This document shows positions 1 through 40,515 of a stretch of DNA of 40,515 nucleotides, one piece after another. The notes beneath the pieces were generated by a model that was not told the origin of the DNA, searched no databases, and worked only from the letters and a program-made list of their open reading frames with translations. The stretch is from positions 1 to 40,515 of IMG/VR virus record IMGVR_UViG_3300045912_000463. One strand, given 5' to 3'. Both the position numbers and the translations under genes were made by a program. This DNA comes from a virus. Numbering within the stretch: position 1 is the stretch's first letter; every line of letters begins with the position of its first letter.

Positions 1-50
1 GAGCGGATCGGCGCTTGGAATCCGGTGCTCCTCGACGCGCGCAGGAAGGC

Positions 51-126
51 CTAGCGCGCGCGCGGGTCGTAGCGGTCGCGCAGGCCGTCCGAGAAGAGCT
101 GCAGCGCGAGCGCGGTCGCGCCGAGC
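51..126 (-). pseudogene. C-terminal fragment of a DppC-like ABC transporter permease (host)
   Basis: Read on the minus strand, this stretch encodes ...LALQLFSDGLRDRYDPRAR followed by TAG at 51-53. The motif LxxxGLRDxxDPR is the usual C-terminus of the DppC/OppC inner-membrane subunit of peptide ABC importers. The frame runs into the prophage end at 126/127, so only about 25 codons remain here. The rest of the gene would be expected beyond the right end of the prophage, but the right flank does not contain it. Bases 1-50 lie downstream of the stop and show nothing I recognise. Confidence 0.7.
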
Positions 127-332
127 TGTAGTGCAGCAAATTAAATGTCCTTCGCAGCTTTTCGCCTGCTCGGTTGCCGGAAGAAGTGGAGGTGGTCGAA
201 AGTTTGCGCCCTGGACGGCTCGACCATTCCGGATGCGCCGGAATTAAACCCAAAATGGCGAGCCGGGACGCAACGAGTCGAAACGTCAAATTAAATGTCA
301 CTCGACCCTTTTTGCGTCAAATTATTTGTCAC
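127..332 (+). repeat. Prophage left end with three transposase-site copies (L1-L3)
   Basis: Three plus-oriented copies of one site are visible. L1, at 136-150, is GCAAATTAAATGTCC and is the most diverged. L2, at 284-301, is CGTCAAATTAAATGTCAC. L3, at 315-332, is CGTCAAATTATTTGTCAC. L1 is separated from L2 by about 135 bp, while L2 and L3 are about 31 bp apart. This is the wide-then-tight spacing seen at Mu attL and at Tn7-type left ends. By analogy these are binding sites for the transposase encoded at 2987-5227. The 150-283 gap holds no credible gene. Confidence 0.85.
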
Positions 333-341
333 GCTTATATA
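312..341 (+). promoter_or_regulatory. Putative promoter with transposase site L3 in its spacer
   Basis: TTGCGT at 312-317 and TATATA at 336-341 are 18 bp apart and would serve the gene at 402. The L3 site occupies nearly all of the spacer, so transposase bound to the left end could shut the promoter. The -35 match is only moderate. Confidence 0.4.
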
Positions 342-348
342 GTGATAA

Positions 349-387
349 CCGCAAGCCCTCGGGCCTGAGAAACGCAAGGGCTTGCGG
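349..387 (+). promoter_or_regulatory. Leader hairpin overlapping the ribosome binding site
   Basis: CCGCAAGCCCT at 349-359 pairs perfectly with AGGGCTTGCGG at 377-387, leaving a 17-nt loop. The end of the second arm runs into GGAGGAG (386-392), the ribosome site of the gene starting at 402. Folding of the leader would partly hide that site. There is no following T-run, so I do not read it as a terminator. Confidence 0.55.
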
Positions 388-401
388 AGGAGTGATCCGC
401 T

Positions 402-704
402 ATGAGTCTACCGAAAATCAACCAGGTTGCAACCGGAATCTTGGAGGCCATCGAGGAGGCGAAGCTTGAGCCGAAGGTGCTTAACTGGCCGATCCTCTTA
501 CTCATAGATGGCGTTTGGGTGAGGGGCTGCCTAGATCTGGATGTGCCCACTCAGGATACCGAGCTGCTCGGGATCGTTGACGGGGAGATATTGACCTCCC
601 CTCCCCAGCACTTCGATTTCCTGAGCGTCAACCTCTTTGATGTGAAGGCGTACGCCCGACAGACGGGTGAGTTCGGCGAGGGCGGTGAGTCCGAGCGTGC
701 CTAG
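402..704 (+). CDS. Hypothetical protein of the left-end cargo
   Basis: A 100-residue protein that I do not recognise. It is acidic with hydrophobic patches (WPILLLIDGVWVRG, FDFLSVNLFDV), has no clear membrane span or signal peptide, and its last 10 residues are Gly/Glu-rich. The start is supported by GGAGGAG 9 nt upstream. It lies between the left end and the repressor genes, where Mu itself has no gene, and is read away from the end. It overlaps the 3' end of the convergent gene 628-846 by 77 bp. Its position outside the lytic operon would allow expression from the prophage, so a lysogenic role such as exclusion or host benefit is possible. This is inference only. Confidence 0.6.
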   Translation: MSLPKINQVATGILEAIEEAKLEPKVLNWPILLLIDGVWVRGCLDLDVPTQDTELLGIVDGEILTSPPQHFDFLSVNLFDVKAYARQTGEFGEGGESERA

Positions 705-846
705 AGAGTTGCGCTATAGAGACGTCAAGCCCCTTTGAGCCTAAGGCAACGATAATGTCAGCGTAGGACACGCCCGAATCTAGCTGCTGGTCGACCTCTT
801 GGCGCAACGCAGATTGGCAGATTTGGCACCTCGGTCCAGTGGCCAT
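628..846 (-). CDS. Small CxxC/LSRHxxxH protein, small-terminase-domain paralogue
   Basis: 72 residues. The N-terminal part reads RCQICQSALRQEVD...YADIIVALGSKGLDVSIAQLSRHARTH. The same pattern occurs in the antirepressor at 11343-12134 and in the probable small terminase at 14847-15404: CxIC, then LRxE, then GLx(I/L)SxAxLSRHxxxH. The two Cys and two His residues suggest a bound metal, and the spacing suggests a small DNA-binding fold. The tail (RRTHPSVGRTPSHQRG) is basic and likely disordered. The gene stands alone on the minus strand and has a leaderless-type promoter. It could be a decoy, regulator or packaging-interference factor; its function is unknown. Confidence 0.6.
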   Translation of the reverse strand: MATGPRCQICQSALRQEVDQQLDSGVSYADIIVALGSKGLDVSIAQLSRHARTHRPRRTHPSVGRTPSHQRG

Positions 847-852
847 GCTGCC

Positions 853-858
853 ATTATA
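853..858 (-). promoter_or_regulatory. -10 element for a leaderless start
   Basis: TATAAT on the minus strand ends 6 nt before the ATG at 846, so transcription would begin at or next to the start codon. No strong -35 is visible at 17 bp. The same 6-nt spacing recurs at 21634-21646. Close -10/ATG spacing is typical of leaderless genes in Deinococcota. Confidence 0.55.
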
Positions 859-1152
859 ATGCGGGGATGATTCAGGGCGTGCCGGTCAAGCGCCTCTAAA
901 AAGAACTCGACTTACGAGACTTTTCGAGGCCTCCAAAAACACCAAAAGAAGAGCCCGAAAACTGCCCGGGCCGCATAAAAGTCGAAGACGCCGGACTGGC
1001 AGATCCAGCGCCTTCAGCGTTGCCCGTTCGTAGGACGGTTGCTTCGTAACGACTAACGGCAGCTTACACCGCCCCAGGGCGCACGTCAACGCCACCCGAC
1101 GTATTGGTGGCGCTGCCTCGACACACACATATATATTATATATAAGGTAAGG
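859..1152. other. Non-coding gap with a bulged hairpin and an AT-rich tract
   Basis: There is no convincing gene here. An interrupted hairpin at 898-923 (AAAAG..CTCG / CGAG.CTTTT) could end transcription on either strand. It could be the terminator of the repressor transcript or of leftward read-through. An alternating TA-rich tract (1128-1145) lies just downstream of the repressor gene and may melt easily. Confidence 0.35.
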
Positions 1153-1914
1153 TCACGCAGCTTGTGAATGATGGGGAAGTTGATGCTCGTCGGCGGGCGG
1201 CTTGTCGTCGTGGATGATGCGAACCACGCGGCCCACGATCTCCTCGACCTGCTCCATCGGGATCGCACTTGGAGTTCCGTTCGTGTGGTCGACGTTGCGC
1301 GACTGCAAGAAGCGGCCAAACCTGTCATCTTTTAGGACCTTACAAACGTAGCCGTTATCAACCAATCGCGCCACCACGGTTGCGGTGTTATAGCCCTTAT
1401 CTTTACGGTCGACCAGCACTGTGTCCCCGTCGTAGATGGGATGCTTGCCAGCTTGCATAGAGTCGCCGCGGATCTTGAAGGCGACAAGGTCTTTGCCTCT
1501 GGCGAAGTTCTCGTCGATCCACACCTGCTCGTCAAGAACCTCTTCCTCTTGGTCTGGGCCCGCACCGCACCATCCGGCGGTGAGGATTCGTAGCCGCCTC
1601 ACGGGTGGTTGTTGCGCAAAGTTAGATGCAAGCGACGCGCCAGGAGCGTCAGGTTCGATTTCGTAAACCAGTTCATGTAAAGGGACATCGAGCGCCTCTG
1701 ACAACTTAACAAGCGTGTCGATGGAAGGCTTGATCCAGTTGCCATATTGCGAAACGCGGCCCTGAACCAAGCCATAGACGGTTGTCGCCCCGATGCCGGA
1801 ATAGTCCGCGAACTCTTCAAGCTTTCGCATCCCAAGTTCGCGCATACGGGCGGCGATGCGTCGGTTAAAGGGCCCGTTGAAATCTTCGAGTGACTTCCTT
1901 CTCTTTGGTGCCAT
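1153..1914 (-). CDS. HTH/S24 phage repressor, second gene of a tandem pair
   Basis: A 253-residue CI/LexA-type repressor. Residues 15-85 form an HTH DNA-binding domain (LEEFADYSGIGATTVYGLVQGRVSQ). Residues 108-235 form an S24 peptidase-like domain with Ser152 (RGDSM), candidate catalytic Lys192 (GYVCKVLK) and an Ala113-Gly114 pair (LTAGWCGAG) at the usual self-cleavage position. RecA-stimulated cleavage and prophage induction would be expected. I chose the ATG at 1914 because AGGAGG lies just upstream; an earlier ATG at 1941 overlaps the upstream gene. It is closely related to the product of 1928-2653 along its full length and is probably co-transcribed with it. Confidence 0.9.
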   Translation of the reverse strand: MAPKRRKSLEDFNGPFNRRIAARMRELGMRKLEEFADYSGIGATTVYGLVQGRVSQYGNWIKPSIDTLVKLSEALDVPLHELVYEIEPDAPGASLASNFAQQPPVRRLRILTAGWCGAGPDQEEEVLDEQVWIDENFARGKDLVAFKIRGDSMQAGKHPIYDGDTVLVDRKDKGYNTATVVARLVDNGYVCKVLKDDRFGRFLQSRNVDHTNGTPSAIPMEQVEEIVGRVVRIIHDDKPPADEHQLPHHSQAA

Positions 1915-1927
1915 GACTCCTCCTGAC

Positions 1928-2653
1928 TCAGCCCACGGCATTTCCGGCGCCGATCTCTGAATGGCGTACCTCTATGACTCTCCCCACGATTTCCTCTACC
2001 TGATCAGCTGGAATATAAGGAGGTGTCCCATTCGTGTAGTTCGGGTTTTGGCTGACAAGGTGCTTGCCGAATCTATCGTCCTTGAGTAGCTTGCAGACAT
2101 AGCCTCCCCCATCGAGCCGTGCAACCACCGTCGCCCCATCGAAGCCCTTGTCCTTTTTGTTGACGAGAACTAAATCCCCATCGAAAATTGGCCGCGGCCC
2201 ACCCTCCATACTGTCTCCGCGGATACGGAACGCCACTAAGTCCTTACCCCGAGCAAACCGCTCCTCAACCCATATATGCTCGCCGTCAATTTCCTCGTAC
2301 TCATCAGGACCTGCCCCTATCCACCCAGCGGTCTTGATCGGGACAGGCTGCATGATGGGGAGATCGCGTGGGATCTCGTCAGCTCCAGGTGCATCTGGAT
2401 CCAGCATGTAAACCAACTGGTGTAGGGGACGGTCAAGTCCCTTGGCCAGCAGTACCAGGGTGTCGAAGCTGGGCTTGATCGGTGTGCCAACCTGCGACAC
2501 GCGCCCTCTTACCAAGGCGTAGAGAGTGGCGCGACCCATACCGATGTGGTCAGCAAACTCCTCCAGCCGCTCGATCCCCAACTCCTTCATTCGTTTCGCG
2601 ATCAAGTTATTAAAAGGGCCTTTTGGTGGAAGGGGTTTTCGCGCGGGCGTCAT
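1928..2653 (-). CDS. HTH/S24 phage repressor, first gene of a tandem pair
   Basis: 241 residues. The HTH (LEEFADHIGMGRATLYALVRGRVSQ) is followed by an S24 domain with Ala109-Gly110 as candidate cleavage pair, Ser148 (RGDSM) and Lys188 (GYVCKLLK). The RBS GGAGG lies 7 nt before the ATG. The gene is divergent from the Cro/Ner-like gene at 2733 and shares the operator region with it, as the c repressor does in Mu. It therefore probably holds the lysogenic state. The recognition helix differs from that of its neighbour (GRATLYALVRG versus GATTVYGLVQG), so the two proteins may read different operators or form mixed dimers. Confidence 0.92.
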   Translation of the reverse strand: MTPARKPLPPKGPFNNLIAKRMKELGIERLEEFADHIGMGRATLYALVRGRVSQVGTPIKPSFDTLVLLAKGLDRPLHQLVYMLDPDAPGADEIPRDLPIMQPVPIKTAGWIGAGPDEYEEIDGEHIWVEERFARGKDLVAFRIRGDSMEGGPRPIFDGDLVLVNKKDKGFDGATVVARLDGGGYVCKLLKDDRFGKHLVSQNPNYTNGTPPYIPADQVEEIVGRVIEVRHSEIGAGNAVG

Positions 2654-2670
2654 GCTGATACCTCCATCGC

Positions 2671-2712
2671 TTGACTATTCACAAATGTAGATTATAATCG
2701 GTCTACATATGT
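2671..2712 (+). promoter_or_regulatory. Early lytic promoter with inverted-repeat operator
   Basis: TTGACT (2671-2676) and TATAAT (2693-2698), 16 bp apart, form a strong sigma70-type promoter towards the Ner-like gene and transposase. ACAAATGTAGA (2681-2691) and TCTACATATGT (2702-2712) form an 11-bp inverted repeat with one mismatch that brackets the -10 box, an obvious operator. The ATTATAAT core is itself symmetric, so a minus-strand -10 for the repressor genes may share these bases. Confidence 0.8.
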
Positions 2713-2732
2713 AAAGAAAGGAGGAGGGCACA

Positions 2733-2963
2733 ATGAATCCCGAACGACTCAAAAACCGCATAGGGGAGCTCGGTCTAACGCAGGCTGAAGTCGCCCGGCG
2801 CGCAAAAATCAGCCCTGGCTACGTCCACTTGCTAGTCAGGGGCGAGCGAGGTAGGAGGATAGGGGCCGAGGTTTTAACGCGGCTCAGCAAAGCGTTGGAC
2901 GTCGAGCCAGATTTTTTTTGCACGACTAGTCCACATGTGAAGAAAGAGGTAGTCGGTGGCTAG
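2733..2963 (+). CDS. Cro/Ner-like HTH regulator
   Basis: A 76-residue HTH_3 protein: LTQAEVARRAKISPGYVHLLVRGERGRRIGAEVLTRLSKALDVEP fills almost the whole chain. A strong RBS (AAAGGAGGAGG) precedes the ATG. It is the first gene after the early promoter and is followed by the transposase and ATPase, the position of ner in Mu. A likely role is to damp the early and repressor promoters during lytic growth. Operator-like sequences lie both upstream and at its own 3' end. Confidence 0.88.
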   Translation: MNPERLKNRIGELGLTQAEVARRAKISPGYVHLLVRGERGRRIGAEVLTRLSKALDVEPDFFCTTSPHVKKEVVGG

Positions 2964-2970
2964 TCTACAT
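2929..2970 (+). promoter_or_regulatory. Additional operator-like repeats at the end of the Ner-like gene
   Basis: GTCCACATGTGA at 2929-2940, followed by AGAAAG, resembles GTCTACATATGTA...AAGAAAG at 2701-2717. GTCTACAT recurs at 2963-2970. These copies lie between the Ner-like gene and the transposase start and could let the repressor or Ner tune transposase separately. The match is by eye. Confidence 0.45.
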
Positions 2971-2986
2971 AGGAGAGATCGGCATC

Positions 2987-5227
2987 ATGCCCTGGTTTAG
3001 CGATAGACGAGGGGTAGAACTCCTAACAGTTGAGGAATGCCAAGAGGTTTTTGGGAAATCTAGGCGATCCATCAACGCCGCTATGCGCCGACACGGCGTC
3101 TATACCGAGCACCATTTGATCAAGCACAAGGAGGGACGAGGGGCAAGCAAGAGAGCATTTATCGACCCCCTTACTCTCCAAGCGATAACTGGTTGGGAGA
3201 TTGTGAACAACTGGCACAAGCATTGCACAGTGCCTCAGGGCAGTGTGCAACTTTTGGATGAAGCAAAGGGGGCACTGTGCAATAGCTCAAAATCTTCGAC
3301 AGGTACGCAAAAACCCACAACCTCACGATTTGAAAAGGGAGGGGGCACTGTGCAACTGGTTGAGGGCACTGTGCAAGAGGGTAATTGCACAGTGCCCCTC
3401 AAAGCAGCCATGGGATGGGAGTCCAATACCAATGACAGGTTGCCCCACGAAACCCCTTCCCCTACCCACATCATCCCCAACCTCGCCCAGGTCCCCTCGG
3501 AAGAGCTGACCAAGGCACAACGCCGCGCCCGAGCGCTCTTACCGCTGGCAGAGCTATCGACCGCCGAGCGCCTCGCACGCTTCCGGGAACTGGCCGCCTC
3601 CGGCGAATTGGGCGTGCGGAGCGTGCGCAGCGTGCGACGCCTGTACGACCAGCTCATCAAAGGACGTGAGGTCAAAGGGCAGCCCAGGGCCGGGCCGCTC
3701 GCGCTGGTGCGCCCACACCGCGCCGACAAGGGCAAGCCACGCATCCCGGAAGAGCTTTTCAAGCTCGTCGTGATGCTCTGGCTGATGCATCCCAACGCCG
3801 CCGCACCCAAGCTCTTGCGGATCGTCGAACTCAACGATCCCGCGCTGCTGTCCTACCGCAAGCGCAAGACGCACCGGCTGTCGGCCTCGACCATCCGGCG
3901 AACCCGCCGGTGGATGGAGCGAGTGCCGGAGTTGCGGTACGCGCTGATGAACGCCGATGAGCGGCACGAGTTCCACCGCATCTGGGCGGGAGAAGTGCTC
4001 ACCGAGCGGGCATGCGAGCTGTGGATGGCGGACATGACGCGCTGCGACGTGTTCGTTTTCGACCCGAACGAACCCGAGCCGAGCATGTACCGGCTGCGCA
4101 TTCACGCCATCATCGATGTCTACTCGGGGGCCGTCCCAGCGTTCGTCTTCAGCCGTCAGGAGGACCAGTCGGCTACCGACCGGATGCTCTTCTTGGCCGT
4201 GCACGAGAAGCCTGGCGTCTGGGCGGAACACTGGCCCGTCTACGGCCGCCCCGAGACGCTCTATTGGGATAACGGCAGGGTCTACCGCAGCAAGAAGAGC
4301 GAGCAGGTTTGCGCCGACTTGGGCATCCGCCTCATCAACAGCCGTCCTTACGTGAGCCACAGCCGCGGGAACATCGAGCGGCTGTTCGCCACCTTCCACC
4401 AGACCCATGAAAAGCTGCTGCCGGGCTACGCGGGCAAGGACGCGACCGACAAGAGCGGCAAAGAGCTAGACCGCCTCTGGAAGAACACCCTCAAGTGGTT
4501 GGAGCGCGGCGGCCCCGACCCCTACCCTGAGAGGTTGCTCACCGAGGACGAATACAAGCGCAAGGCGCTCGTGTGGCTGGTAACCGAGTATCACCGGACG
4601 CTGCACCTGGGCAAGACGCCCGTCGAGCACTACCTGGAGACCGCGCCCGTCAGCGCTCGCGCGGTCGTGTCGTTCGACGAGCTGATGACGCTCTTCAGCA
4701 ATCGCGAGGTGCGCACCGTCGAGGGGAACGGCTGGGTTCGCTGGCGCAACCGCAAGTGGGCGCTCTCGGACGCGAGCCTCGTCAAGTACCAACGGCAGAA
4801 GATCGTCATCCTCGCCAACGAACTCGTGCCCGGCGCCGAGCAGATCAAAGCGGCGCTGGAGTTACCGGACGGGAATCTGGCGATCCTGGGCGACCTGGTG
4901 CCCTACGGCGGCTCCGCGCTCGACGAGGCGAACCGCGCCTACCGGCAGGCGGCGAAGGGCGTCCTGAGCGACCTGGCGGCTCGCGCCGAGGACGTGCTGG
5001 AGACGTGGATCGATCCGGAGTGGCGGCACGACCGGGTGCAAGAGCGGGCCTTCGGGCTCTCGCCCGAACCGCTCGTCATCGAGCCCGCCCCTCGCGCCAC
5101 CCTGGCGGCGCTCAACCCCGAGGAGCGGCGGGCGAAACAGCTCGAAGAGGACCGCAAGGCGCTCGAAGCCGAAGGACTCAAGCTCGACTGGGACGTCGAC
5201 ATTCCCAGCGAGAGGAGGAGGGAATAA
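2987..5227 (+). CDS. DDE transposase, MuA/TnsB type
   Basis: A 746-residue rve-fold transposase that would bind the prophage ends, cut them and join them to target DNA. The N-terminal ~60 residues look like a Mu-type HTH (VEECQEVFGKSRRSINAAMRRHG). Residues 75-190 are a low-complexity linker whose DNA carries six repeats of GGCACTGTGCAA. The catalytic core has Asp349 (WMADMTRCD), Asp428 (YWDNGRVY) and Glu464 (SHSRGNIERLF). The 35 residues between the last two are typical of the superfamily. A C-terminal barrel-like region and a charged tail follow. An AGGAGA ribosome site lies 11 nt before the ATG. The next gene begins at the base after the stop codon. Confidence 0.95.
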   Translation: MPWFSDRRGVELLTVEECQEVFGKSRRSINAAMRRHGVYTEHHLIKHKEGRGASKRAFIDPLTLQAITGWEIVNNWHKHCTVPQGSVQLLDEAKGALCNSSKSSTGTQKPTTSRFEKGGGTVQLVEGTVQEGNCTVPLKAAMGWESNTNDRLPHETPSPTHIIPNLAQVPSEELTKAQRRARALLPLAELSTAERLARFRELAASGELGVRSVRSVRRLYDQLIKGREVKGQPRAGPLALVRPHRADKGKPRIPEELFKLVVMLWLMHPNAAAPKLLRIVELNDPALLSYRKRKTHRLSASTIRRTRRWMERVPELRYALMNADERHEFHRIWAGEVLTERACELWMADMTRCDVFVFDPNEPEPSMYRLRIHAIIDVYSGAVPAFVFSRQEDQSATDRMLFLAVHEKPGVWAEHWPVYGRPETLYWDNGRVYRSKKSEQVCADLGIRLINSRPYVSHSRGNIERLFATFHQTHEKLLPGYAGKDATDKSGKELDRLWKNTLKWLERGGPDPYPERLLTEDEYKRKALVWLVTEYHRTLHLGKTPVEHYLETAPVSARAVVSFDELMTLFSNREVRTVEGNGWVRWRNRKWALSDASLVKYQRQKIVILANELVPGAEQIKAALELPDGNLAILGDLVPYGGSALDEANRAYRQAAKGVLSDLAARAEDVLETWIDPEWRHDRVQERAFGLSPEPLVIEPAPRATLAALNPEERRAKQLEEDRKALEAEGLKLDWDVDIPSERRRE
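3223..3396. repeat. Six-copy GGCACTGTGCAA site cluster inside the transposase gene
   Basis: Copies lie at 3223-3234 (-), 3239-3250 (+, one mismatch), 3271-3282 (+), 3344-3355 (+), 3365-3376 (+) and 3385-3396 (-). The core GCAC(T/A)GTGC is a near-perfect palindrome. The copies fall in more than one reading frame (encoding CTVP, GSVQL, GALCN, GTVQL and GTVQE), so it is the DNA and not the protein that is conserved. The spacing is irregular (about 16 to 73 bp). A cluster of protein-binding sites is the simplest reading, for example a transposition enhancer, operator or partition-like site. Confidence 0.85.
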
Positions 5228-6013
5228 ATGCAAGACGCCACCAGACAGCTCACCCCCCGCGACATCGACGCCCTGCTGGCGGAGAGCATCGAGACGTCGC
5301 TCCTCGAGGAGGCGCCGGAGGACTTCCTCTACACCACCGCCACCCGGACGATCATCTCGCGCCTCGACGCCGCCAGGCGCAACCGCTACCCGTTCGTGCT
5401 GGTATCCGGCCCGGCGGGTAGCGGCAAAAGCATGACGGTGCGCGAGTACGCGAGGGACAAGGAAGTCGGTTACATCCGCTGCTATCCGGACTTCGGCCCC
5501 AGCGAGCTTTTGCAAGAGATCATCGCCCACCTCTCGCTCAACGAGACGAAAAGCTACCGCCTCAAGCTCTCGGTGGTCGCGACCGCGCTGCGGCAGCGCT
5601 ACCGGATGATCGCGCTGGACGAAGCGCAGCTGATGAACCGCAAGGCGCTCGAAGCCGCCAAGTACTTGGCGGACGAGGCGGGCTGCACCTTCGTGCTGAT
5701 CATGACCGACGAGTTCGTCGACCGGCTGCGCAACTGGCGCGATATCGACAGCCGCACCGGCGTGGCCGCCACCATCGGCCCGGTGAGCCTCGACGAGTTC
5801 CGCGTGCTCTACAGCGATTCGGGCTTCGGCGAGGTCACGCTCGACGAGATCCACACCATCACCGGCGGCGTGATGCGCGACGTGGCCCGGCTGATCCGGC
5901 TGATCGACGAATTCTGCGAGATCAACGCCCCGCGCGGGCTCACGCGCGGCCTGCTCGCGCCCAGGCACGTGCGGATCGTCGCGGAGAAGCTCAACCTCCG
6001 AGGGGGGCGCTGA
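5228..6013 (+). CDS. AAA+ ATPase, MuB/TnsC-type target-DNA regulator
   Basis: 261 residues. Walker A is GPAGSGKS at 61-68 and Walker B is RMIALDEAQ with Asp131-Glu132. A sensor-like strand (FVLIMTDEF) follows, then a helical lid (GGVMRDVARLIRLIDEFC). MuB/TnsC proteins form ATP-dependent filaments on DNA, present the target to the transposase and keep the element from inserting into itself. The gene follows the transposase without a gap and overlaps the next gene by TGATG, so the three are translated together. I see no TnsD, TniQ or Cas gene nearby, so target choice is probably unselective as in Mu. Confidence 0.93.
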   Translation: MQDATRQLTPRDIDALLAESIETSLLEEAPEDFLYTTATRTIISRLDAARRNRYPFVLVSGPAGSGKSMTVREYARDKEVGYIRCYPDFGPSELLQEIIAHLSLNETKSYRLKLSVVATALRQRYRMIALDEAQLMNRKALEAAKYLADEAGCTFVLIMTDEFVDRLRNWRDIDSRTGVAATIGPVSLDEFRVLYSDSGFGEVTLDEIHTITGGVMRDVARLIRLIDEFCEINAPRGLTRGLLAPRHVRIVAEKLNLRGGR

Positions 6014-6384
6014 TGGCGCGGAGACGGCCGGGCGGCATGAAGGCGAAGCGCTTCTTCGACTTCGAGGGCGAGAAGATCCCGCTCGCCAAGGACGAAGCGA
6101 CCGAAATCTATGAGGAGCTGCCGGACGGCACCGTGAACAAGAAGCCGATGGCGGTGCTGCTCGGCTACACCGGCGACCTGCAGGAGGGAAAGGTCTTCGT
6201 TCGCGTCAAGGGCGGCGAGCGTCGCTTCTACTACGTGGTGCTGATCGAGGTCGAGATCCACGTGCACGAGGGCCTGGGCAAGTACGGCCAGGTGCGGCGG
6301 CGGATCCTGGCGACCGAAGTGGAAGGCGATGAAGACATCGGTGCGTACACCACCGTCGAGCTTGCGGAGGAGGAGGAGTCATGA
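6013..6384 (+). CDS. Hypothetical early protein
   Basis: 123 residues, not recognised. The N-terminus is basic (MARRRPGGMKAKRFFDFEGEKIP); the middle is predicted beta-rich (GERRFYYVVLIEVEIHVHEG); the C-terminus is acidic (VELAEEEES). It is coupled to the ATPase gene by a TGATG overlap and to the next gene by ATGA. The position suggests a helper of transposition or early replication, but nothing in the sequence proves it. Confidence 0.8.
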   Translation: MARRRPGGMKAKRFFDFEGEKIPLAKDEATEIYEELPDGTVNKKPMAVLLGYTGDLQEGKVFVRVKGGERRFYYVVLIEVEIHVHEGLGKYGQVRRRILATEVEGDEDIGAYTTVELAEEEES

Positions 6385-6644
6385 AAACCGCCTTTACCGC
6401 CTGGTACATGCACAACGAATCAGGCACCAAAGAGGAGCTGCTTTCGGGTTTAAAGGCCGCCAAGCTGCAAGTGAGCGTCGAGCTGACGGACGCGCAGCGC
6501 ATGACGCGGCAAGAGCAACAGGATTATCTCAACGGCATCATCGCGCGAGTAGCCGAGGTTCTCGAGAGCGAATTCAAGGCGCGCTTCGAGGCGCTTCCGA
6601 TGCGCTCTCAGACGGGACAGGTGTGTGGATATGTCCGGCGCTGA
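6381..6644 (+). CDS. Hypothetical early protein
   Basis: 87 residues, largely helical, with the segment TDAQRMTRQEQQDYLNGIIARVAEVLESEFKARFEAL. I do not recognise it. It starts on ATGA within the stop of the previous gene with GGAGGAGGAG upstream. It is the last gene of the transposase operon before the minus-strand membrane-protein gene, and its final 71 bp overlap that gene's 3' end. Confidence 0.75.
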   Translation: MKTAFTAWYMHNESGTKEELLSGLKAAKLQVSVELTDAQRMTRQEQQDYLNGIIARVAEVLESEFKARFEALPMRSQTGQVCGYVRR

Positions 6645-7134
6645 GCAAGTGCGTGTAGGATTCGGTCAACACGAGAAACTCGACACCCGTCAGGACGAAG
6701 CGCCGGTTGAGCGTAGGGCCGTAGCGAAACCGAACCTCGAGGGTATGGCGGCCAACCGGAAAGTTGGCCATCCAGCACTGCCTTTCAAAGTCGACCGTCC
6801 AGATCGCCAGCTGCTCGAAGGGCCGCAGAACCTTGTCGAGCACGGGGCCGCTGCACTCGGGGGCGCCATGTCGCCCGAGGCCGGTGAACGCCAGCTCGTC
6901 ATCGACCTGGACGTCGTCGAGGTAGGCGGCGTACTTACCGAGGTTGAGCAGCAAGCACTCGCCTCCCTGACCGATACCGACGATCACGTTGGGCGACAGC
7001 TCCAATGCGATTTGTCGCTCGGTTGCCTGAGCCATGCGGTTGGCATCCCTGCTGTGACGCCAGGAGGTCAGCGCCAACACGACGGTTGCCGTGGCCGTGA
7101 CCAGCGAAATGAGGACGATCGCCCACTCAGCCAC
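6574..7134 (-). CDS. Minus-strand membrane-anchored protein (moron-like)
   Basis: About 186 residues from a GTG at 7134, with GGTAGGA just upstream; a TTG at 7149 is the other choice. One N-terminal membrane span (AIVLISLVTATATVVLALTSW) is followed by a short helix and a beta-rich domain (NVIVGIGQGGECLLLNLGKYAAYLDDVQVDDELAF...HTLEVRFRYGPTLNRRF). A single-span protein with the domain in the cytoplasm or the periplasm fits. It is the only leftward gene in the early cluster, which is typical of lysogenically expressed cargo. Superinfection exclusion or defence is possible but unproven. Confidence 0.65.
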   Translation of the reverse strand: MAEWAIVLISLVTATATVVLALTSWRHSRDANRMAQATERQIALELSPNVIVGIGQGGECLLLNLGKYAAYLDDVQVDDELAFTGLGRHGAPECSGPVLDKVLRPFEQLAIWTVDFERQCWMANFPVGRHTLEVRFRYGPTLNRRFVLTGVEFLVLTESYTHLLSAGHIHTPVPSESASEAPRSAP

Positions 7135-7163
7135 ACGGCATCCTACCAAGCGACGGAGGCGCC

Positions 7164-7307
7164 ATGACCGACGGCATCCTCATGCACAGCGTCGAGGTGC
7201 GGGTGCGCGTCCGCGTCGATCCCGCGCCTGCCCCGACGCGCCGGTCGCGCTCGTCGTCCGCGCAGGTGGTCGAGTGCGGGGCGAAACCCAGTAGGAGGCA
7301 GCCATGA
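7164..7307 (+). CDS. Small hypothetical protein
   Basis: 47 residues beginning MTDGILMHSVEVRVRVRVDPAPAP and continuing with an Arg/Ser-rich tail. GGAGG lies 5-8 nt before the ATG and the stop overlaps the next start as ATGA, which supports translation. Function unknown. Confidence 0.5.
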   Translation: MTDGILMHSVEVRVRVRVDPAPAPTRRSRSSSAQVVECGAKPSRRQP

Positions 7308-7426
7308 GCTGGACCGAGTTCTCGCCCGAGGACCCCAAGCAAGGCCCTGCCTACCGCCGGGCGCTGTCGCTCGCATGCGAGCTGTACGCGCAACTCAAGG
7401 GGCAGCTGGAGGGGGTGGAGGCATGA
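7304..7426 (+). CDS. Small hypothetical protein
   Basis: 40 residues (MSWTEFSPEDPKQGPAYRRA...YAQLKGQLEGVEA), probably one amphipathic helix. It has GGAGG upstream and is linked by ATGA overlaps to both neighbours. Function unknown. Confidence 0.55.
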   Translation: MSWTEFSPEDPKQGPAYRRALSLACELYAQLKGQLEGVEA

Positions 7427-8037
7427 ACATGATCCGCCCTCCCCTGCCGCTCGACCGCACGCCCGAGGACGCGCTGCTGGCCGGGATCGGGAACGCCTGG
7501 CGGCGCGAGCTGCTGCGCTACTGCGCGGCGCCTCGCTCGCGTCGCGAGATCGAGCGCGAGTACCCGCTGGTCTCGTACACGCAGATCCGGCCGACGCTCG
7601 ACGCCCTGGTCGAGGCGGGGTGGTTGCGTTTGCGTGGCGGCGCGTACCACCTCAACCTGGTGGCCGCCCTGCGCGTGGAGCATTGCGCAGCGCTGGCGTG
7701 CTTCGACTGGCTCACGATCGGGGAGAGCCGCGACAGCGAGATCGACCTGGCCGTCGCGGCGCTGAGGCGCCAAAGCTGCCGCGACGTGCTCGCCGCCCTG
7801 GACAACGGTTACGAGCGCAGCACGTTGGAGCTGATCGAACTGACCGGCTACACCCGCAAGCAGGTCTATCACGCCTGCCGCGCCTGGACGCGGCTCGGGC
7901 TGCTCGATGAGACGCCCGAGACCGGCAAGCGCGGCAACCGCTACCGGCGCATCAACGCGCCCGTGCTCGCCGCCTTGGGCGGCTATCTCTACAGCCTGCA
8001 CCAGGCTGTGGGTAACGAAAACGAGGTGGCCGCGTGA
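7423..8037 (+). CDS. Tandem winged-helix protein, possible regulator
   Basis: 204 residues with two winged-helix-like halves. The first is residues ~20-80 (WRRELLRYCAAPRSRREIEREYPLVSYTQIRPTLDALVEAGWLRLRGGAYHLN). The second is residues ~120-180 (RDVLAALDNGYERSTLELIELTGYTRKQVYHACRAWTRLGLLDETPETGKRGNRYRRI). This architecture suits a DNA-binding transcription or replication factor. It follows the early genes and precedes small membrane genes, so it may be a middle-gene activator. The start at 7423 is fixed by GGGGGTGGAGG and the ATGA overlap. Confidence 0.7.
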   Translation: MNMIRPPLPLDRTPEDALLAGIGNAWRRELLRYCAAPRSRREIEREYPLVSYTQIRPTLDALVEAGWLRLRGGAYHLNLVAALRVEHCAALACFDWLTIGESRDSEIDLAVAALRRQSCRDVLAALDNGYERSTLELIELTGYTRKQVYHACRAWTRLGLLDETPETGKRGNRYRRINAPVLAALGGYLYSLHQAVGNENEVAA

Positions 8038-8288
8038 GTCCCGAACTCGCCCTCGTGGTCCGCATGATCCTGATCTGGATCGCCGTCGAACTCATTGCCC
8101 TGCTGCACCGGAGACACCATGCTCGCACTCGCGCTCTACCTGGCCCTCGGTTACCTCACTGCGATCCTGGCCTTTTGGCTGGCCGCCCGCCGGCGCCCGC
8201 TGCCGGAGGGGAGCAGCCTGGCGTTTCCGATTTTGGTGTTGTGCTGGCCGCTGGTCGTCCTCGTATTAGCCCTAGGAGGGGCGGATGA
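8034..8288 (+). CDS. Possible small membrane protein (uncertain)
   Basis: A GTG start overlaps the previous stop (GTGA). The first 25 residues (LALVVRMILIWIAVELIALLHRRHH) look like a membrane anchor. The remainder is Arg/Pro-rich and overlaps the better-supported gene at 8119 in another frame. Only the N-terminal part looks selected; the full 84 residues may not be real. Confidence 0.35.
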   Translation: MSPELALVVRMILIWIAVELIALLHRRHHARTRALPGPRLPHCDPGLLAGRPPAPAAGGEQPGVSDFGVVLAAGRPRISPRRGG

Positions 8289-8298
8289 AACGCGATGA
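8119..8298 (+). CDS. Small two-span membrane protein
   Basis: 59 residues with two hydrophobic segments (ALALYLALGYLTAILAFWLA and FPILVLCWPLVVLVLALGG) separated by the basic loop ARRRPLPEGS. GGAGA precedes the ATG. It overlaps the next gene by 14 bp. An early small membrane protein could modify the host envelope or energetics; it is far from the lysis genes, so I do not call it a holin. Confidence 0.6.
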   Translation: MLALALYLALGYLTAILAFWLAARRRPLPEGSSLAFPILVLCWPLVVLVLALGGADETR

Positions 8299-8728
8299 CA
8301 AACTGCTCGCCCGCATCGAGAGGCTGCTTGCAATCCCGCCGCTCATCGAACAACTCGGGCGCCAGCTCGTGGCGCTGCGTGCGGAGCGGCGCACGCAGGA
8401 GCGCAAGATCAAGGCTCGCGAGGCCGTAATCCGCAAGGAACTGCTAGACCTCGACCTCTACCAGCAGTGCAGCAACGCCGACGAGCGCAACGCCGTCTAT
8501 CAGGACGCTTTGCACGCCGACCCCAACTGGGAAGCCCTACAAGAGCGCCTCGAGGACATCCTCATCGCCATCGACAAGGCGACTTACGAGCGCGACGCCC
8601 TCGACCACGAGCGTAAGGCGCTCAAGGCGGCCCTCGAAAGGGAGTACGCCGACATCATCAGCGAACTGCTTTCGGATCGGATGCTGGCGAACGCCGTGAG
8701 TCAGCACCGGGGGGTGGCGCGGGCATGA
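8285..8728 (+). CDS. Coiled-coil phage protein
   Basis: 147 residues, nearly all heptad-type helix rich in Glu, Arg and Leu (LVALRAERRTQERKIKAREAVIRKELLD...RLEDILIAIDKATYERDALDHERKALKAALEREYADII). This layout resembles coiled-coil proteins found near phage recombination genes. Its place after A and B parallels the semi-essential early region of Mu where Gam lies, but I see no specific Gam match. GGAGGGG precedes the ATG. Confidence 0.65.
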   Translation: MKRDDKLLARIERLLAIPPLIEQLGRQLVALRAERRTQERKIKAREAVIRKELLDLDLYQQCSNADERNAVYQDALHADPNWEALQERLEDILIAIDKATYERDALDHERKALKAALEREYADIISELLSDRMLANAVSQHRGVARA

Positions 8729-8949
8729 CTAGCCTCCTCGACCGCATCCGCGAGAAGCGCCTTGCGCCTTTCGACCTGCTCATGTACGCCGAGACCGCCC
8801 GGCACCTGGGACACCCGGAGCTGGCCGAGCTTTGCGAGCTGGAATGCGAAGCGCAGCTCGCCGCCTTGGATGTCGCCCGGCGCCGCCGCGTGAACTGGAA
8901 AGGAGCCGCACGATGGGCAGCGTCAGTATCAATATCAGCATCCCGCTAA
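8725..8949 (+). CDS. Hypothetical protein
   Basis: 74 residues with a helical region (LLDRIREKRLAPFDLLMYAETARHLGHPELAELCELECEAQLAAL) and a basic tail. It has ATGA coupling to the upstream gene and overlaps the downstream gene by 37 bp. Not recognised. Confidence 0.6.
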   Translation: MTSLLDRIREKRLAPFDLLMYAETARHLGHPELAELCELECEAQLAALDVARRRRVNWKGAARWAASVSISASR

Positions 8950-9677
8950 AGGGCCTATCGACGGAGCGCCTCGACGAGCTGCTGCGACTGGTAGCGGAGC
9001 TGGAGCTGCATACGGATGTCCAGAACAACAGGCGTATCTGCGCACGTGCGGGGTGCGGCCAACCGATCACGCGCTCGCGTACCGAATGCGACGCACAATA
9101 CGAGCGCAAGCGCTACTGTTCGCGCAAGTGCGGCGCCATCGCCAAGCACGCCACTCAGCGGGCGGCGAGGGTGGCAGCGCTGCCTCTGCGCGTCTGCGAG
9201 CACTGCGGCAAAACATTAACCATCCGCCCCTCCGAGCCGCTGCACAAATTTAAGGCACGCCGATACTGCAACCGCTCATGCGACATGCGACACCGTCACG
9301 AGCTGCGCAAACAGCAGGCCGCGTCCAACTCAACCCTGCAGAGTCCCGTCGAATCCCGCGAATCCCGCCAGAAACGCAGTGGGGGACGCACGATCCGCAG
9401 CGTCGATCCCGCGGATCTGCAGCGGGCCATCGAGCGGCGACAGGCTGAGAAGCGCGACGACCTCCCCGACCCGCGCCCCGCGCATCTGCGCGAGGGATAT
9501 AAGCCGCCAGGTGGCGTCGTGGTCGAGGCGGCGGTGTCGTGGGGTACGTGTGAGCGCTGCGGCGGCAAGCTCGGCCCGGACGGCTGCGGGGACTGCCAGC
9601 GCCGCGAGCGGTGGCTGGCCGGCCAGCGCAAGCAAGCGCAACGCATCAAAGGCGCCTACGAAGGAGGCCCTCGATGA
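8913..9677 (+). CDS. Multi-zinc-ribbon protein
   Basis: 254 residues with three cysteine clusters that look like zinc sites: CARAGCGQPI...YCSRKCG (~42-76), CEHCGKTL...YCNRSCD (~95-125) and CERCGGKLGPDGCGDC (~217-232). The first two resemble the 'YCSxxC' recognition motifs found in many phage and plasmid nucleic-acid-binding proteins. I chose the ATG at 8913 because AAGGAG lies 8 nt upstream. The product is basic and probably binds DNA or RNA. Its target is unknown. Confidence 0.7.
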   Translation: MGSVSINISIPLKGLSTERLDELLRLVAELELHTDVQNNRRICARAGCGQPITRSRTECDAQYERKRYCSRKCGAIAKHATQRAARVAALPLRVCEHCGKTLTIRPSEPLHKFKARRYCNRSCDMRHRHELRKQQAASNSTLQSPVESRESRQKRSGGRTIRSVDPADLQRAIERRQAEKRDDLPDPRPAHLREGYKPPGGVVVEAAVSWGTCERCGGKLGPDGCGDCQRRERWLAGQRKQAQRIKGAYEGGPR

Positions 9678-9934
9678 AGTGCTCCGACATCCACATCGCC
9701 CTATCCACCCTGCGGCTGCGCTCCGGGCGCCCGTTCGAGCTGATCGACGACGAGGGACGGCGGACGCGAATCATGCACCTCGATGGCGACCGCTTCGAGC
9801 TGCGCATGCGCGGCGGGCGGATCGTCGAATACGACGCCGAGATGATGGCCGACATGCTCTTCTTCCTCGAGGGTCGCCTCACGCTGCGGGAGATCGGGAT
9901 GGTCGAGTACGAGGTGAACCGTGAACTGGCCTGA
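9674..9934 (+). CDS. Hypothetical protein
   Basis: 86 residues (IHIALSTLRLRSGRPFELIDDEGRRTRIMHLDGDRFELRMRGGRIVEYDAEMMADMLFFLEGRLTLRE). The alternating beta pattern suggests a small barrel. ATGA coupling and GGAGG upstream support translation. Not recognised. Confidence 0.65.
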   Translation: MKCSDIHIALSTLRLRSGRPFELIDDEGRRTRIMHLDGDRFELRMRGGRIVEYDAEMMADMLFFLEGRLTLREIGMVEYEVNRELA

Positions 9935-10007
9935 TGTCGTGTTCCTCTTCTTCGCGCTGGCCGCGCTGGTGGCCACCGTGATCGTGTCGAAGGAGCGTCG
10001 TGACTAA
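9921..10007 (+). CDS. Very small membrane peptide
   Basis: 28 residues from GTG: a single membrane span (WPDVVFLFFALAALVATVIV) with the basic tail SKERRD. GAGGTG lies upstream. It overlaps both neighbouring genes (14 bp and 8 bp), as coupled phage genes do here. Single-span microproteins often modulate a membrane partner, but no partner is visible. Confidence 0.5.
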   Translation: MNWPDVVFLFFALAALVATVIVSKERRD

Positions 10008-10407
10008 GCAACTCCCCCTGAAGTTCCCGACCGTCACCGCGCCACGCTGGGAGGACGACAAGGTCGAGTGGGCGTGCTGGTACCTGCGCGAGAACGGGCA
10101 CATCTACAAGGAGTTCAGGCGCCGTGCAGACGAAGCCATGAAGGCCGACCCTCACGGGCCAATGAGCGCGGACGACATCCTGCACTCAATTCGTTGGGAC
10201 ACGCGACTCAAGGCGAAGGGGGACGTGTTCAAAATCAACGACCACGCTAGCGCCCTCTTTGCCCGGCTATACATCGAAGAGCGTCCCCACGCCCAGAAGA
10301 ACTTTAGGTCGCGCAAGTCGTTCTTCGACATGCTGACCAATAACGAACGAGAACGTCTCATGCGGGCCTTTGAGCCGCTCAGGATCAACAAGCGGAGGTT
10401 CGTGTGA
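10000..10407 (+). CDS. Conserved-type phage protein of unknown function
   Basis: 135 residues. The central part (ADDILHSIRWDTRLKAKGDVFKINDHASALFARLYIEERPHAQKNFRSRKS) resembles a recurrent phage family with the pattern 'IRWxxxxxTxGDxFKLNNNxxxxYAR', which is often found beside phage replication or DNA-methylation genes. I recall the pattern but cannot name a reaction. It has a GTG start with AAGGAG upstream. Confidence 0.6.
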   Translation: MTKQLPLKFPTVTAPRWEDDKVEWACWYLRENGHIYKEFRRRADEAMKADPHGPMSADDILHSIRWDTRLKAKGDVFKINDHASALFARLYIEERPHAQKNFRSRKSFFDMLTNNERERLMRAFEPLRINKRRFV

Positions 10408-10856
10408 CCGTGCTCGACGCGCCGCGCCTCAAGACCGCCACCAACCTCGAAAAGTGGCGGGCCGACTTTGTCCTATACGCCCTCTGGCGCGTTGCTCACG
10501 ACCGCGACCACTGGCGGCACCTGCGCACCAAGCCGCTGCACCTCGTCGGCAACGGCAGCGGCCGGGGCGGCAGCCTGGGCGGCGCCGCATACTTGCGCGT
10601 CCGCGTCAAGGCGCTCCCGGCCCTGGGCATCGAAGCGCACGAGCTGCGGCTGTGGCGCGACGACTACGTGCGGGCGCTCAAGAACCTATCCAGCGACCAG
10701 CGGCACGAGCTGAAGTACCACCTCGCCAGGCCGCGCTACAGCAGCGTATTTCGGTTCCATCGCCGCGCGGGCCTCGTCCAGGCCAGCGACACGGTAGAGG
10801 CGGCGCTCGCCCAGGCCGCACTGAAAATCGCGGGGTGGGCGGAGGTGGTAGCATGA
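10404..10856 (+). CDS. Hypothetical protein
   Basis: 150 residues, GTG start after GGAGG. It is basic and probably helical, with a Gly-rich turn (GNGSGRGGSLGGAAYLRVRVKAL) in the middle. Not recognised. It is coupled to the following RHH gene by ATGATG across the stop. Confidence 0.6.
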   Translation: MTVLDAPRLKTATNLEKWRADFVLYALWRVAHDRDHWRHLRTKPLHLVGNGSGRGGSLGGAAYLRVRVKALPALGIEAHELRLWRDDYVRALKNLSSDQRHELKYHLARPRYSSVFRFHRRAGLVQASDTVEAALAQAALKIAGWAEVVA

Positions 10857-11071
10857 TGGCAGTGGCCGAGAACCGCTCCCGGCGCGGCAAATGGGGCGGA
10901 GCACGACCTGGAGCAGGGCGAAAGGCGGAGCTGGCCGATCCTGCACACGTAGGAACCGCCATAGAACGTGAAGAGCTGGAACAGCTCGACGCCTTAGCCA
11001 GAGAGCGAAACCTGACCAGGGCACAGCTTCTCCGTGAGATCATATCGGGATACTTGAAAAGAATCACGTAA
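10853..11071 (+). CDS. Ribbon-helix-helix DNA-binding protein
   Basis: 72 residues. The N-terminal RGKWGGARPGAGRK is an AT-hook-like arm common in phage DNA-binding proteins. Residues ~38-70 (HVGTAIEREELEQLDALARERNLTRAQLLREIISGYLKRI) fit the Arc/CopG ribbon-helix-helix fold. It is the last gene before a 62-nt inverted repeat, which could be its operator. Confidence 0.7.
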   Translation: MMAVAENRSRRGKWGGARPGAGRKAELADPAHVGTAIEREELEQLDALARERNLTRAQLLREIISGYLKRIT

Positions 11072-11078
11072 TCAATTA

Positions 11079-11140
11079 AAGTTGGAGCATCACGAGAGGC
11101 CGAGACTGGTCAGGTTCCAGCCTCTCGTGAAATCCAACTT
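11079..11140 (+). promoter_or_regulatory. Long two-part hairpin upstream of the 11152 gene
   Basis: AAGTTGGA (11079-11086) and CACGAGAGGC (11091-11100) pair perfectly with GCCTCTCGTG (11120-11129) and TCCAACTT (11133-11140). That is 18 bp with a small GCAT/AAA internal loop and a 19-nt apical loop. It ends directly at AGGAG, the ribosome site of the next gene. No T-run follows. It could be an RNA control element, a processing site or a protein-binding palindrome. Confidence 0.6.
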
Positions 11141-11151
11141 AGGAGTGGATC

Positions 11152-11346
11152 ATGGCTAGGATAGCACACGATCCGGACCTAGACACCCTACAAGCCGCAG
11201 ACGACCCCATCAAGCGCTTCGTGGAGAACCGCTTGAACCAGCTCATGGCGAGGCTCGATTTGCCCATCGAGCTGTCCGACGAGATTTGGGAAGTCTACAC
11301 CCAGGGCATGCAGGACGGGAACCTGCGGATCGGAGATTTTAGATGA
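11152..11346 (+). CDS. Hypothetical protein ahead of the antirepressor
   Basis: 64 residues, acidic and mostly helical (DDPIKRFVENRLNQLMARLDLPIELSDEIWEVYTQGMQDG). Not recognised. The start follows AGGAG at the foot of the hairpin leader, and the stop overlaps the antirepressor start as ATGA, so the two are probably controlled together. Confidence 0.65.
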   Translation: MARIAHDPDLDTLQAADDPIKRFVENRLNQLMARLDLPIELSDEIWEVYTQGMQDGNLRIGDFR

Positions 11347-12134
11347 GCCACCTGACACACTTCGAGGGCAATGAACTGCTCGTAATTGAAGTCAACGGAC
11401 GGCGGGCGTTCACCGCTGAAACAGTCGGCAAGGCGCTTGAGTATGAAAAGCCCGGCCCTTCAATAAACAACATCCATCGCCGCAACGACAAAGAGTTCGA
11501 GCAGGGCATCGACTGGGATTGGTTCAACGCTGAGCGGGGTCAAATTGACCCCGCTGAGAGGCATCAAATTGATGCACCTAAAAAATCCCGCTACAGCACG
11601 CGCATCTACTACCAAACCGGCGTCAACCTCATCGGCATGCTCTCCGACCAGCCCAAAGCCGCACTGTTCCGGCGCTGGGCCAAGCAGGTACTCGCCGCTC
11701 ACCAGGCGCCCCACGAAGACCCGGAAGCCGCCACCCTCGAGGCCGTCACCAAGTCGCTCGGCTTCGAGCGGCGCTGCAAGATCTGCCGCAGCCCCCTGCG
11801 CGACGAGATCGACACTATGCTCGACGACCCCACCTTGCGCTACGAAGACATCATTGCCTTTGCCGCCGAGCGTGGCCTGGTCATCAGCCAGGCGGGCCTC
11901 TCCCGCCACCGTTCGCACCGCCTACCCGACGCCGCACCGATCAGCCTTGCCACCAAGCCGGAAGTGGGCATGGCCATCCTCTTCGCCAAACTGCTCGATG
12001 AGGTGCAGCGCCGCAAGCTCAACGCCCTGTCCGACCGAGAGCTGGTCAAGTACGCGCAGGCCGCAGGGCAAACGCTCCTCACCAGCCGCCGCTCCGGAAC
12101 GCTAGCCCTCCCAATCGGCGGCGAACAGCATTAA
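11343..12134 (+). CDS. Bro-N/ORF6N-type antirepressor with C-terminal CxxC/LSRHxxxH domain
   Basis: 263 residues. Residues ~8-118 fit a Bro-N/ORF6N domain (VIEVNGRRAFTAETVGKALEYEKPGPSINNIHRRN...YYQTGVNLIGMLSDQPKAALFRRWAKQVL), usual in phage antirepressors. Residues ~142-198 repeat the zinc-type domain of the small terminase (RRCKICRSPLRDEIDTMLDD...YEDIIAFAAERGLVISQAGLSRHRSHR). The linker at ~63-80 is a tandem octamer ERGQIDPA/ERHQIDAP. By family it would relieve repression or regulate late genes. The fusion with the packaging-type domain is unusual and might tie regulation to DNA recognition. Confidence 0.75.
   Translation: MSHLTHFEGNELLVIEVNGRRAFTAETVGKALEYEKPGPSINNIHRRNDKEFEQGIDWDWFNAERGQIDPAERHQIDAPKKSRYSTRIYYQTGVNLIGMLSDQPKAALFRRWAKQVLAAHQAPHEDPEAATLEAVTKSLGFERRCKICRSPLRDEIDTMLDDPTLRYEDIIAFAAERGLVISQAGLSRHRSHRLPDAAPISLATKPEVGMAILFAKLLDEVQRRKLNALSDRELVKYAQAAGQTLLTSRRSGTLALPIGGEQH
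11533..11575. repeat. Two tandem palindromes in the antirepressor linker
   Basis: AGCGGGGTCAA-A-TTGACCCCGCT (11533-11555; 11-bp arms) is followed by GCATCAA-A-TTGATGC (11561-11575; 7-bp arms). They are two copies of a 24-nt tandem repeat. The bases that differ between the copies change on both arms together, so each copy stays self-complementary while still encoding QID. Confidence 0.8.
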
Positions 12135-12175
12135 GCCTTTATGAACCCACGGGTGAGCAACTTCACGACCAGGAC

Positions 12176-12225
12176 TTGACATATCCCGTATTCAGCAGGG
12201 TAAATTAGGGTAGGCTCGTGACGAG
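12176..12225 (+). promoter_or_regulatory. Putative late promoter
   Basis: A consensus -35 TTGACA (12176-12181) is followed after 19 bp by TAAATT (12201-12206). A long spacer makes a weak basal promoter that needs an activator, as at the C-dependent mom promoter of Mu. CTCGTGACGAG (12215-12225), a perfect palindrome, lies near the expected start site. This 12135-12338 gap separates the regulatory genes from the lysis, head and tail genes, the place a late promoter is needed. Confidence 0.5.
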
Positions 12226-12285
12226 TCTATAAGTCAACGACACTGTAGGCACGAGTTTTAACGCTCAAACCCACATTTTTGAGAC

Positions 12286-12311
12286 GGCCGCTTCTGGTTC
12301 CAGGAGCGGCC
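12286..12311 (+). terminator. GC-rich leader hairpin, possible attenuator
   Basis: GGCCGCT (12286-12292) pairs with AGCGGCC (12305-12311), and CTGG pairs with CCAG inside. The following sequence is CACTTTCATT, a poor T-run. It sits in the leader between the putative late promoter and the first late gene, so it may be a weak terminator or an antitermination target. Confidence 0.4.
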
Positions 12312-12338
12312 ACTTTCATTGGGCGCCGGGAGGCCACC

Positions 12339-12515
12339 ATGCGTTACCTCGGCATGCAGATCAAAAGACTCGAGGAACCGCTGCACGGCTCCCGCGGCTT
12401 TCGGGTCGTGGCCACCGGCAAGGACTTCCCGACCATGCGCGACGCCAAGGCGTACGTCGCCTCCCTGGTCTTTCCTTACCGGCACGGCACCTTCTCCCAC
12501 ATTCGGCAGCCATGA
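12339..12515 (+). CDS. Small hypothetical protein, first gene of the late cluster
   Basis: 58 residues (MRYLGMQIKRLEEPLHGSRGFRVVATGKDFPTMRDAKAYVASLVFPYRHGTFSHIRQP). It has a compact alpha/beta pattern and is not recognised. GGGAGG precedes the ATG, and the stop overlaps the next start as ATGA. Confidence 0.6.
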   Translation: MRYLGMQIKRLEEPLHGSRGFRVVATGKDFPTMRDAKAYVASLVFPYRHGTFSHIRQP

Positions 12516-12769
12516 GGGATCTCGAGCTGGAGATCCTGAAGGGGATCCTCCGGCAGTTGGAAGCCCAACGCGGCATCTCGAGCGAGGATCGGCAACTGGC
12601 CGAGCTACGGGCGCAAGTGCAGGCGTTAGAGCTGACCAGGCGCTTCAAGGACGCGCAAGCCAAGGTGACCTACAGCCGGGTCGTTTCTCTCGCGCTGGCC
12701 GCCATCGCGGGGTTGGTGCTGATCGTGGCGGCCTTGTTGGGCGTGGACGTGTCGGGGGTGTTTCGATGA
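12512..12769 (+). CDS. Coiled-coil protein with C-terminal membrane span
   Basis: 85 residues. A helical, charged N-terminal part (LEILKGILRQLEAQRGISSEDRQLAELRAQVQALELTRRF) is followed by one hydrophobic span (VVSLALAAIAGLVLIVAALLGV). It is coupled by ATGA to the glucosaminidase gene, so it probably belongs to the lysis cassette, perhaps as a lysis regulator or accessory holin. Confidence 0.65.
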   Translation: MRDLELEILKGILRQLEAQRGISSEDRQLAELRAQVQALELTRRFKDAQAKVTYSRVVSLALAAIAGLVLIVAALLGVDVSGVFR

Positions 12770-13389
12770 CACGACAGGAGTTCGTAGCCAAGGCGCTCGA
12801 GGCGGCGCGTAACGCCCGGAAACTCGGCGCTCCCATCAACGCCGAGGTGTGCGCCGCGATGGCCGCGCATGAGACCGGCTTTGGCTCCTCGAAGCTCACA
12901 CAGTACAACAACCTGCTGGGCATCAAGGCGGGCTCGTCCTGGCGAGGGCCCACGGTGAACCTGGCGACCTTCGAGTACACGCCGGCCGGCAGTCGTTACG
13001 ACACCCGCGCGAACTGGCGGGTGTACGGCTCGTGGATCGAGTGCTTCCGCGACTATGGCGACATCATCGACCGCCTGTGGTGGTTTCACGACGCTCGCGA
13101 CGCCAAGGACGATCCCCTGGGGTTCCTGATCGGCCTCTTGCCGGTCTACAGCCCCGACGGTAAGGAGGTGGTCGAGCCGGGCCACGCGACGGACCCGAAG
13201 TACCAGAAGCACATTCTCGCCATCATGCGCGACTACGGGCTGATGGCCGAGAAAGCGCAGTCGATCCGGCTCGACCAAGCGGACGTCAATCCGGTCACGC
13301 GCGTTTTCTTAGCGCACATGGAACTCAGCTTCGAGGCGGTGGGGCTGGTTCCGCAGGAAGACGGGACCGCGAAGCTTTACATCCGCTAA
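12766..13389 (+). CDS. Endolysin, GH73-like glucosaminidase
   Basis: 207 residues. The first ~150 residues match the glucosaminidase fold (FlgJ-type GH73): AMAAHETGFGSSKLTQYNNLLGIKAGSSWRGPTVNL...FRDYGDIIDRL...YQKHILAIMRDYGL. Glu36 in HETGFGSS is the expected catalytic acid. It would cut the glycan strands of host peptidoglycan at lysis. There is no signal peptide, so it needs the holin product of the next gene. The start overlaps the previous stop (ATGA). Confidence 0.85.
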   Translation: MTRQEFVAKALEAARNARKLGAPINAEVCAAMAAHETGFGSSKLTQYNNLLGIKAGSSWRGPTVNLATFEYTPAGSRYDTRANWRVYGSWIECFRDYGDIIDRLWWFHDARDAKDDPLGFLIGLLPVYSPDGKEVVEPGHATDPKYQKHILAIMRDYGLMAEKAQSIRLDQADVNPVTRVFLAHMELSFEAVGLVPQEDGTAKLYIR

Positions 13390-13405
13390 ACCCAGGAGGG
13401 GAATC

Positions 13406-13831
13406 ATGAAAAGGCTAGTCGCTATCGTTCTCGGTCTGTGCGTGGCCATCGCGGCCGCGCAAGCCAACCCCGACCCGCTCGATCCGGCGAGCTGGTTCGA
13501 GAGCCAAGAAGCCGTCTTCGCCGTGGCGACGATCTTCGCCGCCTGGATCGTCAAGCTCACCACCGCGCTCGGCAAGGACTGGTTCAAGACCGACGGACTG
13601 GCAACCGTCTACCTCTCGGCTGGGCTTAGTCTCGCGATCGCCGGGGTCGGCGGCTACCTCGCGCTCGGGTACCTCTCCGGCGCCGGCGGGCTCGCCGGAG
13701 CGTTGCAGGCCGCCGCGATGGCGCTCCTCAGCTGGCTGGGTGCCAACGCCTCGGCCAAGTACGACCGCCAGGCGCACGCGGCGGCCGTTACGAGGGCCGA
13801 GCGAGCCAAGGCCAAGCTCTTTCCGCGATGA
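13406..13831 (+). CDS. Holin-like membrane protein
   Basis: 141 residues. An N-terminal hydrophobic segment (LVAIVLGLCVAIAAAQA) could be a cleavable signal. Two or three further spans follow (VFAVATIFAAWIVKL; ATVYLSAGLSLAIAGVGGYLALGYL; LAGALQAAAMALLSWLGA), then a basic cytoplasmic tail (KYDRQAHAAAVTRAERAKAKLFPR). Position right after the endolysin supports a holin. AGGAGGGG precedes the ATG. Confidence 0.7.
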   Translation: MKRLVAIVLGLCVAIAAAQANPDPLDPASWFESQEAVFAVATIFAAWIVKLTTALGKDWFKTDGLATVYLSAGLSLAIAGVGGYLALGYLSGAGGLAGALQAAAMALLSWLGANASAKYDRQAHAAAVTRAERAKAKLFPR

Positions 13832-14214
13832 AGCGTGCGGTTTTCGTGCTGGTGCTGTGCCTGCTCGGCACGGCATCGGCACAAATCAGCTACGGCCTGC
13901 GCGTGGAGGCAAACCTCCCGCTTTCCGCCGAGCTCGTTGACTTCATCGCGGCGCCCGCCAGCTACACCCTCCGTCACGGCACCGTCCAGGCATTCCTCGA
14001 GGTCGACCGCTGGGGTCTGACCGCCAGCTTTCGGCAAGGCCATTGGGAGGCGGGCGTCTATTACGTCCTCGCGCTCCAGCAGGTCCTCGGCCAGCACCTC
14101 GAAGGCACCATAGGCGCCTACGGCGGCCTTCGCCGCGGCGAAGCGTATCTTCACGTTCGTTCGACCCTCTTCCTCTACGGCTCCATACCCAAGGGGGACA
14201 CCGATGTTCCATAA
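13828..14214 (+). CDS. Secreted beta-rich protein of the lysis cassette
   Basis: 128 residues. A signal peptide (MKRAVFVLVLCLLGTASA-Q) is followed by alternating beta strands (ISYGLRVEANLP...VQAFLEVDRWGLTASFRQGHWEAGVYYVLAL...GTIGAYGGLRRGEAYLHVRSTLFLYG). This suggests a periplasmic or outer-membrane beta-structure. No lipobox Cys or coiled coil is seen, so it is not a classical spanin, but it may attack or mark the outer envelope at lysis. It overlaps the holin gene by ATGA. Confidence 0.65.
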   Translation: MKRAVFVLVLCLLGTASAQISYGLRVEANLPLSAELVDFIAAPASYTLRHGTVQAFLEVDRWGLTASFRQGHWEAGVYYVLALQQVLGQHLEGTIGAYGGLRRGEAYLHVRSTLFLYGSIPKGDTDVP

Positions 14215-14542
14215 GCGAGACCCCGAGCGCATCAAGATCCTGCGCGGCCAAATCCTCTCCATCATCCATATGGCCGCAGCCGGCGAAGCGCTCAACCCCG
14301 ACGACCCCTACGGCATGAGCCGCGACGTGCTGGTGATGACGCTCGAGCAGTTGAGCTCCATGCCGAGCAACGAAGACCTCAACAATGCGGTTCGTTACCT
14401 CGAGGCCAAAGGGTACTTGCAGGTCGACTGGAGCCGGGACGGCACGGGCAGCTTCACCGCCGTGCGGTTAAGCGTGGCGGGCGTCGACCTGGTCGAGCGC
14501 ACCACGAACGACCCGGCGGTCAAGTTCACCCTACGGCGGTAG
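14204..14542 (+). CDS. Winged-helix Mu-like late protein (VpaChn25_0724-like)
   Basis: 112 residues: RIKILRGQILSIIHMAAAGEALNPDDPYGMSRDVLVMTLEQLSSMPSNEDLNNAVRYLEAKGYLQVDWSRDGTGSFTAVRLSVAGVDLVERTTNDP. The winged-helix pattern and place upstream of the terminase match a small conserved protein of Mu-like phages. Its role is not established; DNA binding at packaging or late control is possible. Confidence 0.65.
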   Translation: MFHKRDPERIKILRGQILSIIHMAAAGEALNPDDPYGMSRDVLVMTLEQLSSMPSNEDLNNAVRYLEAKGYLQVDWSRDGTGSFTAVRLSVAGVDLVERTTNDPAVKFTLRR

Positions 14543-14544
14543 CC

Positions 14545-14838
14545 ATGACGGAGCTTGAACGCCGCCTCGCCGAACTGGAGGAGAAGGTGCTCGCGCAAGA
14601 CGATCGCGCTGCCGGCATTCGCCACCAGCTCGCCGCGAACAACCTGAGCCTCGAGGTGACGCGCGAGGTGCTGAGCGAGCGGATCGACTCCGTGAGGGCG
14701 CTGGTCGAGACGCTGGCGAACAGGCCCCAGCCGGGGGTGCCGATCTGGGTCATCCTTGCACTCGCCATCCCGAACGGCGTGCTCGCCCTCTCGACACTGG
14801 TGCTCGTCTTGTACCTGGTCTTCGTGCGCTCCCTCTAG
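14545..14838 (+). CDS. Coiled-coil membrane protein
   Basis: 97 residues. An N-terminal coiled coil (ELERRLAELEEKVLAQDDRAAGIRHQLAANNLSLEVTREVLSERIDSVRALVETLA) leads to one C-terminal span (IWVILALAIPNGVLALSTLVLVLYLVFV). Mu-like phages often carry such a gene just before the small terminase. Function unknown, perhaps lysis timing. Confidence 0.6.
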   Translation: MTELERRLAELEEKVLAQDDRAAGIRHQLAANNLSLEVTREVLSERIDSVRALVETLANRPQPGVPIWVILALAIPNGVLALSTLVLVLYLVFVRSL

Positions 14839-14846
14839 GAGGGCCT

Positions 14847-15404
14847 ATGAACAGCCATTACGCGGCCTTCCAGATCACCGAGCGCCGCTGCAAGATCTGC
14901 ACCTCGCCATTGCGAAGCGAGATCGACCGGTTCTTGCTCGGCGAGGCGCGTCGCGACGACGGCGGCCTCTACCGCCAGATCGACGTGATCGCCTGGGCAA
15001 GCCAGCGCGGGCTTGAGCTGTCGCCCGCCGGGCTCTCCCGGCACTACCACGGCCACGTGCAGCCGAGCGTGGCAGCTATGCTCGAGGTCGAGAGCCAGAT
15101 GAAGGCCATCCAGGAGGCGACAGGCAAGAAGCTCTCGCTCCCGCGCGTGTTCGCGGGCGTGGTCCTGGGAAAGATGATGCGCTACTTGGACAACCTGAGT
15201 GACGAGCGCCTCGGTGAGGCCGACCCCATCAAGGCGTTGCGCATGGCCACTCAGGTGGCGCGGACGGCCATGCACATCGAGCGCGCCGAGTTCCTCCTCA
15301 CCAAGGAGGAGGTCGCCGAGAAGATTACCGAGGGGCTTGCCGGGCGCGGCATGACGCAAGAGACGATCGACATGGTGCAGCGAGAGATCCTGGGGATGCG
15401 ATGA
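14847..15404 (+). CDS. Probable small terminase subunit
   Basis: 185 residues. The N-terminal ~60 residues carry the zinc-type domain RRCKICTSPLRSEIDRFLLG...QRGLELSPAGLSRHYHGHV. A helical region (MLEVESQMKAIQEATGKKLSLPRVFAGVVLGKMMRYLDNLSDERL) follows, suited to oligomerisation. It lies directly upstream of, and overlaps, the large terminase, the place of gp27 in Mu. It would recognise the left end for headful packaging. Two other proteins in the window share the N-terminal domain. Confidence 0.75.
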   Translation: MNSHYAAFQITERRCKICTSPLRSEIDRFLLGEARRDDGGLYRQIDVIAWASQRGLELSPAGLSRHYHGHVQPSVAAMLEVESQMKAIQEATGKKLSLPRVFAGVVLGKMMRYLDNLSDERLGEADPIKALRMATQVARTAMHIERAEFLLTKEEVAEKITEGLAGRGMTQETIDMVQREILGMR

Positions 15405-16840
15405 GCGAGATCCAGCCTCCGACTCGCGATCCCGTCACGCGCTCATACTTCTTGCCCTACCAGGAGGCGTGGCTCAAAGACACCTCGCGCATGAAGATCG
15501 CCGAGAAGTCGCGGCGCATCGGCTGGACCTACGTGCAGGCATACGAGGACGTCCGCGACGCGGCTCGCGCCGAAGACAGCATGGACGTTTGGTTCACCTC
15601 GGCCGACGAGAGTGCCGCTCGCGAGTACATCCGCTACTGCGAGATGTGGGCGCAGGTTTTCAACCTCGCCGCCCGCGACCTGGGCGAGGTCGTGCTGAAC
15701 AAGGACGACGACGTCAAGGCGCTGGTGATCGAGTTCGCCAACGGCAAGCGCATCCACGGCCTCAGCTCGAACCCGAAGGCGTTCAGAAGCAAGGGCGGCA
15801 AGGTGGTGATCGACGAGTTCGCCTTTCACGAGCAAGCCGACGAACTCTGGAAGGCCGCCGCGCCGGCCGTCACCTGGGGTTATCCCATTCGGGTCTTCAG
15901 CAGCCACAACGGCAAGGACACCCGCTTCTACCGCATGTGCGAGGAGGCGCAGCAGCCGGGCAGCCGCTGGAGTCACCACAAGGTCACCATCGAGGACGCC
16001 ATCCGCGATGGGCTGATCGAGAAGATCCGTGGGCTGGACCGGCCTGCCACCCAGGACGAGGTCAACGACTTCCTGCAGGAGTGCCGCGAAATCTCCGGCG
16101 ACGAAGAAACCTACGCGCAGGAGTACATGTGCGACCCGATGGACGGCAAGACCGCCTTCATCCCCTTCGCGCACATCGTCTTGTGCGAGAGCCCGCTCTG
16201 CCCGCAACCGCTCGTGGTGAACGGCAAGCGACTCGAGGAGATCCCGAGCGAGCTCTACGAGCCGGACTGGAGCTTCGAGCCGACGCCCAGCGGACTGTAC
16301 TTCCTTGGCGTCGACATCGGGCGGCGAAAGGACCTTACCGTCATGTGGCTGCTCGAGTTCGTCGGCGACCTCTACTGGACGCGGTTCATCCTGGTCCTCG
16401 AGGCCATGCAGTTCCGCAAGCAATACAGGCACCTGGAGCGGTTCTTGCGCTTCACCCGCCGAGCCTGCATCGACCAGAACGGCATCGGCATGCAGCTTGC
16501 GGAAGACGCCCTCGAGGACTTCGGCGAGCACCGGGTAGAGCCGATCACCTTCAGCAACGCCAGCAAGGCCGCGATCGCCACGACGCTCAAGCCCGAGTTC
16601 GAGGACGCCAGGCTGCGCATCCCCAAGAACGCGCAGATCCGCCGGGCGATCCACAAGATCAAGCGCCTGCCCTTGCCCGGCGGCGGAACCCGCTTCGACG
16701 GCGAGCGTGACAAGGACGGCCACGCCGACGAGTTCTGGGCGCTCGGCCTGGCCCGCTACGCTGCCGACCACGTGCGCGGCCCGATCGAGGCGAAGGTCGT
16801 GCAAAAACGCCGGTTCAGCGACTGGAAAGGGGCGTGGTAA
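15401..16840 (+). CDS. terL: Large terminase, Mu gp28-like
   Basis: 479 residues. The ATPase half carries a degenerate Walker A (KSRRIGWT, 36-43) and Walker B VVIDEF with Asp138-Glu139. The nuclease half has an RNase-H-type site: Asp305 (GVDIGRRKD), Asp358 (CIDQNGIG) and Asp443 (HADEFWALGLA). It would drive headful packaging of DNA cut from the integrated copies, so virions are expected to carry host DNA at their ends. It is coupled by ATGA to the small terminase and by TAATG to the portal. Confidence 0.95.
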   Translation: MSEIQPPTRDPVTRSYFLPYQEAWLKDTSRMKIAEKSRRIGWTYVQAYEDVRDAARAEDSMDVWFTSADESAAREYIRYCEMWAQVFNLAARDLGEVVLNKDDDVKALVIEFANGKRIHGLSSNPKAFRSKGGKVVIDEFAFHEQADELWKAAAPAVTWGYPIRVFSSHNGKDTRFYRMCEEAQQPGSRWSHHKVTIEDAIRDGLIEKIRGLDRPATQDEVNDFLQECREISGDEETYAQEYMCDPMDGKTAFIPFAHIVLCESPLCPQPLVVNGKRLEEIPSELYEPDWSFEPTPSGLYFLGVDIGRRKDLTVMWLLEFVGDLYWTRFILVLEAMQFRKQYRHLERFLRFTRRACIDQNGIGMQLAEDALEDFGEHRVEPITFSNASKAAIATTLKPEFEDARLRIPKNAQIRRAIHKIKRLPLPGGGTRFDGERDKDGHADEFWALGLARYAADHVRGPIEAKVVQKRRFSDWKGAW

Positions 16841-18357
16841 TGATCCTCGACGCCTACGGACACCCGATCGCCTCGACGAAGCCGCCCAAGCGCAACCTGG
16901 CCGCCATTGCGGTACGCGACCGGTGGTATACCTATCCGGCGTCCGGCCTGACCCCCGAGCGGCTTGCCCGCATCCTCAAGGACGCGGATGCTGGCGACAC
17001 CCTGCAGCAAGCCGAGCTGTTCGAGGAGATGGAAGAGCGCGATTGGCACTTGGCCAGCATCTTCCAGACGCGCAAGTCGGCGCTGCCCGGCCTCGAGTGG
17101 ATCGTCGAGCCCTTCAGCGACGATCCTGCCGACAAGCGGATCGCCGACGCCTTCAGGGAGAACTGGGAGGCGCTCGACGAAGAGGATTTACTCCTGGAGC
17201 TCGCCGACGCCATCTCCAAGGGCGTGAGTTTCGTGGCGCTCGCGTGGCAGAGCCGCGCCGGGCGCTTTCACGTCACCGGCTTCGAGTACATCCACCAAAA
17301 GCACTGGCGTTATGATTATGACCTCAAGCGCTTCGTGCTCATCAGCGACGAGCACCCCATGGGCGAGGTGCCGCCTTTTGGCAGCGTGATCGAGCACCGC
17401 CACAAGACCCGATCCGGCGCCCCGACCCGAGCCGGAGTCATGCGCACCTGTGCGTGGCTCTATCTCTTCAAGAACTACACCGTCAAGGACTGGGTGGCGT
17501 TCGCCGAAGTGTACGGTCAGCCGATCCGCGTCGGCAAGTACGATCCCAACACCAGCAAGGAGGAGCGGGAAGCCCTGGAGCTGGCAGTGTCGATGATCGG
17601 CTCGGACGCCGCCGGCGTCATCAGCCGCGACACCGAGATCCAGATCATCGAAGCGCAAAAGCAGTCCTCCTCCGAGGTCTACGACCGCCTCATCGCCTTG
17701 TGCGAGTCCGGCCAGTCGCGAGCCGTGCTGGGGCAGACCCTGACCTCCTCCGAAGGCGAGCACGGCACCCAGGCGCTCGGCAAAGTCCACAATGAAGTGC
17801 GACAAGACCTCGTGCGGGCCGACGCCAGGGCGGTGGCCAAGACGCTCCGGCAGCAGCTCGTGCGGCCTTGGGTGATTTTCAACTTCGGCGCGGAGTACGA
17901 AGGCCGCGTGCCCTACGTGACGCCTCAAATCAGCGACCCCGAAGACCTCGAGGCCACCAGTCGCGTCATTGTCAACCTCACCAGCGCCGGCGCCAGCATC
18001 CCCCAGGCGTGGGTACGCGAGAAATTCGGTTATCCCGAGGCGAAAGCCGGCGAGCCCGTGCTCGGGCGTCACGATCCCCTCGCGCGCTTCGAGCACCGCG
18101 CTGCCCTCGAGTCGCCGAAGTCCGATCCGCAGGAGTGGGTCGACGCGCTCGCCCACGGTGCCACCAAAGCGGGCGCCGCCGCGCTGCAACGGCAGCTGGG
18201 CGCGATCATGGAGGCCGTGCGCCACGCCCGAGACCTCGAGGAGCTGCAAGACAGCATTGCCCGGCTGGTACCGGAGCTGAGTCAAAACGAGCTGCACGAC
18301 GTGCTGGCCCGCGCCATCTTCGTTGCCGACCTGTTCGGCCGCAGTCAGGAGGTATGA
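16840..18357 (+). CDS. Portal protein, Mu gp29-like (DUF935)
   Basis: 505 residues from the ATG at 16840; a GTG at 16834 is in frame but too close to the ribosome site. Family features are LARILKDADAGDTLQQAELFEEMEERDWHLASIFQTRKSALPGLEWIVEP near the N-terminus and YTVKDWVAFAEVYGQPIRVGKYDPN in the middle. The dodecameric portal forms the DNA channel at the head vertex. Length and order match Mu. Confidence 0.95.
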   Translation: MILDAYGHPIASTKPPKRNLAAIAVRDRWYTYPASGLTPERLARILKDADAGDTLQQAELFEEMEERDWHLASIFQTRKSALPGLEWIVEPFSDDPADKRIADAFRENWEALDEEDLLLELADAISKGVSFVALAWQSRAGRFHVTGFEYIHQKHWRYDYDLKRFVLISDEHPMGEVPPFGSVIEHRHKTRSGAPTRAGVMRTCAWLYLFKNYTVKDWVAFAEVYGQPIRVGKYDPNTSKEEREALELAVSMIGSDAAGVISRDTEIQIIEAQKQSSSEVYDRLIALCESGQSRAVLGQTLTSSEGEHGTQALGKVHNEVRQDLVRADARAVAKTLRQQLVRPWVIFNFGAEYEGRVPYVTPQISDPEDLEATSRVIVNLTSAGASIPQAWVREKFGYPEAKAGEPVLGRHDPLARFEHRAALESPKSDPQEWVDALAHGATKAGAAALQRQLGAIMEAVRHARDLEELQDSIARLVPELSQNELHDVLARAIFVADLFGRSQEV

Positions 18358-18358
18358 G

Positions 18359-19549
18359 GTGCCTCCCGCCTTCGACGTCCTACCCGCACCCCTGCCCTTC
18401 GCGCAAGCGATCGAGGCGTTTGCAGGCCGCCTCCCTTTACGCCCGGAAGAGTATGCGGAGCTCGTCAGCGAAGCGAGAGCGCGGGCCTTCACCGTGGGCG
18501 GGGTGGCCAGCGACGACCTGCTCGCGGACGTGTACGCGGGCATCGAGCGAGCCCTCGCCGAGGGGACGACCTTCGAGGCGTTCACGCGAGACCTGGGCGA
18601 GCGCCTCGAGAAAGCGTGGGGTGGTGACGACCCCTGGCGCCTCTCGACCGTGTTTCAAACCAACGTGCAAAGCGCCTACCAGGCCGGGCACTACAAGCAG
18701 ATGACCGACCCGGACGTGCTGGCCGCCAGGCCGATCTGGCGCTACGATGCCGTCAACGATGGGCGCACCCGACCCTCGCACCGGGCGCTGGACGGCATGA
18801 CCGCCCCGGCGGACGATCCCATCTGGGACACCCACTTTCCACCGAATGGGTTCAACTGCCGCTGCGGCGTCATCACGCTGAGCCCCGAGCAGGTCGATGA
18901 GCGGGGCATCCGCATACTCTCGCGCGAGGAGACCGAGAGGCTGGCTCGTAACTTCCGCCCCGACAAGGGGTTCGAGATCAACCCCGGTAAGGTCTTCTGG
19001 GGCGACCAGCTCGCGCAGCGGGCGGTCGAGGCGGCCTCCAGCGGCACGTGGGAGCCCGCCGTGCGCGGCACGCCATCACGTCCCGCAGCGTACGGCCGAC
19101 CCGAGCGAATTCCAACCTCGCCTCGCCCCACCGACCTACTGCCCACCATCCGGGAAGCAGGAGCAGCGCGGTTTAGACAGGCGCTGCAGGCGGCGTGGGG
19201 AGGCGAGTCGGCCACCGTCCAAGATCCCACCGGCCGGGGGGTGGTTCTCTCCAACGTACTGCTGAATCACGTACGGCCCGACGGACGCGAGCGCTTCTTG
19301 AGCCTGCTACCCGACGTGGTGCGGAACCCGTTCGAGATCTGGCTGGCCCCCATGAAGAACGCCGCGACCGGCCAAGTGGTGATGAGGCGCCGCTACATCA
19401 AGCTGTATGAGGGCGAGCGGCGTGACAACCCTGTGCTGCTCGTCGCTGACATGCAGCGGGGCGCATGGGTGGGCTGGACGATGATCGAGACGCGCGACAT
19501 GCGCTACGTGCTGCAACAGCGGCAGGGAATCTTGCAGTGGCCGAATTGA
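18359..19549 (+). CDS. MuF head protein fused to a PBECR2-type nuclease/toxin domain
   Basis: 396 residues from a GTG with GGAGG 6 nt upstream. Residues ~95-172 are the MuF/SPP1-gp7 domain (TNVQSAYQAGHYKQM...RTRPSHRALDGMTAPADDP...HFPPNGFNCRC). After a Pro-rich linker, residues ~300-394 (VRPDGRERFLSLLPDVVRNPFEIWLAPMKNAATGQVVMRRRYIKLYEG...LLVADMQRGAWVGWTMIETRDMRYVLQQRQGILQW) match the PBECR2-like nuclease fold. MuF sits at the portal and can be ejected with DNA, so the toxin may enter the host. The final TGA (19547-19549) lies in the IS end. The domain seems complete, so little protein was lost. Confidence 0.85.
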   Translation: MPPAFDVLPAPLPFAQAIEAFAGRLPLRPEEYAELVSEARARAFTVGGVASDDLLADVYAGIERALAEGTTFEAFTRDLGERLEKAWGGDDPWRLSTVFQTNVQSAYQAGHYKQMTDPDVLAARPIWRYDAVNDGRTRPSHRALDGMTAPADDPIWDTHFPPNGFNCRCGVITLSPEQVDERGIRILSREETERLARNFRPDKGFEINPGKVFWGDQLAQRAVEAASSGTWEPAVRGTPSRPAAYGRPERIPTSPRPTDLLPTIREAGAARFRQALQAAWGGESATVQDPTGRGVVLSNVLLNHVRPDGRERFLSLLPDVVRNPFEIWLAPMKNAATGQVVMRRRYIKLYEGERRDNPVLLVADMQRGAWVGWTMIETRDMRYVLQQRQGILQWPN

Positions 19550-19700
19550 CACTCCCACGGCTAAAGCACGTGGGATTCTTGCTTCACAGCGCTGTGCCGA
19601 CTGATTAGGGTCGGTCTTACCTGCGCTCCACAAGCGTTTAGCGTCTCGGCGTGCCCCGCCGCGACAAGCTGTTTAAGTCCTTCTACTTTGATGTTGTGCG
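19546..19700 (-). ncRNA. Predicted TnpB omega/right-end RNA
   Basis: IS200/IS605 elements transcribe a guide RNA from the tnpB 3' end through the right end. Here it would include the CCCACG/CGTGGG hairpin at 19554-19574 and then read into flanking phage DNA. The guide would start TTCGGCCACTGCAAGA (minus strand below 19546), matching the MuF gene end. The 5' limit is a guess. Confidence 0.4.
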
Positions 19701-20760
19701 CCGCATTCAGGTCGCGGTCTATCACCGCACCACAGGCACACGTCCAAACCCTATCAGCGAGTGTCAGGGCGTCGTTGATAGCGCCGCACTCCATGTGCAG
19801 CTTGGAACTTGGGAAAAACCTGTCTATGACTGCCAGGTGCTTTCGATGCCACACCGTTTTGTACTCGAGTTGCCTACGGAACTCTCCGAGGGCCGCATCA
19901 GACACGCTCTTGGCTAGCTTGGTTCTCGCCATGCCTTTGAGCGATAGGTCTTCGATACAGATACCCTCATAGCCCCTCACTAGGGAGGTGGTCATCTTAT
20001 GGAGAAAGTCTTGACGTTTGTTCCTGACTTTCTGATGGATACGAGCTAGCTGCTGTCTGGCTCTATCACGGTTCTTGCTTCCCTTCTGCTTGCGAGAGAG
20101 CGCCCTTTGTGCGCGTTTCAGCTTCTTCTCGGCGGCGCGGTAGTGCTTGGGCGGCGCTTCCCGTTCACCACTGGAAAGGACAGCGAAGTCTTTGAGCCCG
20201 AGGTCTATGCCTACGACGTTCTCAGGCTTGGCGGGCGGTAGTGGCACGTCCGGCATTTCAAACTCGGCCGTCAGCGTCACATACCACTTGCCGGTGGCGT
20301 CGCGCTTGAAGGTGGCCGACTTGGTTTTGCAGTCAATGTCTTGAGACTGGCGGATGCGTACCCAGCCGATTTTAGGAACGTAGACCTTGCCATCTTCAAC
20401 CTTGACCCGTTGCGGAATGCGGAAGCTCGGCATCTCTCGCTTGCGCGACTTGAACCGAGGAAAGCGCGAGCGTTTCTCAAAGAAGTTCTTGAAGCTGCGG
20501 TCAACGTCCTTGAGCGCCTGTTGAAGGAGCTGCGAGTCAACGCCCTTAAGCCACCCGGTTTCAGGTTGCTTTTTCAGGTCGGTTAGCTCGCTTGAAAGCT
20601 GCTTGGCACTGATGCCCTCCTTGTTCGCCTCATAGAAGTCACGACGCCTAGCCAGCGCCCAATTGAACACGAAGCGTTTCGCCCCAGCCATCTGGCACAG
20701 CAGTTCTTCCTGCGCCTTTGTGGGGCGCATCTGGAAGCGGTAGACCTTGCGAAGCAGCAT
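19561..20760 (-). CDS. tnpB: TnpB, RNA-guided nuclease of IS200/IS605
   Basis: 399 residues. The N-terminal OrfB helix region ([25 protein letters not shown]) is followed by a RuvC-type core: Asp186 (GIDLGLKDF), Glu270 ([12 protein letters not shown]) and Asp350 (IDRDLNAA). The zinc finger is odd: the usual first CxxC is HMEC (His322, Cys325) and the second pair is CAC (341, 343). The catalytic triad is intact. TnpB homologues cut the empty donor site and help retain the element. The start overlaps tnpA (TGATG); the last codons run into the right-end hairpin. Confidence 0.92.
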
Positions 20761-21155
20761 CAGCGTTTCCTCTGCTCTGCAATATACCGCTCAATCGTCT
20801 GGGAGCTGACGTTACCAGCGGTCGAAACGAAATACGAGCGCGTCCACAGACTACGCAACCGCGCCAGATGTGGAAACTCCTGCCGCAACTTGAAGGAGGT
20901 GTAGCCCTTGAGATGACGAACGATGCAATCCACCGAGGTGCTGGGGTCAGCGCCGATGAAGAGATGGAGGTGGTCGGGCATCACCTCTAAGGCGATGACC
21001 TCCCACCCCATCCGTTCGCACTTGTCGTTAAGCAGTTCGCTGAGCCTGTCACTGACGCGCCCTACCAGCAGCTTCTTGCGGTACTTCGGTATCCACACGA
21101 GATGGTAGTTCAAGAGGAATACCGAGGTGGTCTTGTGCTGGTAGGCGCGGGGCAT
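20760..21155 (-). CDS. tnpA: TnpA, Y1 HUH transposase of IS200/IS605
   Basis: 131 residues. The HUH motif is His62-Leu-His64 ([10 protein letters not shown]) and the nucleophile is Tyr124 ([12 protein letters not shown]); the usual [13 protein letters not shown] opening is present. It would excise and insert single-stranded element DNA by recognising the end hairpins. The start overlaps the stop of the upstream 68-residue ORF (TGATG), so translation is coupled to a gene that IS605 elements do not usually carry. Confidence 0.93.
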
Positions 21156-21361
21156 CAGAGAAAGTCCCCTACCCGGCTGTTGGCGAGTTCTACGCCCCGT
21201 TTCAGTGCCTCTCGCACCAGTTCGACAATACGAAGGTCGTTGTCGGAGAGGAACTTGTACTCCTGCACAAGCTGTTCAGTGCAGTTCTCGAGGAGGGCTT
21301 CAAGTGGGGTGCAATGGCAGCCCGGCAGGGTATTGGCCGCCTGTTTGATGGGGCTGCTCAT
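21155..21361 (-). CDS. Small ORF coupled to tnpA
   Basis: 68 residues (MSSPIKQAANTLPGCHCTPLEALLENCTEQLVQEYKFLSDNDLRIVELVREALKRGVELANSRVGDFL), mainly helical and acidic. Not recognised. It overlaps the ORF above it by one base (TAATG) and tnpA below by TGATG. Such tight coupling suggests a regulatory or partner role for the transposase operon, perhaps an antitoxin-like or guide-control protein. Confidence 0.6.
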   Translation of the reverse strand: MSSPIKQAANTLPGCHCTPLEALLENCTEQLVQEYKFLSDNDLRIVELVREALKRGVELANSRVGDFL

Positions 21362-21516
21362 TAGAGCAACCCCAGGATGTCGAGAGCTTCTTCATCGGAT
21401 ACCGGCTCGTTGTAGCCTTTGGCTTCGCGGCGAGCGTGGTGCTCGGCTTGCCAGGTGCGCCAGTCGCGGAGTGATGCTTGCTCGGCTTCGGTTGGGAGGT
21501 TCGTGCTATCGTTCAT
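21361..21516 (-). CDS. Small ORF, first gene of the tnpA/tnpB operon
   Basis: 51 residues (MNDSTNLPTEAEQASLRDWRTWQAEHHARREAKGYNEPVSDEEALDILGLL). The acidic C-terminal helix 'SDEEALDILGLL' resembles the ends of antitoxin-like proteins, but the likeness is weak. It lies about 60 nt downstream of the strong minus-strand promoter and overlaps the next ORF, so it is likely expressed. Function unknown. Confidence 0.55.
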   Translation of the reverse strand: MNDSTNLPTEAEQASLRDWRTWQAEHHARREAKGYNEPVSDEEALDILGLL

Positions 21517-21582
21517 CTTGATTCCCCTTAACGGAATTTCTGAGCGGCGTGTGCTTGGCGGCTATGCCGCTCAGATGCTTTA

Positions 21583-21611
21583 AGTATACACAATATGGTG
21601 ACGGCTGTCAA
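21583..21611 (-). promoter_or_regulatory. Consensus promoter of the tnpA/tnpB operon with operator palindrome
   Basis: On the minus strand TTGACA (21606-21611) and TATACT (21583-21588) are exactly 17 bp apart, the best promoter match in the window. CAACATGTTG (21609-21618), a perfect palindrome, overlaps the -35, and GGTGACG occurs on both sides (21597-21603 and 21620-21626). Binding by the divergent HTH protein would switch the operon off. Confidence 0.8.
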
Positions 21612-21633
21612 CATGTTGTGGTGACGATGCTGC

Positions 21634-21639
21634 TATACT
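21634..21639 (+). promoter_or_regulatory. -10 element for the leaderless HTH gene
   Basis: TATACT ends 6 nt before the ATG at 21646, so the transcript would start at the codon itself. It is back-to-back with the tnp operon promoter and shares the palindrome region, which fits autoregulation. Confidence 0.6.
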
Positions 21640-21645
21640 GTCTTC

Positions 21646-21870
21646 ATGACTGACTCCATTAGACAAGCTGTTAAAAGGCGAATTGACGAGCTTGGGAAAA
21701 GCCAAGCCGAGGTGGCGCGAAGTCTAGGATTGCAGCGGCAGTATCTAGGCCGAATGCTAAACGAACACGTTGGAGAGGTTCCTGAAAGCTGGCAGCAACT
21801 TCTTGACGCTCTAAACCTCGAACTCTACGTCAGAGAAAAACCCTCGACTGCGAACAGCCAGAAGAGCTAG
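21646..21870 (+). CDS. HTH regulator divergent from the tnpA/tnpB operon
   Basis: 74 residues. Residues 5-60 form an HTH (IRQAVKRRIDELGKSQAEVARSLGLQRQYLGRMLNEHVGEVPESWQQLLDALNLELYV). The C-terminal tail is polar. No ribosome site is present because the gene is leaderless. It shares its upstream region with the promoter of the small ORF-tnpA-tnpB operon and so most likely represses it. It is enclosed by the duplicated end hairpin and is therefore probably element cargo and not phage. Confidence 0.8.
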   Translation: MTDSIRQAVKRRIDELGKSQAEVARSLGLQRQYLGRMLNEHVGEVPESWQQLLDALNLELYVREKPSTANSQKS

Positions 21871-21885
21871 CTCTTGCAGAGCTAG
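21867..21885 (+). terminator. Hairpin at the end of the HTH gene
   Basis: CTAGCTCT (21867-21874) and AGAGCTAG (21878-21885) form an 8-bp stem with a 3-nt loop, overlapping the stop codon. Only TT follows, so termination would be weak on its own. Confidence 0.45.
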
Positions 21886-21887
21886 TT

Positions 21888-21937
21888 GGGGGGCTGCTAC
21901 ATCCCACGGCTAAAGCACGTGGGTTTTGCAGCCCCCC
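21888..21937. repeat. Compound hairpin, probable IS605 left end
   Basis: An outer 10-bp stem, GGGGGGCTGC (21888-21897) with GCAGCCCCCC (21928-21937), encloses the CCCACG/CGTGGG hairpin at 21903-21923. That inner hairpin is base-for-base the same as the one at 19554-19574. End hairpins that TnpA can recognise are a hallmark of the family. A solo right-end relic is the alternative. Confidence 0.6.
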
Positions 21938-22205
21938 ATACCCCCAACTTCTATAAAAAGGGGCTTCAGGCTCCTGGCAGCCTGGCCGCTCCGTACCGGG
22001 CTCTAGGGAGTCCAGGCCCAACCCGGCAGATTCAAGTCATTGTAGCACATGGTACCACACACGCTCTCGCGCGCTGAGAGGCCGTATTTCGCATTGGGGT
22101 ACCCCAGGGTACCCCAAAAGCCCTGCACACGGCTTCTCGCCCAATCTGGCGAGCACTAGACCCCTCCCTTGGGGAGATCGAGACCGAGGAAACGGGAGAC
22201 TGGCC
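21938..22205 (+). other. Non-coding leader of the adhesin gene
   Basis: No gene is seen. TTGGGGTA (22094-22101) pairs with TACCCCAA (22110-22117), and GGGGTACCCC at 22096-22105 is a perfect palindrome. A TATAAA at about 21953 could be a -10 box. This stretch probably holds the promoter and leader of the gene at 22206, and its GC-rich inverted repeats differ from the tight gene packing elsewhere in the phage. Confidence 0.4.
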
Positions 22206-23594
22206 ATGGCCAACGTTCGCGTAGTCAAATACGACTCCTTGCAGGCCGTCCTGGATGCCCTAGAGGCGGCGCGGCAGCAGGCGCTGGAGGCGGAGGGGCC
22301 GCCTGGGCCGGTTGGCCTTACATGGAGGGGGGAGTGGGATACCGAGACCACCTATGCCGAACGCGATGCGGTCAGTCACCAGGGTTCGGCCTATATCGCC
22401 ATGGCTGCGACCGCCACGGGAGACGAGCCCGGTGTCAGCAACAAGTGGCACCTGATTGCCGCCAAGGGTGAAGCCGGAGGGTTCTCGCCAGGTGGCCAGC
22501 TCGAGCGACCCGTGCTCGATCGACCCAAGGAGCGCTTGGTAGAGCATGGCGAGTTGGGCGCGAGCCATACGTTTTATTACCAGCATCCAAGCGATGCGTC
22601 ATCGTCCGGCCTACTCCATAGCGCGACGCTCGTTGAGGAGCTGACGGACCTCACCCTAGACGTGCCGATCCTTGATCCTGGCGAGGTTCTGGCGTTCATG
22701 CTCTTTTTGAGGCACGGCGTCTCCAACAGTGACGTGCGCTTATTTGACAGCGAGCAGACCGAGATCGCCGATCTCTACTGGAGTGGGGGCGAGAAACCCG
22801 CCCTGTCCACGGCGTCGGGAGTGCAGGACGTCGTGACCGTGTTTGTAGTCGGCACGCCCGAAGGGAATCTCTACAGCGCGGCGCTTACCATGAGGGGTGT
22901 CAGCGTCAGCACTGAGATTCCACCCGAGTTGCCAACGGGCTACGTGCACCTGTGGGCGTTCGACACGGGCTCCGGCACTACCCTGGTAGACAGCGCGGGC
23001 ACGCTGGACATCCCCATCACTGGGGCCGCATGGGTGCCGTTCGGTCTGGATTTCGTGCGAGCCGAAGAAGACAGCGCTATTCTGGCGACCCCCAACCCTA
23101 CGAGTGCCATCAACCAAGGCTCCGATTTTACCGTCAGCATCTTGCTCAAGCCGCGCCAAACGAACTATCACGGCATCGCGTTCTTGACGCGGCAAAACTC
23201 TGCCGCTACCCGCGCAGCCATCCAGTTTCGTTCTGGCTCCATCCTGAACGCTTGGGTCTATGACACCGGCGCGAACTCGACCCTCGATGTGGCTGCCGTC
23301 GATATCGCCCCGTTCAATAATACGCCCGTGCTGGTTACGATGCGCTGGGACGCGGGGGAGCAAAGCGTCACGCTCTGGCTGAACGACACGCTCCCTGACG
23401 AAGTCACACCCAACCATTTCACCACCGGCGCGAACGGCATCGCGTTTGGGGCCAGCACTAGCGGCCAGTACCACTATGACGGACTGATCGGCTACGGGGT
23501 TATTTGGCCGCGATTACTGAGCGACGCGGAGATCGTCAACGACCTCTATCCCTTCATGCAGCAAGTGGCGTCGGAGAGGGGCGAGACGCTGTGA
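22206..23594 (+). CDS. Adhesin-like protein: CBM5/12-type and LamG/ConA-like domains
   Basis: 462 residues. A short helix leads to a collagen-like GPPGPVG. A chitin-binding-like module follows (LTWRGEWDTETTYAERDAVSHQGSAYIAMAATATGDEPGVSNKWHLIAAKGEAG, ~38-90), common in tail fibres. A middle beta domain comes next, and a concanavalin/LamG-type sandwich fills residues ~240-450 (GYVHLWAFDTGSGTTLVDSAG...FTVSILLKPRQ...VTMRWDAGEQSVTLWLND...GLIGYGVIWPRLLSDAEI). It probably binds glycans. It lies among head genes and not with the tail fibre, so it could decorate the capsid or be a displaced fibre. Confidence 0.75.
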   Translation: MANVRVVKYDSLQAVLDALEAARQQALEAEGPPGPVGLTWRGEWDTETTYAERDAVSHQGSAYIAMAATATGDEPGVSNKWHLIAAKGEAGGFSPGGQLERPVLDRPKERLVEHGELGASHTFYYQHPSDASSSGLLHSATLVEELTDLTLDVPILDPGEVLAFMLFLRHGVSNSDVRLFDSEQTEIADLYWSGGEKPALSTASGVQDVVTVFVVGTPEGNLYSAALTMRGVSVSTEIPPELPTGYVHLWAFDTGSGTTLVDSAGTLDIPITGAAWVPFGLDFVRAEEDSAILATPNPTSAINQGSDFTVSILLKPRQTNYHGIAFLTRQNSAATRAAIQFRSGSILNAWVYDTGANSTLDVAAVDIAPFNNTPVLVTMRWDAGEQSVTLWLNDTLPDEVTPNHFTTGANGIAFGASTSGQYHYDGLIGYGVIWPRLLSDAEIVNDLYPFMQQVASERGETL

Positions 23595-24874
23595 TAGCCA
23601 TGCGGAGGACAGCGGACTCGCGTCTCGTTCCAGGCGCTGCGGGAGGGGACGGTGGGGCTCCAAGCCAGCCTGCCCCACCACCGAACACCGAGATGGAGGG
23701 CGATCCGAACTTCTCCCTCAGCTCGCTCGACGACACGAATGTAGATCAATTCGGCGTGACGCTCCGAGAGTGGTACAGCCGGATGAAGAACTCGATGGCA
23801 CTCAAGACCCGCGACAGCGACTTCGACCGCGACAGCAACCGCCCGTGGGGTCGTGAGGGGAACTCGCATGTGACAGCGCTGCTCATTGCCATGCGCTACA
23901 CAGGCGACCTGACCCTGCTCGACGAGGCGGTCAGGTTGGTCGAATTGGCCTGGAACAAAATGACGGTAGCCGGCGGGCATCGCTACTGGTCGGGTTACGA
24001 CCAGGAGCTAGACGTACCACTGACCGCCGGGTTGGTGGCTTGCGTGGCGTGGGCGTGCCACCTGAACCGGAGCCTGATTTCGCCCGCAGGTCACAATTAC
24101 GGTGCCATCAGCGACAAGTACCGTAATTGGCTGCTGAACGATTATAAGCCCCGCTGGGAGGGGATTACCGGGCGGCACGGGCTCCTGCCATGGATCAAAA
24201 AGGATCAGCAACACACGTACGTCAACAACATGCGTACCTTGTGGTACTTAGGGCGACTCGGTGGCGGCGGTGGACACTCGCAACTTGCCTACTTCGACGC
24301 CGTGGCTGCCATGCTCACGAGAAGACTCGCTGACGATGCCGTTTGCGCCGCAGGTCATAGCGGTCGCAATACGCGCGTGTATCGGCACAGTGTCGAGGGG
24401 ACAGGCAGCACTGGCGGCGTACTGCAATACACCACCTACGTCCGCTATGAAATCAGCGCCTATATCGACCTGATGCTCGACGGGGCAGACAGTCGCCTAG
24501 ATAGCGCCTTTTTCAGCGAGTGGGCAAACTCCCTCGCTGATTTCGTCTGCGACGGCGATCCAGAGAATACCGGACTTGACGGAGCCCGCTGTATCGGCGG
24601 CGACCTGCTATCGGACACTACCTCGTGTAGTAACTACAGCACCAATCCAACCGTCAACCGCTGCGGCATCACCTACCATCACTGTTACCGCTCGCGTATC
24701 TCCAGAAGCCGACTCGTCAATTCCACCTACATCCATTTGGCAGGCTGGGACAGCCGCAACCACGCCGAGCCCTACATTGTTAGCCGTTATCCACACGGCG
24801 GCTCCTCATCGGCGCCGACTTATCTTGACGTTCCAGCGGGCCGGGTTTTTAACCGCTTTTATCACGGCGCATAA
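23591..24874 (+). CDS. Possible alpha/alpha-barrel glycan-active protein
   Basis: 427 residues from a GTG overlapping the previous stop; an ATG three codons on is possible. After a Pro/Gly-rich linker (VPGAAGGDGGAPSQPAPPPN) the chain has repeated helical pairs (NSHVTALLIAMRYTGDLTLLDEAVRLVELAWNKM; LDVPLTAGLVACVAWACHLNRSL) and aromatic and His-rich stretches (GHRYWSGYDQEL, HGLLPWIKKDQQHTYVNNMRTLWYLGRLGGGGGH). This resembles six-hairpin glycosidases and polysaccharide lyases. I cannot name catalytic residues. The pairing with the adhesin gene suggests binding and trimming of surface polysaccharide. Confidence 0.5.
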   Translation: MIAMRRTADSRLVPGAAGGDGGAPSQPAPPPNTEMEGDPNFSLSSLDDTNVDQFGVTLREWYSRMKNSMALKTRDSDFDRDSNRPWGREGNSHVTALLIAMRYTGDLTLLDEAVRLVELAWNKMTVAGGHRYWSGYDQELDVPLTAGLVACVAWACHLNRSLISPAGHNYGAISDKYRNWLLNDYKPRWEGITGRHGLLPWIKKDQQHTYVNNMRTLWYLGRLGGGGGHSQLAYFDAVAAMLTRRLADDAVCAAGHSGRNTRVYRHSVEGTGSTGGVLQYTTYVRYEISAYIDLMLDGADSRLDSAFFSEWANSLADFVCDGDPENTGLDGARCIGGDLLSDTTSCSNYSTNPTVNRCGITYHHCYRSRISRSRLVNSTYIHLAGWDSRNHAEPYIVSRYPHGGSSSAPTYLDVPAGRVFNRFYHGA

Positions 24875-24901
24875 GCACCTACAAGTCACCGCGCTCGCCG
24901 A

Positions 24902-24918
24902 ACGCCCGCGGCGGGCGT
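24902..24918. other. GC palindrome before the protease/scaffold gene
   Basis: ACGCCCGC-G-GCGGGCGT is a perfect palindrome with 8-bp arms in the 76-bp gap between the inserted block and the head genes. No T-run follows. It may mark the end of the inserted block or act as a weak pause site. Confidence 0.4.
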
Positions 24919-24950
24919 AGGCCGTACGCACGATGCTAGGAGGAGGCCCC

Positions 24951-26213
24951 ATGAAAGTCCTCAACCGCAGCAGCCCATTCGGTTTCTTGACGCAGCTCGA
25001 CGCCGCGCTCGATGCCGACACGCTGCCTCGCCGGATTCCGCTGAATCCGTTCGGCACGTTCAAGGGCAACGGCAAGACCTACGTGTTCGATGACAAGAGT
25101 CTGGCCGCGGCCAAAGCGGCGCTGGCCGAGAGCGGCGTGCGCCTGGTCGTCGACTGGCACCATCAGACGCTCGACGTGGAGTCGGGCAAGCGCGAGACGG
25201 CGAAGGCCGCAGCGTGGATCAGCGACCTGGAGGTCGATAACGGCTACGTGTACGGCGTCGTCGAGGAGTGGACGGAGCTGGCGGCCGACATGGTGCGCAA
25301 AAAGGAGTACCGCTACACCTCGCCGGTCTTCTGGCACGACAAGGACGGCTGGGTCGGCTATTACCACAGCGCCGCGCTGACGAACCGCCCCGGCACGTAC
25401 GGCCAGCGGCCGATCGGACTCGAGGCGTTCGATCGGCGCACGTCCCTGGAGCGTTCGTTTTCCGAAGTGCACCGCATGCTGGCGCAGGCGCTGGCGCAAG
25501 CGTTCGGCGGGCGCGAGGTGTGGCCGGTCGAGGTGTTCGACACGCACCTGATCTTCGAGCGAGAGGGAGGGGAGCTTTTCAGGGCGGATTACCGCATCGA
25601 GGGCGATGAGGTGATCCTAGGCAACGAGTTCACGCCAGTTCAACGGGCCTTCGTGCCCAAACCCGCCAAGGAGGCAAGCATGAATCCGATTCTCAAGGCC
25701 ATGCTGGAGGCGCTCGGACTGCCCGAAGACGCCGACCAACAGACCGCCCTCGAGGCGCTTAAGACGCTTCAGGGCCAAGCGGCGCTGGCCGCGCAGGCCA
25801 AGGAGCACCTGGGGCTCGCGTCGCTGGAGGACACGCCGGAAAACCGCGGGCGCCTGATGGCGCTGTCGCAGCTCGCCGATCAGTCGGCCCAGATTGCCGC
25901 GCTGACGGCCGAGATCCAGGAGCTGAGAGAGGGCACGACGCACGATCGGGCCGAACGGCTCGTCAGGGCGGCGCTCGAGGCCGGCAAGATCACCGCGGCG
26001 CAGCAGGCGTTCTGGCTGGATCGCGCCACCGAGGACTACGACGCGGCCAAGGCGTACCTGGAGAGCGCCCCGGCGGTCGTTCCCGTCGACGTCGACCTCT
26101 CGCGCAAACCCAAGGATGGCCAGGCCGCCCTCGAAGCCGACCAGGAGAAAATCAACCATTTGCTCGGGCTCGACAAGGACACGTTCCTCAAGCACAACAA
26201 GGAGGTTAACTGA
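24951..26213 (+). CDS. Head maturation protease with scaffold, Mu gpI-like
   Basis: 420 residues from the ATG at 24951, preceded by GGAGGAGG. The N-terminal ~160 residues resemble Mu I protease (FGTFKGNGKTYVFDDKSLAAAKAALAESGVRLVVDWHHQTL...AAWISDLEV...VVEEWTELAADMVRKKEYRYTSPVFWHDKDG); His in VDWHHQ and Ser in YTSPVF are candidate active residues. The C-terminal half is helical scaffold. The scaffold is removed after capsid assembly. A nested start gives the scaffold alone. Confidence 0.9.
   Translation: MKVLNRSSPFGFLTQLDAALDADTLPRRIPLNPFGTFKGNGKTYVFDDKSLAAAKAALAESGVRLVVDWHHQTLDVESGKRETAKAAAWISDLEVDNGYVYGVVEEWTELAADMVRKKEYRYTSPVFWHDKDGWVGYYHSAALTNRPGTYGQRPIGLEAFDRRTSLERSFSEVHRMLAQALAQAFGGREVWPVEVFDTHLIFEREGGELFRADYRIEGDEVILGNEFTPVQRAFVPKPAKEASMNPILKAMLEALGLPEDADQQTALEALKTLQGQAALAAQAKEHLGLASLEDTPENRGRLMALSQLADQSAQIAALTAEIQELREGTTHDRAERLVRAALEAGKITAAQQAFWLDRATEDYDAAKAYLESAPAVVPVDVDLSRKPKDGQAALEADQEKINHLLGLDKDTFLKHNKEVN
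25680..26213 (+). CDS. Scaffolding protein from an in-frame internal start (Mu gpZ-like)
   Basis: AAGGAGG lies 5 nt before an in-frame ATG at 25680, which would yield the last 177 residues of the protease gene (MNPILKAMLEALGLPEDADQQTALEALKTLQGQAALAAQAKEHLG...). In Mu the scaffold Z is made the same way inside gene I. The product is helical and Ala/Glu-rich, as scaffolds are. Confidence 0.75.
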   Translation: MNPILKAMLEALGLPEDADQQTALEALKTLQGQAALAAQAKEHLGLASLEDTPENRGRLMALSQLADQSAQIAALTAEIQELREGTTHDRAERLVRAALEAGKITAAQQAFWLDRATEDYDAAKAYLESAPAVVPVDVDLSRKPKDGQAALEADQEKINHLLGLDKDTFLKHNKEVN

Positions 26214-26623
26214 TGCCCCCCCTCGACGGTCCCCGCAACACCCGCCATTGGTACAGCCGTGACAACCCGGTCTATCCGGTGGCGGCTGGAGCAGTCATTC
26301 ATCCGGGCGCCCTGGTGGTTCTGCGCGGCGGCTACCTCGAGCCCGGCTCCGAGGCCGCCGGCCTGATCGCGGCCGGCCGTGCCCAACAGGCCGCCGATAA
26401 CAGCGCCGGCGCCGACGGCGACCTGCAGGTCGAAGTCCGCCGTGGCGTCGCCCTCTGGGAGAACAGCGCGGGTGCCGACGAGATCACCCAGGCCGACGTC
26501 GGCAGCGACTGCTACATCGTCGACGACCAGACCGTCGCCAAGACCGACGGCACGGGGACCCGCTCCGTGGCTGGCCGGATCATGGCGGTCGACACCGAAG
26601 GCGTCTGGGTCGAAACCTTCTAA
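26213..26623 (+). CDS. Head decoration-type protein (DUF2190-like)
   Basis: 136 residues, Ala/Gly-rich and beta-type (NPVYPVAAGAVIHPGALVVLRGGYLEPGSEAAGLIAAGRAQQAADNSAGADGDLQVEVRRGVALWENSAGADEITQADVGSDCYIVDDQTVAKTDGTGTRSVAGRIMAVDTEGVWVET). This pattern matches small capsid-stabilising proteins that lie between the scaffold and major capsid genes. The start shares a base with the scaffold stop (TGATG). Confidence 0.8.
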   Translation: MPPLDGPRNTRHWYSRDNPVYPVAAGAVIHPGALVVLRGGYLEPGSEAAGLIAAGRAQQAADNSAGADGDLQVEVRRGVALWENSAGADEITQADVGSDCYIVDDQTVAKTDGTGTRSVAGRIMAVDTEGVWVETF

Positions 26624-26634
26624 GGGAGCATGAC

Positions 26635-27549
26635 ATGATCGTCAATCGCACTGCCATCGTTCAGTTGGGCCGCTCGTTCAGGGCCATCAGCCAAGAAGCC
26701 CTGCAACTCGCCACCCCCCGCTGGAACCGCGTCGCCATGCGCGTGCCCTCGAATACCAGCCAGAACGACTACGGCTGGCTGGCCGACATCCCCGGCATGC
26801 GCGAGTGGATCGGGTCGCGTGTGGTGCATGCCCTCGAAACCGAGGCGTACAGCATCAAGAACCGCGACTTCGAGCTGACCGTCGCGGTCGGGCGCAACGA
26901 CATCGAGGACGACAATATCGGCATCTACACGCCGCGCTTCCAGATGATGGGGCAGGCGGTCGCCTACCACCCCGACGAGCTCGTCTTCGAGCTGCTCAAG
27001 CGCGGTTTCGAGCTCAAGGGCTTCGACGGCAAGCCGTTCTTCGCCGACAACCACAAGGTCGGCAAGAAGAACTTCTCCAACATGACCGACAAGAAGCTGT
27101 CCCGCGAGGCGTTCAACGCCGCCCTGGCCACCATGCAGAGCCTCACCAACGAGCACGGCCGCCCGCTGCGGGTCTTCCAGGTGGACGGCGAGTCCACCAA
27201 GCCGCTGCTGGTGGTCGGGCCCAGCAACCGCGCGACGGCCAAGTCGATCGTCGGCCTGCAGACGCTGCCCGAGGGTGGCGACAACCCCAACTACCAGGAC
27301 GCCGACATCCTGGTGCTCCCCGAGCTCTCGGGCGACTACGCGGACTTCTGGATGCTGCTCGACGTCTCCAAGCCGGTGCGGCCGCTGATCCTCCAGCGCC
27401 GCAAGGAGCCCGAGTTCGTCGCCAAGGACGAAGTCACCGACGACAACGTCTTCGCCAAGAAGGAGTTCGTCTACGGCTTCGACGACCGCAAGAACGCCGG
27501 CTACGGCTTCTGGCAGTTGGCGTACGGCAGCACCGGCGAGCAAGCCTGA
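26635..27549 (+). CDS. Major capsid protein, Mu gpT-like
   Basis: 304 residues, almost the length of Mu T. Typical features are FRAISQEALQLATPRWNRVAMRVPSNTSQNDYGWLADIPGMREWIGSRVVHALETEAYSIKNRDFELTVAVGRNDIEDDNIGIYTPRFQMMGQAVAYHPDELVFELLKRGF. It forms the icosahedral shell. GGGAG lies upstream. Confidence 0.95.
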   Translation: MIVNRTAIVQLGRSFRAISQEALQLATPRWNRVAMRVPSNTSQNDYGWLADIPGMREWIGSRVVHALETEAYSIKNRDFELTVAVGRNDIEDDNIGIYTPRFQMMGQAVAYHPDELVFELLKRGFELKGFDGKPFFADNHKVGKKNFSNMTDKKLSREAFNAALATMQSLTNEHGRPLRVFQVDGESTKPLLVVGPSNRATAKSIVGLQTLPEGGDNPNYQDADILVLPELSGDYADFWMLLDVSKPVRPLILQRRKEPEFVAKDEVTDDNVFAKKEFVYGFDDRKNAGYGFWQLAYGSTGEQA

Positions 27550-27566
27550 CCTAAAGGAGGTGGCGC

Positions 27567-28037
27567 ATGTACGCCACCGTGGCTGACATCCTCGACGCCC
27601 TCGACCCCGACGTGCTCTTGCGCCTGGTCGACGACGAGCGCGAGGGCTTCACCGCCAGCGGCGAACTGCGAGCCAAGCAAAAGAGCCGCGTCGAGAAGGC
27701 CATTCGCGACGCGACGGCCGAAGCCGACTCCTACGTGGGGCAGCGCTATAAGCTGCCCCTCGCCGCCGTGCCTCATGCGCTGGGCAAGAAGGTCGTCGAT
27801 ATCGCCGTCTACAACCTCTTCAGCCGCCGCGGCCTTCAAGGCGGCACGCCCGACGAGATCGTCATGGAGCGCTACGGCAATGCCGTCAGATGGCTCAAGG
27901 ACGTGGCGGTCGGCCGTGCTTCGCTCCCGCTCCCCGACGGCGACGGCGGGAGCGAGGGGACGGCTCGCCCCGCCGGAAGCGCCAAGATCGGCGCCAACCG
28001 CCGGGTGTTCTCGCGCCGCAAGCTGGGCGAGTTCTGA
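27567..28037 (+). CDS. Head-tail connector-type protein, Mu gp36-like (DUF1320)
   Basis: 156 residues: YATVADILDALDPDVLLRLVDDEREG...RVEKAIRDATAEADSYVGQRYKLPLAAVPHALGKKVVDIAVYNLFSRRG matches the gp36 family. It follows the capsid gene as in Mu. A Gly/Asp-rich insert is seen near the C-terminus. AGGAGG precedes the ATG. Confidence 0.88.
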   Translation: MYATVADILDALDPDVLLRLVDDEREGFTASGELRAKQKSRVEKAIRDATAEADSYVGQRYKLPLAAVPHALGKKVVDIAVYNLFSRRGLQGGTPDEIVMERYGNAVRWLKDVAVGRASLPLPDGDGGSEGTARPAGSAKIGANRRVFSRRKLGEF

Positions 28038-28051
28038 GCGAGGAGGGCGAC

Positions 28052-28546
28052 ATGAGCGTATCGATCCGCGGCGACCTGAAAAAGCTGCTCAAGACGCTCG
28101 ACAACGCCTCGCGGGTGAACCTCTCCCGCCTTGCCAAGCCCGTCGGCGCGGCCATGGTGGCCAGCACCAAGCAGCGCTTCCGCGACAGTCGAGATCCCGA
28201 AGGCAAGCCTTGGCAGCCGCTCTCCGACGTAACGCGGGCGCTCGGGTACGGCAAGCGCGACTACACGCCCCTCGGGCGCCTCAAGCAAAGCGCCGCCAGG
28301 CGTGAAGCGCTCCGAAAGATCCTGGTGCAGCGGGCAACCCTGCGCAACAGCATCACCTACCGCGCCGACGGCTCCAGGGTCGCGATCGGCACCAACCTCA
28401 AGTACGCCCGCATCCACCAGCTCGGCGGGCGGGCGGGCCGCGGCAAGAAGGTGCGCATCCCGGCCCGCCCCTACCTCGGCATCTCGAAAGAAGATCGCAA
28501 GGAGATCGAGCGCATGACGAGACGCTTCCTCGAGGAGGCGCTATGA
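28052..28546 (+). CDS. Virion morphogenesis/tail completion protein, Mu gpG-like
   Basis: 164 residues: KPVGAAMVASTKQRFRDSRDPEGKPWQPLSDVTR...LRNSITYRADGSRVAIGTNLKYARIHQLGGRAGRGKKVRIPARPYLGIS matches the phage virion morphogenesis family. The ATG at 28052 follows AGGAGGG. The basic loop with the conserved PARPYLG is typical. Confidence 0.92.
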   Translation: MSVSIRGDLKKLLKTLDNASRVNLSRLAKPVGAAMVASTKQRFRDSRDPEGKPWQPLSDVTRALGYGKRDYTPLGRLKQSAARREALRKILVQRATLRNSITYRADGSRVAIGTNLKYARIHQLGGRAGRGKKVRIPARPYLGISKEDRKEIERMTRRFLEEAL

Positions 28547-29085
28547 ACATCATGCTGGTCGCCAAGCACCTCCAAGATGCAGCCGAGGCGGCAGGCGTGC
28601 CGCGCCGCAACATCGAGATCGGCGCCGACGCCCTCGAACGCTTTCCCCACTCGCCAGGCGTCGTGATCTACCCGCTCGAAGGGACCATCAACGCCAGGGG
28701 ACGGCGCATCGCCCCCACCCCCGGCGACCCCCAGGGCGTGCGCAGGCTCCTCTGGGGAGGCCGAATCGACTACGCCGTGGAGGTGCGCGGCAGGAGCGGC
28801 CCGGAGGTCGAAACCCTGATCGACGGCATCCTGCACTACCTCAAGGAGCAGCACCTCCACGACGACAACGAGAACCACATCGACGTGCCCGCCGGCGACG
28901 TCCGTCTGGAGTGGCGCGATCCCGACGGCATGCTGATGCGAGACCACCGCATGCGCCTCGTCATCCCGGCCGACGCAGAGCTCTACAGCGACGCCGAGCG
29001 CCTGCGCATCGACGTCGACGTCGAGGGCGAAGTGGCCACGGAACTGACGTTCGACTTACCTCCCGAACCGATTGAGGGTGAATGA
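28543..29085 (+). CDS. Tail terminator-type protein, Mu gp37-like
   Basis: 180 residues with ATGA coupling. Beta-rich (GVVIYPLEGTINARGRRIAP...GRIDYAVEVRGRSGPEVETLIDGILHYLKEQHLHDDNENHIDVPAGDVRLEWRDPDG). Length, order and fold pattern suggest the gp37 role of ending the tail tube and joining it to the head. Confidence 0.7.
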   Translation: MNIMLVAKHLQDAAEAAGVPRRNIEIGADALERFPHSPGVVIYPLEGTINARGRRIAPTPGDPQGVRRLLWGGRIDYAVEVRGRSGPEVETLIDGILHYLKEQHLHDDNENHIDVPAGDVRLEWRDPDGMLMRDHRMRLVIPADAELYSDAERLRIDVDVEGEVATELTFDLPPEPIEGE

Positions 29086-29306
29086 TGAGCAAGGAGAAAG
29101 AGAAGGAACCCTCGGGCGCGGCCTCGTCGCCGCGAAGCCCGACCATCGAGGAGCACGCTCGCGAGCTGGGCACGCCCGCGTGGGTGCTGGCGGGCGTCAA
29201 AGTCCGCCAGGCCTGGCCCGACGAGAAGCGAGTTCCCAAAACGCAATTCGAGAAGGCCGTGAGGGACTTCCTGAACGGCCCTACAGGGAAGGTGACGCAT
29301 GGATAG
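29082..29306 (+). CDS. Small Mu gp38-like protein
   Basis: 74 residues (PTIEEHARELGTPAWVLAGVKVRQAWPDEKRVPKTQFEKAVRDFLNGP). A small gene between the tail terminator and sheath exists in Mu-like phages. A second ATG lies one codon on. Function unknown. Confidence 0.7.
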   Translation: MMSKEKEKEPSGAASSPRSPTIEEHARELGTPAWVLAGVKVRQAWPDEKRVPKTQFEKAVRDFLNGPTGKVTHG

Positions 29307-30717
29307 ACTGCCTGGGGTGTACCCCGAGCTGCAGGATGGCGGCCTGGGAGCGGTCGCGCCGTCCGGCGAAGGCCTGCGAGCGATCGTGGGTGTCTCAAGC
29401 GCCGGAGAAGTCAACACGCCCCTCGCCCTCTCCGATCCCGGCCGCGTCAGCGCGCTGCTAGGGACCGGGCCGCTCGCCTCGGCCGTGGCCGACCAGCTTG
29501 CCTTGGGCGGCGGCGTCGTGTACGCCTGCCGGGCAGAGAGCAGCATCGCCGGCTCGGTGACGCCGGACGCGACCAACCCCCCTGAGCCCGCGGTCACGGT
29601 GACGGGCGAGCCGCTCGACAGCTACGCGCTGGTGGTACGGATCGTGACGGCCGGCGAGGTCGGCACGGCCGCGTTCACCTACAGCCTCGACGGCGGCGAC
29701 ACCGTGAGCCGCCCCATCGCCACCGCCAGCAGTTACGACCTGCCAGGCACCGGCCTCACCCTAGCGTTCGCGCCGGGCAGCTACACGGTCGGGCAAATCT
29801 ACCGCTTCGATGCCGCGGCGCCGCAGGCGAGCGTAGCGGACGTACAGGAGGCCGTTCAGGCGCTGCTGGAGGCAAACCTCCTTTACGAGTACATCCACCT
29901 GGCCCAGCCCAGCGACAACGCCATGTGGGCAGCGCTCGAGTCGCTCGCGCTCCAGGCGGAGAACGACTTCCGCTACATCCACTTCCTCGCCGAAGCAGAG
30001 CCGCCAGGCGACGATCCGGATGCTTGGGTCAACACGCTCCTCGCGCAGATCGACGGCTTCGAGGGGCGGAAGGTGCAAGTCGTAAGCACCTACGTCGAGG
30101 CGATCGACACGCTCACCGGACGCAGCATGATTCGCAACGCCGCCAGTCGCATCGGCGCACGCATGAGCCGAGGGCGCGTCAACGAAAACCCCGGCTGGGT
30201 CCAGCGCGGCCCCCTGCCGGGCGTCATCACCGCCGCCCCCTTCGCCAGGACGGACTTCGGCAAGAAGCCCCTCTACAACAACGGCCACGCCCTCGCCCTC
30301 GACCAAGCGGGCTTCACGGCGCTGCACACCATCCCCGGACGCAGCGGCTACTTCGTCGTGGACGGCACCATGGCCGCCTCGCCCACCAGCGACTACCGCA
30401 CGGTGATGAACGTCCGCGTCATGCACAAGGCGGTCACGCAGGTGCGCATGGCGCTCCTCGACTTCGTGCAGCAAGGCGTCGATCCTGTCGACCTCGAGGC
30501 CAGCCTCGCCGATCTGGTGGCACGCGGGAACGCGCCCTTGCGGCTCATGCGAGGCCGCGGCGAGATCGCCCGTGGCCGCGTGGTGATTCCGCCTGGTCAG
30601 GACATCCTCGCCAGCAAGCGGCTCACCGTGAGGGTGCGGATCGTTCCCTTCGGGTTCCTGAGAGAGATCGGCCTCGACATCGGCTTCGAGAACCCCTTCC
30701 TCGCCGCAGCGGCCTAA
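29299..30717 (+). CDS. Contractile tail sheath protein, Mu gpL-like
   Basis: 472 residues, DUF2586-type: MDRLPGVYPELQDGGLGAVAPSGEGLRAIVGVSSAGEVNTPLALSDPGRVSALLGTGPLASAVADQLALGGGVVYACRA at the N-terminus, and the closing SKRLTVRVRIVPFGFLREIGLDIGFENPF. The presence of a sheath gene shows that the virion is a myovirus. Confidence 0.93.
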   Translation: MDRLPGVYPELQDGGLGAVAPSGEGLRAIVGVSSAGEVNTPLALSDPGRVSALLGTGPLASAVADQLALGGGVVYACRAESSIAGSVTPDATNPPEPAVTVTGEPLDSYALVVRIVTAGEVGTAAFTYSLDGGDTVSRPIATASSYDLPGTGLTLAFAPGSYTVGQIYRFDAAAPQASVADVQEAVQALLEANLLYEYIHLAQPSDNAMWAALESLALQAENDFRYIHFLAEAEPPGDDPDAWVNTLLAQIDGFEGRKVQVVSTYVEAIDTLTGRSMIRNAASRIGARMSRGRVNENPGWVQRGPLPGVITAAPFARTDFGKKPLYNNGHALALDQAGFTALHTIPGRSGYFVVDGTMAASPTSDYRTVMNVRVMHKAVTQVRMALLDFVQQGVDPVDLEASLADLVARGNAPLRLMRGRGEIARGRVVIPPGQDILASKRLTVRVRIVPFGFLREIGLDIGFENPFLAAAA

Positions 30718-30729
30718 CGAGGTGAAGTG

Positions 30730-31167
30730 ATGATCAACGGCAAGAGTTACGACTGGGAAGCAGTCACGATCAAGCTGCCCCACGGCACGCTGTACGACGT
30801 GGAAAGCATCGAGTACGAAGACAGCAGCCCCGTGAGGCGCGTCTACGGCAAAGGCCGCCGCCCGCGCGGCTACTCGCAGGGAAACGAGGAAGCGAGCGGC
30901 AAGCTGGTCATGCGCCGCGAAGAGTTCAACCGGCTCGTCGCCGACGCGGGCGAGGCGGGGCACAAAGGCATCGCGCCCTTCGAGATCACCGCCTCCTACG
31001 CGAACCAAGACCAACCGACCACCACCGACACCTTGCGCTCGTGCAAGTTCGTGACCACCAAGACCGGCGCCTCCCAGGACGACGAGAGCATCGAGGTCGA
31101 ACTCGATTTCGTGATCCTCGACGGCATCAACTGGGGAGGCTTCGACAGCTTCCAGGAGGGTGAATGA
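30730..31167 (+). CDS. Tail tube protein, Mu gpM-like
   Basis: 145 residues: INGKSYDWEAVTIKLPHGTLYDVESIEYEDSSPVRRVYGKGRRPRGYSQGNEEASGKLVMRREEFNRLV...SIEVELDFVILDGINW is the usual tube pattern. I chose the ATG at 30730; a GTG one codon earlier is possible. It is followed directly by the tail chaperone gene, as in all contractile phages of this type. Confidence 0.9.
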   Translation: MINGKSYDWEAVTIKLPHGTLYDVESIEYEDSSPVRRVYGKGRRPRGYSQGNEEASGKLVMRREEFNRLVADAGEAGHKGIAPFEITASYANQDQPTTTDTLRSCKFVTTKTGASQDDESIEVELDFVILDGINWGGFDSFQEGE

Positions 31168-31472
31168 TGAGCGAAGACAAGGCTAAGCCGCTGCCGGCGA
31201 CCAGCGCCAAGGTCGGCTACACCATCAGCTTCGACGAGGGCACCTTCCGCTTCGTCAAGCCCAAGCTGGCCGATCTCGACCGCTACCTGGCCAAGGTGAG
31301 CCGCAGCGCCGCCACGGCGGGGAGGCAGTTCACCACGCAACTTTGCGTGCCGGAAGATCGCGAGCGCTGGATCGCCCTTCTCGACGTCGCGCCTGGCCGC
31401 GCGACGCCCGTCGTCGACACGATCATGGAGGACATGGGGTTTATGGGGGAGGCGGTAGTGCTCCCCAACTGA
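31164..31472 (+). CDS. Tail assembly chaperone, short form
   Basis: 102 residues (VGYTISFDEGTFRFVKPKLADLDRYLAKVSRSAATAGRQFTTQLCVPEDRERWIALLDVAPGRATPVVDTIMEDMGFMGEAVVLPN). Position between tube and tape measure is diagnostic of the G-type chaperone (gp41 in Mu). It would bind tape-measure protein during tail assembly. Confidence 0.85.
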   Translation: MMSEDKAKPLPATSAKVGYTISFDEGTFRFVKPKLADLDRYLAKVSRSAATAGRQFTTQLCVPEDRERWIALLDVAPGRATPVVDTIMEDMGFMGEAVVLPN

Positions 31473-31633
31473 CCGGGGAGCTGAGCACCTTGGGCGCCTA
31501 CCGGGCGCTCGTCATGCACTACCTTCACATCACGCCGAGCGACGACGTGAGCGAGTTCTTGGAGCAAGCCAACATGGCGCTCTGGATCGAAAAGCGCCTC
31601 AATCCGAAACCCACCAAAAAGGGCCGGGATTGA
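31164..31633 (+). CDS. Tail assembly chaperone, -1 frameshift product
   Basis: A -1 shift near the end of the short form joins it to ...QLTGELSTLGAYRALVMHYLHITPSDDVSEFLEQANMALWIEKRLNPKPTKKGRD, which has no start of its own. Candidate slip points are ATG-GGG-GAG at about 31443-31451 (run of five G) and CTC-CCC-AAC just before the stop. Frameshifted G-T chaperones are conserved in long-tailed phages. Confidence 0.75.
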
Positions 31634-31641
31634 CCCGGCCC
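31616..31641 (-). terminator. Terminator for the minus-strand moron
   Basis: GGGCCGGG (31621-31628) and CCCGGCCC (31634-31641) form a perfect 8-bp stem with a 5-nt loop. On the minus strand the stem is followed by TTTTT (31616-31620), a textbook intrinsic terminator 12 bp beyond the stop of the gene at 31653. It also spans the stop codon of the plus-strand chaperone. Confidence 0.85.
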
Positions 31642-31652
31642 TGAAATCCGCG

Positions 31653-32255
31653 TCAAGGCAAAGCTGGGACGGATTCATGCACACAGTACATGAACCAACC
31701 GCTTCCAGCGTCGCCAGGACTATCAGCCCGACTTAGCGAGATTGACATATGAAAATCGGGAGGGGCCTCCGACCGGAAATCGAAGCGTACCATCTTCTCG
31801 AAAGGGCCGTGTCGCCAAACCCAACGTCCGGACTCCCAACGCTCGAAGATCTCGCTCCAGCGCTCATGCTGCCACGCAGCCAAGCCTTCGCGCACTTCGT
31901 CGGTTGCGTTGAGGCAAAGGGACAAAATAGAGCCCTGTGCCAGCCCTAGCGCAAACATCACCTCCTCATGCTCTGGGCGCACATCGCTACTAACCTCTAC
32001 ACGCTCGATGAATCGCTTCCCAGGCTGGTTATAGATAGACCATTCCACGCCCACGAGCCGTCCTTCGCTCGTGACCATTTCTGAGCTATACACACGCATA
32101 TTTTCCGCCTGGCCGACAAGCTCGTAGCTATATAAGCCATACCCTTCGCGTTCGTATACCAACCGTAACAGCGACAGCAGCTCGACTTCACGAAACTCCT
32201 GACCCGTAGCAAACGACGCCAACAGGGCGAATAAAGCCATCATCAAGACGCGCAT
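31653..32255 (-). CDS. Exported moron protein of unknown function
   Basis: About 200 residues from the ATG at 32255, preceded by GGAGGGAG; an ATG 6 codons earlier is less likely. A signal peptide (MRVLMMALFALLASFATGQ) is followed by a mixed alpha/beta domain (GYGLYSYELVGQAENMRVYSSEMVTSEGRLVGVEWSIYNQPGKRF...FHMSISLSRADSPGDAGSGWFMYCVHESVP). It is minus-strand between the plus-strand chaperone and tape measure genes. With its own -10 box and terminator it is a classic moron, expected in lysogens. Envelope change or exclusion are possible roles. Confidence 0.8.
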   Translation of the reverse strand: MRVLMMALFALLASFATGQEFREVELLSLLRLVYEREGYGLYSYELVGQAENMRVYSSEMVTSEGRLVGVEWSIYNQPGKRFIERVEVSSDVRPEHEEVMFALGLAQGSILSLCLNATDEVREGLAAWQHERWSEIFERWESGRWVWRHGPFEKMVRFDFRSEAPPDFHMSISLSRADSPGDAGSGWFMYCVHESVPALP

Positions 32256-32272
32256 TTTCTCCCTCCACTCCA

Positions 32273-32278
32273 AGTATA
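32273..32278 (-). promoter_or_regulatory. -10 element of the moron promoter
   Basis: TATACT on the minus strand lies 17 nt upstream of the ATG at 32255. The -35 is weak (TGTTCA at 17 bp). The leader contains GGAGGGAG, so this gene is not leaderless. Confidence 0.5.
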
Positions 32279-32294
32279 GCGAAGGCGGTGCGTC

Positions 32295-34841
32295 ATGAAC
32301 AGGAAATTCGACCTCCAGGTCTTGATCGACCTGGTCGACCGCCTGAGCGGCCCCATGAAGATGCCGCTGCAGCGCATGCAGCAGCTAGAGATTCAGGCGC
32401 AGCGCACGAGCCTGGGCCTGGATCGCATGCTGACGGGCGCTAAGTTCATGGCCGCCGGCGCCGCGTTGGCACTGCCCCTTGCCAAGATGGTGAAAGACGC
32501 CTCCGATGGTGAGGAGTCCCTCTCCAAACTCAGGCGCGTGTTTGGAGATCACGCCGCCGAGGTCGAGCGCTGGGCGTCACGCAGCGTACGGGCGTTCGGC
32601 CTTAACAACCAAGCGACACTCGAGTATGCCGGCACGCTCGGCAACCTCTTCACCGCCATGCGCATCGACCGTGGTCGAGCGGCCGAAATGAGCACCGAGC
32701 TGATTCAGCTTGCGGGCGACATGGCATCGTTCCACAACAGTACGATCCCCGAGGCGCTGGACGCGCTGCGGTCCGGCCTCACAGGCGCCACCATGCCGCT
32801 GCGCCGCTACGGGATCAACCTCAGCGAGGCGCAGATCCAGCAACAGGCGCTGAGTTTGGGCCTGGCACGCACGGCAAAGGAGATGACGCCGGCCATCCGG
32901 GCGCAAGCGACCTTTGCCCTGATCATGGAGCAATCGCAGAACGTCCTCGGCGACTACGCGAAGACGCAAGACGGCCTAGCGAACTCCGCACGAGCACTCC
33001 GCGAAGCCCTCTCGGACACGGCCGGCATTCTGGGCGAGCACCTGCTTCCCTTCGCTGCCGCAGGCATGAGGGTCATGCGGGAGCTGGTGCTACGCTTCAA
33101 CGAGTTCGCTCAGGCAAATCCCTTGCTGGCACGCATGCTCATGCTCTCCACAGGGGCGTTGGCGGTACTGCTCACCTTGGTCGGTGGCGGGATCGTCACG
33201 CTCGGCGTGATGACAATCCTCTTGGCGCAGGCTCGCAAAGGACTCATCCTCATGGGCTTCGCCAGCACGGAGGCCGCCGCCAGGCAGAACGTCTTGCAAC
33301 TGGCCTTGACGGGCACGGCCGCTCGCCTGCGGGCCCTGTACCAGCGCCTGGTACTTGCTGGGGCCGCGTCCGTCGCGTCGGCCGCTCAGTTCGATTTGAT
33401 GGAAGCCCGCCTGGGGCGTTTGCGCTTAGCCTTGCGGGCAGCCACGCTGGCCACCTGGCGCTTTACGGTGGCCCTGCTCGCCAATCCGATCTTCTTGAAG
33501 GCGACGCTTATCACCGCGGCGGTGGCGGGCATTCTTGCGATCGGCGTAGCGTTCGTCCGTGCCTATCGCAGCTCCGACGAGTTCCGCCGACGGATCTTGG
33601 CCTCGATACGCCCGCTCACCACAGCATGGGATCGCCTGAGGGCGCAGATCGCGTCTCTGGGTAGGCTGTTCACGCCCCTTGGCGACGCGATCGGACGTTG
33701 GACGTCAGGCTTGGCTAACGCCCGGAGGATATTTAGCGACTTCCTCGCCAGCCTCGCCTTCGGTTTGGGCTTCATCGTGGGCCTGACGGTAGGCAGCTTC
33801 GCCTTGGTGCTGGCCATCGTGCTCGACTCCTTCAGGAGGATGCTGCTAGGGGCCGAAGGCGGCATCAACATCCTGGTTGGGCTCTTCACTGGAGATCTCG
33901 ACCGGGTACGACTTGGCACCCAGCAGACCTTCGATAGCCTGCACCCTCTGGTGAGGAGCGCCCTACGTCGCATGGGGATATCGTCAGAGCAGGCCTGGCA
34001 GTGGATTCACCGCGAAACCTCTCGCGCTTGGCTTGGAATTCAGGGGTCCATCACTAGATTCCTGTCCTGGGCCTCCGGCGTGCCAGGGAGCGTCAAAGGC
34101 TGGTTTACCGGCCTGTGGGACGACCTGCAAGACCACACCAGCGTCGTCATGCAGTGGCTGGAAGGGCGCATCAACACGGCACGGATGACGCTGAATGGGT
34201 ATTGGGAACTGATCAAGGAGGCCCCCGGTAACGTCTGGGACATCTTGCGTCGCAACACCGAGGAGATGCTCGAGTGGTTCTCTACGCTGCCTCAACGCTT
34301 CCTCGACGAGGCCACGCGCATCGGCTCGTCAATCGTCGAGGGGATCGCCGAAGGTATCGAATCCGCACGTCGCGCGCTCGGTAGTGCGGGAGATTGGATC
34401 TACTCCAATACCGTGGGGCGGTTCCGTCAGGACATCGATGCTCGCAGCCCCTCTCGGGTGTTTGCTCGCCTCGGGGCCGCAATCCCCCAAGGTATAGGCC
34501 TTGGGATCGCCAAAGACGGCGCAGCGGCAGCACAAGCGATGAGGCGGGTGACGGCGGCGATCATGGCTGCGGCGAGCCTTTCTGCTCCCGCCACGAGTGT
34601 GTCTGCTCCCGCCGGTGTTCGTCCACCTATCGAGGTTTCGGCGCCGCGCCTGGTCGCCCCGCCCCCCCTTGAAAGTGACAAGGCGGCACGAGACGATGTC
34701 CCTTCGCCTCAGCGCGGGGATGCGGCAACCCGCGGCAACACTTTCAACTTCCCCAACGCCACCTTCGTACTACCCGAGTTCAAGACGAAAGACGAGTTCC
34801 TGGAGGTGATAGCGATGCTTATGGAGGAGTTCGGCGAATGA
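32295..34841 (+). CDS. Tail tape measure protein
   Basis: 848 residues. The N-terminal half resembles the phage tape-measure core (LGLDRMLTGAKFMAAGAALALPLAKMVKDASDGEESLSKLRRVFGDHAAEVERWASRSVRAFGLNNQATLEYAGTLGNLFTAM). Hydrophobic segments near residues 285-315, 390-420 and 490-520 would enter the membrane. The C-terminal third (FLDEATRIGSSIVEGIAEGIESARRALGSAGDWIYSNTVGRFRQDIDARSPSRVFARLGAAIPQGIGLGI) is typical. It sets tail length and helps eject DNA. Confidence 0.95.
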   Translation: MNRKFDLQVLIDLVDRLSGPMKMPLQRMQQLEIQAQRTSLGLDRMLTGAKFMAAGAALALPLAKMVKDASDGEESLSKLRRVFGDHAAEVERWASRSVRAFGLNNQATLEYAGTLGNLFTAMRIDRGRAAEMSTELIQLAGDMASFHNSTIPEALDALRSGLTGATMPLRRYGINLSEAQIQQQALSLGLARTAKEMTPAIRAQATFALIMEQSQNVLGDYAKTQDGLANSARALREALSDTAGILGEHLLPFAAAGMRVMRELVLRFNEFAQANPLLARMLMLSTGALAVLLTLVGGGIVTLGVMTILLAQARKGLILMGFASTEAAARQNVLQLALTGTAARLRALYQRLVLAGAASVASAAQFDLMEARLGRLRLALRAATLATWRFTVALLANPIFLKATLITAAVAGILAIGVAFVRAYRSSDEFRRRILASIRPLTTAWDRLRAQIASLGRLFTPLGDAIGRWTSGLANARRIFSDFLASLAFGLGFIVGLTVGSFALVLAIVLDSFRRMLLGAEGGINILVGLFTGDLDRVRLGTQQTFDSLHPLVRSALRRMGISSEQAWQWIHRETSRAWLGIQGSITRFLSWASGVPGSVKGWFTGLWDDLQDHTSVVMQWLEGRINTARMTLNGYWELIKEAPGNVWDILRRNTEEMLEWFSTLPQRFLDEATRIGSSIVEGIAEGIESARRALGSAGDWIYSNTVGRFRQDIDARSPSRVFARLGAAIPQGIGLGIAKDGAAAAQAMRRVTAAIMAAASLSAPATSVSAPAGVRPPIEVSAPRLVAPPPLESDKAARDDVPSPQRGDAATRGNTFNFPNATFVLPEFKTKDEFLEVIAMLMEEFGE

Positions 34842-35479
34842 GTCAATACCTGAACATCCCCGATGCCGAAGTCATCCGCCTAAGGCGCGTCGACGACTCC
34901 CTACTCGAGCTCCCCGGCATCGTTCAGGATCTCGAGGTTCGCGGCGAGCTCGAGGTGGAAGAGAAGAAGCTCGAGGCGTCATCGCTTGGCTTCAAGCTCA
35001 TCCACGGTTTCAACGACGCCGACGTGAGACTGGTGGCCGTCCTGCTGCCCGGCGACGATGACGTCGAAGCCCAGATCGGCCAGATACAAGAGGCCTTCCA
35101 AAACCTGGACGACCGTGGGGTCGTGCAGCCGCTGCGCGTGATCAATCGCCATCTCGACTCGCGCCGGATCACCTACCTCCTGTTCAAGCGACTGCGTACG
35201 CGAGAAACCTCCGAAGACGACAGCATTTTGGTCGAGATGGACTTCGTGGATTACGCCGCCGCGGCGGCGAGAGAGGAGCGCAAGTTGGCCGCAATGGCCG
35301 CACTAGATCCAGCCGGAGCCGAGGGTGGCAACGGGGGCAACGCGGGCGATGCCGATGGAGAAGGCGCACCCGGTTACATGGGACGGTACGGACTTCAGTT
35401 CTGGGAGGGCTACGAGGCTGGGGCTGCCATACCGGCAGCCGCCATGGAGTGGCTTGGGCTGGAGTACGACGCCGAATGA
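34838..35479 (+). CDS. Baseplate-associated protein in the Mu gp43 position
   Basis: 213 residues with ATGA coupling to the tape measure. The N-terminal beta-rich part (VIRLRRVDDSLLELPGIVQDLEVRGELEVEEKKLEASSLGFKLIHGFNDADVRLVAVLLPGDDD) is followed by a Gly/Asn linker (GAEGGNGGNAGDADGEG). Order suggests a hub or tail-adaptor role like the DNA circulation protein of Mu, although similarity to that family is not evident to me. Confidence 0.65.
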   Translation: MSQYLNIPDAEVIRLRRVDDSLLELPGIVQDLEVRGELEVEEKKLEASSLGFKLIHGFNDADVRLVAVLLPGDDDVEAQIGQIQEAFQNLDDRGVVQPLRVINRHLDSRRITYLLFKRLRTRETSEDDSILVEMDFVDYAAAAAREERKLAAMAALDPAGAEGGNGGNAGDADGEGAPGYMGRYGLQFWEGYEAGAAIPAAAMEWLGLEYDAE

Positions 35480-36204
35480 CGCCCCTGGCTCATCCCGTTG
35501 CCGAGGTGAATGGCGAGGCAGTCGCGTACCTGAGCGTTACCGCCCAGCTGTCGACCCCATGGCGCACTCTGGTGTCGGAAGGCAAGGCGGCAGTCGGTGA
35601 GATTCGGGCGGAGGCGGGTTATCTCACTACCGGCCAGGCCGAGGTGTTCGCTGGCGTGGTCGATGACGCGCGACAGCGAGCTTTGGGAGACGGACGCCTC
35701 GTCGCCCGCAGTCTTCACCCCCTGCGACAGGAGGTCGGCCCGCAAGGCTTTCAGGACGCCGCCTTGGACACGATTCTCCATTGGATTGCCGACCGCATCG
35801 GCATCACGTTGGCCCTTGGGCTCGGAGGCCCCGTGCGGCGTCACTACCTTCTTCCCAAAACGTCCGCGTGGCAGGCGATGCAAGGCGTCTTGCAGGCGTG
35901 GCGCAGTGCTTACGTAGCCATCGAGCTTGACGATGGCCGCCTCTATATCGGACCGGAGGAACTTAGCCCTCACGCTGCCCTGCCACCCCAGGAGAAGCTC
36001 GCGCTGCGCGAGAACGTTTTCGAGTTGCGATTGCGCCGCCACGGCCTCGCCCGCATCGTCACACCGGCCTATCCCTGGCTTCGGGTCGGCCACCGCGTCG
36101 AGGTCGAGCACCCGCTCTTGCACGGAACGGCGCGAATCGTCGAATACGCCCACACCTACGCGATTAAGGACACCACCTCAACATTGGAGGTTGCGCTGGT
36201 ATGA
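35476..36204 (+). CDS. Baseplate hub protein, Mu gp44-like
   Basis: 242 residues from an ATGA-coupled start. It has the hub features: YLTTGQAEVFAGVVDDARQRALGDGRLVARSLHPLRQEV...LPKTSAWQAMQGVLQAWRSAYVAIELDDGRLYIGPEELS...LRLRRHGLARIVTPAYPWLRVGHRVEVEHP. It would form the ring that holds the spike. Confidence 0.75.
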   Translation: MTPLAHPVAEVNGEAVAYLSVTAQLSTPWRTLVSEGKAAVGEIRAEAGYLTTGQAEVFAGVVDDARQRALGDGRLVARSLHPLRQEVGPQGFQDAALDTILHWIADRIGITLALGLGGPVRRHYLLPKTSAWQAMQGVLQAWRSAYVAIELDDGRLYIGPEELSPHAALPPQEKLALRENVFELRLRRHGLARIVTPAYPWLRVGHRVEVEHPLLHGTARIVEYAHTYAIKDTTSTLEVALV

Positions 36205-36971
36205 ACCGCACCGATCTCTTAAGCCGATTCCGGCGCATGATCCTCCACCTCTTCCCCGAACTGGCGGGCACGCATCTGCCGCTCAAGGCCCGCGTGCTCA
36301 GGATAAACTCCTCGACCGGCCGTGTCGGGTTGGCGGACGGGCCTCGGCGCTATAGCGTCGACGTAAAGCCCTTGCACCCAGATGGCGGCGAGGACGAAGG
36401 GCGTCCGGTCATCAAGGACGTGCCGATCGACGTGCCGACCAGTGGGCCGCTCCGAGGCGTTTTCGCTCTCCCGTCCGTGGGAAGCATCGTCAGGATCGGC
36501 TTCTACGGGGGCTCGGCCGCGCATCCGTACGTCGATGGAGTGATACCGGACGGGTGGGAAGTGCCGGCTGTCGAAGAGGGCGAAATCCTCGTCCAACACC
36601 GTAACGGAACCAGGTGGCGTTTCGACGGCGACGGCAATCTGGTCATCCAACTCGCTGAATTGGAAGGTAAGGGTGGCAATGTCGGCCTCGCCCTGAGCAG
36701 CACACAGGGCAACCGGGCCGAGATCAGCGTGAGCGCGAGTGACACCGGTGCGGGCGCCAACCTCACCATTGCGCTCGATGCCCCAAGCGGCGGCGCCCTA
36801 TCGGTCGTTTGCAAAGGCAACGCCCAGATTCAGACCGAGAAGGACGCAAACATCTATGCCGGCGGCACGGTCAATCTCGGCGGGGCTAATGGGAAGGCGA
36901 TCGTCAGGGATGGAGACTCGGTCGTGAATGGCGTCGTCGTCGCCACGACCCAGAAGGGATTTTGCACATGA
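36201..36971 (+). CDS. Baseplate spike, Mu gp45-like
   Basis: 256 residues. An OB-like region (LKARVLRINSSTGRVGLADGPRRYSVDVKPL...IVRIGFYGGSAAHPYVDGVIPDGW) leads to a beta-helical spike (GTRWRFDGDGNLVIQLAELEG...ANLTIALDAPSGGALSVVCKGNAQIQTEKDANIYAGGTVNLGG). The gene product would pierce the outer envelope. I do not see the HxH iron-binding tip motif in the last residues (KGFCT). Confidence 0.85.
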   Translation: MNRTDLLSRFRRMILHLFPELAGTHLPLKARVLRINSSTGRVGLADGPRRYSVDVKPLHPDGGEDEGRPVIKDVPIDVPTSGPLRGVFALPSVGSIVRIGFYGGSAAHPYVDGVIPDGWEVPAVEEGEILVQHRNGTRWRFDGDGNLVIQLAELEGKGGNVGLALSSTQGNRAEISVSASDTGAGANLTIALDAPSGGALSVVCKGNAQIQTEKDANIYAGGTVNLGGANGKAIVRDGDSVVNGVVVATTQKGFCT

Positions 36972-37570
36972 TTCGCGACGCGCATTGGCGCGATGGCGAC
37001 TTCACGGTCGGCCCTGGGGGCGATTTGGCGCTCGCCACAAACCTGGATGTGGTCAGGCAGGATCTCGTGGCGCGGCTTACCAGCCCACGAGGGTCGCACT
37101 GGGCGTTCCCGACGGAGGGCATCGATGTCCGCAAGTTCGTGAACGCCACCGCCGACACCATCACGCTCCTGGAGCTGCGGCAGGACGTCGAGCTTGAAGT
37201 CGAACGAGACGCCCGCGTCGAGAAGGCCAAGGCCGCCGTCGCAACCAGGGATTTGAGATCCGGCCACATACACGTCAAGGCGCGCATATCGCGCGGCGCG
37301 GCCACGGCCATGCAGGCTCGAGCGAGGGAGCCTTCCGCGCTCGACTTCACGATCCCGCTTGTCTTGCCGCAGTTCGGTGTCCTCTTTTTGGTGGGGGAAG
37401 GCCCCAGCTACTTCGAGATCTTCACCAATTCACCCGCGTTCCTCATCGATGGTGGCGACTACGTGGAAATCGTCAATCTCGACCCTGCTTCCTTCAGCGA
37501 GTCGGTTGAAGCCCTTGACGTGGCCGGCGACCTCTACGAGGTCTCGGTCGTCATCCTGGAGGTGTCCTGA
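36968..37570 (+). CDS. Baseplate wedge protein, Mu gp46-like
   Basis: 200 residues from an ATGA-coupled start. The N-terminal part matches the gp25/gp46 wedge family (LALATNLDVVRQDLVARLTSPRGSHWAFPTEGIDVRKFVNATADTITLLELRQDVELEVERDARVEKAKAAV). It is longer than Mu gp46; the extra C-terminal beta region (ALDFTIPLVLPQFGVLFLVGEGPSYFEIFTNSPAFLIDGGDYVEIV) is of unknown role. Confidence 0.85.
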   Translation: MIRDAHWRDGDFTVGPGGDLALATNLDVVRQDLVARLTSPRGSHWAFPTEGIDVRKFVNATADTITLLELRQDVELEVERDARVEKAKAAVATRDLRSGHIHVKARISRGAATAMQARAREPSALDFTIPLVLPQFGVLFLVGEGPSYFEIFTNSPAFLIDGGDYVEIVNLDPASFSESVEALDVAGDLYEVSVVILEVS

Positions 37571-38655
37571 TGCCCTCTCCAAAGGTGGAGGTTCCGAGCC
37601 TGGAGCAGGTCTATGACGAAATTCGCGCGCAGCTGCCCGCCGGATTCCCCATCAACAACACCGACCCCTACGGCGTTTATGAGACGTACCTACGCCTTGC
37701 CGCCCAAGGAATCGTCGATGTCCGGCGCTTCTTGGCGGAGTTGCTGCCGCAATTCTTCGTTCTGACGGCCAGCGGCGGCTGGCTCGACCTGCACGCTGCG
37801 GATGTGAAGACCAATCGCATCCCGGCCCGCTTCGCTGAAGGGCTCGTCGACTGCCATTGTGACGTGGCCGGGATCGTCCCAGCCGGAACGATCGTGCAAA
37901 CGGAAGCGGATCCGCTGGGCCAGCGCCTGCGCTACCTGGTGACGGCGAGCACCCCTATAGAGCCACCCATGACTCGCGTGCCGGTCAGGGCCGAGTCCCC
38001 AGGCGCAGCCTGGAATGTCAGCGGCGGGCAGATTACGACGCTCGTCACCGTTCTGGATTTCGTCGAGAGCGTGACGAATGCCGGCGACTGGCTCACGCAG
38101 TCGGGCGTCGACCTCGAAAGCGACGACCTGCTACGTGAGAGGCTCTTGCTCATGTGGCCGGCGCTGGGAACGGGGTCGACGTGGCACGCCTACAAGAAGT
38201 GGGCAAGGGAGGTTCAGGGGGTCGTCAAGGTGGCCGTGCTCGATCAACACCCGCGAGGGCAGGGAACCGTCGATGTCGTGATCGCCCCCGGATTGGGCAT
38301 GCCGGAACCTGCACTGATCGACGAGGTTCAGGCCTACATCGATGAGCGCCGCCCGATCACCGCGGATGTGCTGGTGCGGGCCCCGGACGCCTTGGCAACC
38401 GACGTCACCCTCACCATCCACCTGCGCGACACCGCCGATGGGACCGACTTGGCTGCGTGGGAAGCGCGGGTGCGGTCGATGATGGATCGGCTGGACGTGG
38501 GAGAAATCTTTTATCCCAGCCTGCTCGGCGCCGAGCTTCACCAGTACGCCTCCGTCGAAGGCGTCGAAATCAGCGTGCCAACCGATCCGGTCGTGCCTGA
38601 GGAGGCTGAGCTGATCGCGGCCGGCACCATCGCGGTGACGGTGGTCGTGCCATGA
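37570..38655 (+). CDS. Baseplate J-like protein, Mu gp47
   Basis: 361 residues. The family signature is clear: FFVLTASGGWLDLHAADVKTNRIPARFAEGLVDCHCDVAGIVPAGTIVQTEADPLGQRLRYLVTASTPI, then RVPVRAESPGAAWNVSGGQI, GVDLESDDLLRERLLLMWPALGTGSTWHAYKKWAREVQGVVKVAVLDQHPRGQGTVDVVIAP. It overlaps the previous stop (TGATG). Confidence 0.95.
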   Translation: MPSPKVEVPSLEQVYDEIRAQLPAGFPINNTDPYGVYETYLRLAAQGIVDVRRFLAELLPQFFVLTASGGWLDLHAADVKTNRIPARFAEGLVDCHCDVAGIVPAGTIVQTEADPLGQRLRYLVTASTPIEPPMTRVPVRAESPGAAWNVSGGQITTLVTVLDFVESVTNAGDWLTQSGVDLESDDLLRERLLLMWPALGTGSTWHAYKKWAREVQGVVKVAVLDQHPRGQGTVDVVIAPGLGMPEPALIDEVQAYIDERRPITADVLVRAPDALATDVTLTIHLRDTADGTDLAAWEARVRSMMDRLDVGEIFYPSLLGAELHQYASVEGVEISVPTDPVVPEEAELIAAGTIAVTVVVP

Positions 38656-39344
38656 TTCCGGCCCAAAAGCAGGCGCTCGCCCACGCAATCCGCGACCACC
38701 TCATCACCCTCCTCCCGACCGGCCGCCAGCCGCGCCATGGCGGGCTGGCCTGGCACACCGTCAACGCGCTCGCAGCAGCCTTGGCGTCAGCCGACGAGCA
38801 GGCCCTGCACATGGCCATCGAGCGTCTTGCCAGCACGGCGCGGCAACGAGGCATCCTGGACCTCCTCGGAGCAGCCAGAAGTATCCGTCGCCATCCGGGC
38901 GAGCCCACCGGGGCCTTCCGCGCCCGTATCGTGGGCGCGTATGAGCTTTGGAGCAAGGCGGGCACGTTAGGGGGAGTCAAGCGAGCCTTGGAGGTTGCGG
39001 GTTATAAGGTCTCCATCCTCGAGCACTACACCGAGAACCCTGACATCTGGGCAGAGTTCAGCATCACACTCGAACCCGCCCAAACCGAATTCACAACGGA
39101 CACTTGGAACGACGGCCAGGGGGCCTGGGATGATGGAAGTGCATGGGGCTGGACGCTCGGGCAGCTAGAGCCTCAGCGAATTCTGCACGTCGTCAACGAG
39201 ATGAAGGCGGCCCATAGCAAACCTCGCAATATCTATTACGAGCTTGGCGACCCAGTCGACTACTGGGACGACGCCAACGGAGTTTGGGACGACGGGAGCC
39301 GCTGGTACGGCTTCGACACGGTTGTGATCTTAGGAGCGCTCTAA
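38652..39344 (+). CDS. Tail protein I-like, Mu gp48
   Basis: 230 residues. The N-terminal half matches the gp48/tail I role (ASADEQALHMAIERLASTARQRGILDLLGAARSIRRHPGEPTGAFRARIVGAYELWSKAGTLGGVKRALEVAGY). The second half has paired Trp/Asp/Gly motifs (TWNDGQGAWDDGSAWGW and YWDDANGVWDDGSRWYGFD), which may bind the fibre or sugar. It ends at TAATG with the next gene. Confidence 0.85.
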   Translation: MIPAQKQALAHAIRDHLITLLPTGRQPRHGGLAWHTVNALAAALASADEQALHMAIERLASTARQRGILDLLGAARSIRRHPGEPTGAFRARIVGAYELWSKAGTLGGVKRALEVAGYKVSILEHYTENPDIWAEFSITLEPAQTEFTTDTWNDGQGAWDDGSAWGWTLGQLEPQRILHVVNEMKAAHSKPRNIYYELGDPVDYWDDANGVWDDGSRWYGFDTVVILGAL

Positions 39345-39925
39345 TGGCCAAGAACATCACCCCGCAAACGATTCAGCAGCTCATTGAGCAAATCACGGTC
39401 CCCGAGCCTGGCGATCCACGCAATGCGTCGGATGTCGAGAACCCTGCTCAGGCCCTACTCAACAACGCGAAGTATCTCCTGGAGCAGCTTGCAGCGCACA
39501 TCGAAGCGCAGGCGGTGCATGGGGCCACTAGTGCCGCCACCGCAAACGCCATCGTGCGGCGGGATGGCTCGGGGCGTGCCAAGGTCGCTGCGCCCAGTGC
39601 CCCCGACGACATCGCCCGCAAGGCCGAGCTCGACACGCACCAGCATGAGGGGGTTGTGTTCAGCAATGAACTGAGCTACTCGGTTGCCCCGGATGCCACC
39701 CAAGTGCTGCCGAAGGGGATATGGGTTTTCTTGGGCGTCGTTTCCACATTTGATTACGAGTGGTGGGTGGAGATGCAACGTCCGAACGGAGCGTGGATAC
39801 CCGTGACTTACTGGGTGGGTGATGCAGGCACCGTGACAATTGTATCTGATGGAGTGCGTACGCGCATCCGAAACAAAAAAACCTCTAGCAAAACCGCCGT
39901 GTTCTTCAAGTACCAGGTTCATTAA
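39344..39925 (+). CDS. Short tail-fibre-like protein
   Basis: 193 residues. The start ATG shares a base with the previous stop. The middle (HGATSAATANAIVRRDGSGRAKVAAPSAPDDIARKAELDTHQHEGVVF) is a fibre-type repeat region; the C-terminal ~85 residues form a beta-rich tip (YSVAPDATQVLPKGIWVFLGVVSTFDYEWWVEMQRPNGAWIPVTYWVGDAGTVTIVSDG). It is the last structural gene and short for a receptor-binding fibre, so the adhesin at 22206 might share that task. Confidence 0.75.
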   Translation: MAKNITPQTIQQLIEQITVPEPGDPRNASDVENPAQALLNNAKYLLEQLAAHIEAQAVHGATSAATANAIVRRDGSGRAKVAAPSAPDDIARKAELDTHQHEGVVFSNELSYSVAPDATQVLPKGIWVFLGVVSTFDYEWWVEMQRPNGAWIPVTYWVGDAGTVTIVSDGVRTRIRNKKTSSKTAVFFKYQVH

Positions 39926-39937
39926 TGGTGTAGCGCG

Positions 39938-40258
39938 ATGGAGCGAAGCGCCTGGACCGTGTATGTACCCTTCATCCCAGTGCCCGTTTTCAACGGCCCG
40001 CACTTTCTCGGCTGGGCCAAAGGGCTCGCACTGGGACCGTTGGTGGTCATCCATCGCGATCACGCAGACGACCGCTGCCTCTTGGCTCACGAGCTTACCC
40101 ACGTCAAGCAGTGGCGGCGCGATGGCTGGCGCTTTTTCGTGCGGTACACCTGGCAGTTCGCCACCAAGGGCTACCTGAACATCGACTACGAGATCGAGGC
40201 GATGGAGGTTGAGCGGCGTTGCCGAGAGCGGGGACAACGACTAACGTCAAAAGGCTAA
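39938..40258 (+). CDS. Small HExxH zincin-like protein
   Basis: 106 residues. His51-Glu52-xx-His55 (LLAHELTHVKQWRRDGWRFFVRY) is a zinc-protease motif, and DYEIEAMEVE 30 residues later supplies a candidate third ligand (Glu85 or Glu87). The first ~40 residues are hydrophobic (YVPFIPVPVFNGPHFLGWAKGLALGPLVVIH). It lies last before the right end and has no strong ribosome site. Roles could include virion or envelope processing. A pseudo-peptidase is possible, since motif and size alone do not prove activity. Confidence 0.7.
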   Translation: MERSAWTVYVPFIPVPVFNGPHFLGWAKGLALGPLVVIHRDHADDRCLLAHELTHVKQWRRDGWRFFVRYTWQFATKGYLNIDYEIEAMEVERRCRERGQRLTSKG

Positions 40259-40281
40259 ACCGCCAGGGCGTGAGAGCACAG

Positions 40282-40368
40282 GTCGCGCGTCAAATTATTT
40301 GTCACTAAAAGGGCGATTTTGTGACATTTAATTTGACGCGAGAGTGACATTTAATTTGACGCGCGACA
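40282..40368 (-). repeat. Prophage right end with three transposase-site copies (R1-R3)
   Basis: R1 (40344-40361) and R2 (40321-40338) are GTGACATTTAATTTGACG, reading inward on the minus strand, 23 bp apart. R3 (40288-40305) is CGTCAAATTATTTGTCAC in the opposite sense. GTCGCGCGTCAAATTA at 40282-40297 and its exact complement at 40352-40367 form a 16-bp inverted repeat around R2. The terminus at 40368 is set by the 11-nt spacing shared with L1. Confidence 0.85.
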
Positions 40369-40515
40369 GACTCCCTGGGGACCGACTCCTCTTTCAGCAT
40401 AGCCAAGAACTCCAGGGGAGCGAGGCCCCCAGGTCCCGGTGGGGCCGCCTTCGGTTGTAGTGGTCCAGGTAGGCCAGGATGCGGCCCACGGTGCGCTCGC
40501 TGAGCAGAAGGCCTT
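40369..40515 (-). pseudogene. C-terminal fragment of an integrase-core transposase (host IS)
   Basis: On the minus strand the sequence encodes LLLSERTVGRILAYLDHYNRRRPHRDLG and then, after a one-base frame change in a five-C run (plus strand), GLAPLEFLAMLKEESVPRES. This is the usual end of IS481/IS3-type transposases (YNxxRPHxxLGGLxPLEFL). The frame enters the prophage end without a stop, so its last codons are cut off. It has nothing to do with the permease fragment on the left. Confidence 0.7.

Follow-up and report, generated by a model that had tools for sequence, protein, structure and literature searches.

In phage Mu, the transposition enhancer (IAS) occupies the interval from c to ner and coincides in part with the repressor operators; enhancer and operators are one element. 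What is known of how repressor, enhancer and transposase head remain matched when phages recombine comes chiefly from the Mu family. The Mu transposase mediates an ordered interaction of L, R and the enhancer in cis (PMC3820752). An array of binding sites can also lie inside a coding sequence. The origin of lambda lies midway through gene O, and the O protein is 13 residues longer where two additional iterons are present (PMC7466680).

The window, meaning the whole 40,515-nucleotide stretch that was analysed (IMG/VR record IMGVR_UViG_3300045912_000463), is a Mu-like transposable phage, with a DDE transposase, an AAA ATPase, a Mu-type head protein and repeated end motifs that resemble transposase sites. 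The phage termini are probably at 127 (TGT) and 40368 (ACA), and the end motifs CGTCAAATTAAATGTCAC / GTGACATTTAATTTGACGC occupy 127-335 and 40283-40368. Type V-K CAST elements may have similar ends, and among solved structures the transposase is best matched by the TnsB proteins 8rdu and 7svw, from CRISPR-associated transposons, rather than by MuA. No target-site duplication was found at the phage ends, which are bordered by CGAGC on the left (122-126) and GACTC on the right (40369-40373), and the flanks outside the ends are short, at about 126 and 147 bp. Packaged DNA carrying different host flanks would fit these observations, as would a contig that was trimmed or is chimeric. Read by eye, the flank peptides are the end of an ABC transporter on the left and a fragment of an IS481-like transposase on the right. 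An IS200/IS605-like element at 19561-21155 comes after the ORF ending at 19549; its TnpB and TnpA-like ORFs run on the minus strand, and local GC falls there to about 0.56.

The features of the left end and early region that enter the argument are as follows.

1153-1941, minus strand: S24/LexA-type repressor, 60% identical to the repressor at 1928-2653
1928-2653, minus strand: S24/LexA-type repressor, 60% identical to the repressor at 1153-1941
2671-2698, plus strand: probable early promoter (TTGACT-16-TATAAT, 11/12 consensus)
2679-2714: two operator-like words TCTACATNTGTGA, one overlapping the early promoter (2679-2691, minus strand) and one following it (2702-2714, plus strand)
2733-2963, plus strand: Ner-like HTH regulator
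2987-5227, plus strand: transposase gene, with the DDE/rve core at residues 344-455 (Pfam rve) and PHROG 310 from residue 165
2987-3232, plus strand: N-terminal domain of the transposase (82 residues), predicted to be winged-helix or MerR/excisionase-like (pLDDT 69), the putative reader of the array
3442-3475: break in base composition, a proposed mosaic junction where the left-end control cassette would meet the remaining phage
5228-6013, plus strand: TniB/MuB-type AAA ATPase
10853-11068: small ribbon-helix-helix (RHH) protein, CopG-like, over the cut-off for Pfam RHH_1, with a GGARPGAGRK head, in the early region

The tandem repressors at 1153-2653 are a duplicated repressor in one immunity region.

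Inside the transposase gene the window holds six copies of the word GGCACTGTGCAA, five exact and one with a single mismatch, in 174 bp. A previous sequence-only reading had described a palindromic site with this copy number, the four middle copies alike and the two outermost inverted. The coordinates confirm the count and the orientations (- + + + + -), but palindromy holds only for the 9-bp core GCAC-T-GTGC. The full 12-mer, with GG on the left and AA on the right, is non-palindromic, and its copies therefore have an orientation.

3223-3234, minus strand: site 1, GGCACTGTGCAA, exact, codes HCTVP
3239-3250, plus strand: site 2, GGCAGTGTGCAA, one mismatch, codes GSVQ
3271-3282, plus strand: site 3, GGCACTGTGCAA, exact, in a different codon register, codes GALCN
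3283-3343: spacer of 61 bp between the two three-site clusters, 46% GC
3344-3355, plus strand: site 4, GGCACTGTGCAA, exact, codes GTVQ
3365-3376, plus strand: site 5, GGCACTGTGCAA, exact, codes GTVQ, core centre 21 bp from that of site 4
3385-3396, minus strand: site 6, GGCACTGTGCAA, exact and inverted, codes NCTVP, core centre 21 bp from that of site 5

The two clusters of three are mirror images of one another (- + + and + + -). Core centres lie at 3229, 3244, 3276, 3349, 3370 and 3391, spaced by 15, 32, 73, 21 and 21 bp, and the half-sites within a core are 5 bp apart. The codons are GGC-ACT-GTG-CAA at 3344 and 3365, with the same register at 3239 (as GSVQ). The register is shifted at 3271, where the codons are GGG-GCA-CTG-TGC-AAT, and the inverted pair reads CTVP. 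The word was not found elsewhere in the 40.5 kb window, and permitting up to 2 mismatches adds only 6637; no other 12-mer in the window surpasses its copy number.

The gene was resampled synonymously using the codon usage of the local low-GC region while the protein was held constant. In 5000 trials no 12-mer exceeded 3 copies, a number reached in 6 trials, compared with the 5 observed. Given its peptide and the local codon usage, each site has a probability of P = 0.005-0.02. The sequences beyond the 12-mer are nearly random and unlike one another, apart from one or two G upstream, so the array is not a duplication of some longer unit. The resampling result, together with a similarity that ends at the edges of the 12-mer, makes the array a DNA-level feature, neither a protein repeat nor a duplicated block. 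The sequence-only reading had reached the same view from the use of more than one reading frame, and the two codon registers and both strands used by the sites agree with it. A local tandem duplication or minisatellite was ruled out by the unlike flanks, the use of both strands and the irregular spacing. Uptake sequences were dropped as an explanation because the word is absent from the remainder of the window, and a terminator was dropped because none was found at the array.

The protein appears to accommodate these sites in a spacer. The window transposase was aligned with 17 other Mu-like transposases, among them MuA and D108 A. In this alignment the array encodes about 60-70 extra residues, placed after the N-terminal domain and before the part that aligns with I-beta, and these residues are absent from all 17 of the other proteins. 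The linker is predicted to be disordered, which supports the earlier placement of the sites in a disordered segment that separates a DNA-binding-like domain at the N-terminus from the remainder of the transposase.

The N-terminal 82 residues were modelled with AF2 as a beta-alpha-alpha-beta-alpha fold resembling a winged HTH, with moderate confidence. The best fold matches were weak and were to DNA-binding domains of the MerR/excisionase type. No sequence family was matched by this domain, nor did it match an HMM built from 20 N-termini of the I-alpha type; it also gave no match to Pfam PF02316 in a search that found no control either. On the strength of the model the domain is probably DNA-binding, and by sequence it is not recognisably MuA I-alpha.

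The array, about 3.1 kb inside the left end (127), is part of a control region whose GC content is about 52-55%. Over all 40 kb of the window, GC changes most strongly at 3442 (LLR 47.8), or at 3475 in two of the shorter segments that were analysed, 46-79 bp past the last array site. Across it GC rises from about 0.55 to 0.64-0.67, and within the transposase gene GC3 rises from 0.54 to 0.88 at codon 159 (LLR 39.8, against a permutation maximum of 10.4). Because the break comes just past the array, the two repressors, the operators, Ner, the transposase head and the array form one compositional block. The block looks like a single left-end cassette that is exchangeable and whose join falls within the transposase gene, with a boundary drawn from composition only. 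Mu and D108 are 98.5% identical from Mu position 1519 on (A codon 64), and no similarity was detectable between them from 360 to 1518, an interval that runs from c through ner and A codons 1-64. This pair is a direct precedent for a control cassette that ends inside A, past the enhancer-binding head.

Viral contigs were scanned for three occurrences of GCACNGTGC in a row, which generated 56 loci, versus 11 for the reversed word used as a control. Many of the 56 loci are palindromes beside genes that are Arc-like by eye, or are pentapeptide-repeat genes. Some lie in replication-initiator genes, in the linker that follows the DNA-binding domain. Nine initiator-like genes from the GCACNGTGC set were tested (L013, L014, L021, L031, L045, L049, L052, L164 and L166) and 9/9 matched PHROG replication initiation families. 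L128, which comes from the reversed-word control and carries another repeat word, also matched, for a total of 10/10. L164 and L166, and L165 by reading, carry GCACTGTGCAAGCACTGTGCAA in the initiator-gene linker, with an 11-mer identical to that of the window; the 11-mer GCACTGTGCAA is common to L164 and L166. The arrays of L014, L021, L031, L045, L049, L052, L164, L165 and L166 are probable embedded origins, a layout that recurs in unrelated initiators. We do not claim GCACNGTGC as a universal initiator mark, given the Arc-like and pentapeptide loci and the initiator-like genes of the control (L128 and L129). The share of initiators was similar in the GCACNGTGC set and in the control. The control words were CACGTGACACGT in L128:3661-3729 and CGTGTCACGC in L129:3003-3044, both in probable initiators.

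Relatives of the phage were sought in several ways. Pattern scans confirmed no relatives of the transposase, the ATPase or one repressor in viral contigs, and none of the transposase in genome contigs. The transposase gave 11 records by tblastn against phages, the best at about 27% identity over 41% of the protein. Nothing sensible was returned for its N-terminal part, and the same search found no relative of the repressor. The end motif gave seven single matches in viral contigs, none with a transposase alongside. The array word gave two unrelated matches in genome contigs, one intergenic in Pantoea and one in a Planctomycete contig. In an intergenic stretch of Pantoea rwandensis (L062:5158-5280) there are four copies of the word GCACTGTGCAAT spaced by exactly 37 bp. 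No comparable array was present in 36 other Mu-like transposase genes or in the left ends of 12 other transposable phages, which argues that transposable phages do not generally need one. Mu and D108 have no repeat array of this kind, and the SuMu control region holds an A/T-rich 11-mer three times.

We consider it well supported that the array is a set of protein-binding sites kept at the DNA level within the control cassette, although the binding itself we infer. The putative sites are clustered in the transposase coding sequence within a spacer that the protein tolerates, as part of what looks like a left-end control cassette that also holds the two repressors, their operators, Ner and the transposase head. 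This cassette would be joined to the remaining phage inside the transposase gene, just past the last site. The winged-helix-like head would read the array, so that head and sites travel in the same cassette. As a cis-acting enhancer of transposition, the array would aid assembly of the two phage ends by the transposase. In function it would resemble the Mu IAS, but with a place within the gene and apart from the repressor operators. The head is favoured as the binder by the winged-HTH model, the cassette break, the Mu/D108 precedent, the distinct operators and the layout of initiators and lambda O; counting against the reading are the missing I-alpha match of the N-terminal domain, the absence of such arrays from the other transposable phages examined and a Mu enhancer that lies outside A. 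We therefore put forward the head as reader and end synapsis as the role tentatively, by analogy and at somewhat less than an even chance. The fuller proposal is more doubtful: an exchangeable cassette in which the transposase gene, in the manner of lambda O, holds the enhancer for its own head, uncoupled from the repressor operators, is possible. The enhancer-like role suggested by the sequence-only reading is plausible; the cassette boundary and the Mu/D108 parallel strengthen it, while a head not recognisable as MuA I-alpha weakens it.

The array could instead be an operator for another regulator, the RHH protein at 10853-11068, an S24 repressor or Ner, blocking elongation or folding the control region and thereby limiting transposase. 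This is unlikely, though less so than the other alternatives. The phage does encode an RHH_1 protein over the Pfam cut-off and two S24 repressors that are 60% identical, and GCACNGTGC is the core of intergenic palindrome arrays that lie beside Arc-like genes (by eye) at several viral loci. For an HTH dimer, a palindrome of 9 bp whose half-sites are 5 bp apart is short, and it would also suit a ribbon-helix-helix protein. However, the array word is near no promoter or regulator gene in the window, and a roadblock would hardly call for six sites, a set pattern of orientations and an insertion in the protein. The operator-like word TCTACATNTGTGA, which occurs at the early promoter and in weaker versions at 2931 and 2964, ahead of the transposase, is unlike the array word, so the repressors already have other candidate sites. 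An operator-like role, which the sequence-only reading had listed, thus stays plausible, but the probable repressor operators are different words. Its partition-like site and target-immunity mark fared worse. A partition, domain-organising or immunity mark, bound by a phage or host protein, is very improbable. The sites are clustered, in both orientations, at a single genome location, RHH proteins can serve as centromere binders, and ParB-like genes lie directly upstream of the transposase in RcapMu and vB_RhkS_P1; but 0/16 window proteins scanned matched a ParA or ParB family over the Pfam cut-off, no partition system was recognised, and the array word is unlike the end-binding sites, which argues against an immunity mark.

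Replication-origin-like iterons, read by the N-terminal domain for a round of non-transpositional replication as with lambda O, are improbable. The anatomy matches that of initiator genes, including those whose linkers carry GCACTGTGCAAGCACTGTGCAA. But the gene encodes a DDE transposase with a TniB/MuB partner, and such phages replicate by transposition; nor was a marked AT-rich unwinding element recognised beside the array, where the spacer is 46% GC. About as improbable is a neutral local expansion, without function, in a free linker. The predicted disorder of the linker would permit it, and no relatives were found that could show selection. Simple duplication, however, would copy the flanks and keep to one strand, whereas the copies are exact over 12 bp with unlike flanks, in two registers and on both strands. 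An RNA-level element, in which inverted copies form mRNA hairpins that tune translation or decay of the transposase message, has only a slim chance. RNA of 3210-3410 does fold better than 200/200 shuffles (z -4.3), and the fold includes a hairpin of 13 bp at about 3364-3397. A good fold is, though, an automatic consequence of inverted copies, and with four same-sense copies against two inverted ones not all can pair; the region matched no Rfam family, and it contains no terminator.

If the reading of the array as an enhancer for the transposase head is true, sites within the gene of their reader, with a recombination boundary behind them, would be a different way to keep head and sites matched, and the trick of lambda O would extend to transposases. 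The sequence-only reading had regarded such an element inside the gene as new. The layout itself is known from lambda O (PMC7466680), and its presence in a transposase looks new. Compared with the IAS of Mu and D108, the array is likewise a putative cis-acting site cluster in a left-end control region, and the proposed cassette boundary likewise falls inside the transposase gene, past the N-terminal DNA-reading domain. Unlike in Mu, the array is inside the transposase gene, the operator-like words have a different sequence, and the N-terminal domain is not of a recognisable I-alpha type. As with the origin in lambda gene O, a set of near-identical putative sites lies within the gene for a DNA-binding-like protein and lengthens that protein, but the gene here is for a DDE transposase, not a replication initiator, and no AT-rich unwinding element was recognised. 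The initiators with GCACNGTGC arrays have a palindromic core and a place in the gene identical to those of the window, whereas their proteins are unrelated to the transposase and their arrays are presumably origins. Operators of the Arc/Mnt type also consist of clustered GCACNGTGC palindromes; those lie upstream of the Arc-like genes (by eye), while the copies in the window are inside the transposase gene.

Follow-up and report, generated by a model that had tools for sequence, protein, structure and literature searches.

Palindromic binding sites within coding sequence are known from several systems. The intragenic operators of lacZ and galK are repressor-binding palindromes of this kind, and in phage lambda the iterons of the replication origin lie inside the O gene, where they are dyad-symmetric and sit just downstream of the codons for the DNA-binding domain of O; the specificities of O and its iterons are matched between phages. 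At the RNA level, C4 antisense RNA controls expression of ant, the phage antirepressor. To our knowledge, few DNA targets have been described for proteins of the Bro-N, KilA-N and ORF6N families. Coding repeats with dyad symmetry in their DNA and signs of horizontal transfer have been described as PARCELs (PMC2996958).

Here we examine a 40,515-nucleotide stretch of viral DNA (the window) in which two palindromes lie inside a gene for a Bro-N domain protein that appears to encode its own reader, in which respect it differs from the lacZ and galK operators, where a separate repressor does the reading. The nearest known arrangement appears to be that of lambda O, as in both cases a DNA-binding domain and dyad sites share one gene. 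However, lambda O is a single initiator of replication whose sites form an iteron array, whereas Bro-N-type genes, which include the SOS gene dinD as well as regulators and antirepressors, mostly carry one site each and have no known origin. The C4 antisense RNA (RF01695) is a separate RNA element upstream of its gene; two of the loci discussed below, L043 and L049, have one, whereas in the window none reaches the gathering score. The likeness to PARCELs consists in protein-coding repeats with dyad symmetry in the DNA, but the repeats of PARCELs are 25 residues long, amphipathic and arranged in tandem in other proteins, and the abstract names no protein that reads them (PMC2996958), whereas the repeat in the window has an 8-residue unit in two copies within a DNA-binding domain and does not class as a PARCEL. 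Among the titles and abstracts found by searching one open-access library, none describes a palindrome located within a gene of the Bro-N, KilA-N or ORF6N type, and no paper combines 'KilA-N' with 'palindrome'; the passage of PMC8263062 that concerns a Bro-N/KilAC gene names it merely as a neighbour.

The Bro-N gene of the window and its two palindromes

One Bro-N gene was identified in the window, and both palindromes are inside it. The features are as follows.

11343..12134, + strand: gene for a 263-residue protein with an antirepressor-like Bro-N domain (open reading frame; PF02498; PHROG anti-repressor families)
11415..11435, + strand: first helix of the predicted helix-turn-helix, residues 25-31 (AlphaFold2 model)
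11451..11483, + strand: proposed recognition helix, residues 37-47, PGPSINNIHRR (AlphaFold2 model; homologous columns carry the arm code)
11533..11555, no strand: palindrome 1, AGCGGGGTCAAATTGACCCCGCT, perfect 11-bp arms around one base
11561..11575, no strand: palindrome 2, GCATCAAATTGATGC, perfect over 7-bp arms only

The protein matches PF02498 over residues 15-116 with 27.2 bits (curated cut-off 25.6), and nine of its ten PHROG matches carry an anti-repressor annotation. In the AlphaFold2 model, which has a mean pLDDT of 93-97 per ten-residue block over residues 1-50, helices 25-31 and 37-47 form what is, judged by inspection, a predicted helix-turn-helix, and the palindromes are encoded at about residues 64-78, a low-confidence loop predicted to be disordered. 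When a phage Bro-N profile was run against the sequences of solved structures, no relative emerged, and Foldseek gave no match at an E value of 0.001 or better. VIA-align matches with Z scores of 4.8-6.5, among them the N-terminal domain of a granulovirus protein, Mbp1, a PCG2-DNA complex and Dachshund, were set aside as too weak to rely on. As no close relatives of the window protein were found in viral contigs or phage genomes, the argument that follows rests on more distant ones.

The original prediction, that tandem palindromes with paired arms lie inside the antirepressor gene, is borne out at both places. Its statement that each copy is a perfect inverted repeat holds for palindrome 1, which can be extended over 11530-11558 to 14-bp arms with one mismatch; it holds for palindrome 2 over the 7-bp arms only, the bases next to them on the outside being unpaired. 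Both lie within a 24-nt tandem repeat whose copies encode ERGQIDPA and ERHQIDAP and are 86% identical over 21 nt. The window has two perfect palindromes with arms of at least 11 and a spacer of 0-3, at 11533 and 22094, and 30 simulated windows with the same dinucleotide transitions contained one such palindrome in total. When the Bro-N gene was shuffled among synonymous codons, the observed score of 11 was reached in 2 of 1500 shuffles, and a chance origin of palindrome 1 is unlikely. The exact longer palindrome had no match among genome contigs.

Several other elements of the window deserve mention. The repeat GTCAAATTA occurs at 285, 316 and 40289 on the + strand and at 40329 and 40352 on the - strand, that is, near both window ends in mutually inverted orientation, which is the layout that the end sites for the transposase would be expected to have in a Mu-like phage. 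The TCAAATT core of the palindromes had been thought to resemble these end sites, but the likeness amounts to a 7-base overlap, nothing links the end sites to the palindromes, and a connection of the palindromes with the transposase is without support. At 11076-11146, just upstream of the open reading frame at 11152 that precedes the Bro-N gene, we read by eye a long imperfect inverted repeat (AAGTTGGA..CACGAGAGGC / GCCTCTCGTG..TCCAACTT) which may be a regulatory hairpin. An IS200-like transposase gene (PF01797) and an adjoining 399-residue open reading frame occupy 19561-21155 on the - strand, within the phage, and the latter may be an accessory gene. Finally, the double palindrome at 22094-22117 is similar to one at 948-973 of L043 (TTGGGGTACCCCAGGGTACCCCAA, TTTGGGGGTACCCCGGTACCCCCAAA), the two loci being unrelated.

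Recurrence of the site and covariation of its arms

A search of viral contigs with the 17-mer GGGGTCAAATTGACCCC turned up a further Bro-N gene, L009, in which the palindrome of the window recurs alongside a second one, and L026/L043 from Spongiibacter marinus, whose Bro-N gene contains a palindrome with 14-bp arms. Close relatives of L026 keep TCA...TCA...TGA...TGA and have the bases between altered on both arms. The proteins of L009 and L049 share 73% identity, and the first palindrome of L049 has wholly different yet paired arms. Compensatory change of both arms, as originally proposed, is accordingly seen in related Bro-N genes. The phage genes share a layout at one fixed place, TCAGT-N5-TCA-NNN-TGA-N5-ACTGA, with arms that covary even at synonymous sites. 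Used as a DNA pattern, this 29-mer, which fixes the outer and apex bases and leaves N5 free, found 51 viral loci and so supplied part of those studied. Over the 52 sites examined in 50 of these (L029, a twin of L026, was excluded), all five N5 pairs form in 15 sites, four in 9, three in 26, two in 1 and none in 1, with 1.25 per site expected by chance. At least 34 of the 52 sites fall within Bro-N-like genes by protein motif, and four more appear to on inspection by eye. Two protein-profile scans for Bro-N gave 40 and 79 loci, many of them with the palindrome, some with a different apex (CCA/TGG) and some with none; most Bro-N loci have a single strong site inside the searched flanks.

For the pairing statistics, 65 distinct phage Bro-N genes were picked by protein motif, and the outer pairs count for less because the search pattern partly fixes them. 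Pair 8-22 is formed in 57 of the 65 genes, pair 9-21 in 63 and pair 10-20 in 57, where independence expects 23.7, 23.2 and 23.2. Of the pairs at third codon positions, 6-24 forms in 36 and 9-21, as just given, in 63 (expected 21.8 and 23.2). Pairing is weak at positions 6 and 7 (36/65 and 33/65), and the central pair 14-16 does not covary. The amino acids track the pairing, V going with T, L with R and I with M or I, and V..T being swapped to T..V. The codon phase in which this layout is encoded differs between phage genes with SVxVKLTxTDG, the GQID type found in L009, L049 and the window, and the BRO genes of chromosomes, which have SVTDCH, so that across three reading frames it is the DNA that is conserved and not the peptide.

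Chromosomal genes of the wider group also carry palindromes. In 369 genomes of one class, a Bro-N profile search had matches in 48; the 70 chromosomal loci examined comprise profile hits, some duplicated, and a few loci from other searches. A Bro-N open reading frame is present in 68 of these, and in 27 of the 68 the best palindrome lies above all 60 synonymous shuffles; the palindrome score is 10 or more in 37 and below 10 in 31. KilA-N and ORF6N frames exceed all their shuffles in 7 of 12 and 18 of 26 cases. The palindrome of E. coli K-12 dinD, which spans 32 bp, was reached in none of 500 shuffles, and none of 15 neighbouring K-12 genes lies above all 60 of its own; in another E. coli dinD allele, MFDS1016424, the palindrome is weak, and 405 of 500 shuffles reached it. 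The palindromes of chromosomal BRO, DinD, ORF6N and KilA-N genes differ in sequence and occupy a place comparable to that in phage Bro-N genes.

Other elements were noted near some of the loci. In L012 and L015, dense TTTTTGACCCC-type repeats together with the GGGGTCAAATTGACCCC palindrome occur at the end of a helicase-like gene and resemble replication iterons. L156 has two sRNA-Xcc1 RNAs (1301-1388 and 2369-2456) with palindromes nearby, the second RNA lying immediately upstream of a Bro-N gene in which the frame seems to shift after the palindrome, and L207 has two type II hammerhead ribozymes (1384-1450 and 2228-2295) near its Bro-N gene.

Correspondence between helix residues and arm bases

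If the palindrome is bound by the protein whose gene contains it, residues of that protein should vary with the arms. We ranked 43 upstream protein columns by their mutual information with the arm bases in 64 distinct phage Bro-N genes, kept from 72 candidates found by protein motif; this set replaced an earlier one (37 candidates, 35 kept), the motif of which had missed WLEY-type proteins. For arm positions 6, 7, 8, 9 and 10, the top columns were -21, -21, -17, -20 and -16, with z scores of 6.6, 6.6, 13.1, 12.0 and 14.5. These columns are spaced i, i+1, i+4, i+5, as on one helix face, and the codons of the helix are about 60 nt upstream of the arms. In the window protein, the columns -21, -20, -17 and -16 correspond to G38, P39, N42 and N43, residues 2, 3, 6 and 7 of the second helix and hence near the start of helix 37-47.

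Among the 64 genes, D at -17 goes with C8 in 18/18, K at -20 with C9 in 28/29 and R at -21 with G7 in 20/20, while at -16, K goes with G10 in 26/34 and N with C10 in 16/19. Prediction from relatives less than 50% identical was correct in 41/48, 38/47 and 42/53 cases for positions 8, 9 and 10. Of 76 close pairs, 66 differ in arm as well as helix, 6 are alike in both and 4 disagree, and all 36 distant pairs with the same four residues also have the same bases at the three inner arm positions. With 38 or 17 cluster representatives, columns -17, -20 and -16 remain top of 69 for positions 8, 9 and 10; for positions 6 and 7 the best column shifts upon clustering. When only fourfold-degenerate codons are counted, K at -20 still accompanies C9 in 24 of 25, and a contact between helix and loop residues therefore cannot explain the code.

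Comparable relations exist in the other families. For 30 chromosomal BRO genes, the 7-nt inner arm is shared by 64 of 67 same-helix pairs and by 2 of 368 different-helix pairs. Among the 26 ORF6N loci, all 19 genes with a readable helix have a palindrome, pairs with the same residues share five inner bases in 37 of 47 cases (reached by none of 5000 shuffles), and Q, E or R at one position of the helix is accompanied by TCACA, TCGCA or TGCCA, respectively, although there are exceptions. In DinD, helices with WRNF, WDNF, WENF and YRHF each have their own inner arm (15 sequences, by eye; L278 has no palindrome). Covariation shows that, in the genes compared, helix and intragenic palindrome match in specificity, and at the level of the family it is very likely that the protein reads the palindrome in its own gene.

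Some sites do not fit their neighbour. Between L009 and L049, which have two sites each, the helix changes from GRRR to AKRK, yet the inner arm of palindrome 2 is unchanged. In L043, the reading frame upstream of the Bro-N gene, which lies between that gene and a C4 antisense RNA (2206-2290), contains five or six palindromes with differing inner arms (2411-2630), and in L088 a 29-mer-type palindrome (1281-1309) is located outside the gene, about 30 nt upstream of the Bro-N start codon. By our reading of the code, both this array and the L088 site mismatch the helix of the neighbouring protein, from which we conclude that some sites are not for self; the L043 array possibly represents addresses of other Bro-N proteins.

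In the window itself, the helix residues G, P, N and N predict A (or C) at position 8, C at 9 and, at 10, either C or A. Palindrome 2, with G8, C9 and A10, agrees at two of the three code positions, one of which rests on a single other protein, and palindrome 1, the more striking of the two, has GGG and agrees at none. Palindrome 2 is the likelier operator of the window protein, and palindrome 1 might be the site of a protein with a different specificity.

Possible roles of the intragenic site

We consider it probable that the intragenic palindrome is an operator to which the Bro-N protein encoded around it binds as a dimer, with the DNA in double-stranded form. Residues 2, 3, 6 and 7 of the second helix would specify the bases adjoining the conserved TCA/TGA, and, with the helix codons just upstream of the site, reader and target would be inherited together. 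Binding could then block RNA polymerase inside the gene, or loop to the gene's own promoter, and so limit antirepressor synthesis. That autorepression is the purpose of the site is a more tentative proposal, to which we would give slightly less than an even chance.

The protein might instead bind its own site for another purpose, such as tagging its gene for recombination, replication, the action of a nuclease or control of superinfection, with arrays like that of L043 sensing the Bro-N proteins of other phages. The inner bases of the array upstream of the Spongiibacter gene, which are unlike the gene's own, would suit such a role, as would the two differing sites in each of the window, L009 and L049 genes and the presence of sites in chromosomal BRO and DinD genes that have no evident antirepressor role. 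On the other hand, most Bro-N loci have the one strong site within the searched flanks, and on balance we regard these purposes as unlikely, if worth keeping in mind.

It is considerably less probable that the arms pair with each other as a hairpin, in mRNA, in an antisense RNA or in extruded DNA, and that this structure is what is selected. The covariation of the arms in relatives, with near-apex pairs formed in 57, 63 and 57 of 65 genes, is what a hairpin would produce, the lack of covariation at the central pair 14-16 is loop-like, and a C4 antisense RNA does lie upstream of Bro-N in L043 and L049. However, of 89 mismatches, 16 are G-U on the coding strand and 25 on the opposite strand, so there is no coding-strand excess, and a hairpin does not require that helix residues predict arm bases. 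No Rfam family was found in the window at its gathering score, and C4 RNA (RF01695) had no match in 9500-12600 at E values up to 5; an fstAT candidate in the window was set aside (E 0.01, 30.2 bits; gathering score 72). Selection had originally been ascribed to either a hairpin or a palindromic binding site: because the helix residues of the same protein predict which bases the arms carry, the evidence favours the protein-binding site and speaks against the hairpin half of that proposal.

The Rickettsia palindromic elements are the model for a last alternative, a small mobile palindrome inserted in frame into many genes, which could account for the several reading frames and the location in a loop but which we rejected as extremely improbable, since most of the 29-mer sites, at least 34 of 52, belong to Bro-N genes, none of the 369 genomes has the pattern, the arms track helix residues of the same gene, and the families bear palindromes that are unrelated in sequence.

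Returning to the operator reading, it seems likely that the Bro-N/ORF6N/KilA-N superfamily, in phages and chromosomes alike, consists of self-addressed genes, each with its own operator just downstream of the recognition-helix codons in any frame, and that mixed arrays and second sites are the addresses of other phages' proteins. If this is true, the specificities of many uncharacterised proteins could be listed from genomes, a helix-to-base code could be built and tested, and E. coli K-12 dinD would be an immediate bench system. The peptide motifs SVxVKLTxTDG, LRSQFVTS and NPxFNSxEFDG would be partly dictated by the DNA site, and regulator and operator would be inherited as one unit.
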